Positions 1 through 43,384 of a stretch of 43,384 nt of DNA are shown piece by piece. The DNA comes from a virus: positions 1 through 43,384 of the IMG/VR virus record IMGVR_UViG_3300011111_000001. One strand, written 5' to 3'. Made by a program: the position numbers and the translations under genes. Every line of letters begins with the position of its first letter. Position 1 is the first letter of the stretch. The notes beneath the pieces are model-generated. The model saw only the letters and a list, made by a program, of their open reading frames with translations, made no database searches and had not been told where the DNA came from.

Positions 1-96
1 TTATATTATTACTTATAGTGTACTCGCTGTTTTGAACCACTGCCCACACCCATCAAAACCACACACTCTCCCCTCCACGACGCTCTCCCGCTCCCC
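1..96. other. Probable sequencing-adapter artefact at contig end
   Basis: Positions 63-94 align with the 33-nt Illumina TruSeq read-1 adapter at 27 of 33 positions. This includes an uninterrupted 11-base match at 76-86 and a 7-base match at 63-69. There is one deletion, and all five substitutions are to C (G on the other strand), as expected from late-cycle miscalls in two-colour chemistry. An in-frame stop at 16-18 also breaks the reading frame that the downstream repeat gene needs. Bases before 63 probably hold the index and outer adapter, but that part is too degraded to prove. No gene should be called here. The adapter sequence is from memory, not a database search. Confidence 0.82.
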
Positions 97-206
97 ACAA
101 CCCCGGCAGCTCCGGCAGCAACAACCCCGGCAGCTCCAGCAGGCCCGGCAGGCCCGGCAGCTCCAGCAGGCCCGGCAGGCCCGGCAGCTCCGGCAGGCCC
201 GGCAGC
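97..206 (+). repeat. GC-rich tandem repeat encoding PAAPAGPAG
   Basis: Codons gca-gct-cca-gca-ggc-ccg-gca-ggc-ccg recur in register, so the DNA and the peptide repeat together. The same array probably continues from the last bases of the window. Such an array explains why the assembly opened at this point and makes copy number unreliable. Confidence 0.85.
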
Positions 207-387
207 GAGCGGGCCAAGCCCTATGTTGCAACAGCTCGGCGAGGGCCTACAGCGCTTCGCCAAAGCGTTCGGCGGGAAAAAAGCCAAAGAGGTGTTGGCT
301 GCGTACAACGCTAACACCATCACGGAAGTTGCAGCCGAAAACCAGCAACACCTGCTTGACTACCTCAACACCAACGCCCCCGCATAA
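97..387 (+). CDS. Pro/Ala/Gly-repeat protein, C-terminal part (gene continues from the window's other end)
   Basis: Frame 1 reads tandem PAAPAGPAG-type repeats followed by a non-repetitive helical tail (starting SPMLQQLGEG, ending LNTNAPA) and a TAA. No start codon fits upstream. The missing N-terminus lies at 43285-43384: both ends carry the same 16 bases (ccggcagcaacaaccc, at 112-127 and 43369-43384) in the same codon phase. Joining them gives a protein of about 119 aa: a ~28-residue folded N-terminus, a flexible Pro/Ala/Gly linker and a ~48-residue helical C-terminus. The exact number of repeats is uncertain because assembly broke here. Function is not recognised. It immediately precedes the DUF2800 nuclease (12 bp gap) and may be cotranscribed with the replication genes. 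Confidence 0.75.
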   Translation, partial: TTPAAPAATTPAAPAGPAGPAAPAGPAGPAAPAGPAASGPSPMLQQLGEGLQRFAKAFGGKKAKEVLAAYNANTITEVAAENQQHLLDYLNTNAPA

Positions 388-398
388 GGACGCCCGCT

Positions 399-1670
399 AT
401 GGCCCCGGAGACGCGCACCCACGGTAAATACTCCCCGTCGCAGCTAGAACGAGTAGCTGTGTGCAAAGGGTCTATACGTGAGTGTGAGCGCGGGGCCATT
501 GAGGTGCCGTCTGAGTACGGGAGCGAAGGTGACTTAGCGCACGAACTAGCCGCTACGGCGTTGGCGAGGGGAGAGCGAAGAGCGCTAGACGTGGCCTGCA
601 CGGTGCTCCCGTTCTCCCTGATGCCGATTGACAAAGACATGTGCAACGGCGTTCAGCTATACTTAGACTACGTGTTTGAGGCAGCGAGCCAAGACCCCGG
701 CGCGCAGATAATAGTAGAGCAGAAAGTACACGTGCCTACCACTATGTGCAACGGCGAGGCTGACGGGCACTCTGACTGCCTAGTGTACCTACCTACGCTA
801 CGTAGGCTCTACGTAATAGACTTCAAGTATGGCGCGGGCATAGCAAAAGACGTAGAAGGCAACCTACAACTGCTCAGTTACGGCACTGGCGCGGTATTCG
901 GCGGGACAATATCCCCGTCCATGGTTGACGAGGTTGTGCTTTGCATAGTACAGCCGAGAGCGTTCCACAAGTTCGGTCCGATACGCGACGTAACCGTTAC
1001 GGTGGGAGAGCTAGTCGATCACGGCACGTGGCTTAACGGTCTCATAGACGAGTGCGAGAACCAAGACCAACCGCTAACCCCCGGCGAGGAGCAGTGTCGC
1101 TTTTGTCCGGCCAACGCAACGTGCAAAGCTTTCGAGAACGCTGCCCTAGCCACCATGATGGACGTACCAAACGTGCAACACGTGCACGCCCTACCAGACC
1201 CCGCGCACCTTAGCCTAGACCGGCTGAGCCACGTGCTAAGCGCTAAGAGTTTTGTTAGTCTGTGGTTCAACCGCGTAGAAGAGACCGCCACACACTTGGC
1301 TAAGCTTGGGTACCAGATACCCGGCATGAAACTCGTGGAGCCAGACGCGCGTAGGCAGTGGCACGAAAACGACGATAGCATAGCACGTAAGCTGGCGGTA
1401 CTATCCGGCCTGACGTACGACGACTTCATGCCTCGTAAGCTTCTAAGTATAACCGAGGCTGAGAAGCTGCTGGTGGACACCTACCGCAGCAAGGTGAAGG
1501 GTAAGACTAAGAAGAACAACGCGTCTAAGAACGCACGACATGACATGGCGTTCCTCACGGTGAAGATGCCATCGTCTAACACTAAGCTGGTGACAGAAGA
1601 CCATGCGTCCCCGGCAGTGTCCCCGGCTACACATTTTAGCCATGTTAAGCTAATAGGAGATGTTAAATGA
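399..1670 (+). CDS. DUF2800 family PD-(D/E)XK nuclease, Cas4/RecB-like
   Basis: This 423-aa protein matches the phage DUF2800 family, RecB/Cas4-like nucleases that sit beside phage DNA polymerases and DUF2815 proteins. Visible nuclease motifs are a Glu before the core (IIVEQKV), GEADGHSD, then VIDFKYG with Asp141 and Lys143, and the NLQLLSYG helix that supplies the conserved Gln and Tyr. Cys233, Cys236 and Cys242 (CRFCPANATC) with an N-terminal Cys (22 or 29) suggest an iron-sulfur cluster as in Cas4/AddB, although this is inferred. The start has AAGGA 8 bases upstream. It overlaps the next gene by four bases, so translational coupling is likely. A role in processing DNA ends during replication or recombination is inference. 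Family assignment is secure; biochemical activity is not tested. Confidence 0.88.
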   Translation: MAPETRTHGKYSPSQLERVAVCKGSIRECERGAIEVPSEYGSEGDLAHELAATALARGERRALDVACTVLPFSLMPIDKDMCNGVQLYLDYVFEAASQDPGAQIIVEQKVHVPTTMCNGEADGHSDCLVYLPTLRRLYVIDFKYGAGIAKDVEGNLQLLSYGTGAVFGGTISPSMVDEVVLCIVQPRAFHKFGPIRDVTVTVGELVDHGTWLNGLIDECENQDQPLTPGEEQCRFCPANATCKAFENAALATMMDVPNVQHVHALPDPAHLSLDRLSHVLSAKSFVSLWFNRVEETATHLAKLGYQIPGMKLVEPDARRQWHENDDSIARKLAVLSGLTYDDFMPRKLLSITEAEKLLVDTYRSKVKGKTKKNNASKNARHDMAFLTVKMPSSNTKLVTEDHASPAVSPATHFSHVKLIGDVK

Positions 1671-2647
1671 CTACGACAGTAATGCGGGATAGCATTGTGG
1701 GCGACGAGTGGATACGCCAGATGTGCGAGATCAACCCCGTCGGGCCCATCTTGGACCAAAACGGCGCGCCTACGGGTAACTTCTCTACCGGGCCGGTGCG
1801 CTTGGCATTCGTGGACCTAATGTCCCCCGCGAAGAAAGACGAACCGACAGACCCGGACAGCTACGGTTGCGCCGTGCTATTCCCGCCGTTTGCCAACTTG
1901 CAGCCGTTGGTGCAGGTGCTATGGGAAGAGCAGCACCGTGAGTTCGCTCACATGTTCGACGCTAACAGCCAGCGCTTCAACGGGATCGTTGACCCTTGGC
2001 ACGACCAAGCCGAGAAGTCTCAGTACAACGGCTTTACGTCCGGCTGCTGGTACACCAACGTAAGCACCCGCTACCGCCCAAGCATTGTGGACATGCGCTA
2101 CAACCCTATCGTGGACGAGAAGCGCGTTACGGGTGGTTGCTGGGCCATCCTATCGGTCAACGTGTACACGTACGGCAAGACCCCTCCGCGTCCGAAGAAG
2201 GGTTGCAAGCTCGGCCTACAGTCGGTGATGATCCTGCCTGCTGAGGACACGACGTTCGGCGGCGGCGGCCCCGATCCGCGCACCCAGTTTGCCGGTGTTA
2301 ACGTGAAGCCCCCTGCCGGTCAAGCTGCTGACATGTTCGGCGCTCCGGGTGCTCCGGGTGCTCCGGGTGCTCCGGGGTTGCCGGGTATGCCGGGCGCTCC
2401 GACCTTGCCGGGCGCAGCAGGTGCGCCGGGTTTTCCTGCCCAACCTGCGGGGCCCGGTACGCCGAGCCCGCAGGCTCCGACTGGTTCTGCTGGACCTGCG
2501 GGGACGACATACCCTTCTAGCCCTGCTGCACCGGGTTTTCCTGCACCGGCTGCGGCTGCTGGACCGTCGGGCTATGCGGGTTCTGCGCAACCGACTGGGA
2601 CACCATCCCTTTCTGACCCGGACGACATCACCAGCTTGCTCGGGTAG
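1667..2647 (+). CDS. DUF2815 single-stranded DNA-binding protein with collagen-like linker and acidic tail
   Basis: Residues 1-~200 match the DUF2815 family, whose characterised relative is the ssDNA-binding protein of Enterobacter phage Enc34 (OB fold). The last ~100 residues are a disordered Gly/Pro/Ala linker with GAPGAPGAPG repeats. The protein ends in an acidic tip, SDPDDITSLLG, which resembles the C-terminal tips of bacterial SSB that recruit replication proteins. It would coat template strands for the polymerase encoded next. Its ATG overlaps the DUF2800 stop by four bases. The linker is unusually long and repetitive for the family as I know it. The tip's partner-binding role is inferred by analogy. 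Confidence 0.85.
   Translation: MTTTVMRDSIVGDEWIRQMCEINPVGPILDQNGAPTGNFSTGPVRLAFVDLMSPAKKDEPTDPDSYGCAVLFPPFANLQPLVQVLWEEQHREFAHMFDANSQRFNGIVDPWHDQAEKSQYNGFTSGCWYTNVSTRYRPSIVDMRYNPIVDEKRVTGGCWAILSVNVYTYGKTPPRPKKGCKLGLQSVMILPAEDTTFGGGGPDPRTQFAGVNVKPPAGQAADMFGAPGAPGAPGAPGLPGMPGAPTLPGAAGAPGFPAQPAGPGTPSPQAPTGSAGPAGTTYPSSPAAPGFPAPAAAAGPSGYAGSAQPTGTPSLSDPDDITSLLG
2341..2376 (+). repeat. Tandem gctccgggt repeat (Ala-Pro-Gly codons)
   Basis: Four near-identical 9-base units encode APG triplets in the SSB linker. The surrounding ~250 bases are looser Gly/Pro/Ala codon repeats. Confidence 0.85.
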
Positions 2648-2655
2648 GGATCGAC

Positions 2656-4833
2656 ATGGTAGAGGCTCACCTTGATTTTGAGACACGCTCGGCGCTCGAC
2701 CTTAACAAGGTGGGCCTGATGCCTTACGCCCAACACGACAGTACGGGGGTGTGGGGCTTCAAGTACCGCATAGGCGACGGACCAATGATGCAATGGCGTC
2801 CGGGGTACGACGACCCCCAGCCTATACTAGACCACATAGCGTTTGGTGGCACCTTTATAGCACACAACGCGTCGTTCGAACGCGTGATGTGGAACGAGCT
2901 GCTGCGTAAGCGCCGGGGCTACTCGCACTGGCCGGAACTACACGCGTGGCAGCAAACGTGCACCATGGCGCGCTCGCTAGCGATGAACCTGCCCGGCAAG
3001 CTAGAGGACTTAGGCCCAGCGCTCGGCCTCAACCAGCACAAAGACCTCGAAGGTAAGAAGTTAATGCTCAAGATGTGCAGGCCGCGAGGCGTGGACTTAG
3101 AGGGCAACTACGTGTGGTGGGATGAGCCAGATAAAGTAGAGCGGCTAATGGCGTACTGCGAACAGGACGTCGAGACTGAGACCGCAGTGGACCACAAAGT
3201 GCCCAACCTAACACAGTCGGAACAGTCGCTGTGGGTGTTCGACCAAATCATAAACGAACGAGGTGTGCGCGTGGACCTTAAGGTCGCTGAGCGCGCAGCC
3301 AAGCTCGTGGAGTACGCTAAGAAACAAGCCGACGCACGCATGCGCAAGATAACTAAAGGCGCAGTACGTAAGGTTACCGAAGTAGGCAAGCTCGCGGAGT
3401 GGGTTAACGCGCAAGGCGTAACGTGCGAAGCGGTAAACAAGGGTACGATCAAAGAGCTGCAAGTGGCCTCGTCACTGATGGGTTACCCGGACGTGGCCGA
3501 GGCGCTGACGCTAAGGTCGCACGCGTCTAAGACAAGCACGTCAAAGTATAAGAAAATGATGCAGTGCGCGGCGGATGGGGACGTGTTGTACTTCATGCTC
3601 GCGTTCCACGCTGCGTCCACTGGGCGCTGGGGAGGTAGAGGCGTGCAGCCGCAGAACCTACCGCGCTTTGACGAGGAGAACATCACCGAGGCCATGGCCG
3701 TCGGTTTCTTGGTGGAACTGCTAAACGACGACACGGTGGACATACCGGATGTCTATGAGCTGGTTGACGCGATCTACGGCAGCGTGCTGCTCTGGTGTTC
3801 TAAGGCGCTGCGCAGCATGTTCGTAGCGAGGGAAGGACATGAGTTTTGTGGGGGCGACTTCTCGAACATCGAAGGCCGGGTGAACGCGTGGCTGGCCGGT
3901 GAGCAGTGGAAGCTCAACGCGTTCGAAGCGTACGACGCAGGCGAAGGACCGGACTTGTACAAAGTGTCGTACTCCGCGTCGTTCGGGTGCTTGGTAGACG
4001 CTGTAACAAAGTCAATGCGGCAGATAGGTAAGGTACAAGAACTAGCGTCCGGCTATCAGGGAAGCATAGGCGCGTACCTCTCCATGGCCGACAACTACGG
4101 CATAGACATACACGAACTCGCTGCGGCTGTGCATGAGAACGCCGACAAGGAAGAGTTCGCTGCGATACTAGAGACGTACCCTAAAGCCAAAGACAAGAAA
4201 GGCTTGACGCCTTTCGTGTGGGCTGCGCTAAAGCTGCTAGTCACGCGCTGGCGCGCTGCACACCCGGCCATCGTACAAAGCTGGTGGAACTACCAAGACG
4301 CAGCTATCGAAGCGGTCATGAACCCCGGCACCGTGGTTGACGTGGCGGACATGTCGGACCACGGCTACATGAAGCAGGGCATGGTGCGCTACCTGTGTGA
4401 CGGCAACTACCTGTTCTGCTGTCTCCCAAACAATCGCGTGCTAGCCTACGCCCAACCGACCGTGCACCAGACCAAGGTTACGCGCACTCGCAAAGACGGT
4501 ACTGAATACGAAACGACTAAACGCACCGTACGCTACTGGGGTCGCGATAGCGACAGGGGAGGTAAGTGGAGTGAGCTGAGCCTCTACGGCGGCTTGCAGT
4601 GCGAGAACGTAGTGCAAGCGGTGGCCCGTGACCTACTTGCCGAGGCTATGTTTCGCGTAGAAGACGCTGGGTACAAAGTCATACTTACGGTGCACGACGA
4701 AATACTATCAGAGGTGCCTACGGGCTTTGGCTCCGTCGAGGAGTTCGTACGGTTTATGGAAATAAAAAGCCAGTGGGCAGACGGGCTACCCGTTAAGGTC
4801 GCTGCGTGGAAAGACACGAGGTACGTAAAATGA
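2656..4833 (+). CDS. Family A DNA polymerase with 3'-5' exonuclease domain
   Basis: This 725-aa protein replicates the phage genome. The N-terminus carries the DnaQ-like proofreading motifs: HLDFETRS (Asp7, Glu9), FIAHNASFE, and YCEQDVETE. The polymerase domain shows motif A (GGDFSNIEGR, Asp401), motif B (MRQIGKVQELASGYQG, Lys459) and motif C (VHDEI, Asp681), so both active sites look intact. Length and layout match the phage DNA polymerase I-like enzymes found beside DUF2800 and DUF2815 genes. The start lies 8 bases after the SSB stop with only a weak GGGA ribosome site, so coupling to the upstream gene is plausible. No 5'-3' exonuclease domain is present. Ile codons are mostly ATA, as in other replication genes here. 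Confidence 0.95.
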   Translation: MVEAHLDFETRSALDLNKVGLMPYAQHDSTGVWGFKYRIGDGPMMQWRPGYDDPQPILDHIAFGGTFIAHNASFERVMWNELLRKRRGYSHWPELHAWQQTCTMARSLAMNLPGKLEDLGPALGLNQHKDLEGKKLMLKMCRPRGVDLEGNYVWWDEPDKVERLMAYCEQDVETETAVDHKVPNLTQSEQSLWVFDQIINERGVRVDLKVAERAAKLVEYAKKQADARMRKITKGAVRKVTEVGKLAEWVNAQGVTCEAVNKGTIKELQVASSLMGYPDVAEALTLRSHASKTSTSKYKKMMQCAADGDVLYFMLAFHAASTGRWGGRGVQPQNLPRFDEENITEAMAVGFLVELLNDDTVDIPDVYELVDAIYGSVLLWCSKALRSMFVAREGHEFCGGDFSNIEGRVNAWLAGEQWKLNAFEAYDAGEGPDLYKVSYSASFGCLVDAVTKSMRQIGKVQELASGYQGSIGAYLSMADNYGIDIHELAAAVHENADKEEFAAILETYPKAKDKKGLTPFVWAALKLLVTRWRAAHPAIVQSWWNYQDAAIEAVMNPGTVVDVADMSDHGYMKQGMVRYLCDGNYLFCCLPNNRVLAYAQPTVHQTKVTRTRKDGTEYETTKRTVRYWGRDSDRGGKWSELSLYGGLQCENVVQAVARDLLAEAMFRVEDAGYKVILTVHDEILSEVPTGFGSVEEFVRFMEIKSQWADGLPVKVAAWKDTRYVK

Positions 4834-5111
4834 GCAATAACGTAGACATATCGGCATGCTTCAAGAAAGGCTCCCAGCCACATCGCCTATGGGAGCATGT
4901 GCGGGGTATGAAACACGACAGCGACCTCCCGATAACCGAGCTCTACCGGGTGTGCGTCGGTGTGCCAGACGTAAGCATGAGCCCCCGCAGCATGCAGCAA
5001 AAGCTCGGACCCATCATAGCGAGGGTGAACAAGCGCATAAAGGGCCACGCGGCGATTGTGCCGGGGCGCGTCAAGCGTAGCTACCGACTAGAGTTTACCA
5101 GCGAAGACTGA
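4830..5111 (+). CDS. Small basic protein, possible winged-helix fold
   Basis: The ATG overlaps the polymerase stop as ATGA, giving 93 aa. The protein is basic, with a central SPRSMQQKLGPIIARVNKRIKG segment (split here as SPRSMQQKLG and RVNKRIKG) and a C-terminal RVKRSYRLEF strand-like end. That pattern of helix, basic helix and R-x-Y-x-L hairpin recalls small winged-helix phage proteins encoded just after DNA polymerases. DNA binding is therefore a reasonable guess but not shown. It has no Cys motif or membrane segment. Its place between polymerase and prim-pol suggests an accessory replication role. Confidence 0.7.
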   Translation: MSNNVDISACFKKGSQPHRLWEHVRGMKHDSDLPITELYRVCVGVPDVSMSPRSMQQKLGPIIARVNKRIKGHAAIVPGRVKRSYRLEFTSED

Positions 5112-5121
5112 GGGGTCTGCC

Positions 5122-7104
5122 ATGCAGGGGTCTAAGCTGGATGCAGCGTTAGCACTGGCGGCTAGAGGCTTTAAGGTTTTCCCTTTGAGGGAGAACGGTA
5201 AGCTGCCAGCCATAAAAGATTTCACCACGTTAGCCACGAGCGAGGCGGCCATAATCCGAGAGTGGTGGGCGAGCTCACTTACGGGTATAACGAAGGAATA
5301 CAACGTTGGCGTGCTCACCACAGACATGGTGGTGGCAGACGTTGATGTGAAGATGGGTAAGCCGGGGCTTGAAGAGTACCTAGCGCTAGGCGGGCACTTC
5401 GACACGTTAACGGTGCGAACGCCTACCGGGGGTTACCACTGTTACTTCGTCGGGCCTGACAGCTCGCTCGCCCCGCTGGGTAAGGGTCTAGATATACGCT
5501 CGCATAACGGCTTTGTCGTGGGGCCGGGCAGTACGATTGACGGGACGCCCTACGAAGTCCTTTACGATCTTCCAATAGCGTACGTGCCGTTGCCTATTGA
5601 GCTAAAACTTAGGAGGCCCGGTACCCGTGCTGATAGAGAGCGCCAAGGTGTGGAGTTCGACACGCCTAACGCCATTGACATTGCTAGGCTCTGGCTCGAA
5701 CGAGACGCGCCCGTAGCGGTAGAGGGCGCAGGCGGGGACTTGACGACATACTCGGTGGCCGCTCAGTTGCTGAGGGACTACGCGCTTACCGAAGAGACCG
5801 CGTTCGAGCTAATGATTGAACTGTGGAATGATAAGTGCGTACCTAGCTGGGATGCGGGCGAGCTTTGGGGCAAGGTGGAGAACGCATACAACTACGGTAC
5901 TGGAGACTTAGGCGCTAAGCTACCGTCCGTGCTATTCAACGCGGTAGAGTTTGTTGACGTCAAGGCGGCCAACGAACCGGAGCCGAACGTCGTACGCTTC
6001 GGTAACGTGGTACCAATAGAGACGCTGCCTCCTAGGAACTGGCTGGTAGAGGGGCTGCTCATGAAGAAGGCCATAACGCTGCTACCAGCGGCTGGTGCTG
6101 CGGGCAAGTCTCTGCTAACGCTAACGATAGCTGCGCACCTAGCTGTAGGCAAGCCGCTAGGGAAGTACACTCCGCGCTACGCGTGCAAGTCGATAATATA
6201 CAACGCCGAAGACGACATACCAGAACAGACCCGCAGGCTGTTCGCTATATGCGTGGAGTATAAGCTGGACTACCAAGAGGTGACACGCAACATAATGCTC
6301 CTCAGTAGCGATGTCTTCGACCTCCGCCTCGCGTCGTCCATGGGCCGCCAGATAGTGCAGAACACCGCGCACGTTGACTGGCTAAAGCAGGCCGCCAGCG
6401 CACCGGACGTCGGGATGTTGGTGCTTGACCCCCTGATCGAGCTCCACACTTGCGACGAGAGCGACCCGGCGCAGATGAAAGACCTTATGACGATCCTGCG
6501 CGGGATCATCCGCGAAGCAGATGTAGCACTGCTACTACCACACCACACGAGCAAGTCTAGCGGGACGGCGGGTGCTCCCCGTGCAGGCAACATCGACGCC
6601 GCTCGTGGCACGGGCGCTATAGCTAACGCTTGTCGCATAGCGGTTACGCTGTTCCCGGCGACCGATCAGGACCGTGAGCAGTTTGGTATCTCCGAGGAGG
6701 ACCGCAACTTGTATGTCCGCCTCGACGACGCCAAGATGAACTTAACGCTAGCGTCTGCCAAGGCGTCTTGGTTCAAACGTACCACGATAAGCCTGTTCAA
6801 CGGTGACGACGTAGGCGCGCTGAAATGGCATGACATGCAAGTTAACGAGGACACTCAGAAGCAGTACGTAGCGAGTGTCATGCTGGAGGTTATGCTCCGC
6901 GAGAACGTGGGGGCAATAAGCTTGAAGAAGGCTGCGGGCGAGTTGCAGAGCGCAGACCCGCTATACGAGCGCATGGGCGAGATGTCCGTGCGGAACAAGA
7001 TCGAACGTTACCTACGGAGCCCTATAGTCCTTGAGGGCGGCATAGTGTCTTGCCAGCGTCGTAGCGAGAACGGTGTCGATAGAGTACAGGTGGTACTTGA
7101 GTAA
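5122..7104 (+). CDS. Bifunctional prim-pol primase / RecA-like helicase
   Basis: This 660-aa protein joins an archaeo-eukaryotic-type primase-polymerase domain (residues ~5-165) to a RepA/DnaB-like ATPase (~300-540). Prim-pol motifs are VVADVDV with metal-binding Asp73 and Asp75, and GGYHCYF with His106. The ATPase has a Walker A loop at about 323-330 (GAAGKS, Lys329), Walker B MLVLDPL (Asp436), and the LLPHHTSKS segment typical of RepA-like helicases. The C-terminal ~100 residues look like a separate helical domain. It would unwind the fork and make primers, serving the same job as T7 gp4 with an unrelated primase. A GAGGGG ribosome site lies 6 bases before the ATG. Stop and next start overlap by one base. 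Confidence 0.93.
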   Translation: MQGSKLDAALALAARGFKVFPLRENGKLPAIKDFTTLATSEAAIIREWWASSLTGITKEYNVGVLTTDMVVADVDVKMGKPGLEEYLALGGHFDTLTVRTPTGGYHCYFVGPDSSLAPLGKGLDIRSHNGFVVGPGSTIDGTPYEVLYDLPIAYVPLPIELKLRRPGTRADRERQGVEFDTPNAIDIARLWLERDAPVAVEGAGGDLTTYSVAAQLLRDYALTEETAFELMIELWNDKCVPSWDAGELWGKVENAYNYGTGDLGAKLPSVLFNAVEFVDVKAANEPEPNVVRFGNVVPIETLPPRNWLVEGLLMKKAITLLPAAGAAGKSLLTLTIAAHLAVGKPLGKYTPRYACKSIIYNAEDDIPEQTRRLFAICVEYKLDYQEVTRNIMLLSSDVFDLRLASSMGRQIVQNTAHVDWLKQAASAPDVGMLVLDPLIELHTCDESDPAQMKDLMTILRGIIREADVALLLPHHTSKSSGTAGAPRAGNIDAARGTGAIANACRIAVTLFPATDQDREQFGISEEDRNLYVRLDDAKMNLTLASAKASWFKRTTISLFNGDDVGALKWHDMQVNEDTQKQYVASVMLEVMLRENVGAISLKKAAGELQSADPLYERMGEMSVRNKIERYLRSPIVLEGGIVSCQRRSENGVDRVQVVLE

Positions 7105-7586
7105 TGGCTATGAAAAGGTATGCCACTATAAGTGACTGCGGGAAGTACAGGTACGACCTACACAGGTGCTGGAACCCAGACGGCCCGAACGTCGTGTTCG
7201 TCATGCTTAACCCTAGCACCGCTGACGCGTCACTAGACGACCCAACGGTGCGCAGAGTTATGAGCTTCGCGATGGGGCTTGATTACGGCTCCGTTACCAT
7301 AGTGAACCTATTTGCTATGAGAGCCACGTACCCGAGGGAGCTAAAGTTCAGCGACGACCCCGTTGGTCCGCTTAACGACAGCTACGTATCGCGAGCGTGC
7401 ACAGGTACCGATAAGGTTGTGTGCGCGTGGGGGACGAACGGCTCTTTGTTCGAGCGCCACAACGAAGTTATGGAGTGGCTACCGCTACTAGCCCCTACGT
7501 TCGCCCTCCACATAAACATGGACGGGTCGCCAAAGCACCCGCTGTACATCGGTGCGAACGCGAACCTGATAGATTTTAAGAGGTGA
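7104..7586 (+). CDS. DUF1643 family protein
   Basis: This 160-aa protein is recognisable as DUF1643 from the segments FVMLNPSTAD, DDPTVRR and VTIVNLFAMRAT near the N-terminus, and CAWGTNG in the second half. The family is common in phages and bacteria but its activity is not established, so no reaction is assigned. The start overlaps the prim-pol stop by one base (TAATG), which argues for translational coupling and a role linked to replication or nucleotide metabolism. Length is normal for the family. Confidence 0.9.
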   Translation: MAMKRYATISDCGKYRYDLHRCWNPDGPNVVFVMLNPSTADASLDDPTVRRVMSFAMGLDYGSVTIVNLFAMRATYPRELKFSDDPVGPLNDSYVSRACTGTDKVVCAWGTNGSLFERHNEVMEWLPLLAPTFALHINMDGSPKHPLYIGANANLIDFKR

Positions 7587-7589
7587 GAC

Positions 7590-7724
7590 ATGATATGGTG
7601 TAACGCTGCCGTGTTCTGGGTCCAGCACTACGCGAGGCCCAAGTATAAAGAGACGTGGAAGACTTACTATACCGGAAAGCCCCTAGCGCAGCCTTGGTAC
7701 TTTAGCTGGCTCCGCAGGTGGTAG
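7590..7724 (+). CDS. Small hypothetical protein, 44 aa
   Basis: The ORF begins three bases after the DUF1643 stop with an AAGAGGTGAG ribosome site just upstream, ends in TAG, and is the last plus-strand gene before the terminator. The peptide is rich in Trp, Tyr, Lys and Arg (ends YFSWLRRW). No family is recognised. A short amphipathic or DNA-binding role cannot be distinguished. Confidence 0.55.
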   Translation: MIWCNAAVFWVQHYARPKYKETWKTYYTGKPLAQPWYFSWLRRW

Positions 7725-7751
7725 CTCGCGATCACAGGTTATGCACGTTAA

Positions 7752-7782
7752 AAGGCCGGGGTGCGGCGCACACCCCGGCCTT
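7752..7782. terminator. Bidirectional terminator hairpin between convergent operons
   Basis: A perfect 12-bp stem (7752-7763 with 7771-7782; arm aaggccggggtg) encloses a 7-base loop. It lies between the last plus-strand replication gene and the last minus-strand lysis gene. The stem ends in AA/TT on both sides. T-tracts are short on the plus side and TTTTAAC on the minus side, so strength may differ with direction. Confidence 0.85.
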
Positions 7783-7817
7783 AGCGCTTTCAGGCTCAAC
7801 CCCACGAAGCCGACGCG

Positions 7818-8375
7818 CTACTTGTCTCTTTTAGCATTCAGCCATGCCAGTATCAAGGGCATAACGTTCTTGACAGCTCGCTCCCCGAAGAGGAAGCCAA
7901 GCACCAGAATGTTGATTACGACAAAAGCCACAGCTCTCAGGCCCTCGGTGTCGCTCGGCCACCCCTGCTCGCTGACCGTTATCTCAGGGCCCAGCGTCCA
8001 CTGACCCGAGAACACCATGTAATCCATGTAAAGCGTCCCGAAGCCCCACACGGGCCGCTGAGCGCCCCGCAGGAACACCACGAGCCTACCGACTATGCCG
8101 AACTGCATAAGGTCTGAGGCGGTGCCTTCGAGCTGAGCGGCGCGTGCGGTTACCATACGCTCGGCGTCACTGGCCGCTTCGTTGGCGATCTGGGTGCGCT
8201 TGGTGATCTCTTGTTCGATGGTCACCTTAAGGCTCGCCTTCTGCTCGCCGGTCAGCCCGGAGGTCTCTCCCCCGGTCACGGCGTCCACGATCTCGACCAC
8301 TCGGTCTGATAAGCCCCCGGTCAGCACGCCGAGTGCGGCGCGTGCTGTCTTGCCCACTATAGCGCCAAAGTCCAT
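7818..8375 (-). CDS. Holin, three-transmembrane GTA/phage type
   Basis: The 185-aa protein has an N-terminal Gly-rich helix, a charged middle (~residues 45-85), and hydrophobic segments around FGIVGRLVVFL, the RPVWGFGTLYMDYM region and VAFVVINILVLGFLFGERAV. This layout matches the three-TM holin family known from gene-transfer agents and many phages. It would permeabilise the inner membrane to release the endolysin encoded one base upstream. I chose the ATG at 8375, which has GGAGG six bases ahead; a TTG four codons earlier lacks that support. It is the promoter-distal gene of the minus-strand late operon. Confidence 0.8.
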   Translation of the reverse strand: MDFGAIVGKTARAALGVLTGGLSDRVVEIVDAVTGGETSGLTGEQKASLKVTIEQEITKRTQIANEAASDAERMVTARAAQLEGTASDLMQFGIVGRLVVFLRGAQRPVWGFGTLYMDYMVFSGQWTLGPEITVSEQGWPSDTEGLRAVAFVVINILVLGFLFGERAVKNVMPLILAWLNAKRDK

Positions 8376-8376
8376 G

Positions 8377-8844
8377 TCAGCCTCCAACCACGTAGCGGTT
8401 ATAGTTCGCGATGAACTCTTCTTCGGTACCCTTACCGAGCTCGGTGTTGTAGTGCTTCTTCCAGTAGGCAGCCATGCCCTCGACGGACGTAGGTATAGCG
8501 CCGGGCTTACGCAGATAGTGCATGCGACACATAGCCGTCGCGTACGCGAGGTTCCACACCAGCTCGGACGCGCCCCCGTTCACCATGTACTGCCCGCGTA
8601 TCTCGCCAGCTAGGGCTTCACGGTACTGCAAGAAGTTGAGCCATATGTCGTCGTGCGTGTTCGGCTCCATCTGGAAGATGCCGAGCGCCGGACCGCCGCC
8701 GAGCTGCACGAGGAACGTGCCCATGCGGCTCTCTTGCGCAGCGGTGCCGAGTATCAAGTTGGTGGCCGCGTCAGAGTGCAAGCCTAGTCCGTGTAGCACG
8801 GGCTCGACTACGCGGGTCTTTAGTTGGTTAACGTTGATAGGCAT
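8377..8844 (-). CDS. Endolysin, lysozyme-like transglycosylase
   Basis: This 155-aa protein has the lysozyme-fold signature ILGTAAQESRMG with likely catalytic Glu38, followed by PALGIFQMEP, and ends near ANYNRYVVGG. It should cleave peptidoglycan at lysis. There is no signal peptide, so it depends on the holin, whose ATG follows the endolysin stop after one base. It is compact, with no obvious cell-wall-binding domain. Its length suits single-domain phage endolysins. Confidence 0.85.
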   Translation of the reverse strand: MPINVNQLKTRVVEPVLHGLGLHSDAATNLILGTAAQESRMGTFLVQLGGGPALGIFQMEPNTHDDIWLNFLQYREALAGEIRGQYMVNGGASELVWNLAYATAMCRMHYLRKPGAIPTSVEGMAAYWKKHYNTELGKGTEEEFIANYNRYVVGG

Positions 8845-8855
8845 TGGGGTCTCTC

Positions 8856-9194
8856 CTACTTTAGCCCTAGCTTACGCAGCCCAGCGTCTATGTACGCGCC
8901 AAGTGAGCTGCCAGTTATGAACGACCCACCGGCTACGCCAATGAGCACCTTAAACGCCGTGGACTTAACCTTCTTTATGTCGTTCTCGTGAGCGTCCACC
9001 ACGGCTGCCAAACCTTTTAGGCCGGAAAGAGCTTCGGCGTGCTCTTTGACACGATCCGGCAAGTCGTGCATCGTTATTAGCTTACCGTCGATACGGTTAA
9101 GTACCTCGTCTAGGTTGTCTAGGCGTTTGTGCATGGAGCGCTGGCTGGCGCTTAGCTCGCCTATGGCTTTAGATACTTCGTCTATGCTACCCAT
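8856..9194 (-). CDS. Coiled-coil protein with C-terminal membrane helix, possible lysis accessory
   Basis: The 112-aa protein begins MGSIDEVSKAIGEL, has a long charged helical region (residues ~1-75, heptad-like spacing of Leu/Ile), then a hydrophobic segment around FKVLIGVAGGSFITGSSLGAYI and a short basic tail. The arrangement recalls XhlA-type lysis-associated proteins but I do not claim homology. The ATG overlaps the preceding gene's TAA (TAATG). The gene lies directly upstream of endolysin and holin in transcription order, which supports a lysis-related job, such as an antiholin or a second holin. Confidence 0.65.
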   Translation of the reverse strand: MGSIDEVSKAIGELSASQRSMHKRLDNLDEVLNRIDGKLITMHDLPDRVKEHAEALSGLKGLAAVVDAHENDIKKVKSTAFKVLIGVAGGSFITGSSLGAYIDAGLRKLGLK

Positions 9195-9658
9195 TACGAA
9201 ACCGCCCCTTTGACTTTGCGCACCAACACACGAACCGGCAAAGGGCCGCCTACCGCAGCAGGGTTGCCAAACACCCCTCCTGCGTCTTGGCACGCGGCGA
9301 TAAGGTTGGTGGAGCCGGACTGCACAACTATCCCGTCGTCATCCTTCTGAGCGGCGCGGACGCCGTAACCCCCCGCACCCCCATACATAAAGCCTGTACT
9401 ACCCCATTCGCCCGAATACAGCACTTGCGCCTCACATTGGACGCGAAAACCGGGGAAAGGATTGTCTTCATCGAGCCGTTGATTTGTGGTGATATTCGCG
9501 GGCGTGGCTTCGGTTCCGCCGTTGGGGTAAATGATCGCGAAGTCTATTTTCGCGTCCACTGCGTCCACTGCGTCCGCCGCCACCTGATCGGCGTAGTCCT
9601 TCGGCGCGCTGTCCATAGAAGAGAGCTGCTTGGCGAGCTTGAGTGCTTGACTGGTCAT
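9194..9658 (-). CDS. Hypothetical protein downstream of the tail fibre
   Basis: This 154-aa protein has an N-terminal helical part with a VAADAVDAVDAK stretch, then a Gly-rich beta-type region containing GFMYGGAGGYGVRAAQ and VVQSGSTNLIAA. Its ATG overlaps the tail-fibre stop (ATGA), so it is probably made together with the fibre. A tail-associated or fibre-chaperone role is plausible from position only. No known family was recognised, and there is no membrane segment or signal peptide. Confidence 0.7.
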   Translation of the reverse strand: MTSQALKLAKQLSSMDSAPKDYADQVAADAVDAVDAKIDFAIIYPNGGTEATPANITTNQRLDEDNPFPGFRVQCEAQVLYSGEWGSTGFMYGGAGGYGVRAAQKDDDGIVVQSGSTNLIAACQDAGGVFGNPAAVGGPLPVRVLVRKVKGAVS

Positions 9659-11544
9659 GCGACCTCCTTCACGCGTAGCGACGAGTACGTGCTCCCTCCG
9701 TGGAGGTTAGCCCCGCCGTGCGAGTTTAACGTTACGGTGTCAGAACCACCGCCCGACGAGTTGACCATGCGCAGTGCGACGTCGAAAGCTGACGAAGAGG
9801 GTGCAGAGAAACGGAAACGTCCAGATAAGGTGTTGTACCAACCGTTGCCGTTTATGTACGTCGTCCTAGTGAACGCAGCCTCGGTGGCGCTTGCCACGAA
9901 AACGCCTAGCGACGCGTTAACGGCTCCCGTGGCGGACAGCGCTACGTCGAACTCAACCTCTACGGTAGCCCCCGCGTCGGACGGGTCGAAACTTACGCTA
10001 AGAACTTCAACGCCATCCGTTACCTCGAACGGGTCGCCCAACGGAACCCCGCTCGCGTCAGAGAACACAGCGTTAGTCTGGGCGTACGCTGTGCCCGTCG
10101 CTACGTCGAGCTGGCGCTTTGTCACCGGGTGCAAGTCGTCGGTGGCGTCACCGGCTAGTTGGAACAGTCCGCTCATGGGCCCGTTGGTGCCATCACGCTT
10201 TAGGTACCTCCCGTCCGCCTCGCCCTTTTTGTAGGTGTCGGCTATATCGAACGTGCCGTACGCGTCTACCCACACCTGCGTCCCTTCTGGCACCCCCTCC
10301 TCCAGCGTCACGGTAGACCCGTCCGAAGCGACGAAGCCGCCGAAGCCTTCGTCCACCTCCACCCCGGCCACTAGGACGCGTATGTTACCCGCTTCGTACT
10401 GCAAGGTGACGCCGTTCTCGTCGGCTCCGGTGAACTCGGTCTGGCCGCCTACGGTGTCGTCCGCCACGAAGTAGTACACCGTGCGCGCCAGCTTGGACGC
10501 CGAACCGAACGGTAGCGCCGTCCAGTTGCGAGGCGTAACGTCCGCGTCCGCCACTAACGTCAGCCCAGAGCCCGGCAAGGTTAGCGACACTGGGTCCGTA
10601 CTGCCCCCTATAGTGTCGGTCCCTGCCGGGCTTATGACCACCGAGTTAGTAGACGTGTCGTCATCGCGCTTCTTAATGTTAACAGTCCAAGGTTCGCCTA
10701 GGTCGTCTATCTCGTCTAGTGTGAACGCTATGTCTGCGTCCTCGTCGCGGGTGTCAACAGGGAACAGGTAGCCGTTTTGCGCGTTAACTACGTCTAACGT
10801 GAAGTCCGCGTTGACCTGCACGACTTCGTCCCTCGCTACGGATAGCGCCCAGCTCTGGGCCTCGGACGCGCTAGCTGCTGAGTTCGACGCTTGGGTGGTA
10901 GCTATACCCGCTTGCGTGGTCGCGGTGTCGGCTTGCGTAGTGGCTATAACTGCTTGCGCAGTAGCTGTAACTGCTTGCGCAGTAGCTATGTCGGCCTGCT
11001 CTGTGGCGAGCTCCACTAGGGCGTCCGGGTCGCTATCCGTGAACTCCCACCCGTCAGCCCCTGCGTTAACTCGCGGTACGCGACCAGCTACCAGTGGGGG
11101 TAGCACGTTACTGTTACCGGACACATCCGTTTCTGCGACTTGCAGCGAGCGGTTAAGCCCTTCGTTAAGCTGCTGAAAGCGCATAGCTGTGCGGTCGAAC
11201 TCAAGCGACACTTGGTCCCGCAGCCGCGCTAGCGTAGGCGTCATGTCCGTCAGCATGTTCATATTGCGGCGGATGACTATACTGTCTTCTTCGTCCCCGT
11301 CCGCAGCGATCATAGCGTCTATCTTGCTTATGAGCGACGCGGTTGGGGTAACGATGAAGTCTTCGTAGTCGTCGTCTGGGTTTAGCGTAACGGTGTAGTC
11401 CGTGTCTAGCGTGGCCGTATAGCCCGCCAGACCGTAGAGCACTACCACGTCGTCTTCGCCGAACACCGGCCACGACACGCTTATGTCCACGCTCGCCACG
11501 GGGTTGTAGAACTTGCTCGCTAGCGTTTCTGTTCCTACACTCAC
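9655..11544 (-). CDS. Tail fibre protein with T7-fibre-like N-terminus
   Basis: The 629-aa protein should attach to the tail and contact the host surface. Residues 1-~130 follow the pattern of the phage T7 tail-fibre N-terminal domain (TDYTVTLNPD, IVIRRNMNMLTD, LARLRDQVSLEFDRTAMRFQQ), which docks fibres on the tail tube. Six heptad repeats at residues 180-221 form a predicted coiled coil. The rest is beta-rich and includes a fibre-shaft segment MSGLFQLAGDATDDLHPVTKRQLD near residue 460. The C-terminal ~130 residues form a Ser/Gly-rich likely receptor-binding domain. The start is GTG, overlapping the upstream stop as GTGA. No intramolecular chaperone was recognised. Confidence 0.85.
   Translation of the reverse strand: MSVGTETLASKFYNPVASVDISVSWPVFGEDDVVVLYGLAGYTATLDTDYTVTLNPDDDYEDFIVTPTASLISKIDAMIAADGDEEDSIVIRRNMNMLTDMTPTLARLRDQVSLEFDRTAMRFQQLNEGLNRSLQVAETDVSGNSNVLPPLVAGRVPRVNAGADGWEFTDSDPDALVELATEQADIATAQAVTATAQAVIATTQADTATTQAGIATTQASNSAASASEAQSWALSVARDEVVQVNADFTLDVVNAQNGYLFPVDTRDEDADIAFTLDEIDDLGEPWTVNIKKRDDDTSTNSVVISPAGTDTIGGSTDPVSLTLPGSGLTLVADADVTPRNWTALPFGSASKLARTVYYFVADDTVGGQTEFTGADENGVTLQYEAGNIRVLVAGVEVDEGFGGFVASDGSTVTLEEGVPEGTQVWVDAYGTFDIADTYKKGEADGRYLKRDGTNGPMSGLFQLAGDATDDLHPVTKRQLDVATGTAYAQTNAVFSDASGVPLGDPFEVTDGVEVLSVSFDPSDAGATVEVEFDVALSATGAVNASLGVFVASATEAAFTRTTYINGNGWYNTLSGRFRFSAPSSSAFDVALRMVNSSGGGSDTVTLNSHGGANLHGGSTYSSLRVKEVA
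10882..11007 (-). repeat. Six 21-bp tandem repeats in the tail fibre gene
   Basis: The 126 bases encode six consecutive heptapeptides of the form A-T-x-Q-A-x-x. Adjacent DNA units are close to identical, for example two copies of tgcttgcgcagtagct. The register suits a trimeric coiled-coil shaft whose length could change by unit gain or loss. Confidence 0.85.
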
Positions 11545-14084
11545 TGTACTACCCCTTCAAAACTAGGTGCTCGTTCCGGCGCTCGGTCCCCCGCGCTCCA
11601 CCAGCTCTCGTTGCCAAAGTCCTTGCGACGTTTGCGCTCGCGATTAGCACGCGACCTGTACACTTTAGGGTCTGCCAGCTCTTGCAGGCGGTCGAAAACT
11701 TCGCGCTCCAGAGCGAGGCGGGCCCACCACACGGACGACCCCGGCGTGTATCGCCGTGCCCATTCTACAGCTTTTGCGGCTGTTGTGCTATCAAAGTCTT
11801 CATCGCCCAGCGCGCCTACCGTCTCCGCCCATTTGAAGGCGTCGCCGAACGCCAGTTGCGTGGTGTCAGCTAGGAAGCCTCCGAGCGGTCCGGCAAGCAT
11901 GTCCTGCGGGCCTCTGCCGTGCTCGTTGATGCCCGAGAACAGGAAGTCCCCCCAGATACTGAGCGCGCCCCCGGACAGAAAAGCCTTGCCCAGAAAAGCG
12001 GGGTTGTCCATCGGCAAGGGGTCGCGCCCTTTACTCATTTCACGTAGCTGTGTGCCTAGCGCGCCTACCATGGTCATGCCAGCACCAAGCCCAGCGATGA
12101 ACTTTAGCCGGGTCATCTTGTCGGGCTGCGCTAGCGCTAAGCGCCCGTATATCATCTGGAAAGAGATAGGGAAATTCTTGTACATGCTAAAGCTGTACAG
12201 TATAGCGCCTACAAGGGTGTCCGGTCGCGTAGTGTCACGGAGGCGCACGGTACCCTCTATGGTGCTTTCCGGTACCATCTTACGGCTCTCTTCGAACACC
12301 ATGCCCTGAAACTTACGATACAGCTCCTCTCTGTTCTTTAACCCGGTCTCAAGCACGTCAATTGGCCGCATGAAGTTTACGTCCTTGCGCGGCGACCATG
12401 CCTGTACGGCCCCGCGCATCGCGTCCCAGTCAGCCGGGGTTATGTTATAGCGCTGCATCACTGCCTTGAACGGTAGCTTGTCGAAGTCCGTGTCGCGCAT
12501 GCGCTGCATCAGCCCCATAAATTCTGCTTGTGCGGACCAACGGGCGGAGCGCGTGTGGGGGCCTAACAGCGAAGCGCGCATTGTCACATCGCTTATACGT
12601 CGCGTGGCAGCGGGCCCGACCGTAGCGACCCCCGTAAAGCGTTGCGCGCCGTACGTCGCCATCACTGTCTCGTCCATGACGAAGCCCGACTGCGCCGCTA
12701 TGCTCTCCATGAATTTCTTGTCCGTTGCGATAGACTTCACGTAGTAGTCTACCCCGCTAAACATATTCATGCCGTTAAGTGCACGCACCGCAGCAGTCTG
12801 CATAAAGTCGCCCGGTATAGCCAGAAACGCAGCACTACCTAACTGCGCGGACGTTAGTATGTTCGACACGCCTGTTACCGTAGTGCCGAGCACGCTGTTG
12901 GGGTCCATAGGGTTTTCGCGCATAGCAACGTCGAACATCTTGTCGAACGTGTTTTTCATTTCGGCCTCGGCGGCGGCCACGGCCTTGCCACCTTTCTTAG
13001 CCGCTGCCCGCCGTACCAACCCGTGCAGGTTGTCTCGGGCTAGGTCTGGGTTCGGGCCGAACGTCTGCACCGCAGCGATCTTGTGCGCCATATCGTCTAG
13101 GTGGTGTACCATCGTGTCGAACACGTTGCCATCACTGAACTCGTCATGGACTTTTAGCCACGCGTCTGCGTTCTTGAACACAAGGAAGCGGTGCTTGTCC
13201 AGCGCGTTGCCTAACGCCTTACCGTGGCCTCGTAGGCCCTTCGTGTCCAGCTTTATCGCGCCGTTGGTAGTCAGGGTCTTGTACACGAAGTCCAACACAC
13301 GCTGCCTATCCTGAGCCGCTATAGGCGACCCGTCCGGCCAGCGCATTTTGCCCCAGTCAAGCGCGTCCTGCATAGTGGCGCTCCACTTATCGAAGCCCGC
13401 GCGTATCAGCCTCGCAGCGTTCTGGCCTTGTGGCAGGTACGCGCCGCTCAGCTTACGCATGGAGCCGCCAGCGGCGTTGAACATATCGACGGACAGGTCG
13501 GAGGACTTCTTCCACGCGTCAGCTAGCTGCTTAGCTAGCCGGTCCCCTGTAGCCTCCCCGAGCATTTCACGTATCGCGTTCGGTAGGTGGGCTTTGCCAC
13601 GCTGCATCCCGTACGCGCCTTTGCCGAGGCGGTCAAGCACGCTGCTGAACGCTTGGAACAGCACGCCACGGGTTGTCTCTTTGTTAGTCGAGTACGACAT
13701 GCCCGAGAAGCGCGGGTCGTCTTCCACGAGGCTTATAGCCGCGCGCGCTATGGCGACGCCGCCCGTGTCATCCGGCTTGTCCCACGTAAGCGCGTGCGTA
13801 TCCACGCCGCCTTCTACGGCCTGCTGTATGCGCGACCTGTGCTCGCTCATTACGCGTATGGACTTTAGACGCCGCTTGTACGCCTCAGCTTTCTCGTACT
13901 CCATCTCGCGCACAGCACGGTCAGCCGCTAGGGACGCGGCCTCGCCCTCCGTACGGCCTTCGGCACGGTAACCCTCGTACAGCCCGTTATAGCGCGCTGC
14001 TATCTCGTCTATACGTTTTTGCCCGAACCCAGCGTCTTTAAGGTTCTGCACTACGCAGTCTAGGAAGCCTTGCTTATTGAGCAT
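11541..14084 (-). CDS. Large internal virion (ejection) protein
   Basis: This 847-aa protein lies between the tail fibre and two other large virion proteins, the place where podoviruses encode DNA-ejection proteins such as T7 gp15 and gp16. The first ~90 residues are helical and charged. The second half contains hydrophobic stretches (LTSAQLGSAAFLAIPGDF, FIAGLGAGMTMVGALG, FLSGGALSIWGDFLFSG) that could enter the host membrane during ejection. The C-terminus is basic (REVFDRL, RSRANRERKRRKDFG). No enzymatic motif was recognised. The ATG lies 25 bases inside the upstream gene. Assignment rests on position, size and hydrophobicity. Confidence 0.72.
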   Translation of the reverse strand: MLNKQGFLDCVVQNLKDAGFGQKRIDEIAARYNGLYEGYRAEGRTEGEAASLAADRAVREMEYEKAEAYKRRLKSIRVMSEHRSRIQQAVEGGVDTHALTWDKPDDTGGVAIARAAISLVEDDPRFSGMSYSTNKETTRGVLFQAFSSVLDRLGKGAYGMQRGKAHLPNAIREMLGEATGDRLAKQLADAWKKSSDLSVDMFNAAGGSMRKLSGAYLPQGQNAARLIRAGFDKWSATMQDALDWGKMRWPDGSPIAAQDRQRVLDFVYKTLTTNGAIKLDTKGLRGHGKALGNALDKHRFLVFKNADAWLKVHDEFSDGNVFDTMVHHLDDMAHKIAAVQTFGPNPDLARDNLHGLVRRAAAKKGGKAVAAAEAEMKNTFDKMFDVAMRENPMDPNSVLGTTVTGVSNILTSAQLGSAAFLAIPGDFMQTAAVRALNGMNMFSGVDYYVKSIATDKKFMESIAAQSGFVMDETVMATYGAQRFTGVATVGPAATRRISDVTMRASLLGPHTRSARWSAQAEFMGLMQRMRDTDFDKLPFKAVMQRYNITPADWDAMRGAVQAWSPRKDVNFMRPIDVLETGLKNREELYRKFQGMVFEESRKMVPESTIEGTVRLRDTTRPDTLVGAILYSFSMYKNFPISFQMIYGRLALAQPDKMTRLKFIAGLGAGMTMVGALGTQLREMSKGRDPLPMDNPAFLGKAFLSGGALSIWGDFLFSGINEHGRGPQDMLAGPLGGFLADTTQLAFGDAFKWAETVGALGDEDFDSTTAAKAVEWARRYTPGSSVWWARLALEREVFDRLQELADPKVYRSRANRERKRRKDFGNESWWSAGDRAPERAPSFEGVVQ

Positions 14085-15979
14085 GTCAGCACCGATTGTA
14101 ATTCGAGTTCATCCTGTTTAGCCTCTTCGATGAACTCGCGCAAGGTAAGTTCGCGTGTGCCATCGCCGTCTAGCGCTTCTACCACGATCCGGTCTTCGTC
14201 AAGGTCAAACACTTGACCGTCTATCTCGACCTGCGTGTCGTCTGGCTTGACCGAGTTCATAGACGAGCGGAACGCATTGGCGTCTGCGTCAGCCACGGCT
14301 ATTTCACGCTCCATCGCTCTGGACACAACGTCAGCGGCGTCGTCCGCTATAGTAGCAGCGTCGGCTATGTCCGGGTGGTTTTGCATGACGCTATCGACAG
14401 GCGTTGTCGCCGGGGTCTCCGCGTTAGCCTCAAACACCTCTTGGTTAACTCTTCGGGTGTTCGCCTCACGTATCATATCGACGGTGGCCTCAAGCTCTTT
14501 TTCAACCGGGGCCCATTGGCCTCGCGCCCTAGCGTACGAGCGTGACATTACCGGAGCCATATCGCGCATCTTCTCGTCAAGGCGCATTATCTCTCTTCGC
14601 ACTGCGCGCATGCTATCGGTATCTTTGTTTAGCACCGCTTCTAGCTTGGCGTCTCTTTCAGCCTCTAGCTTATCAGCTCGCGCGTTTAGTTTCTTGGCGT
14701 TCTTTTGGTTAGCCACGGACGCCTTGGCCCGTAGCTTAGCGGCCTCTGCGGCCACGTCCTGTACGTCTTCAAACGCTTGGCGTTGCTTTGCGTTGTCCAG
14801 CGCCTCTATGTCCTCGCGCAGTACCTTCTTCTGCGCCACTAAGTCGTCGTACACTTTGAAGGTCTGAGGGTCTATCTGCCTCGCCATACCGTCGAGGTCC
14901 GCACCGGCCACCCGTATGTCGAACTCGCTATTCGTGTTAGCGCGCACAACCGGCCCTACTGCTGTGTCCCCGCTGAACGTAGGGTTGAGCCTCCAAGGCT
15001 GCGGGCCGTTCCAGTCGTCAAGCTGCGCAACAACTGCGGCTAGGTCGGTGTCAGTGCGGAGGTTGGCGCTAGGCGGCCCTGACCAAGGTGAGCGCTCGTT
15101 AATGCTGCGCGTATAGTCAGCCACCCGGAACTCAGTCGCCCTTACGTCGACTGGGGCGCGTGGCGCTTCTGGCGCGATCTCAGATACCTGAGCTGCACTA
15201 GGCATATCAAGCGGCGTCTCGCCCCTGCTGAACCAACGACGCGCTAGCACGCCCGCGCCCTCAGCTACGCCTTGCAGCGCTGCGCCGCCTACAGCGGAGA
15301 AGCCGACCCTAAGTGCCGCGTCAGCCACGCCGTGATTAAGGCCGAGCAGCCTACGGTTCTCTTGGACGCCTGTGGCTTGGTTTACGGCCTCAATCGCACC
15401 CTGCCCTATGGCCTGCGTGGCTATGCGGCCAACAATGGATTTGCCCGCGCCGCCTATCGGTAGCGTTGCGAAGTTGAACGGGTCCGTGCGCGGGTCCACA
15501 GACGCTAGCACGCCCCCCACGAACTGGCCGACTGAACCGCCCATCGTAGTCGGGCTGAACTCCAAGTCCGCCTCAGCGCGCTGTGCGGACTTCTGGACCT
15601 CACCGAACACCTCGCGCACAGTGGATACCTTCATCCCGTTTTCGCGGGCACGCATCACGGCGTCATCGTACCTGTCGAGCTCGAACACTTGCTCGGGTGT
15701 TAGCCCTTCACCGTCCACCAAGTAGCGCGCTAGGTCCGCGTAGTCGGCTATGTCGCCTATGCGCGGCGCTTTGCTGCCGTCTGACTGCGCGACCCAACTC
15801 TTAGCCTGCGCGTCGTCATTCTCCCCGAAGAAGTGCTCAAGCCCGTATACGGACGAGTTGCGCACCTGCTCTTCGTAAGCGATGTTGAAACCTTCGTAGA
15901 AGCCTGCCGTTGGCCCGTACGCCACAGCGCCTGACGGGCCGTCGTCGAACGCTGGGTTTACGGTATCAAATATACTCAC
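14060..15979 (-). CDS. Internal virion (ejection) protein
   Basis: This 639-aa protein is probably a component of the internal core or ejectosome. The first ~130 residues are acidic and helical. Residues ~140-250 form a Gly/Ala-rich region with small-residue hydrophobic stretches (GGSVGQFVGGVLASV, GAGKSIVGRIATQAIGQGAI). A strong Lys/Glu/Ala coiled coil follows at about 385-440. The tail is acidic. The GKS in the Gly-rich region does not form a Walker A motif. The GTG start overlaps the upstream TGA (GTGA), so it is coupled to the transglycosylase-bearing gene. No close family is recognised. Confidence 0.7.
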   Translation of the reverse strand: MSIFDTVNPAFDDGPSGAVAYGPTAGFYEGFNIAYEEQVRNSSVYGLEHFFGENDDAQAKSWVAQSDGSKAPRIGDIADYADLARYLVDGEGLTPEQVFELDRYDDAVMRARENGMKVSTVREVFGEVQKSAQRAEADLEFSPTTMGGSVGQFVGGVLASVDPRTDPFNFATLPIGGAGKSIVGRIATQAIGQGAIEAVNQATGVQENRRLLGLNHGVADAALRVGFSAVGGAALQGVAEGAGVLARRWFSRGETPLDMPSAAQVSEIAPEAPRAPVDVRATEFRVADYTRSINERSPWSGPPSANLRTDTDLAAVVAQLDDWNGPQPWRLNPTFSGDTAVGPVVRANTNSEFDIRVAGADLDGMARQIDPQTFKVYDDLVAQKKVLREDIEALDNAKQRQAFEDVQDVAAEAAKLRAKASVANQKNAKKLNARADKLEAERDAKLEAVLNKDTDSMRAVRREIMRLDEKMRDMAPVMSRSYARARGQWAPVEKELEATVDMIREANTRRVNQEVFEANAETPATTPVDSVMQNHPDIADAATIADDAADVVSRAMEREIAVADADANAFRSSMNSVKPDDTQVEIDGQVFDLDEDRIVVEALDGDGTRELTLREFIEEAKQDELELQSVLTCSISKAS

Positions 15980-18708
15980 TCTGCACCCCCAAGCTCGTCA
16001 ACCACGTTGCTGTAGCGAGACCTGCGCTCTTTCCTAGCCAGTGCTGCTGGCAGCTCGGCCTCTTGGGCCTTGACCTCAGACACGGCGTCACGCACCCGCT
16101 CGACGGACGAGTTAAAGCTGCCTGCGTTTATACGTATGGTGTACAGCTCGGAGCGTCCCGTCGAGTTAGCACGCCCAGTTGTGAGGTACTGTCCGTCTAG
16201 CTTCACCCGGTACACGCCGCTACCTACCGCCTCTAACGTAGCGTTGTTGCGAAGGTCCGCAGCGTCAACCGTGTCGCCGTTGAGGTACTTCGGCGCTAGT
16301 CCTGTAGTGCTAAGCGCGGCCCAGCCGTTTACGTCCGAGTAGTACATCCAGTCTTCTAAAGCGTCCTGCCTCACACCTACCGGGAGCACGGTCTCCACAC
16401 CGTTAACCTCACCGAGCACTGGGGATGCAGAGCTACCACCCAACACGTAGTTAAGCGACGCCTCGAACGCATCGGCGTCAACACCTTTGTTACCTTGGCG
16501 CGTGTGCGTCTGTACGTAATGCGCGTAGGCAGCGTCTAACGTAGTCTGCCAAGCGCTGCCGGTAGCGGCGTCGCTACCCATGGAGCCGACGAGCTGGCTT
16601 ATGCGTCCACCGAACTGGTCAACCACGTCAGCCTTGTTTAACTGCATAGCTGTCGCGTACTCCGGGTTGTTATCTATGAACGTTTGCCCGCGCACGACGT
16701 CATACGCAGCGGACCCATCGCCTCCGTGCCACAACAGCCCGGACGCGTGACCGTACACGTTACCGGCAGCGCCCAACTGCTTATACGCAGCTTGAGACAG
16801 AACTGGGCCCATGGCGTCGAATAGCGCCATCGTCTCTAGCTTAGCGTCCGGGTTGTCTCCGGCCATTACGTTTTGGTACTTATTGACTTCGGCGGGCTCA
16901 AGCGGCTTGACTTGGTTCAGCGGTACGCGCCACGTGTCACTTACCAGTTTAGCTGCCTGAGCGCGGCGGCGTACGCTGTCTTGGTCCGTTATCTCGTCGA
17001 ACTGCACGATACCGGCCTCACGTGCGTAGCCCATCATGTTGTCTTTAATCTTACGTTCAGCAGACGTCGCCAGCTTATCTAAGAACTCAGCGTCTTCGTA
17101 CGCGGCACGTCCCGGTGCGGCCACGAACTTTCCAGCTATGCCGTTGTACAGCTCGCCTATGGTGACAGACTGGTTGTCCTCCCCGTAGAACAGTCCGGGG
17201 TTGGCTTTGGCTTCACGCGGGAACACCTCTTCGGCGCTTAGCGTCTCGTCCATCTGGTACGCGCGAATAAGTGCATCCGCACCTGCGGGGCCTAGTAGGT
17301 GCGCCATGTACGTCTCAGCGTCTGACACGCCGCGCCCGAGCGAACCTTCTAGGTACGTGCGGTTATTTATGGCTAGCACAGACGCAGCTTTAGCGGACAG
17401 TACAGGGTCCGAGCGCATTGCCAGCAGCTCTTCGTCCGACATGTCCGAGCTGCCCGGTACGAGCGCGTCCCCCGCGTCCCTAACCACGTCGAGCCAAGTG
17501 CCTTTAGTGAACTGGAACAGCCCCGTGGCCGAGGACGTGGAGGCTTGCACCCCGTAGTCGCCAGAGGCCATCTCTCCGCCGTACTCTACCTTAGCGACGG
17601 TGGAGAGGTAAGACGCAGATACCTGCCCGGAGGAGTACGCGGTGGCTTCGTTCACAGCCACTTCGACTGCTTCTGGCACGTCTGACGCCCGGCTGCGCGC
17701 TTCTGCGGCTCGGGCTTTTATCTGCGTAGGGTGCTGGCCTTTATAGTTACCAAGCAACATCTGGTCTCGCGCTGTACGAGCTAGTTTGCTCGCTAGCTGC
17801 ACGTCACCAGCCTCCGTAACCTGATCGTTGGCCGCTTGGAGTTCGTCTCGCGTAACAACCTCGCCGCTGTCTGTGCGAGACGCAAGGTCGTTTACGTTTG
17901 TGCGCGCGCTGGCAACGGCAGCGGTGCGGAGCTTGGCGCGCTTACTCTCGACGCTATCTACAACGCTGTCAAAGTCCTCCGGCGTGAGCCTGCTCTGCCA
18001 GTCGTCACGCTTTAGCTCCTCTCGAAGCGCGTCCAAGTCGTCAGTAGAGCGCGCCTCGTCTAACTGACCGTCGAACCTAGCCTTAGCCACGTTTCGCGCC
18101 CATGCAGTTTTGCTGCCAGAGTTGTTAAACGCGGGGTACGTTGCTATCACATCGTTACCGAGCGCGAGCGCGTCGTCATAAGCAGACGGGTCTACGCGTA
18201 CACGGTTCTCCAGCGACGTAAGCGACACACCCACCTGCTGCTTATCGTACGCGTTGCGCCTCGCCACGGACTGCTCCGCTGCTTTGCTGAATATCTCACC
18301 CGCCCTATTGTTCCAATAGTTCCTGAACGCAACGCGCACGTCGTCGTTCTCTAGCTGGTCTGACGTTTCGTCAAGCCACGTTGAGTACGCATCGCGCGTC
18401 AGCTCCACTATGTCGCTACCGTCTTCTGCGGCTGCCTCAGACGCGCCTAGCAGCGCAGGCGTCGGGTCGTACTGGGCCTTGGCGTTAGCCAGCCCGGTCT
18501 CCAGTTCTTTCTGCTCTTTTACCTTCTCCAGCTTGTTAGCTGTTGCGGCCACTTTATACAAGGCAGACGACACGCTGGCGGCCCCCGCGCCTGCATATTG
18601 CGAGCCACTATCTAGGCTAGCCCCGCTTACACGGGACTGCGGCAGGTACGCACTAGGGCGCGCAGACGTTGCTGCTATAGAGGGTTGGGCTATCGGAATA
18701 CGTCCCAT
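15976..18708 (-). CDS. Virion-associated lytic transglycosylase / internal core protein
   Basis: This 910-aa protein is mostly helical, with a lysozyme-like transglycosylase domain set in the middle at about residues 365-500. Its signature is VAKVEYGGEM, with candidate catalytic Glu375, followed by SSATGLFQFTKGTWLDVV and later YMAHLLGPAGADALI, the usual phage SLT pattern. It should open the cell wall locally during genome entry, as the N-terminal domain of T7 gp16 does. Residues ~50-350 are charged helices suited to a core structure. The enzyme domain being central rather than N-terminal differs from T7. It starts seven bases after the gp14-like gene. Confidence 0.82.
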   Translation of the reverse strand: MGRIPIAQPSIAATSARPSAYLPQSRVSGASLDSGSQYAGAGAASVSSALYKVAATANKLEKVKEQKELETGLANAKAQYDPTPALLGASEAAAEDGSDIVELTRDAYSTWLDETSDQLENDDVRVAFRNYWNNRAGEIFSKAAEQSVARRNAYDKQQVGVSLTSLENRVRVDPSAYDDALALGNDVIATYPAFNNSGSKTAWARNVAKARFDGQLDEARSTDDLDALREELKRDDWQSRLTPEDFDSVVDSVESKRAKLRTAAVASARTNVNDLASRTDSGEVVTRDELQAANDQVTEAGDVQLASKLARTARDQMLLGNYKGQHPTQIKARAAEARSRASDVPEAVEVAVNEATAYSSGQVSASYLSTVAKVEYGGEMASGDYGVQASTSSATGLFQFTKGTWLDVVRDAGDALVPGSSDMSDEELLAMRSDPVLSAKAASVLAINNRTYLEGSLGRGVSDAETYMAHLLGPAGADALIRAYQMDETLSAEEVFPREAKANPGLFYGEDNQSVTIGELYNGIAGKFVAAPGRAAYEDAEFLDKLATSAERKIKDNMMGYAREAGIVQFDEITDQDSVRRRAQAAKLVSDTWRVPLNQVKPLEPAEVNKYQNVMAGDNPDAKLETMALFDAMGPVLSQAAYKQLGAAGNVYGHASGLLWHGGDGSAAYDVVRGQTFIDNNPEYATAMQLNKADVVDQFGGRISQLVGSMGSDAATGSAWQTTLDAAYAHYVQTHTRQGNKGVDADAFEASLNYVLGGSSASPVLGEVNGVETVLPVGVRQDALEDWMYYSDVNGWAALSTTGLAPKYLNGDTVDAADLRNNATLEAVGSGVYRVKLDGQYLTTGRANSTGRSELYTIRINAGSFNSSVERVRDAVSEVKAQEAELPAALARKERRSRYSNVVDELGGAE

Positions 18709-18715
18709 GGATCAC

Positions 18716-19237
18716 CTACTCATAACCAGCGGCTATAGAAGCGCCGCCTATGGCCTCCCCGGCCATTTTGTAATAGCTCGCGGAGCGGGCGGCCTTGCCA
18801 CGGGCCCTCGCCGCCTGAGCCTCGAAACCTGCGGTGTTGTAGTCGTCTTGGAGCCCGAGAACCTGTAGCGCGCTTTCGTAACCGGCCATATCGCCTTGGT
18901 ACTCTATGCGCTGCGCGTCCAGCTCACCGGCTATAGCTGCGTCTTCCACCACCTGTAGCGGCGTACCTGCCATGTCGAAACCGGACGCTCCGTAGTATGA
19001 GCGTATCGACGCGAGCCTGCGGCGCACCTCGCCACGTTTCTCCGAGGCGTCGATACGGTACTGCTCGGCGGTTAGCCGCTGCTTAGTTTGAGCTATCTCT
19101 TGGTTGCGTTTGGATACCGCTTGGTTGTACTCAGCCGCGTTGGCAGCGGTCTCGGCCTGCGCTTGCGCCGCCATGCCCTGCTGGTTCGCAGATAGCACCC
19201 CTAGAACTGTTGCGGCTACTGCTGCATATACTGCCAT
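18716..19237 (-). CDS. Internal core protein, T7 gp14-like
   Basis: The 173-aa protein begins with a hydrophobic stretch (VYAAVAATVLGVLSANQQG), then an Ala/Gln/Glu-rich helix with EYNQAVSKRNQEIAQ and YRIDASEKRGEVRRRLASIR, and the motif SGFDMAGTPLQVVEDAA. This is the familiar pattern of small podovirus internal virion proteins that form the outer-membrane pore of the ejectosome. It lies just ahead of the transglycosylase gene and overlaps the preceding stop by one base. Function is inferred from family resemblance and gene order. Confidence 0.8.
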   Translation of the reverse strand: MAVYAAVAATVLGVLSANQQGMAAQAQAETAANAAEYNQAVSKRNQEIAQTKQRLTAEQYRIDASEKRGEVRRRLASIRSYYGASGFDMAGTPLQVVEDAAIAGELDAQRIEYQGDMAGYESALQVLGLQDDYNTAGFEAQAARARGKAARSASYYKMAGEAIGGASIAAGYE

Positions 19238-19671
19238 TACTTGTGCCTCACGTACGTTACGGCCTCGACGCCGAGCTCAGCATACGAAACGTCCAACCCG
19301 GCTTTACTCGGTCCCGGCTTGAAACCCAAAATCTGGACCCACCGTTCGCCTTCGGGGAAGCCCGTCATAACTGCCGTCTCAAACCGGGCTGCGGGGAACA
19401 TCCGCATGAGCGCCTGACAGCGCCTAGTGACGGGTATAATGGACGATCCTATGTGTTTTGACAAGAGGGCCCAGACTATAGCGGTGTGCGCGTCAAAAGC
19501 CAGTATACCGGCGCACGCTACGCACCTCCCGTCTTTAAAGGCGCTGTACGCGGCTGTGCCTTCTAGGTAGTCTTGTACTGCTGGTTCACTTAAGAAGGCG
19601 ACGTCCACGCTTTGCGCCGGTTGGGGGTCAACGCATTTAACGTGTCCTCCCTTAAAGCGTGTAAGTATCAT
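19237..19671 (-). CDS. T7 gp13-like virion protein with GNAT-like fold (DUF2833)
   Basis: This 144-aa protein resembles the DUF2833 family that includes T7 gp13, which has an acetyltransferase-like fold. Supporting segments are the central CAGILAFDAHTAIVWALLS strand-turn region, RRCQALMRMFPAARFET, and the C-terminal GERWVQILGFKPG, which matches the end of a GNAT domain. Whether it binds acetyl-CoA is unknown; in T7 the protein helps virion assembly. It sits between tail tube protein B and the gp14-like gene, the same order as in T7. It starts four bases after the upstream stop. Confidence 0.75.
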   Translation of the reverse strand: MILTRFKGGHVKCVDPQPAQSVDVAFLSEPAVQDYLEGTAAYSAFKDGRCVACAGILAFDAHTAIVWALLSKHIGSSIIPVTRRCQALMRMFPAARFETAVMTGFPEGERWVQILGFKPGPSKAGLDVSYAELGVEAVTYVRHK

Positions 19672-19674
19672 GTG

Positions 19675-22383
19675 CTATCCGTCCTGTGTGTGCATCTGTG
19701 GCATTATGGATATTAGGTTAAACGGCAGGGGCAACGTTTGCCTGACGGCCACCGTACCGCGCTTGCTGTAGCCCGCGTCCACGGCGATGGGCTCCGTTAT
19801 GCCGGAGCGCAGCTCGTTGGTTTCCATCTCGCTGTAAGGGGCCTCGTCGTAGTTTATGGCGTCCCACACGAAGGCTTTATTAACCTCGTCCCACAGCCCG
19901 ACTTCACCTCCATAGGTGTCCCACACTTCCATGCGCACCTGCTGCATGCGTTTAGACTTACCTTGCGCTGTGCCGCTGGCAGAGCCCGCGTCTATGCGCG
20001 ACGTCTCAAGCTCGGACGTATACTGCAACCCGACCACTACGTCAGTGGCTTCCTGCGGCAACTCTATGGCCCCGCCTTCTACAGTTATAGGGTCGAACGG
20101 CACGCCGTCCATCAGACCAACTACAGCTTCCCCCTCAAGGTGGCCGAGACCGTACACGACCGCCTGCGGTGCGCCAAAGGTGCCAGACAGCCCACAGTCT
20201 ACGAACTTAGCGTCGTTAACCTCGCTGTCAAAGTCCCAGAACGGGCTAAGGCGCTCTATGTACCTGCGCTCAACCTCGCCTACAGTGCGCTTAACGACCA
20301 TCCACAGTATGTCCTGCCTTTCGTCGTTAGACGGTATGACGGCTATACTTTCGACTTGACCGCCGACGTCTTGCCGGTGCCACCCTACTACATTCTCGTC
20401 CCGGTTGTATGTTAGCCCCGCGAGCTTACCGCTGTCCTGCCTCAGCCATACTATACTGTGAGGCTCCGCAGCGTAGTCTATGTCTGCGAACCTGTCGCTA
20501 CCTATGTGCGACGCAAAAATAGACATGGACGGCGCTTTATAGCCGTCAACCTCGTACACGTAGGCTAGCTCTCGCACTTGCCTGCGCGCTCGCTGTACGT
20601 ATAGCACCTGCTTATCTATCGCGACGCCCTGTATATCGGCAGACCCACGCTTCGTGCTACGACGTGCGCGTATGTTAGTTGGGCCGATAGACTTCTGCGT
20701 GTCCGGCGCGGTAACAGTCCACTCGCCGCTACCAGTCCCTATAAGTATCGCCTGCTCGTCCGTCTCCAGCCAGCGTATGCGAGCCAGCTTGCGCGAGCGC
20801 AATTTAACGTTTATGGCGCTATCGTCTAGCACCTCCCCTAGGTAGTCAGCTTCGCGCATCGTTTCATACGCGCCCTGCACGGAGCCCACCAACGTATCCG
20901 GCGACCCAGCGGAGCCACCCATGAACATACGGTCGTCGTAGAATATGCCGCACGTAGGCCACCCGGTAGTGTCGGACCATATGCCTAGCTTCCAGCGCGA
21001 TAGCGCGTCTGTGTTGGGGAACGCTGCGTCTTCGATAGTGCCTTCTATCTCGGTCGTGGAGTTGACAGCCGTTATACGGTACGGACGCCATATTGTGTCT
21101 GTGCCCTGCACCCGTACGAGCCGCCCGACGTCTGTGCTAACGAAACCGGAACCACCGTTCACCCCGGCTGTGCCGCTGGCCGTCAGCGTTACTGTTGACG
21201 ACGCTTGAGACATTATGACCAGTGCGGCTACGCGCGGCTTGATGTTCCCGTTACGCGTGCACGCGCTTATGTTTAAGCGGTACTGTGTGTAGCTAGTTTC
21301 GTTGTTAAGCTCGAACAGCAGCGACCTGCCGCCGTCGTACAGGACGTAGCCGGACCTAGCGTCCAAGACCACCCAGTCAGACCCGTCGTAGCCCTCGAAC
21401 GTCCAATCCCCCGGCGCGAAGTCGTCATACGCGTACGAGGTGTTTGTGTTGTTCTTGGCTAGGTATATGCTGTACGACTTAGCGGCGAACGCAGTAGTTG
21501 GCGTGAATATAAGTATGCCGCTTTGGTCTACGTTGCTCTCCCAGAAGGTGCTCTTGTCCTCGTCAAACGCGTTAGCCGGAGTGTTCCCGGTAGAGTTGCT
21601 GCTAGCGCTGGCTGTGCCTAGCGCGTTCGTTGACGCGTTTCCGGTTGCGTCTGGGGTTAGCGTAACCCCGTCTTCGTTCTCTTCGTCGTACGGCCCGTCC
21701 ACGAACTCTATGTCCGTAAGCGTCCAGTTAGTCGCCCCGAAGCGCGCTAGTTTCTTTGGACGGTAGCCGTCACAGAACAAGTACAAGACGTCAACAGACT
21801 GTATGACGCGTACTTTAGAAACGTCCTCTTCTTGGTACTCAGCGTCCACGTGGTACACGCGGGCCACGGTCGCGCCTGACACGTCTAACGCTTCTGGGTT
21901 ACTGTACGTGGCGTCCAGCGTGTACTCGTCACCGGATACCGCCGTGACGCCGCATACGACGCCATTCAGGTTAAGTGAGGCTGGCAGCCCCGCTAGCGCA
22001 ACTTGGTCGCCAACGGACGCCGCCAACCCGGCAGCTTCTACGACAAATGGGTCGTCGTCAACCACGGACGACACAGATACTGCGGTGTACGTCAACAACC
22101 CCTGCTCGTCTATGAACCTTATACGCCCCTCTGCTATCTCAACAATCTGCGCCTGTTCGTTGTTAAACTCGAACGGCACTATAGCGGACTTCTTAGCCTC
22201 GTCGTAAACAGGCTGGACGAACACCGTACCAGACCTACGTAGCATAGGCCCTTGCTGCGTGGGTACGAAGTTCAGCATATAGCGCATGGACGCTGGGTAT
22301 TTGTCCCAGTCCGTGCGGCCCTGCATCAGTACGGATATTTCGCCAGCGTTGCCTGAGCGTATGATCGGTTCGACTTTTACCAT
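19675..22383 (-). CDS. Tail tubular protein B (nozzle), T7 gp12-like, with inserted discoidin-like domain
   Basis: The 902-aa protein forms the tail nozzle. Family features are the N-terminal GEISVLMQGRTDWDKYPASM and RYMLNFVPTQQGPMLRRSG, and the C-terminal RIDAGSASGTAQGKSKRM and GYSKRGTVAVRQTLPLPFNLI. Residues ~250-392 hold an extra beta-rich unit (NAFDEDKSTFWESN, WTFEGYDGSDWVVLDARSG, YTQYRLNISA) that reads like an F5/8 type C (discoidin) carbohydrate-binding domain, with the expected Trp and Asp positions. T7 gp12 is about 800 aa, so this fits an insertion. The start lies one base after the gp11-like gene. Confidence 0.9.
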   Translation of the reverse strand: MVKVEPIIRSGNAGEISVLMQGRTDWDKYPASMRYMLNFVPTQQGPMLRRSGTVFVQPVYDEAKKSAIVPFEFNNEQAQIVEIAEGRIRFIDEQGLLTYTAVSVSSVVDDDPFVVEAAGLAASVGDQVALAGLPASLNLNGVVCGVTAVSGDEYTLDATYSNPEALDVSGATVARVYHVDAEYQEEDVSKVRVIQSVDVLYLFCDGYRPKKLARFGATNWTLTDIEFVDGPYDEENEDGVTLTPDATGNASTNALGTASASSNSTGNTPANAFDEDKSTFWESNVDQSGILIFTPTTAFAAKSYSIYLAKNNTNTSYAYDDFAPGDWTFEGYDGSDWVVLDARSGYVLYDGGRSLLFELNNETSYTQYRLNISACTRNGNIKPRVAALVIMSQASSTVTLTASGTAGVNGGSGFVSTDVGRLVRVQGTDTIWRPYRITAVNSTTEIEGTIEDAAFPNTDALSRWKLGIWSDTTGWPTCGIFYDDRMFMGGSAGSPDTLVGSVQGAYETMREADYLGEVLDDSAINVKLRSRKLARIRWLETDEQAILIGTGSGEWTVTAPDTQKSIGPTNIRARRSTKRGSADIQGVAIDKQVLYVQRARRQVRELAYVYEVDGYKAPSMSIFASHIGSDRFADIDYAAEPHSIVWLRQDSGKLAGLTYNRDENVVGWHRQDVGGQVESIAVIPSNDERQDILWMVVKRTVGEVERRYIERLSPFWDFDSEVNDAKFVDCGLSGTFGAPQAVVYGLGHLEGEAVVGLMDGVPFDPITVEGGAIELPQEATDVVVGLQYTSELETSRIDAGSASGTAQGKSKRMQQVRMEVWDTYGGEVGLWDEVNKAFVWDAINYDEAPYSEMETNELRSGITEPIAVDAGYSKRGTVAVRQTLPLPFNLISIMPQMHTQDG

Positions 22384-22384
22384 G

Positions 22385-22978
22385 TCAACCTACCCAGCGG
22401 TTAGTTACCCAGCTAAACGCCTCAGCGTTGCCTTCGTCTTCTTCGTCGGATACGTCGCCGCTGCCAGCCACCATGGAGTTGGTCTTACGTGCCAACTTAA
22501 CCGCGTCGGCGTACATAGCTTTCGCCTCGGCCTTCTTCGAGTTAGATTGCGTTATAAGCTCCGCGCACTCGACGGCTACCCGGCACGCTAGCACGTCCGC
22601 AAACATAGGGTCGAACTGGCTTTCTGGCCTATTTATCACGAACTCCACCGTGAGCTCAGGATGGCGCGACCATAGGTACGCCCCGCGCTGCACCCAGTCG
22701 GTTGACTTCTGGCGCACCGGACGCAGCGCGTCGTTCGGCATAGAGTACGCGTACGAGCGCTCTGGGTCCGTCTGGCCGCTTGTGGGTTCGGTGGGGGTTA
22801 GCTTGCGCAGCTCAAGCGCGAAGCGCCAACGGTTGGCGCATAGCTCCATCTCTTTCCAGAACGGGTAGCCTTCGGCGCAGTGCCGCTCTAAAGAGGACTT
22901 AGGGGGTGATATGCCAGATATGCGCGAGGCCGCCAGCTTTGACAGGCCAAGGTTGATAACCTTAACACTGGTGGACAT
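22385..22978 (-). CDS. Tail tubular protein A (adaptor), T7 gp11-like
   Basis: The 197-aa protein connects portal to nozzle. It has the family's N-terminal pattern, VKVINLGLSKLAASRI, then ERHCAEGYPFWKEMELCANRWRFA (given as ERHCAEGYPF and ANRWRFALEL), YSMPNDALRPVR, and a C-terminal helical region KAEAKAMYADAVKLARK. Length agrees with gp11-type adaptors. It is followed immediately by the gp12-like gene, as in other podoviruses. An acidic loop (SDEEDEGNAEA) precedes the C-terminus. Confidence 0.88.
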   Translation of the reverse strand: MSTSVKVINLGLSKLAASRISGISPPKSSLERHCAEGYPFWKEMELCANRWRFALELRKLTPTEPTSGQTDPERSYAYSMPNDALRPVRQKSTDWVQRGAYLWSRHPELTVEFVINRPESQFDPMFADVLACRVAVECAELITQSNSKKAEAKAMYADAVKLARKTNSMVAGSGDVSDEEDEGNAEAFSWVTNRWVG

Positions 22979-22999
22979 GGCGGCCTCCCGCTTTAGGTG

Positions 23000-23458
23000 T
23001 TATTCGTACAGGTACGCAATGTACCCTTCGATGGTCGCAGCGTCCGGTACCGCCGCGTCGTTCACTTGCGCGGTGATAACCACGCCTTCGCGTGAGTAGA
23101 TGTCGAACTTGATACTGGTACCAAGCGCGGCACCGGCCACGGCGTTTTCGACGTCGATGTTCGCAGCAAGAGCGTCAAGGTCTTCGGCTTCGAGGGTGCC
23201 GTCAGCCTTGGTGTTGTACGCACGATGTCCGAAGTCGAGGGTGCGGGCAGCCCCCATAGCGGACGTCGAATAGCGAGACAAGCCCGGAAGTACGCGAACG
23301 TTACCGGGCGGGAGCTTGCACAGGTCAGCGGTGCTACCCGCGTCGCCCGCACCAACCTGCGTGAAGCTAAAGTACGCGAAGCGCAGCTTAGCATGACGGG
23401 ACATGACCGGGATCGTGCCGCCGCTCATTTCCACGCTGTTCTGTTCAGTAACAGCCAT
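23000..23458 (-). CDS. Capsid-adjacent structural protein (possible decoration protein)
   Basis: This 152-aa protein is encoded right after the major capsid gene and has a strong AGGAGG ribosome site seven bases before its ATG. Its codons are of the same optimised type as the capsid gene, suggesting high expression. Sequence is beta-rich (LRFAYFSFTQVGAGDAG, CKLPPGNVRVLPGLSRY) with an IKFDIYSREGVVITAQV strand near the end. Similar proteins occur at this locus in other podoviruses. A head-decoration or head-completion role is inferred from position and codon bias. No family name is claimed. Confidence 0.72.
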   Translation of the reverse strand: MAVTEQNSVEMSGGTIPVMSRHAKLRFAYFSFTQVGAGDAGSTADLCKLPPGNVRVLPGLSRYSTSAMGAARTLDFGHRAYNTKADGTLEAEDLDALAANIDVENAVAGAALGTSIKFDIYSREGVVITAQVNDAAVPDAATIEGYIAYLYE

Positions 23459-23496
23459 AGTATCCTCCTACATGTGCTGTTGTTACGTAGCATCAA

Positions 23497-23513
23497 GCGC
23501 ACAGCCTGTGCGC
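23497..23513. repeat. Perfect 8-bp inverted repeat after the capsid gene
   Basis: GCGCACAG and CTGTGCGC are separated by one base, directly beyond the capsid stop codon on the minus strand. No T-tract follows on the minus strand. It may be an mRNA processing or stabilising hairpin rather than a terminator. Confidence 0.6.
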
Positions 23514-23519
23514 CGCGTC

Positions 23520-24446
23520 TTACGACACAGCGCGCAGGGTCTGTAGCTGGAACACTTTGTCTTCTTCGAGACGCGTAGCGCCTACGGTGAAGGTGGCGTG
23601 GATTTGCTTGATGTTGTTCTTGTCAGCACGGTTGCCGATGGTGATTGTCAAGTCTTCCCACTTACCCATGTGCATGCCGTCCATCACCCAAACCGGAAGG
23701 TTACGGATCATGTTCGTGCTGACGATCTCTTGCGGGATCGACTTGCCACTTAGGTTATCACCACGGTCTTCGTACGGAATGAACGTAAAGCCCATGAAGC
23801 GCGAGATTTCGCCGTCCACCAGCGGCTTGACCGCGTTGTAGTCGGAGTTCGTTGCCTGCGTTTCGCCGAGAAGATCGTCGATCTCGTCTGCGGTAACGGC
23901 GATCATAGGCTTCGCTGTACGTAGGTCGAGGTGGCGTTTCTTCATAAGCTTGCGCACTGCACGCAGCTTGGCGACTGTCAGCCCGGCAGAGCCGTGCACG
24001 ACTTGGTTTGCAGACTTGAATGAGCTGTCGGTGGTGCCGTCCTTGCCAGTCTTAGCGACGGCGAAGAACTTGCCCATGACGACTTCATCCATCTTACGCG
24101 CCGCAGCTTCACGCATGCGTTCGGCGTAAGGGCTGGTCGGATCGTAGATCATTTTCAGCGTGTCGAGACGATCAACCAATACAGCGCAGTCGTACTCAGT
24201 GCCCACGACCCAACGTTGGGTGTGTTCGAGCTGAGTGAGCTGGGTGTCGCTGTACGGGGTGTCGCGCTCGACAAATTCAACCGGACCGATGAAATTGACG
24301 ACCTGCGCCTTTTCACCCGTGTATCCGCTTGAGGTAACGTACGGGTACAGGATGCCGCCCTGCTTGTCGAGCAGTGCCTGTACGTTGGCCGTGTACATCT
24401 TAACGTGATGTTCCGGCACACTGTAGGTTGCAAGCGTTTCAGCCAT
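23520..24446 (-). CDS. Major capsid protein
   Basis: The 308-aa protein builds the head shell. It lies between scaffold and head-tail genes, and its sequence fits a HK97-fold podovirus capsid protein (FIGPVEFVERDTPY, SQ-type segment YSDTQLTQLEHTQRWV, DEVVMGKFFAVAKTG, LRAVRKLMKKRHLDL, FTFIPYEDRG). Almost every Ile codon is ATC and none is ATA, unlike the replication genes, as expected for the most abundant phage protein. It has its own upstream intergenic space with a hairpin, which may adjust capsid versus scaffold levels. No maturation protease is encoded nearby. Confidence 0.92.
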   Translation of the reverse strand: MAETLATYSVPEHHVKMYTANVQALLDKQGGILYPYVTSSGYTGEKAQVVNFIGPVEFVERDTPYSDTQLTQLEHTQRWVVGTEYDCAVLVDRLDTLKMIYDPTSPYAERMREAAARKMDEVVMGKFFAVAKTGKDGTTDSSFKSANQVVHGSAGLTVAKLRAVRKLMKKRHLDLRTAKPMIAVTADEIDDLLGETQATNSDYNAVKPLVDGEISRFMGFTFIPYEDRGDNLSGKSIPQEIVSTNMIRNLPVWVMDGMHMGKWEDLTITIGNRADKNNIKQIHATFTVGATRLEEDKVFQLQTLRAVS

Positions 24447-24512
24447 GATAATACCCCTGAAAGGTGACAGGTGACGAGGGGTGTTCGCGCTCGCGGCCCT
24501 CAGTGTGTAAAA

Positions 24513-24535
24513 GGGAGCCGAACATATCGGCTCCC
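24513..24535 (-). terminator. Hairpin with T-tract between scaffold and capsid genes
   Basis: A perfect 9-bp stem (GGGAGCCGA / TCGGCTCCC) with a 5-base loop is followed on the minus strand by TTTTAC. It lies 37 bases after the scaffold stop and 66 bases before the capsid start. It is likely a partial terminator or a 3'-end stabiliser for scaffold mRNA. Confidence 0.72.
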
Positions 24536-24571
24536 CGTAAACTACGCGTTAGCTAGATCGGTGTCAAGCGC

Positions 24572-25558
24572 CTAGCCAATGCGCTCGAACAGCTTAAGCA
24601 TCTTCGTCATAGCCGCTTCGTGCTCGGGGTGCGACTTGTCGTTGTACTTAGCGGTGAACGCCGGGTCGCCCATGAGCTTATCGGCCTCGGCCTTAGCCTG
24701 CGCCGAGCTCATGGTGCTGGGGTCATTAGGGTCGCCGCCTTCACCACCGGGACGCGGTAGAGGTTCGCCGCTGCGCATGCCAAGCGTAGTGAACAGCTCG
24801 ACAACGGCTGCCGTACCGATGTTGTTGTCGAGCGCGTCAATCACGTGCTCTGGTACGCCCGCGCGTTTAACGAAGTCCTTGCCCGCCGCTATGGCCGGAT
24901 CGAACTTGTCGCCAAGGTTCGTACGCAGCGCGTTCATGTCTTTTTCGTTCTGGTCACGCCATGCCGCCTCGTTCGCAGCGTTGTATTCTGGTATAAGTTT
25001 GTTCCACACTTCCATGCCAGCCTGCGCCTCGGCGGGGCTAGCGCCAAGCGCGTGGAACACCTGCTTACCGATATTAACAAGGCCGGGGTCGATCTGCACG
25101 TCGTTTGGCAGGTTAAATTCGTACGCGTCAGGCGCTTCTGGGCGTCCCTTCGCTTTGTAGAACGCAGCCATCTGCTCTGGCGTAGCGCCTTCGCCCGGCA
25201 GGTCTACCACGTTAGGGTTGCCGTTCTGTAGCTTGAGCAGGTTGTGGTACGCCATGGCGGCGTCTGCCGGGTTGCTGTAGTTCTTAGCGCGCATGGTCTC
25301 GCGCACACCTTCTTCCTGAATGTGCTCATACCACGGCTTCTCGCCCAGCGTCCATTTGCCGCCCTCGGCTGATTGCCAAGGGAACACCGTCACGCCGTCG
25401 GTTGGTGTTGCTGCCGGTGTAGCCGGTGTAGCAGGTGTAGCGGGTGTAGCAGGTGTAGCGGGTGTAGCAGGTGTAGCGGGTGTAGCAGGTGTAGCCGGGT
25501 CCGCCGTGCTAACTGGAGTAGGTGCAGTCGGGGTCGTTGGGGTGATCGGATCAGACAT
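24572..25558 (-). CDS. Capsid scaffolding protein with N-terminal Pro-Ala-Thr repeat
   Basis: The 328-aa protein precedes the capsid gene, the standard scaffold position. The N-terminus (residues ~6-50) is a disordered Pro/Thr/Ala region with nine ATP-type triplets. The rest is helical, with segments KGRPEAPDAYEFNLP, EYNAANEAAWRDQNEKDMNAL and a C-terminal EHEAAMTKMLKLFERIG helix that probably contacts capsid subunits. The PEAPDAYEF stretch is widely seen in podovirus scaffolds. The protein is acidic overall. It would be lost from the head at maturation. Confidence 0.85.
   Translation of the reverse strand: MSDPITPTTPTAPTPVSTADPATPATPATPATPATPATPATPATPATPAATPTDGVTVFPWQSAEGGKWTLGEKPWYEHIQEEGVRETMRAKNYSNPADAAMAYHNLLKLQNGNPNVVDLPGEGATPEQMAAFYKAKGRPEAPDAYEFNLPNDVQIDPGLVNIGKQVFHALGASPAEAQAGMEVWNKLIPEYNAANEAAWRDQNEKDMNALRTNLGDKFDPAIAAGKDFVKRAGVPEHVIDALDNNIGTAAVVELFTTLGMRSGEPLPRPGGEGGDPNDPSTMSSAQAKAEADKLMGDPAFTAKYNDKSHPEHEAAMTKMLKLFERIG
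25416..25496 (-). repeat. Nine 9-bp tandem repeats in the scaffold gene
   Basis: Units ggtgtagcN (plus-strand view) repeat nine times without interruption. The last base alternates a/g in the middle, giving an 18-bp higher-order unit. They encode the Ala-Thr-Pro triplets. Confidence 0.95.
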
Positions 25559-25570
25559 GGGGTGTATCCT

Positions 25571-25957
25571 TTAGCCTTCGGTTTGGGTTTTTACGTGGTA
25601 CTTCATCAGCGTTGTGTAGTCCAGTCGCGAGAACTTCATTATCCGGTGGAACACTTCGCTGCGCCCGGACAACATTGCGTGCACGTTAGGGTCCGGGTGG
25701 AACGTTGACGCAAAGCCGCGACAGAACGTAGCCAAGTCCTGCATGACAACTTCCACGTCTCCGTCTTGGGGCTTGCCCGCCTCGAACAACCTGCGGTAAG
25801 CCATAACCAGCCTCTCGTTTTTCACACCCGCTTCGGCATGTGCCTTGTCGTGCGCTTCTTTAAACTGGTCCTGTATGCTCTTTTGCTCGTCTGGGTCCAA
25901 CGGGTCAACGGGCTCTACGTAGCCCTCGCCGTCGTAAAAGCTATCTGGTTCTGCCAT
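25571..25957 (-). CDS. Bbp19-like phage protein
   Basis: The 128-aa protein resembles the Bbp19 family named from Bordetella phage BPP-1. Key segments are VMAYRRLFEAGKPQDGDVE, VMQDLATFCRGFASTFHPDP and SGRSEVFHRIMKF, giving the usual pattern of Tyr-Arg-Arg-Leu-Phe, a Phe-Cys pair and Gly-Arg-x-Glu-Val. The first ~30 residues are very acidic. It lies between portal and scaffold, as in BPP-1-like phages, with its ATG overlapping the portal stop. Its role in the head is unknown; head assembly is inferred from context. Confidence 0.78.
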   Translation of the reverse strand: MAEPDSFYDGEGYVEPVDPLDPDEQKSIQDQFKEAHDKAHAEAGVKNERLVMAYRRLFEAGKPQDGDVEVVMQDLATFCRGFASTFHPDPNVHAMLSGRSEVFHRIMKFSRLDYTTLMKYHVKTQTEG

Positions 25958-27636
25958 TACCCGTTAACCTCTTTCATCGCCTTAGCTACGGACGCAGCGG
26001 CTGGGGCCGCGTTAACCATCTCCTGACGTTCGGCCTGCGCGCTGCGCTGGTCCCTTATCTGCTTCTTAACCGCGTAGTCGTTCATCCAGCGCTCTGGAGT
26101 AGACAGGTTAGTCGCGATCTCAGGTATGGCGCGGTCGAAGTTAAAGTTGTCCAAAGGCTCTAGGTCGCCCGTGGCCGTGGCGAAGTTTATAGCCATCTCA
26201 GCCGTACGCATGAAGCCGCTTATCTCTTCTGCGTATTGGTTTTTTGCCAAAGGGGACGTGTACGTAACGGTGTAGTCCCCCTGCGCCTCTACCAGCTCTG
26301 GCGGGGGCGGAGGTAGCATGCCGAGCTCTGTCAGCACTTCTATCTCGCGCTGTATCAACGGGCCTAACCATTCCGCGTGCATACGCGCCATCGCAGGGGC
26401 CAACAGCGCCGAACGGTCCGCAAGGCGCTCAATCACCTCGGTAGCAGTCATCTGAGGCGTCTCTTGCCAGAACTCGAATAGCTTAACGAAGAAGCTATCT
26501 TCGATGTCGCTGCGCTCGTCGGCGAGTATAGCCTCCGCAGGCTGGAAGCGCCCCGGCTCAAGCACGTGCACTAAGCGGTTGCCGTTCGCGTTCACGGCCC
26601 CGAAGTTAACACGCCCCGGTGTTAGGTCCATACGGCCATTCATAGACCCGTCATCGTGCGCTAAGAGTACGTGGTCTGTGGCGCGCTGACCAGCCTTTAG
26701 GTATGACTTCTTCGTCGCGCTGGCGGTGCCAAGCGCGCCCATAGCCACAGCCGCTGGCGCGAAGCCGTACGGGTTGTCTGCCTCTGTGTACGTACGCGGT
26801 GTTAGGTACGGTAGCGAGTTGAAGCCCTCTTCCTCGCCTACGAACACCCGGTCCTCGACGCACAGGTAGCGCCCACGTACCGGGTAGCGTTTATTGTCCA
26901 ACGCTTGCGGGTCGAACTCGTTCTCGAACTTAACGCGCACCGAGTGCACAAACTCGAAGTATTTCTCTTTGTCTGCACTAGAGTTGCTGTTATCCGCAAC
27001 GGCCAACGCAGGCGGCAAACTCTCACCGGGGAACGCGAACTTAAAGCTATCCACCGTATAGAATATGCGCCGGAACACGTGATACGGGTCGCCGTTTTCG
27101 TCCGTAAGTATGTACACGTCGCGCAGGTTGGACGCTTTGTAGCGCACGCCGCCAGCGCGATCTCGCGGTGTTATACGCCGCTTTCCTATGAACGCCGGGC
27201 CAATTCCGTAGCAACCTATCGACCCGTACACCTCAGAGCTGCACTGCTCGAAACGTGACATCGGTAGGTAGCGCTGGTGGAACAGACTGCCGGTAACTTC
27301 GTCAAAGTACAGCTTGACCCTGCGGCTGCGCTTTAGCTCGTTGTCGCTCGGAGTGAGCTGGTGCCAGCGCTGCGCCATAGGCGTCAGCATGCGCATCAGA
27401 ACCGCCACGTACTTAGGGAGCGAGCGCACGCCGGTAGTATCGTACGCGACACGACGCGCAGCTTCTCGCATGTGGCTGCTCGTTACGGAGGGGCCGTCCG
27501 TCACCCAACCACCGTATTGTCGTGGCATACAGTACGCGCTAGCCATGCGCCACTCGTTCTCGTTGACCGAGCGCATGGTCTTGGCCCGCTGATACACGCG
27601 GAGTTCGGCTTCGGCGTCGAGGCTACCGTACTGCAT
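25957..27636 (-). CDS. Portal (head-to-tail connecting) protein
   Basis: The 559-aa protein matches the podovirus head-to-tail connector family. Diagnostic segments are SVNENEWRMASAYCMPRQYG, DTTGVRSLPKYVAVLMRMLTP, FEQCSSEVYGSIGCYGIGPAF, and EFWQETPQMTATEVIERLADRS (quoted in part), the last being the conserved MTATEV element. It forms the dodecameric DNA channel at the head vertex. I chose the ATG at 27636, which has AGGTGGGG six bases upstream, over a GTG four codons earlier. It begins one base after the preceding gene ends. Confidence 0.93.
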   Translation of the reverse strand: MQYGSLDAEAELRVYQRAKTMRSVNENEWRMASAYCMPRQYGGWVTDGPSVTSSHMREAARRVAYDTTGVRSLPKYVAVLMRMLTPMAQRWHQLTPSDNELKRSRRVKLYFDEVTGSLFHQRYLPMSRFEQCSSEVYGSIGCYGIGPAFIGKRRITPRDRAGGVRYKASNLRDVYILTDENGDPYHVFRRIFYTVDSFKFAFPGESLPPALAVADNSNSSADKEKYFEFVHSVRVKFENEFDPQALDNKRYPVRGRYLCVEDRVFVGEEEGFNSLPYLTPRTYTEADNPYGFAPAAVAMGALGTASATKKSYLKAGQRATDHVLLAHDDGSMNGRMDLTPGRVNFGAVNANGNRLVHVLEPGRFQPAEAILADERSDIEDSFFVKLFEFWQETPQMTATEVIERLADRSALLAPAMARMHAEWLGPLIQREIEVLTELGMLPPPPPELVEAQGDYTVTYTSPLAKNQYAEEISGFMRTAEMAINFATATGDLEPLDNFNFDRAIPEIATNLSTPERWMNDYAVKKQIRDQRSAQAERQEMVNAAPAAASVAKAMKEVNG

Positions 27637-27637
27637 G

Positions 27638-27889
27638 TTATACCCCACCTGACCCGCCGAGCAGCCTTACGGCGCTGCTCTGCGATCCTTCACTAACCCC
27701 TGTGCTGCCCGTGAGCAGGCTGCTCGCCCGCCCTCGTGCACGGTTATAGTACCGGCGCTTCTGATCCGCAGCCGCTGCCGCCACCTGTTCGTCTGTGCGA
27801 TCCGGCACCGCAGCCTCTTCCGGGGCTGGCGGCGCTGGCTCCACTGCGGGTGCCGGAGTGGGTTTAGGCTTCGAGAATAGGCCGCCCAT
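27638..27889 (-). CDS. Small Pro-rich protein between terminase and portal
   Basis: The 83-aa protein starts MGGLFSKPKPTPAPAVEPAPP, a Pro/Ala-rich N-terminus, and continues with a basic KRRYYNRARGRASSLLTG segment and a Gly-rich end. Small proteins with an MG-x-LF-x-KPK start and an R-x-RG-x-xx-LLTG motif are common between TerL and portal in podoviruses. The ATG is one base from the TerL stop and its own stop is one base from the portal ATG, so the three genes are translationally linked. Function unknown; a head-vertex role is inferred. The overlapping alternative frame at 27667-27894 is rejected. Confidence 0.75.
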   Translation of the reverse strand: MGGLFSKPKPTPAPAVEPAPPAPEEAAVPDRTDEQVAAAAADQKRRYYNRARGRASSLLTGSTGVSEGSQSSAVRLLGGSGGV

Positions 27890-27890
27890 G

Positions 27891-29450
27891 TCAAAGCTCC
27901 ATAGCTAGCGGGTCATCGTGCAGCACCGCTATCGTCTTGTTGGCTAGCGATGCAAACCTGTCACTGTCGCGCCGTGGCACCGTGACTGCAAAGGTCAGCG
28001 CAAGCATATCCCCTTCGTCAGGCGAAGGCAAGCGCCGCTTTTTCATGTCAGCTTTAGCTTCCAGCTTAATGCGCTGCTCGTGCCGGTCCAGCCCGTACAG
28101 TATGTGCACCAAGTCCCTGTACAGCTCCGTCTTCTCCGGGTCTTCGCCTTCCTTAAGGGGTAGGCACCCGCCTTCGTATATCCAGTCCCGCATCAGAGCC
28201 CATATCTCGGCCCTACGGTTAAAGTACAGGTCGAACCTGTGCGCAGCAGCTCCGGGGTGCACTTCTACCACCTTGTACCCTCGGTCCCTTAGCATGTCGA
28301 TCACACCAACGCCCGGCCCGGTGCTCTCTATCACAATCACGTCCGGCTTGTGCTTGTTAGCTTCCATCATGGCTATCTCGGCCACCTTGGTCGTGCTCTG
28401 TCCTTTTATACGTATACACGGTCTAGACCTGTTGTCCCTACCCTGCCGGAAACCTATAACAGTGCTGTCGTCACCGAACCGCGCAACGTCTATCGCCATT
28501 ATAAGCGCGGCACCGCTATCGCCCACAAGAGGCCGCGCCATTGCTTCTACTACAGCGTCCTTGCTAATGAAGCCGTTATACGACTGCGCCGGGAACTCGC
28601 CTTTAACACGTATGCGCACTTCGTCGCTATCGTCACCGTATTTACTTATTATGTGTTTGATGGCTAGCTTGTTCGTGTGGCTGACCTCTCTACTGTCCAC
28701 CTTCATGGTGTAGTACAGGTCTTTGTGTTTGTCGAAGCAATCCGCGAACTCGCCCTCCGGCCTCGTAGGGTTACCGAACGCGAAGAAGAACGCCTCGCCG
28801 TCCGTAAGCGCGCCCTCAGATACCTCCCACACTTTAGGCAATACGCCGGACGCCTCGTCGAACATAATGAACACAGTGCCCGTTTCGTTGTGCAGCCCCG
28901 CAAACGCCTCCGTCTTGTGCTCAGACACCGTGGCGGCGGTGACCATGTAGTTCTTCTGCTTGTCCGCTGGGTACTTCTTAAAGTAGAACGACGTAGCCGT
29001 CCACTCGAACCAATGCTTGTTCATGGCTAGGCTGTGCCACTTGGCTAGTTCAGGCCACGTCTTGTCTTCTAGCTGGAATTGCGTACTCGCGGTTACGACC
29101 CCACGCGTATCCACCCGCGTTGACATTAGGAAGTATATCAGCCACGCTACTATGGCGGACTTCCCTACGCCGTGCCCAGACGCTATGGCGCTGCGCCACA
29201 CTTCCATGTCAAGGCCCATGCCCGCCAACAGCCCGTTCTCGCGTATGTGGTCGCCTATCTGTATTAGTAACTTCTTCTGCCACGGCTCTGGACCGCGCTT
29301 ATTGTGCAGCGGGTTAAACGACCCGTCCGGCAGACACGGCTCGCCCCAAGGGAACACCGCCATGACAAGTCCGTAAGGGTCGTCATAGAACTCCGCTATG
29401 TACGCCGCTAGCGCCTCTTCGGTATCCGTACTTAGCTTAAGGTTGCTCAT
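27891..29450 (-). CDS. terL: Terminase large subunit
   Basis: The 519-aa protein packages DNA into the head. The ATPase has Walker A SGHGVGKS (residues 91-98, Lys97), Walker B VFIMFDEA (Asp198, Glu199), and a coupling-type segment FAFGNPTRPEG. The nuclease domain shows AIDVARFGDDST (Asp321), VIVIESTGPGVGVIDML and the C-terminal PSPDEGDMLALTFAV that supplies a late Asp. All key residues are present. It is the first gene of the minus-strand structural series. Its ATG is only 37 bases from the ATG of the divergent small terminase. A promoter for this operon is not obvious in that gap. Confidence 0.95.
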   Translation of the reverse strand: MSNLKLSTDTEEALAAYIAEFYDDPYGLVMAVFPWGEPCLPDGSFNPLHNKRGPEPWQKKLLIQIGDHIRENGLLAGMGLDMEVWRSAIASGHGVGKSAIVAWLIYFLMSTRVDTRGVVTASTQFQLEDKTWPELAKWHSLAMNKHWFEWTATSFYFKKYPADKQKNYMVTAATVSEHKTEAFAGLHNETGTVFIMFDEASGVLPKVWEVSEGALTDGEAFFFAFGNPTRPEGEFADCFDKHKDLYYTMKVDSREVSHTNKLAIKHIISKYGDDSDEVRIRVKGEFPAQSYNGFISKDAVVEAMARPLVGDSGAALIMAIDVARFGDDSTVIGFRQGRDNRSRPCIRIKGQSTTKVAEIAMMEANKHKPDVIVIESTGPGVGVIDMLRDRGYKVVEVHPGAAAHRFDLYFNRRAEIWALMRDWIYEGGCLPLKEGEDPEKTELYRDLVHILYGLDRHEQRIKLEAKADMKKRRLPSPDEGDMLALTFAVTVPRRDSDRFASLANKTIAVLHDDPLAMEL

Positions 29451-29487
29451 AGGCTGGGGTTCCTATATCCTGTGCTCGGAGGTGGCG

Positions 29488-29976
29488 ATGAACAGTTACG
29501 ATACTTACCCAAAGTGCCTAGAGGCTATCCGCTTGATCTCTGAGGGGCGCACGCACACTGTGGCCTGCGGGCAAGTCGGCATAACGGTAGCAGCGTTTCG
29601 CAAGCACTGCAAGGCCAACGAGGAACTCGGGGACGCCCTCGCGGAGGCAGACCAGCTCAGCTATGACGCCATGGTGGACGCTCTTCTGGAGCCAGACGCC
29701 CATCCGCTATACGGCTCTACGGACGCCAAGGTCATGAGCATAGTCTCGAAGAACATCCAATGGTTGGTGGCCCGCCGCGATCCCAAGCGCTACGGGGAGC
29801 GCATGTCTGTTGACGTCAACGTCACAGCGGATAAGGCCATAACCAACGCCTTAATGCAAGCACGGCGTAGGGCTATAGGAACGACAACCTCCGCGCCCAT
29901 TATAGACGCGGAGGTTGTTGAGGACGTGGGGGACGACGTGTCCCACTTGCTAGGGTTCGACCTTAGTTCGTCTTAA
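29488..29976 (+). CDS. terS: Terminase small subunit, Sf6-like
   Basis: The 162-aa protein should recognise the packaging site. An N-terminal helix-turn-helix lies near residues 15-42 (EAIRLISEGRTH, GITVAAFRKHCKAN). A helical core follows, with the hallmark IQWLVARRDPKRYGERMSV segment (residues 90-108) seen in Sf6/P22-type small terminases. The start has CGGAGG five bases upstream, which excludes longer readings. It is the only plus-strand gene between 7.7 and 33.7 kb, divergent from terL and overlapping the next minus-strand gene tail-to-tail by 14 bases. Its expression needs its own promoter or long read-through. A weak candidate (TTGCTC-17-TATCCT) lies at 29443-29471. Confidence 0.85.
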   Translation: MNSYDTYPKCLEAIRLISEGRTHTVACGQVGITVAAFRKHCKANEELGDALAEADQLSYDAMVDALLEPDAHPLYGSTDAKVMSIVSKNIQWLVARRDPKRYGERMSVDVNVTADKAITNALMQARRRAIGTTTSAPIIDAEVVEDVGDDVSHLLGFDLSSS

Positions 29977-31537
29977 CGCCGCACAGCTTTTCCAACACTG
30001 CCACTCGCTGTTCGAGGCTAGCGATGTACGCGGAGTACATCTCGTGCTTGTCGTCGTCTGGCGCGTCGCACAAGTGCTTCGACATCTGCCCAGCTTTCGG
30101 GTTTACCTTGGCGTAGCCGAACCGTTCTGGTAGGTAGGTGTGCCCGTCTTCTTCTGGGCCTTCGTTGTCTGGCGTAGCGCTGAGCGTGGCGTAGTCACGT
30201 GCTGCGTCTGCTTGCTCAGAAGTGATCGGCACAAAGTTGATCGGGTCGAAGCCTTTGGGGTATGCCAGCACCTTAACGATGTCTAGGCTAGGCGTACGGT
30301 GCACGATGGTCGCGTAGTCGAGGCCTTCGATGTCGGCATCAATGAACCCGAGCTTAGAGTTAGCGGCGCGGTCGTACAGCTCTGGACTTACGCGCGTAAA
30401 GCCTGCGGGGTACCCGCGCTCCAGTAAGCAGAACACACGCGCGCACACCAAGAACGCATCCGGCAGCTTTAGCTCTTCGGGGAAGCTGTCGAATAGCGTG
30501 GTCGCGTTTTCGAGCACAGTCAGCGCGCCGTCTTGGCCCGCCACTGACTGTAGGGCCATCATCAGCCCTTGTGCGTCGGCGTACGGTAAGGCGACCGGCA
30601 ACACTGCGATCACGTCGGTACCGCTGCGTATGCATGTAGCCGAAGCGTCACCGCCCGGCTTGGCAGCGTCAACGCCGATAACCCAGTCGTTGGTCTCAGT
30701 GTAACTTTCTGCCGCGTAGGCTGCGCTATCATCCCCGCTCGGGCTTGGTACCGGCGCTTCGGCCTCGTCCCCATCCTCGTCCTTATACACCTTGGTTACG
30801 ATGCCCTGCTTGTCGTCGATCATGATACTTGCAGCTTCCCACTGCATCAAAGCGAAACGCTGGTTGCTAGCCACGAAGGCTTCGTACGCGTCCCAGAACA
30901 GCTCTTGCGTCTGGAACACGTGCATGCAGTTGTCGTCGATAGCGTAAACGTTTACGACGTCGCCATCCCCGGCCAGCATAGTTAGGGCCCCGCGCTGCAA
31001 CGCCGTGTCGTATTCTGATCCGTCAATGCGGAGGGTGGACACTTCCCACCCGCCTTTTGCGTCCGTAGGAGTAATGCCGATGGCAGCAAGCTCCTCGACT
31101 AAATCCGCTGGCAGCGTATCTGGTAGTACGAACGCGCCGGACATGCTACCTGCCAGACGCTCTGTTATCGGCGCAGGATCACCGTACACGTGCTCGAACG
31201 CACCCTCGCCGTCTAGCAGGTCTTGAAGCTTGTCGAGACCGTCTGGGGCGTCGGCTACCGGGCCTTCCTTTTCCGCAACGCCGTGCACAACGCGCATGCT
31301 TGCTTGGTGTTGCCGGGAGAACTCGGGGTACACGCGTTCAACTTCGGCACGCGTGATCTTGTTCGTCGCGTCCACCATGCCGAGCTCGCTCATGGCCTTC
31401 TCGACGGCGGCCATCTTGACCTTACCGTCGGCGTTCCACGCGCTGTCGTCGTCTGGGTCAAGACCGCTTAGTGCGCCTGTCAGCGCTTCTGCAAATAGAC
31501 GGTCCTGCTCTTCGAGCTGGTTAACGTTATCACTCAT
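29963..31537 (-). CDS. Unknown 524-aa protein with RNase H-like motif
   Basis: No family is recognised. The first ~130 residues are acidic and helical. Residues 133-270 alternate strands and helices with a very acidic linker (KDEDGDEAEAP). Residues 285-305 read WVIGVDAAKPGGDASATCI, which resembles the first motif of RNase H-fold nucleases as in TerL (hydrophobic strand, Asp290, Gly-Gly-Asp). The C-terminus has a short coiled coil (ASLEQRVAVLEKL). About 19 of 21 Ile codons checked are ATC/ATT, so this gene shares the optimised codon use of the capsid gene and may be abundant. It overlaps the HTH gene at its start and terS at its end. Confidence 0.75.
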   Translation of the reverse strand: MSDNVNQLEEQDRLFAEALTGALSGLDPDDDSAWNADGKVKMAAVEKAMSELGMVDATNKITRAEVERVYPEFSRQHQASMRVVHGVAEKEGPVADAPDGLDKLQDLLDGEGAFEHVYGDPAPITERLAGSMSGAFVLPDTLPADLVEELAAIGITPTDAKGGWEVSTLRIDGSEYDTALQRGALTMLAGDGDVVNVYAIDDNCMHVFQTQELFWDAYEAFVASNQRFALMQWEAASIMIDDKQGIVTKVYKDEDGDEAEAPVPSPSGDDSAAYAAESYTETNDWVIGVDAAKPGGDASATCIRSGTDVIAVLPVALPYADAQGLMMALQSVAGQDGALTVLENATTLFDSFPEELKLPDAFLVCARVFCLLERGYPAGFTRVSPELYDRAANSKLGFIDADIEGLDYATIVHRTPSLDIVKVLAYPKGFDPINFVPITSEQADAARDYATLSATPDNEGPEEDGHTYLPERFGYAKVNPKAGQMSKHLCDAPDDDKHEMYSAYIASLEQRVAVLEKLCGVKTN

Positions 31538-31796
31538 TGGTGCTATCCTCTTTCTTTGGTACTACGGCCAAGTCTAGGCCCAGTGTGTTGAGCACAGCAC
31601 GTACACTTGCTATGCTAGGTGAACGCACGTGCCACATGTACATGGCGGAGGCGGCGATACCGGACCTCTTAGAGATGTTCGTGAAGGTTATCTTGCGGTC
31701 CAGTGCTTGGTCAACTATTTCCCTTATGGCCGGGTCAGCCGACTTGAAGCGGAGCCGGTAGTCACGATCTGGCAGGCGTTTACGACCCCTTGGCAT
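31530..31796 (-). CDS. Helix-turn-helix DNA-binding protein (XRE-like)
   Basis: The 88-aa protein has a basic N-terminus (MPRGRKRLPDRDYRLRF) and a helix-turn-helix around residues 30-72, with NISKRSGIAASAMYMWH as helices two and three, then SIASVRAVLNTLGLDLAVV, the usual XRE-type ending. It probably regulates phage or host transcription. The ATG at 31796 has GGAGG five bases upstream; a GTG four codons earlier would sit inside that site. It overlaps the gene on each side, so all three are one translationally coupled unit. No lysogeny genes accompany it, so a lytic switch is more likely than a prophage repressor. Confidence 0.8.
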   Translation of the reverse strand: MPRGRKRLPDRDYRLRFKSADPAIREIVDQALDRKITFTNISKRSGIAASAMYMWHVRSPSIASVRAVLNTLGLDLAVVPKKEDSTNE

Positions 31797-32613
31797 CGTC
31801 ACCTCCACTTGCGGGTTTAACGCGCTTAGCCTGCATCGCGTTTAGGTACTGGTTGCACATGCGCATTAGCTGCGTACCGAACTCTTCGTAGCCCGCTGTG
31901 AGGCACAGACTGCCAAAAAGTTTAGCGGCAGCCGCTGCGCGCTCGTCGTTCGCCACGTCGAGCACTACGTACACCGCGCCCGGAACATCGCGGCCGTCTG
32001 TGCGCTTGACTTGGTACTTGTTGTACACGCCAAGCTTCTTATCGTCCGCCTTTTCTACGTACACGTTAAGGTCGCGCACTAGCCCGATGTGGTGGCCGTA
32101 CGGCGGGGTCTCAATGTCGTCACGCTGCAACATGTACTTTAACAGCTCTTTGCCTTGACGTGGCGTTACAGTCACTGGTGGGTTGCGTAGCGCGCCGGGG
32201 GTGGCCATAGCGCGCTGGTAGTATTCCAGTACGCGATGCACACACATAGTGTCCAGCTCGTGTTTTGGGATGTCGCCCGCATCGGCGGGGTACCCTTCTA
32301 GGCTGTTAAGCGCGGCGTTTAGCATTGCGCCCATAGTCTTGCCACCACGGCGGCCACCGCTGACAAACCGCACCTTGGGCGGCCTTGCCTGCATCACGTG
32401 GTTCTCGTCAGCCTCGCGCAGACACTTTAGTATCTCCGGGGACACGAGGGGTGGTACCTCGTCTTCGACCGGCACGTAGCGCGGTAACTTACTGTTGATG
32501 AAGCTGGCACGTTTAGCTTCGCACTGGCTACACAGCGTCACACCGAAACGCGAGCTATGGTGATGGTTCCACGCCTCGCCGCAGTCAACGCACTCTTTAC
32601 TATCCTCACTCAT
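31780..32613 (-). CDS. Unknown 277-aa protein with zinc-finger N-terminus and P-loop-like motif
   Basis: Four Cys (8, 11, 28, 31; CVDC and CSQC) form a treble-clef or ribbon-type zinc site. Residues 81-100 read VRFVSGGRRGGKTMGAMLNA, a good match to a Walker A loop (G-x4-G-K-T, Lys92) with the Arg-rich style seen in terminase ATPases. No convincing Walker B follows, and the rest (KADDKKLGVYNKYQVKR, VYVVLDVANDERAAAAAKLF) is not recognised. It is the first gene of a three-gene overlapping minus-strand unit and its leader is a long inverted repeat. A nucleic-acid-binding role is inferred. Confidence 0.72.
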   Translation of the reverse strand: MSEDSKECVDCGEAWNHHHSSRFGVTLCSQCEAKRASFINSKLPRYVPVEDEVPPLVSPEILKCLREADENHVMQARPPKVRFVSGGRRGGKTMGAMLNAALNSLEGYPADAGDIPKHELDTMCVHRVLEYYQRAMATPGALRNPPVTVTPRQGKELLKYMLQRDDIETPPYGHHIGLVRDLNVYVEKADDKKLGVYNKYQVKRTDGRDVPGAVYVVLDVANDERAAAAAKLFGSLCLTAGYEEFGTQLMRMCNQYLNAMQAKRVKPASGGDDAKGS

Positions 32614-32643
32614 TGGGGTCTTCTCCTCTATACGCCGTTAAGG

Positions 32644-32720
32644 TTAGGAGGCAGGACAAGCCGTCTGTTACGATAGGCTCACACCCTGCGCGCAGGATGC
32701 CTAGTACGCCCGCCTCCTAA
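32644..32720 (-). promoter_or_regulatory. Nested inverted repeat in the minus-strand 5' leader
   Basis: TTAGGAGGC (32644-32652) pairs perfectly with GCCTCCTAA (32712-32720). Inside lies TAGGC paired with GCCTA, enclosing the self-complementary CCTGCGCGCAGG. The structure sits ~30 bases upstream of the 277-aa gene's start, so transcripts from a promoter near 32.75 kb would carry it. It could be an RNA control element or a DNA operator. Confidence 0.7.
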
Positions 32721-32738
32721 TTTTCACGATAATAGAAC

Positions 32739-32767
32739 TTGACATGTTATGCAAGAGCTTTTATTGT
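32739..32767 (+). promoter_or_regulatory. Sigma70-type promoter
   Basis: A perfect -35 TTGACA is followed after 17 bases by TATTGT (4 of 6 to consensus). Start of transcription is expected near 32774. It has no gene of normal size before a terminator at 32871-32908, so it seems to drive a short RNA. Confidence 0.7.
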
Positions 32768-32773
32768 CCGGGG

Positions 32774-32908
32774 TGACGTGATGACCACCGTAAAGCTCCC
32801 GCTTCCCTCGGTGGGCATGATGCCTCCCTCGTGGTGAGGGTTCTGGAAGCACTCACCGCGCCCAAACTCCAAGCCCGGTTAGCCCTTGTGCTCTCCGGGC
32901 TTCTTTTT
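32774..32908 (+). ncRNA. Candidate small structured RNA (~135 nt)
   Basis: The interval is bounded by a good promoter and a terminator with no substantial ORF. It contains a 9-bp hairpin (32830-32838 with 32852-32860, one G-T pair). Its 13-base loop includes GGAAGC, complementary to GCTTCC at 32801-32806, so a pseudoknot is possible. An 18-codon ORF (32781-32837, MTTVKLPLPSVGMMPPSW) with a poor ribosome site is the only coding option. It is not a tRNA: there is no acceptor stem or anticodon arm of the right spacing. Function unknown; regulatory or packaging RNA roles are speculation. Confidence 0.5.
32871..32908 (+). terminator. Rho-independent terminator
   Basis: AAGCCCGG (32871-32878) pairs with CCGGGCTT (32895-32902) and is followed by CTTTTTG. 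It ends the short transcript from the promoter at 32739. Confidence 0.8.
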
Positions 32909-33014
32909 GTCCGCTATCAGGGTGATCGGTGCTCCCCGCACTTTTAGGGCTCAACGCGCTATACGCAACGGTTTCAGGTGATCGGTTGCTTTTGGTTAGC
33001 ACGGGTGCTATCAG

Positions 33015-33033
33015 TAGCATAGCTGCTATGCTA
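33015..33033. repeat. Perfect 9-bp palindrome followed by T-rich tract
   Basis: TAGCATAGC and GCTATGCTA are separated by one base and followed by atttttattttt. It could act as a plus-strand terminator or as a protein-binding operator. A second inverted pair, TAGCAC-gg-GTGCTA, lies 5 bases upstream. Confidence 0.75.
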
Positions 33034-33569
33034 ATTTTTATTTTTCACGTGCGCTCTGGACTATGGGGGTCTGAGGGGATTTACCGCGATGGTGGCATGT
33101 TTAGGGGTACCCACCCCCCGCACCCCCTTAGCACAAATGACAAATGGAAGATGCCCAACGGCGCGCCGAGCGGGGCGGGCTAGGGGCCGCTAAGTCATTG
33201 ATAACATTAGGCTAGCACGCGTACTATCCCATAATATACATTATGACAAATATAACACTGAGCAATATCAAGGGCTTAGCGTTCTGGCAGTGCTATGAGT
33301 GTAGGAATAGGCAAGGCTAGTAGCACTGTTAGCACGGCTGCCACGCTATGAGCACGGCTAGCACAGCAACCACGCTAATCATCTCCGTGCGCGCGTGGCA
33401 GGGTAGACAAAATGCCCGATGGGCTGCCCAGCGCACTCCAAGCACATAGCGTCTATGTCGTAACCTACCGTCAATAGCACCCCATTTAGCACCCAATGCA
33501 TCATTTCGACCTTATAGCCCCTTTACCCTCCTTCACCCCTAACCGTAGCACTCATGCCCTAGCGGCACT

Positions 33570-33589
33570 CTCCCCCCTAAAGGGGGGAG
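33570..33589. repeat. GC-rich hairpin
   Basis: CTCCCCCC and GGGGGGAG form an 8-bp perfect stem with a taaa loop, extendable by ACG/CGT-type pairs after a 2-base bulge. There is no T-tract. It may insulate the origin-like region from the downstream promoter. Confidence 0.7.
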
Positions 33590-33700
33590 TGCACGCAAAG
33601 GGGCTGAATGCACAGGTTAACTTAACAACTATTCTTCCTTTAGCACCCGATCACGTTCCGAATGGTTAAATCAACCTCTCGCACCCTCGCGCGGCGCTTG

Positions 33701-33729
33701 TTGTGTTAGCGTGGATGCTATGCTACAAT
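33701..33729 (+). promoter_or_regulatory. Promoter for the small-gene region
   Basis: TTGTGT, 17 bases, then TACAAT (5 of 6 to the -10 consensus). It lies 30 bases upstream of the first small plus-strand gene and just after the repeat cluster. Confidence 0.6.
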
Positions 33730-33759
33730 GACGCCAACGCAACGAACGGAGTGGACCCG

Positions 33760-33912
33760 ATGGACTATACTGTAATAACGTTTCTGTTGGCACTTGTTGT
33801 CACGTTTGCCATGATAATGGTACGCGCGTACACAATAGCCGCGATGGCGCTTTGTGTGCTTGCAGGCTTCGCACTCGGTCTCGCGCTCCGAACTCTTGGA
33901 GGTGCGTTATGA
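33760..33912 (+). CDS. Small membrane protein, 50 aa
   Basis: The ORF starts MDYTVITFLLALVVTFAMIM, a transmembrane helix, and has a second hydrophobic helix AAMALCVLAGFALGLAL, with RAY between. An ACGGAG ribosome site is 8 bases before the ATG, and a promoter lies just upstream. It ends in an ATGA overlap with another small membrane protein. Phages often place such host-interaction proteins first in early operons, but no function is recognised. An upstream in-frame ATG at 33703 would overlap the promoter and is not chosen. Confidence 0.65.
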   Translation: MDYTVITFLLALVVTFAMIMVRAYTIAAMALCVLAGFALGLALRTLGGAL

Positions 33913-34022
33913 CGCCACTGTCACTAGCACTCATACTAATAGCACTCTGGGCACTCGGGGCGCGCACTAGCGCACTCTTCATGCTCATGGTGCTTATTGG
34001 TTCTATCGTCACACAAGCTTAA
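33909..34022 (+). CDS. Small membrane protein, 37 aa
   Basis: The ATG overlaps the upstream stop (ATGA). The peptide is mostly hydrophobic: SLALILIALWALGA, then a short RTSA turn and LFMLMVLIGSIVTQA. It could form one or two membrane helices. Translational coupling and matching hydrophobic character suggest the pair act together. No family is recognised. Confidence 0.55.
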   Translation: MTPLSLALILIALWALGARTSALFMLMVLIGSIVTQA

Positions 34023-34034
34023 GGAGCGGACGCC

Positions 34035-34361
34035 ATGCCCCCGGATAACGGCAACAACGGTAACAACGGTAACGGTAACAACGGTAACGGTAACAACGGT
34101 AACGGCAACAACGGCAACAACGGTAACGGTAACGGCAACAACGGTAACGGCAACAACGGCAACAACGGTAATAACGGCAACAACGGTAATAACGGCAATA
34201 AGCCACCGTTCAACCCGTCGCTCACCCGTGCCAAGGGCCGCCAGATGCGCAGCGCACCCCACAACGTGGTTAAGCGTGTCACGCGGGTTAATGGCCGCGA
34301 CCACGTTGTGATAATGCTAGCTGACGGGGGCCCGCAGCCTTTCCGTTACTATGAAGATTGA
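34035..34361 (+). CDS. Asn-Gly repeat protein with basic C-terminal domain
   Basis: The 108-aa protein consists of MPPD, a 51-residue run of NGN/NNG repeats (residues 5-55), and a ~50-residue basic domain (SLTRAKGRQMRSAPHNVVKRV, HVVIMLADGGPQPFRYYED; quoted in parts). AAGGAG 8 bases before the ATG supports the start. The repeat is purely Asn/Gly, likely disordered or amyloid-prone, and is encoded by alternating aacggt/aacggc/aac units. The basic end could bind nucleic acid. No family is recognised. The frame is preferred over antisense Leu-Pro frames because it has the ribosome site and operon position. Confidence 0.7.
   Translation: MPPDNGNNGNNGNGNNGNGNNGNGNNGNNGNGNGNNGNGNNGNNGNNGNNGNNGNKPPFNPSLTRAKGRQMRSAPHNVVKRVTRVNGRDHVVIMLADGGPQPFRYYED
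34047..34199 (+). repeat. Low-complexity aac/ggt codon repeat
   Basis: The 153 bases are built only from AAC/AAT and GGT/GGC codons in 6- and 9-base units. Copy-number change by slippage is likely in such a tract. Confidence 0.9.
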
Positions 34362-34379
34362 GCGTGCATAACAAACTTG

Positions 34380-34409
34380 TTGACACAACGCCCCGCGCTA
34401 CTGTATTAA
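34380..34409 (+). promoter_or_regulatory. Promoter for the 34.46-kb gene
   Basis: Perfect TTGACA at 34380-34385, then TATTAA at 34404-34409 (18-base spacer; other registers possible). The element CGTGCATAAC, shared with other promoters here, lies just upstream at 34363. Confidence 0.6.
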
Positions 34410-34431
34410 CGTACATGAAGCGCGGGGCGTT
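34387..34431. repeat. 13-bp perfect inverted repeat across the promoter
   Basis: AACGCCCCGCGCT (34387-34399) is exactly complementary to AGCGCGGGGCGTT (34419-34431). The left arm fills the promoter spacer and the right arm lies at the expected transcription start. It is a candidate operator, or a terminator-like hairpin for transcripts entering from upstream (no T-tract). Confidence 0.8.
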
Positions 34432-34463
34432 CTGCTACGTGCACTACGTAAGAGGGCTACACA

Positions 34464-34784
34464 ATGACCAAAGTGTTGATTAGATCGTACCGCACCGAAC
34501 CGCTCAAAGGTAAGGCTGTTGCTATCTTCCCCGAGCTGTCTGCATCACGTGACGGTAGCAAAATGGTCTGCTACGACCAAGAGGGCCACAACTCTATGAG
34601 CCTTGGCGCTATGGTAGAGCTTACAGAACGAACCGACGATTGCGACATTCAGGCGATGGTGCTTAACCGTCTTAGCAGCATTGGCTACCAAGACTTGGAG
34701 CTGGTGCAGGACTTCACCGTTGCCATGTACACCGAGCGCAAAGCACAGGCCGCCAAGGACTGGGCCGCTTGCGCTAACTCCTAA
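34464..34784 (+). CDS. Hypothetical protein, 106 aa
   Basis: The protein begins MTKVLIRSYRTEPLKGKAVA and appears to be a compact alpha/beta fold with an acidic middle (ELTERTDDCDIQAM) and a helical C-terminus (YTERKAQAAKDWAACANS). AGAGGG lies upstream of the ATG, and a promoter with operator-like repeat precedes it. Its stop codon is the first base region of a 70-bp direct repeat. No family was recognised. An early host-takeover or regulatory role is only suggested by position. Confidence 0.65.
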   Translation: MTKVLIRSYRTEPLKGKAVAIFPELSASRDGSKMVCYDQEGHNSMSLGAMVELTERTDDCDIQAMVLNRLSSIGYQDLELVQDFTVAMYTERKAQAAKDWAACANS

Positions 34785-34851
34785 GCTGTCTTTCGATGCG
34801 CCTCACCTACCGGGGCGTATCAATGGACAACTAAGAGGGTTACATCATGAA
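34782..34851 (+). repeat. 70-bp direct repeat, copy 1 (stop-to-start leader)
   Basis: The copy is identical to 35232-35301 over 70 bases. It runs from the TAA of the upstream gene to the ATGAA of the next, and includes an imperfect hairpin (gatgcgcc / ggcgtatc) and the ribosome site AAGAGGG. It therefore works as a 5' leader in both places. Confidence 0.97.
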
Positions 34852-34963
34852 CTGGTACAGGATAACAAAGAGCGACTACTACGCGCGTGGTGCCATGCGC
34901 AACCCGGACCTAATGCGCAAGGCGGACGCAAAAGGCCGTTGGAAATACTACGCTAAACACTAA
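34847..34963 (+). CDS. Small basic protein, 38 aa
   Basis: The ORF starts at the ATG inside the 70-bp repeat leader and ends in TAA. It is rich in Lys, Arg, Tyr and Trp (MNWYRITKSDYYARGAMRN, ending GRWKYYAKH). The duplicated leader with its ribosome site argues that this short frame is translated. No family is recognised. A small nucleic-acid- or protein-binding inhibitor is possible. Confidence 0.6.
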   Translation: MNWYRITKSDYYARGAMRNPDLMRKADAKGRWKYYAKH

Positions 34964-34979
34964 GCAATGGGAGTACCAA

Positions 34980-35234
34980 ATGACACACATTAAGCTAACC
35001 AACCCGACGGGGCGCAGTACAGAAGCCCGCGTGCTTGAGTACAATGGCGACGAATACTTCTTTAGCTACCAGACTTGCGTGGCCTTTCGGGGTATTGCGT
35101 CGGACAAACAGTACCGCAAGATTAAACGCAAGAACAAATGGGGGCGCACCACGAGCAAACACTTTAAGGAGATGGGGTGCGCAGACTTCCAAGAGATTGA
35201 GGACGCGGACACGTTCGCCGCGCTACTCCCTTAA
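34980..35234 (+). CDS. Hypothetical phage protein, 84 aa
   Basis: The sequence (MTHIKLTNPTGRSTEARVLE, YFFSYQTCVAFRGIA, and WGRTTSKHFKEMG) follows a pattern I associate with small conserved phage proteins: an N-terminal sheet with a T-G-R-x-TEA turn, a central SYxTxVAF strand, and a TTSKH motif near the end. The 307-aa protein at 36522 contains a related STAKH motif, so the two may share a fold. The ATG follows GGGAG eight bases away. Function unknown. Confidence 0.68.
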   Translation: MTHIKLTNPTGRSTEARVLEYNGDEYFFSYQTCVAFRGIASDKQYRKIKRKNKWGRTTSKHFKEMGCADFQEIEDADTFAALLP

Positions 35235-35301
35235 GCTGTCTTTCGATGCGCCTCACCTACCGGGGCGTATCAATGGACAACTAAGAGGGTTACATCATGA
35301 A
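35232..35301 (+). repeat. 70-bp direct repeat, copy 2 (stop-to-start leader)
   Basis: Identical to 34782-34851, 450 bases downstream, again joining a TAA to the next gene's ATGAA. Confidence 0.97.
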
Positions 35302-35560
35302 AATAACTATCAAAGTTCTACCCGAGGGCTGGCGCGACGAGCTTAACGCCACATACCGCCAACGCCCAGCCGCAGCGGACGCGCTGCGCCGCGTGGTTGA
35401 CGTGCTGACCCGCAGCCAAGCCGAGGCAGACACTAAGCTAGGGCTCAAAGCTCACAGCGAAGCGCGGCGCGTTGCGTCCATGATCGAAAACCACAGCGCG
35501 GGTGGCACCGTTCAGGTGCGGGACTATACTGTAATCGCCACGGTGTCACGCCATGCGTAA
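35297..35560 (+). CDS. Hypothetical protein, 87 aa
   Basis: Translation starts within copy 2 of the 70-bp leader. The protein has a short N-terminal strand (KITIKVLPEGW), a long helical and charged region (ADALRRVVDVLTRSQAEADTK, quoted in part) and C-terminal strands (GTVQVRDYTVIATVSRHA). No family is recognised. The next ORF's ATG lies inside its last codons. It shares its leader, but no protein similarity, with the 38-aa gene. Confidence 0.62.
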   Translation: MKITIKVLPEGWRDELNATYRQRPAAADALRRVVDVLTRSQAEADTKLGLKAHSEARRVASMIENHSAGGTVQVRDYTVIATVSRHA

Positions 35561-35660
35561 GACAACTGACACGGTAGCGGCTATAATATTCGTAACGTGC
35601 GTAGGGTTAGCGCTTGGGAATAGCCTGCTTTGCGCAGTAGTGGAGTTAGCAACACAATGA
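35553..35660 (+). CDS. Small membrane protein, 35 aa
   Basis: The ORF overlaps the previous gene by 8 bases and the next by 4 (ATGA). The peptide has one hydrophobic helix (VAAIIFVTCVGLALGNSLLCAVV) with a charged start (MRKTTD); shown pieces total one membrane span. Coupled overlaps on both sides support translation. No family is recognised. Confidence 0.5.
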   Translation: MRKTTDTVAAIIFVTCVGLALGNSLLCAVVELATQ

Positions 35661-35887
35661 AAGAGCTGTATACGTTGCACGTAAGCAACCCTAAAACGCC
35701 GTGGCGCTTTGGAAAGGTGCTTAAGTTCACAAGCAAGGCGGGGCGCTCTTGCGTGTCCGCTCGCCTACGCAAAATAGGGCTTAGCGTCGAAAAAGGCGAG
35801 AGCGAATGGTGCAACGCGCACCCAAGCACCGCAGAATACGCTATGCGCAAAATATTCGGCATGGAAGAGGCCACCAGTGATGAGTAA
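35657..35887 (+). CDS. Hypothetical protein, 76 aa
   Basis: The ATG overlaps the upstream stop, and a longer upstream reading lacks a ribosome site. The protein is basic in its first half (KTPWRFGKVLKFTSKAGRS) with SARLRKIGLSVEKGESEW and ends acidic (MEEATSDE). It may be a small helix-rich DNA-mimic or binding protein, but nothing is recognised. Its stop overlaps the next gene by 8 bases. Confidence 0.58.
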   Translation: MKELYTLHVSNPKTPWRFGKVLKFTSKAGRSCVSARLRKIGLSVEKGESEWCNAHPSTAEYAMRKIFGMEEATSDE

Positions 35888-36320
35888 GGGTGGAAAACAG
35901 CAATACGCATACCTAGCCGCAGACTTGGCCGCAAGTGGCGATGATCAAGCAGGTTACGCCGCGTGTGCGCGCGGTGGTCTGGACCAACAAAATACAATCG
36001 TAGTTATGGCGCGCGACATACATGCACGCATGGTTAGCGAAGTTAACGACTTAGGAAGCCGATCTGCGGAGCTGTACAAGCTCCCTAGTGACATAGGTGA
36101 CGGTTACTACCTAGCTGCCATCGTGGCGGTGGGCGCGTGCCATATAACCTTGTTAAACCACTGCACACGGGGTGAGGCCCTCGTCCACACTTCTTACATA
36201 AACGGAGCGCGCAAGGCTCCACCGACGGAACTTAGCCAGCACGCCAGCGAGACCCGTGCGCAATTCCTAGCGCGTGGGGAAGCTGTAGTTAGAGCGCTAG
36301 CAAGGGAGTTAAAGCCATGA
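35880..36320 (+). CDS. Hypothetical protein, 146 aa
   Basis: The protein begins MSKGGKQQYAYLAADLAASG and is largely helical with several Ala-rich stretches (GYAACARGGLDQQN, YYLAAIVAVGACHI) and a charged C-terminal helix. I chose the ATG at 35880 over a GTG one codon earlier. There is no membrane segment of full length and no catalytic motif. Its stop overlaps the next start by four bases. No family is recognised. Confidence 0.62.
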   Translation: MSKGGKQQYAYLAADLAASGDDQAGYAACARGGLDQQNTIVVMARDIHARMVSEVNDLGSRSAELYKLPSDIGDGYYLAAIVAVGACHITLLNHCTRGEALVHTSYINGARKAPPTELSQHASETRAQFLARGEAVVRALARELKP

Positions 36321-36517
36321 GCAATTATGTACACGTTAGCAAGCGCGTCGGGTTGACCCTACTTACCATAAGCACGGCTAAGGGCACTGTCACAGCGTAC
36401 CTAACGGACAACGAAGCAAAAGACTTGACAGGTAACATAGAGCATGCTACGTACTTGCCCTACGTAGACAGCCTACCAGTCATAGAACTATCTAACCCGA
36501 TTAATGAAAAGGAATAA
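36317..36517 (+). CDS. Hypothetical protein, 66 aa
   Basis: The ATG overlaps the upstream TGA (ATGA). The peptide looks like a small beta-rich domain (YVHVSKRVGLTLLTISTAKG, VTAYLTDNEAKDL) with an acidic end. It lacks Cys and membrane segments. No family is recognised. It ends four bases before the start of the 307-aa gene, within its ribosome-site region. Confidence 0.58.
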   Translation: MSNYVHVSKRVGLTLLTISTAKGTVTAYLTDNEAKDLTGNIEHATYLPYVDSLPVIELSNPINEKE

Positions 36518-36521
36518 CACA

Positions 36522-37445
36522 ATGTCTAGAACTCACAACGAAGTCGCGCACCTTTGGGCAAACGGTACCCGCACTAACCTACGCGGCTTTAATATGTTTA
36601 GTGACGGCAGCACCATCTACAGCTACGGCCGCCACTTCCCGATAGCCCGTAAGCTTGGGACTACATACAACAACTGCGAAGTTGTGCTGTTTAACTCCAA
36701 TGGTTACAGCGTCAGCACAGCGAAACATAAAACCATCGTGTATCGCGCGCTCAACCGCGACACGTTTAAGATATTCACAGTGCCGAACGTGCAACCTGCT
36801 AACTGTGAATGGACGCGCGACCTTAGCCCAGAGCTGCATGCCGAAAACGTACAAGCGTATTGCGCCGACATTCTGGACTACATCGAAAAGGCAGAACGCG
36901 CTAGAAAGCACGGGCATTACCATGCGCGCCGCGCACAAGACATGCTAATTGAGCTAAACGAGTACGTAGACGCGTTTGGCCTTGGCAGCCCGGATATAGA
37001 CGTTCATAGCCTACAGCAGCGCGCCGAACAGATGCTATCCGTTGCTCAGAGAGCGCGACGCCTTGACGACGAGCGCCGTGCGGCGCGTAGCGAAGAGCTA
37101 GCGCAACAGTGGGCGGAGGGCGCGTCGACTGAATGCCCCCATACGCCGGTCCCATACGTGCGCGTCAATGGTAATCTGATCGAGACCTCTTGGGGTGCTA
37201 AAATCCCGCTCAGGACGGGCTTGTTGCTCTTGGACATGGCTACCCGGTGCCGAGATGGTCAAAAGGCCTTCACGCCCGATAAAAAGCACCCTGTGGGCGC
37301 GTTCTATCTGGATCGGATCGACGCGGACGGGACTTTACACGTCGGCTGTCACCATCTGCCTTATGACCGCTTGTATAGCGCGGCCATGATAGCAGGTGCT
37401 GAGCTCGTGCCGTCGGGCTTTTGGCGTATACCAGAAAGCGCGTAG
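36522..37445 (+). CDS. Conserved-looking phage protein of unknown function, 307 aa
   Basis: The N-terminal ~90 residues (VAHLWANGTR, GFNMFSDGSTIYSYGRHFPIA, VVLFNSNGYSVSTAKH, each quoted in part) follow a pattern I have seen in many hypothetical phage proteins: an H-x-WA start, a TIYSYGxHFPxA core and a STxKH strand. The middle (residues ~115-200) is a long charged helical region. The last ~100 residues hold a second beta domain (PYVRVNGNLIETSWGAKIPL). The ATG at 36522 has AAAAGGAA eight bases upstream; an ATG six codons earlier lies in the previous gene. Function unknown. Confidence 0.75.
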   Translation: MSRTHNEVAHLWANGTRTNLRGFNMFSDGSTIYSYGRHFPIARKLGTTYNNCEVVLFNSNGYSVSTAKHKTIVYRALNRDTFKIFTVPNVQPANCEWTRDLSPELHAENVQAYCADILDYIEKAERARKHGHYHARRAQDMLIELNEYVDAFGLGSPDIDVHSLQQRAEQMLSVAQRARRLDDERRAARSEELAQQWAEGASTECPHTPVPYVRVNGNLIETSWGAKIPLRTGLLLLDMATRCRDGQKAFTPDKKHPVGAFYLDRIDADGTLHVGCHHLPYDRLYSAAMIAGAELVPSGFWRIPESA

Positions 37446-37453
37446 TTTTCACC

Positions 37454-37477
37454 GTGCGCACCTTGAGGGGTGCGTAC
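37454..37477 (+). other. Hairpin after the 307-aa gene
   Basis: GTGCGCACC (37454-37462) pairs with GGTGCGTAC (37469-37477) with one G-T pair and a six-base loop. It lies in the short gap before the next small gene and lacks a T-tract, so an mRNA stabiliser or attenuator is more likely than a full terminator. Confidence 0.5.
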
Positions 37478-37509
37478 GTATGAACACTGCACAACTAGGA
37501 GGGCGGGAT

Positions 37510-37743
37510 ATGCCTATATACCATAAGAGTTCAGCGAACCATAGAACCCCTGAGCGAGGATATACTATGTGCCTGCGCGCGGGCACGGTATCGCTACAGC
37601 AGCGGGGCCCAGACGATTTTATAGTCCGTTACGGCATGCAAGTAACCGACGGGCTAGGCTACGCGCACGCTGCTAAAGAGCTAGGCCAATGCCTTATGCA
37701 TCAAGCCGCGTGCGGTGGTAAGCTAGATAACGCGGGGGGTTAG
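37510..37743 (+). CDS. Hypothetical protein, 77 aa
   Basis: The ATG at 37510 is preceded by AGGAGGG with good spacing; another in-frame ATG at 37480 (87 aa) is possible. The protein contains CLRAGTVSLQQRGPDDFIV and a VTDGLGYAHAAKELGQCLM helix, so it may be a compact alpha/beta domain. It has a few Cys but no CxxC pair. No family is recognised. It ends three bases before the zinc-ribbon gene. Confidence 0.58.
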   Translation: MPIYHKSSANHRTPERGYTMCLRAGTVSLQQRGPDDFIVRYGMQVTDGLGYAHAAKELGQCLMHQAACGGKLDNAGG

Positions 37744-37746
37744 ACC

Positions 37747-37932
37747 ATGGCATACGTGGCGCGGTTTAACCTGCCGCTGGTAAATAGGTGGTACACTTGC
37801 GTTAAGTGCAAAACACTTAAAGTGTTTAAGACTGACCACACTGGCAAGGTGGTAGGGCACTGCCCAACGTGCGGTAAAAAGAAGCCGCACTATTACTCTG
37901 GAGTTGTGAAAAATGAAAGTAAGACTAAGTAG
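37747..37932 (+). CDS. Small zinc-ribbon protein, 61 aa
   Basis: Two CxxC pairs (CVKC near residue 18 and CPTC near residue 39) are spaced as in zinc ribbons, with basic residues after the second pair (GKKKPHYYSG). The fold is probably a single zinc ribbon that binds nucleic acid or a host protein. The ATG comes three bases after the upstream stop with a short leader. The next tiny ORF begins within its last codons. Confidence 0.72.
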   Translation: MAYVARFNLPLVNRWYTCVKCKTLKVFKTDHTGKVVGHCPTCGKKKPHYYSGVVKNESKTK

Positions 37933-37996
37933 CGGCGAGCACGCAGGCTTTGTGCAACCTACCGTCATGTACTCTCGAAAGGATGCCGAGGCATGA
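37913..37996 (+). CDS. Tiny ORF, 27 aa
   Basis: It overlaps the end of the zinc-ribbon gene and its TGA overlaps the next ATG (ATGA), which suggests a role in coupling translation. The peptide is MKVRLSSGEHAGFVQPTVMY plus seven residues. It could be a translational coupler without a function of its own. Confidence 0.4.
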   Translation: MKVRLSSGEHAGFVQPTVMYSRKDAEA

Positions 37997-38241
37997 GGCA
38001 GCACATACGCGCGGCGCTAAGGGAAGCCAAGCGCCAAGGTGGGCAGGCGGAATACGTGCCGTCCACCCCGCACGGGGTTATACGCCTAACAGACCCGAGA
38101 GGGCGAACATGCGAACTGCGGGTGTCTACATCGCCGCGTTGCATGGCGCACGTAGCTAACATAGTGCGCGGGCAGGTGCGCAAGTTTATGAAGGGTGGCG
38201 ACCTGCCACGCCTACCGGATCAGGAGAGAAGCCATGGTTAG
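37993..38241 (+). CDS. Hypothetical basic protein, 82 aa
   Basis: The protein is strongly basic (MRQHIRAALREAKRQGGQAE, VANIVRGQVRKFMKGG), with a central strand pair (GVIRLTDPRGRTCELRV). Amphipathic basic helices at both ends suggest nucleic-acid binding. The ATG overlaps the preceding tiny ORF's stop. Its end overlaps the next gene by eight bases. No family is recognised. Confidence 0.6.
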   Translation: MRQHIRAALREAKRQGGQAEYVPSTPHGVIRLTDPRGRTCELRVSTSPRCMAHVANIVRGQVRKFMKGGDLPRLPDQERSHG

Positions 38242-38422
38242 CAAGCTAGAGGACTACGCCATAAGGCAGGCCATCAAGCACATAGACGCGGCTGTTAAGG
38301 AGCTTAACGCTACGGACGACATGCCGCTAGGCAAAGAGGCCGGGAACATCCGCAACGCTAGGGCGCAAGCCGGGGACGCGAGAGGCGTCCTTATGGCCGT
38401 CATAGATCAAGACTTCATATGA
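38234..38422 (+). CDS. Hypothetical helical protein, 62 aa
   Basis: The ATG at 38234 follows the ribosome site AGGAGAGAAGCC, also used by the next gene. The peptide is helical and mixed in charge (KLEDYAIRQAIKHIDAAVKE, NIRNARAQAGDARGVLMAVI). A small dimeric helical bundle is possible. No family is recognised. An upstream in-frame ATG lies in the previous gene without a ribosome site. Confidence 0.62.
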   Translation: MVSKLEDYAIRQAIKHIDAAVKELNATDDMPLGKEAGNIRNARAQAGDARGVLMAVIDQDFI

Positions 38423-38433
38423 GGAGAGAAGCC

Positions 38434-38754
38434 ATGAACATGATTAAGCTAAAGGACTGGGTACGAGAGGCGCATAAAGTCAAAGAGCTGCACGACGCTA
38501 CATTAAAGGCGTACTGTAGCGGTAATGGCTACCCCCACGCCTCGCTGTTTATGACCATAGAGCTGCATGACAAGCACCTCGCTATTGAAGTGCGCGCGTA
38601 TGATTGCTGCCCGGCCACTAACGCGGGCGCGCGGAGGGAGCTCACGTATGAGGAGCTTAACTGCGCCCCTGTGAACATACTCGCGCGCAACGCGGAGTTT
38701 GCGCTCCGAGACCTCAAGCGCTCTGTCATAAGTAACATTGACAACGCGGTTTGA
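38434..38754 (+). CDS. Hypothetical protein, 106 aa
   Basis: It starts after GAGGAGAGAAGCC, nearly the same leader as the preceding gene. The protein has a helical N-terminus (DWVREAHKVKELHDATLKAY), a beta section (SLFMTIELHDKHLAIEVRAY) with a Cys pair, and a basic C-terminal helix (ARNAEFALRDLKRSVI). It is the last gene before a TTGACA promoter. No family is recognised. Confidence 0.62.
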   Translation: MNMIKLKDWVREAHKVKELHDATLKAYCSGNGYPHASLFMTIELHDKHLAIEVRAYDCCPATNAGARRELTYEELNCAPVNILARNAEFALRDLKRSVISNIDNAV

Positions 38755-38774
38755 TACGTGGTTAAAAATACCTG

Positions 38775-38803
38775 TTGACACGCATGTATGATACGTGCAT
38801 AAC
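38775..38803 (+). promoter_or_regulatory. Promoter for the 38.85-kb operon
   Basis: Perfect TTGACA, 17 bases, then CATAAC. The -10 lies in CGTGCATAACTTGTTT (38794-38809), matched 15 of 16 by the promoter at 43227. Confidence 0.7.
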
Positions 38804-38848
38804 TTGTTTCGCAACACTCAAATGCTCAACCCAACGTGGAGACCTACA

Positions 38849-39226
38849 ATGGATTTTAAGATCGAAAAGAACATCCCGGTACCGGCTGCGACTTCAAGCA
38901 CGCAAGACGCGAAGTACCCGCTTGACGACATGGAAGTCGGCGACAGCTTCCTTATCCCGGTCGAAGTACCGGCCAGCGTTAAAGGCGACAAAGAACGCGC
39001 TGCTGCATTTGCTGATGAAGTCAAGACCTTCAAAAACCGCTTGACCGGCGCGTTTGGCCGCTACCGCAAGAAAGACGGCAACCAAGCCAAGCGCTTTGTC
39101 AACCGCACCGTCGAAGGTGGCGTGCGTGCGTTCCGCGTCGAAGACCGCAAGACAACTGCCGCGCCGAACGTGGCAGCCCCGAAGCCCCCAGTGGCCCCGA
39201 AGCCCCCAGCGGTGAAGGGTAAGTAA
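38849..39226 (+). CDS. Hypothetical protein of a conserved phage type, 125 aa
   Basis: The protein contains YPLDDMEVGDSFLIPVEV, the kind of motif seen in small phage proteins with a YP-x-x-x-MEVGDSF core, then FGRYRKKDGNQAKRFVNRTV and EGGVRAFRVE, which fits a small DNA-binding-like sheet. It ends in a Pro/Lys-rich tail (APKPPVAPKPP). All Ile codons are ATC, marking high expression. GGAG lies 8 bases before the ATG and a promoter 50 bases upstream; a terminator follows. It is thus a single-gene transcript with possible read-through. Function unknown. Confidence 0.75.
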   Translation: MDFKIEKNIPVPAATSSTQDAKYPLDDMEVGDSFLIPVEVPASVKGDKERAAAFADEVKTFKNRLTGAFGRYRKKDGNQAKRFVNRTVEGGVRAFRVEDRKTTAAPNVAAPKPPVAPKPPAVKGK

Positions 39227-39244
39227 CCCCACCCAACGCCGCGT

Positions 39245-39281
39245 AGCCCCGACGTCTCTCCCTGCGTCGGGGCTTTATTTT
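39245..39281 (+). terminator. Rho-independent terminator
   Basis: AGCCCCGAC (39245-39253) pairs with GTCGGGGCT (39266-39274) and is followed by TTATTTTT. It separates the 125-aa gene from the 379-aa gene. Confidence 0.92.
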
Positions 39282-39303
39282 TCCCTAAGCTAGGAAAGAA
39301 ACC

Positions 39304-40443
39304 ATGGAAACTCTAACGCTCGAAGGACTGGTCGGCAGCAAAGACGACATCATGGCCGAAATGCTGCGGCACCCGTCGGTAAATGGCAAGAAAAGCGTAA
39401 CGCCAGAGACGGCGCTTAAGGCAGCCTACAACGCGGTCGAGAACGCCGTGATCGTTAACGTACAGGCCATGCTACAGCCTCAGCTTAACGAAGCGTACGA
39501 CCTGCACTGTATGATCTCTGGCGGCCCGGATGATATCACCGACGCCAACGCTGACGACTGGCACGAAGCCCTCGACACTGCGATTGAGAACGCGGTGCAG
39601 CCATACAACGAGTACCTCTCGCAGGACTGGCTTGGTAAGAACACAATCGACACGCGTGCGCACGAGCAAGGGCGCATAGAAGCCATCGCGAAGAGCGCGG
39701 CTATGGAATGCTTTAAGCAGGTGTGTAGCACCCGCAAGCCCGGACAAGTTCTTGCGGCTGTTGGTATCCTTAAGTCCGATGTCGAGGCCGTGCTGGAAAG
39801 CGTGACAGACGACGATAACGCCGACGCGCAGCCCATGGCCGTGCAAGCGCTCAAAGAGATCGCGTCGGTGCTGTCCATCTTCTACGTGAGCGCCGACACT
39901 TTTGACTTCGCTAACTTGAAGGACGAACTTGACAGCCTCACCGGCACCGACGAGGTGCTATCTGGCGGGGCGGCTTCACGTCTGGAAGTCAACGAAGACG
40001 GCATGCGCGCTTTGACCAAGTACCGCAACGTACTGGCGTCCGGCGGCAACGGCGACCCGATGCAAGAACTCGTTGGCATGGTCGAGGCGCTGCTCGAAAA
40101 CCCATCGGCATACGACGACCTGCTGGTCAGCGCGGCCAAAGCTGCTAAGGCAGAGAAGCCAAAGCGCAACACCGCCAAAGGCAAGGAAGCGGCAGCGGCA
40201 GACGCTGCGGCCAACGGTCTCGACCCCGAAGTGCTAGCCATCCTCAAGGCGCGTACCACGGTGAAAGACAAAGACATTGGCGAACAGCTCGGTATGTCCC
40301 GCGCGTCGTTCAACAACAAGTGCAACGGCAAGGGCGACCCCATCACCGAGCCAGAGCACAAGCGCATAATTCGGGACATCCTGATTGAGTTCCGAGACGA
40401 CCTTACCCGCGCCGTTGAGCTTATCGGCGACATCGACGCGTGA
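39304..40443 (+). CDS. Unknown 379-aa protein with C-terminal helix-turn-helix-like region
   Basis: The protein is acidic and helical over ~270 residues, has a Lys/Ala-rich linker (AAKAAKAEKPKRNTAKGKEA), and ends with a compact helical part. There, VKDKDIGEQLGMSRASFNNK (residues ~315-335) reads like a helix-turn-helix. DNA binding through the C-terminus and another role for the N-terminus are inferred. Of 20 Ile codons 14 are ATC and only 2 ATA, so it is in the optimised class with the capsid gene. AGGAAAG precedes the ATG; the GTG of the next gene overlaps its stop. No family is recognised. Confidence 0.75.
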   Translation: METLTLEGLVGSKDDIMAEMLRHPSVNGKKSVTPETALKAAYNAVENAVIVNVQAMLQPQLNEAYDLHCMISGGPDDITDANADDWHEALDTAIENAVQPYNEYLSQDWLGKNTIDTRAHEQGRIEAIAKSAAMECFKQVCSTRKPGQVLAAVGILKSDVEAVLESVTDDDNADAQPMAVQALKEIASVLSIFYVSADTFDFANLKDELDSLTGTDEVLSGGAASRLEVNEDGMRALTKYRNVLASGGNGDPMQELVGMVEALLENPSAYDDLLVSAAKAAKAEKPKRNTAKGKEAAAADAAANGLDPEVLAILKARTTVKDKDIGEQLGMSRASFNNKCNGKGDPITEPEHKRIIRDILIEFRDDLTRAVELIGDIDA

Positions 40444-40835
40444 CGCGGTGCCGCACCTCTCAAGCTGGGGACAGCTCTTGGTGCGTTGAGTGCGGGGTGC
40501 GATGGGACACTAACGACCCTTCGCCCCCTGCCTGCCCGATCCAGCCTCAAGGCGTGGGCCTGCTGGACCGGGTGTGCTTTGGTGTCGGCATGACCCCCAA
40601 GCAGCTAGCCAAGGCGCTTAACCTGAGCTACCGGAAGGACGTCAAGCCCCTAGTGGGCGTGCCATCCGCAAAGGTAGCCGACGCCGATCTGGACGAGCTA
40701 TGGCACGCGTTGCTACGGCTGGTCAACGAGCGTTTCGGCCTGCTCATGGCCGTGCGCGAAGAGGTGAACATGAAGCTACAGTCTGACCGTAAGCTCAGGC
40801 TAGTACGCAGAGAAGCCATGAGGACCAAGCAATGA
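40440..40835 (+). CDS. Hypothetical protein with Cys cluster and HTH-like segment, 131 aa
   Basis: The start is GTG, overlapping the previous TGA (GTGA). The N-terminus has CVECG and a further Cys (PPACP), a possible small zinc site. It is followed by MTPKQLAKALNLSYRKDVKPL, which looks like a helix-turn-helix, and a helical C-terminus ending with RREAMRTKQ. It is probably a DNA-binding protein made with the preceding HTH-like protein. No family name is claimed. The next ATG overlaps its stop. Confidence 0.7.
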   Translation: MTRCRTSQAGDSSWCVECGVRWDTNDPSPPACPIQPQGVGLLDRVCFGVGMTPKQLAKALNLSYRKDVKPLVGVPSAKVADADLDELWHALLRLVNERFGLLMAVREEVNMKLQSDRKLRLVRREAMRTKQ

Positions 40836-41107
40836 CCGACCTGTCAGGCAAGGTGAGAACGTTCGAGATAGCCGTAGACGTAACGGTGCCGCTGGAGGGC
40901 TCTCTGGGAGACTGGCCCGCCAAGGTACAAGACGCCATATACGAGGCGCTCGCCCGTAAGTCACTTGAGGTTGAGCTGCCGCTCGCGATCACGCACTCGC
41001 ACTGCGAAACCAATCCCGGTGACGAGGAGGGCGACCCAGACGTACACTCGCTCATAGTGTACGCGTCTGAGATCGTCATGATGGACCACGGGCCGACGAG
41101 GCATTAG
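40832..41107 (+). CDS. Hypothetical acidic protein, 91 aa
   Basis: The ATG overlaps the upstream stop (ATGA). The protein reads as alternating strands and a helix (FEIAVDVTVPLEGSLGDW, AKVQDAIYEALARKSLEVEL) with an acidic loop (NPGDEEGDPDVH). Size and charge would allow a DNA-mimic or accessory factor, but nothing is recognised. It lies among recombination genes. Confidence 0.6.
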   Translation: MTDLSGKVRTFEIAVDVTVPLEGSLGDWPAKVQDAIYEALARKSLEVELPLAITHSHCETNPGDEEGDPDVHSLIVYASEIVMMDHGPTRH

Positions 41108-41108
41108 C

Positions 41109-41300
41109 ATGGTTGATAGATACTACTCGGCTATGGAGATCGACAAGACGTGGCTGTCTAAGACCGGGCAGGAAGTGTGGCTGTCTGGGTGGTCCGTCAA
41201 GGATAGGCAGAGAGGCAGCCGCGAGGTGTGCTTTTGTGAAAACGAGGGCGAGGCCCGGCGCATAGTGGCCGCCCTGAACCGTGAGGACGAACCCCAATGA
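41109..41300 (+). CDS. Hypothetical protein, 63 aa
   Basis: A compact sheet-type peptide (YYSAMEIDKTWLSKTGQEVW, then VCFCENEGEARRIVAALN) with a terminal helix, like the small domains that follow E-x-EA-x-xI-x-x-ALN patterns in phage hypothetical proteins. It begins one base after the upstream stop and overlaps the RuvC-like gene by four bases. Function unknown. Confidence 0.6.
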   Translation: MVDRYYSAMEIDKTWLSKTGQEVWLSGWSVKDRQRGSREVCFCENEGEARRIVAALNREDEPQ

Positions 41301-41869
41301 CGTTAGTGATGGGCGTTGACCCCGGAAAGGATGGCGCGATAGCTTCGGTTGATAGCGACACGGGGCGTATAGTCGCGATGCATGACATGCCGACTTGGAA
41401 CCAAGCCATCGGGCAGTCTAAGCGCAAGCGCATAAACCCAGTTGCTGTGTCTGAGATATTCCAACTGGCTAAGATGCTCGGCGTCGAGATGGTTGTGATC
41501 GAAGCCGTGGGCGGTAGGCCGCGCCAGTCCGCCATGAACGCGTTCACGTTTGGCTACGGCGTGGGCTTGGTTTTCATGGCGTGCATAGCGCACCAGCTAC
41601 CCATAGAGAGCGTGCCGCCCGCGAGCTGGAAAAAGCTGCTCAACGTACCGGGCAAGAGCAAAGCGGACGATACGGCGATCATGACGAGGGCGGACGAGAT
41701 GTTCCCCGACGACCGACAGCTCTTTAGGGGGCCCAAAGGTGGCAACCGGGTGGACCGCGCCGAGGCCGCCATGCTGGCTAAGTTCGGGTGCAGGCATTTG
41801 CTCCACGAGCGCGGCCAGAGCCCGGATAGCGAGGGTCGCATGCTGTATAACGTAGACGCGGGGGCATGA
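41297..41869 (+). CDS. RuvC-like Holliday junction resolvase
   Basis: The 190-aa protein has the RuvC fold signatures: VMGVDPGKDGA with Asp8, EMVVIEAVGG with Glu69, and a late acidic motif NRVDRAEAAMLA with Asp153 and Glu156. It should cut branched DNA formed in replication and recombination, clearing branches before packaging. Length matches phage RuvC-like enzymes. Its ATG overlaps the 63-aa gene, and its TGA overlaps the helicase start (ATGATG), so resolvase and helicase are coupled. Cutting preference cannot be read from sequence. Confidence 0.88.
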   Translation: MTLVMGVDPGKDGAIASVDSDTGRIVAMHDMPTWNQAIGQSKRKRINPVAVSEIFQLAKMLGVEMVVIEAVGGRPRQSAMNAFTFGYGVGLVFMACIAHQLPIESVPPASWKKLLNVPGKSKADDTAIMTRADEMFPDDRQLFRGPKGGNRVDRAEAAMLAKFGCRHLLHERGQSPDSEGRMLYNVDAGA

Positions 41870-43230
41870 TGTCGCTGCTTAAGCCGTTCGAGTATCAAGT
41901 AGAGGGCGCAGCGTGGTTGGCGGGGAGACGCAGGGGCGGGCTTCACGACGAGATGGGCGTCGGTAAGACGGCCACTGCCATACTCGCACTGGATAGCATA
42001 CGCGCCGAGCGTGGCATAATCGTGTGCCCTGCTATGCTTAGGGAGAACTGGATACGTGAGTTCCGTAGGTTCTCTTCGCGCTCCGATAAGCTGCGCCTGT
42101 GCAAGGGCCGCACCATACACGACTACGTTGCGTGGTCTCGTGGCCGGTATAACTTTCTTATCACATCGTACGAGCAGGCCACCAACTGGCACCCGCACAT
42201 AATGGATCGCGGCGAGCTGATAGACGCAATCGTGTGTGACGAGAGCCACTTCCTGAAAAACCCAGACGCTAAGCGCACTAAGGCGGTGTTGGGCCCCGGA
42301 CTGGACGGCGTTGGGGGCTTGGTAGGGTGGGCGGACGCAGCGTGGAACTTGTCCGGTACGCCAATACCCAACGACCCTATAGACATATACCCGTTCCTAC
42401 GCTTCACGCATTGTATGCCGCTGGGCCGCACCGCGTTCATGAAGCGCTACTTTAACTCTAGGTTTAGCACCTACGGTTCTAAGCAGACGTGTAAAGAGGA
42501 GACAGTTGCAGAGTTGAGAGCCCTCATAAACAACAATGCCTTGCGTCGCACGAAGAACAGCATAGGCATGCAGCTACCTCCGATATTCATGACGAGCATG
42601 CTCGTTGACGGGAACACGCAGCACGTGCTTGATATGTTCCGAGAGCACCCCGGCCTAGAGGACGCAGTGCTACGCGCAGTTGAGCAGGGAAGCCTTAGCT
42701 TTATCGAAGCGCAGCACGTAGCTACACTTAGGCGGCTGGTCGGAGAGGCCAAGGCGATACCCTACGCTAAGCTGCTATACGACGAGTTGGTAAGCGGGCA
42801 GACGGACAAGCGCGTAGTGTTCGGCATCCACAGGGACGCTCTTGAGTTCATACGGAGTTTCTTAGAGCGTAAGGGCATACGCTGCGTGATCGTGCACGGG
42901 GGCATTAGCGAGCGGAACAGGGTAGACGCGGTTAACGACTTCCAGAACGACCCAGAGTGCCGGGTGTTCATAGGCAATATCATGGCAGCCGGTACCGGGT
43001 TGACCCTCACTGCCGCGTGCGAGCTCGACATGCTTGAGAGCGACTGGACGCCCGCAGGTAACGCGCAGGCCATAATGCGTATCCATCGTATCGGTCAAGA
43101 GCGTAACGTGCGTGCGCGCTTCATAGCTTTAGCGGACACTATAGACGAAACGGTAATTCAGGTGGTAGCAGATAAGGTCGCTGCCATCGCCGAAATTGAG
43201 GGCCAGCAAATGCACGCAGCTCCCTCTTGA
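41866..43230 (+). CDS. SNF2-type superfamily 2 DNA helicase/translocase
   Basis: The 454-aa protein has all main SF2 motifs: motif I DEMGVGKT (28-35, Lys34), motif II DESH (125-128), motif III SGTPI (163-167), a motif IV/V region with IVHGGISERNR and AAGTGLTLTAA, and motif VI RIHRIGQ (405-411). The HRIGQ form is typical of SNF2 proteins. It would move along duplex DNA and could remodel forks or drive branch migration beside the RuvC-like enzyme. There is no accessory domain, so it is a minimal phage type. Ile codons are mostly ATA. A promoter for the following gene overlaps its stop codon. Confidence 0.93.
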   Translation: MMSLLKPFEYQVEGAAWLAGRRRGGLHDEMGVGKTATAILALDSIRAERGIIVCPAMLRENWIREFRRFSSRSDKLRLCKGRTIHDYVAWSRGRYNFLITSYEQATNWHPHIMDRGELIDAIVCDESHFLKNPDAKRTKAVLGPGLDGVGGLVGWADAAWNLSGTPIPNDPIDIYPFLRFTHCMPLGRTAFMKRYFNSRFSTYGSKQTCKEETVAELRALINNNALRRTKNSIGMQLPPIFMTSMLVDGNTQHVLDMFREHPGLEDAVLRAVEQGSLSFIEAQHVATLRRLVGEAKAIPYAKLLYDELVSGQTDKRVVFGIHRDALEFIRSFLERKGIRCVIVHGGISERNRVDAVNDFQNDPECRVFIGNIMAAGTGLTLTAACELDMLESDWTPAGNAQAIMRIHRIGQERNVRARFIALADTIDETVIQVVADKVAAIAEIEGQQMHAAPS

Positions 43231-43255
43231 CACTTCGACTTTGCGTGCGTAACTT
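43227..43255 (+). promoter_or_regulatory. Promoter overlapping the helicase stop codon
   Basis: Perfect TTGACA (its TGA is the helicase stop), 17 bases, then TAACTT. The segment CGTGCGTAACTTGTTT (43244-43259) repeats the 38.8-kb promoter with one change. It should drive the repeat gene and then the replication genes across the window junction. Confidence 0.7.
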
Positions 43256-43284
43256 GTTTATCGTTCAAACCACGGAGTAATCCC

Positions 43285-43384
43285 ATGAAACTTACTGTTG
43301 ATCTAGACAACCCGCAGGATGTCGCTAACGCGCTTGCGGTTCTCAAAGGTGCCGGTGGGGGCGTAACCCCGGCAGCAACAACCC
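43285..43384 (+). CDS. Pro/Ala/Gly-repeat protein, N-terminal part (continues at the window start)
   Basis: ACGGAG lies 8 bases before the ATG. The frame reads MKLTVDLDNPQDVANALAVL and then KGAGGGVTPAATT, entering the Pro/Ala/Gly repeat, and stays open to the last base. The last 16 bases match 112-127 in the same phase, so the gene resumes there and ends at 387. The folded N-terminus is a short strand and helix. Function unknown. Confidence 0.85.
   Translation, partial: MKLTVDLDNPQDVANALAVLKGAGGGVTPAATT

Follow-up and report, generated by a model that had tools for sequence, protein, structure and literature searches.

The window analysed here, a stretch of 43,384 bases taken from an IMG/VR virus record, is, judged from its gene content, a podovirus-like genome. 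Its terminase and adjoining structural genes are similar to their counterparts in Vibrio phage 1.185.O and Pseudomonas phage AF, a likeness drawn partly from reading the translations of the open reading frames. The structural genes run leftward, and the early and replication genes run rightward from about 34.4 kb. Between co-directional small genes, 5' of the replication genes, lie two copies of a 70-bp repeat, both on the plus strand as are the genes around them. Copy 1 (34782..34851) extends from the TAA of a 106-aa early gene (34464..34784), which is without a family match, to the ATGAA of a 38-aa gene (34847..34963). Copy 2 (35232..35301) extends from the TAA of an 84-aa gene (34980..35234) to the ATGAA of an 87-aa gene (35297..35560). 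The 84-aa product matches phrog_5643 (E 7e-6), a family of unknown function; for the 38-aa and 87-aa proteins no homologue and no Pfam or PHROG match was found. A sequence-only reading of this DNA had described two perfect 70-bp copies, 450 bases apart and running from stop to ATGAA, in front of two unrelated small genes. Coordinates and 100% identity over 70 nt were verified, and a protein comparison agrees that the two downstream products are mutually unrelated. Low-complexity arrays aside, the repeat is the longest in the window, and chance does not account for two perfect copies of a 70-mer within 43 kb. We infer that the transcript carrying these leaders is early and polycistronic.

Before the first early gene, positions 34379-34431 hold a TTGACA and, behind it, a G+C-rich inverted repeat of 13 bp (AACGCCCCGCGCT...AGCGCGGGGCGTT), a possible early promoter with an operator-like dyad. 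Upstream of it a 108-aa open reading frame (34035-34361) consists in its first half of an Asn-Gly repeat (NGNNGN...) encoded by an array of 9/15-base repeats, where L003, a contig of the same phage, breaks. An in-frame array of 9-base repeats at 25386-25538 likewise gives rise to a (TPA)n stretch in the open reading frame at 24572-25558. In Vibrio phage 1.185.O (L041), the annotated 'CRISPR spacers' at 28101-28318 lie within a 27-base tandem repeat in the coding sequence of NVP1185O_27, and this looks like a coding repeat rather than a CRISPR array.

The RNA of the 70-bp leader is predicted to form an irregular hairpin of the type 2bp-[1x1]-5bp-[3x3]-10bp with a loop of 7 nt. Its predicted arms of 21 nt span about two helical turns, with the 1x1 and 3x3 elements as interruptions, and at -23.3 kcal/mol and a z-score of -3.4 none of 200 shuffles was as good. 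The first base of the hairpin (34784-34832 in copy 1) is the last A of the upstream UAA, and two bases separate its end from the core of the Shine-Dalgarno sequence (SD), AAGAGGG; the ribosome site and, as a prediction, the hairpin of the sequence-only reading are borne out. Several other roles were considered for the leader and rejected. There is no terminator-like site in either copy, the stem being followed by AAGAGGG and not by a U run, and none of seven promoter-like matches for sigma-70 falls inside a copy. Stop-codon readthrough, for which the frame in the two identical copies is open until a TGA overlapping the next ATG, was discarded because in many other leaders a second stop follows the first immediately or within a short distance. 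The proposed binding of phage HTH proteins found no backing either, as nothing points to it.

A third leader (37443..37509, plus strand) lies 3' of a 313-aa gene and comprises an upstream TAG, a hairpin at 37443-37489 and the SD context ACAACTAGGAGGG, followed by an ATG at 37510; a second in-frame ATG is located at 37480. Its stem is unrelated in sequence to that of the 70-bp leader and alike in architecture (4bp-[1x1]-4bp-[1x2]-11bp), and the SD context ACAACTARGAGGG is common to both. The z-score is -5.3 for positions 37443-37490 and -2.6 for the full 70 nt, and the base of this helix is less certain because its basal part competes with another fold in the 70-nt context. In the rest of the window, no match to the leader rises above the shuffled level except for the SD contexts near 37493 and at 34450. 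The latter, AAGAGGGCTACACAATG (34450..34466, plus strand), is common to the 70-bp leader and precedes the 106-aa gene, and the hairpin upstream of it is not anchored to a stop codon. Note that two identical copies hold no covariation of their own, so that support for pairing has to come from the third leader and from relatives.

Nucleotide-level queries of phage, plasmid and viral collections, made with the leader or the sequence around it, returned no homologue, and neither did a search for the degenerate mini-ORF pattern in genome contigs. A leader search across 20 terminase relatives was equally without a match, as would be anticipated where only the shape of an element is conserved, and repeated leaders were not found in the terminase relatives Vibrio phage 1.185.O and Pseudomonas phage AF. 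Further relatives were recruited by alignment of the SNF2-type helicase, and 14, with 47-58% helicase identity, were examined (L043 and L050 are one record, and L048 is nearly identical to L046). Looking for the leader in related phages, as the sequence-only reading had suggested, thus failed at the level of sequence, but leaders of the same fold, with hairpins anchored to a stop codon, are present in 7 of the 14 helicase relatives (L043, L044, L046, L047, L049, L053 and L057). Together with the three of the window this gives 27 leaders, the 24 from relatives including two entries with unclear flanks, L044 2001 and 1225 (the latter also listed as 1226), to which no SD and ATG were assigned. 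Of the relatives with an early region, L043 is the nearest (helicase identity 53%); it carries its own set of six leaders, one at each of six junctions, and these are variants with compensatory changes in the stem. Further repeated leaders are present in L058, where the prediction is firm for the apical stem alone and the base is less certain. The other seven of the 14 have no stop-anchored leader by the criterion used, several of them with little early DNA: little upstream DNA is available for L048, L051 and L055, and L045, L052 and L054 show no stop-anchored leaders. From phage to phage, the genes that follow the leaders are for the most part not homologous.

Some further repeats and hairpins were observed in the same genomes. 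A second, unrelated repeated leader (ACTTGACAACGGATTAATG...AATTAATCTG.ACAAGTCG) precedes an SD and ATG in L044 at 724-781 and 2064-2121, and L057 carries an identical direct repeat of 36 nt (4368-4403 and 4534-4569, 166 nt apart), the second copy of which ends just past a predicted ATG (4565). A conserved gene of 379-407 aa is preceded by a strong hairpin in the window (39224-39304) and in several relatives (L043 6209, L044 4741, L046 1743, L047 2866, L048 459, L058 6157). With a clear T run behind it in the window, L044 and L047, this hairpin resembles an intrinsic terminator inside the early operon.

The 27 leaders share a common architecture. The helix arms measure 19-24 nt, in a fold window of 48-58 nt that bounds the detectable arm lengths, and, counted from the first base of the upstream stop, the helix begins with a pair at a distance of 0-4 nt, in most cases still within the stop codon. 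Nearly all have a 1x1 mismatch close to the base of the helix, and their apical stems begin between +9 and +15 relative to the stop, generally at about +13. A stop-anchored hairpin was scored at 26 of the 143 sense junctions with an SD-led start, against an expected 5.2 from dinucleotide shuffles, and at none of 44 antisense pseudo-junctions. These counts come from the stricter test only, as a loose criterion also caught junctions of spurious open reading frames. A few of the 26 junctions lie outside the repeated families, for example L043:13254 and L057:20561.

The stems differ between copies and between phages, and pairing is retained. Owing to misplaced gaps in the MAFFT alignments of the L043 and L044 leaders, column counts understate covariation, and an arm-swapping test was adopted for this reason. 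Self-paired arms were far more stable than chimeras of different copies in L044 (-34.5 vs -19.1 kcal/mol), L053 (-21.0 vs -8.9 kcal/mol) and L043 (-25.9 vs -13.2 kcal/mol), while the contrast was weak for L046/L047 (-33.1 vs -30.0 kcal/mol), where the copies are similar. The leaders L046:240 and L047:1220, which occupy orthologous junctions inside a stretch of 87% identity, differ by two double compensatory changes and by changes in the loop; this difference could alternatively have arisen by gene conversion from another copy. That relatives carry repeated hairpins of their own at early junctions, base-paired and of differing sequence, lends good support to the selection for a shared control element that the sequence-only reading had invoked. 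Recent duplication had been offered there as the alternative to selection; both fit, but not as alternatives, since identity within a genome and phage-specific families are also compatible with duplication or gene conversion.

Among described repeated elements associated with start codons, the extended start-associated sequences (ESAS) of cluster K mycobacteriophages are the closest. These are repeated directly before the starts of non-structural genes, with a consensus that varies by subcluster, and consist of an imperfect 17-bp inverted repeat and a conserved ribosome-site sequence, located in larger gaps (PMC3203893). The leaders resemble them as start-associated repeats with an imperfect inverted repeat just upstream of the ribosome-site sequence, here with arms of 21 nt that end 2 nt before the SD core. 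An identity with the cluster K SAS was rejected, however, as its 13-bp core GGGATAGGAGCCC is absent, with 0 matches at up to 2 mismatches. The copy number also differs, with 2-3 leaders here and 11-19 SAS sites in cluster K. Moreover, pairing is supported in the leaders, which are tied to the upstream stop, unlike the ESAS, for which the cluster K authors considered an RNA hairpin poorly supported (PMC3203893).

A similar arrangement is found in the isolated Rhizobium phage RHph_N65 (MN988536), where a near-identical leader (89% over 65 nt) stands before two adjacent small genes, at the junctions after EVC08_055 and EVC08_054, with the hairpin beginning in the UGA stop. The leader sequence differs from that of the window, its fold is weaker (z -1.7 to -1.9) and the helicase is only 31% identical; with a stop-anchored leader occurring twice in an isolated phage, the arrangement is nevertheless not confined to metagenome assemblies. 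An Rfam search of the window region up to E 1 gave one chance-level match elsewhere and none at the gathering threshold, the glnA and Downstream-peptide aptamers that a DUF4278 / glutamine-riboswitch peptide calls for being without a match up to E 1, and L043, L044, L047 and L053 were without any Rfam match. No described equivalent in such phages was found in the literature searched, which is weak evidence.

The nearest functional precedent is found in phage T7. Run on T7, the leader script picked two junctions that are known RNase III sites, 0.4/0.5, with 18 pairs and at offset 0 from the stop, and 0.7/1, at offset 4. Like the leaders, the T7 sites R0.3, R0.5, R1, R1.1 and R1.3 are hairpins of irregular shape, with internal loops and about 20 pairs, situated between early genes and followed by the next SD, with several per genome whose sequence is partly repeated among themselves. 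R1.1, for example, which separates early genes, forms a hairpin of 60 nt that contains an internal loop (PMC6121014). The irregular stem of about two turns, interrupted by an internal loop or mismatches, that characterizes the T7 type is also found in the predicted fold of the leaders. The site at 0.4/0.5 begins at the stop codon as the leaders do, but R1.1 and R1.3 are not anchored in this way, so that anchoring is no hallmark of T7 whereas it is the rule in the leaders. The leader sequences are unrelated to those of T7, and the two copies in the window are perfectly identical, unlike the T7 sites. No T7-like RNA polymerase gene was noticed in reading through the large open reading frames of the window. 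The T7 sites are cut by RNase III, both in vitro and in vivo, and the leaders are likened to them by predicted fold and position.

With this precedent of two-turn interrupted hairpins between early phage genes, RNase III processing is the best-supported function, and we assign a probability of roughly one half to the reading that the leaders are intercistronic processing signals by which a multigene early message is punctuated, with the RNase III of the host as the probable enzyme. In this reading RNase III would cleave the long early transcript at every leader junction. The upstream message would then keep a 3'-end stem directly behind its stop codon, and the downstream message would receive a short 5' end on which the SD lies free. 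The basal helix should be opened by a ribosome that terminates on the upstream gene, and folding and cutting of the leader could thereby be gated by upstream translation. Copies within a genome may be kept alike through duplication or gene conversion. Note that any function requiring a hairpin at this position would give the same pattern.

Given the link between element and stop codon, translational coupling is a serious contender and the main rival, although we hold it to be unlikely. Here the hairpin would fold out the spacer so that the upstream stop meets the downstream SD and terminating ribosomes re-initiate; in the window, the SD can additionally pair with CUCC/CCUU just upstream of it. 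Anchoring to the stop and the usually short distance to the SD fit this, and the apical stem at about 13 nt from the stop would roughly coincide with the front edge of a terminating ribosome, as inferred from known footprints. However, the distance from helix end to SD ranges from 0 to 17 nt, a loose range for a device that is to position the SD, coupling between phage genes normally requires no hairpin, and pairing of the SD is inconstant among the predicted folds of the relatives. Improbable in our view is a role without cutting by RNase III, as a stabiliser of 3' ends against 3' exonucleases or as an RNA site bound by a phage or host protein. Strong hairpins right at gene ends would suit either function, and in L044 the loop GTTTAAAC is constant where the stems vary, but both loops and stems are unrelated between phages, leaving no common binding sequence, and a pure stabiliser could pair perfectly where internal loops and mismatches are in fact kept.

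The repeat might also serve mainly as a recombination seam for the gain and loss of gene cassettes in a hypervariable early region, with the hairpin being incidental. The small genes flanked by leaders are mostly non-homologous, and direct repeats 450 bp apart would permit the loss of the 38-aa and 84-aa genes, the cassette that the sequence-only reading had put forward. The geometry allows for this, but the 450-bp deletion occurs in no relative or sister contig, nor was any other deletion or insertion event seen. Some copies in L044 and L053 are too dissimilar for efficient homologous recombination and yet retain the fold, and compensatory changes are left unexplained, so that we consider this reading quite improbable. 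Very improbable is a leader peptide, by which an ATG within the leader opens a 12-codon reading frame (MRLTYRGVSMDN) resembling the N-terminus of DUF4278. This is the sole Pfam match of the single peptide (E 0.16), but its 12.8 bits fall below the curated cut-off of 25.3 bits, a value of E 2e-4 stems from an artificially doubled peptide, and the ATG has no SD. The DUF4278 peptide was rejected because nothing similar is encoded by the third leader of the window or by those of the relatives.

That one copy was duplicated in assembly is scarcely credible: of the contigs of the same phage from apparently related metagenomes, L003 stops at 34072 and L040 starts at 35270 inside copy 2, so that neither spans both copies, and no further contig with the interval was found, but the copies have distinct, unique flanks and fit exactly to stop and start codons, and relatives from other samples show the pattern of repeated leaders as well. 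The differences of L040 are concentrated at the contig ends and look like sequencing errors.

RNase III processing of the leaders, if true, would mean that T7-like message processing exists in another phage lineage. In a broader and more tentative proposal, which we regard as possible, the leaders may represent a new element, a stop-codon-anchored RNA hairpin of tailed phages that is absent from Rfam, with about 22 positions, a mismatch near its base and, some 13 nt from the stop, an apical stem. Through this element, processing or downstream initiation would be gated by the terminating ribosome. It would exist as phage-specific sequence families, homogenised within a genome and spread over fast-changing junctions of early genes. 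The early regions of such phages contain many small genes without homologues, and a punctuation element conserved in shape and not in sequence would mark their true gene junctions and the direction of reading. The many stop-anchored hairpins of the same architecture and different sequence would then constitute a natural experiment for the coupling of translation termination and RNA processing.
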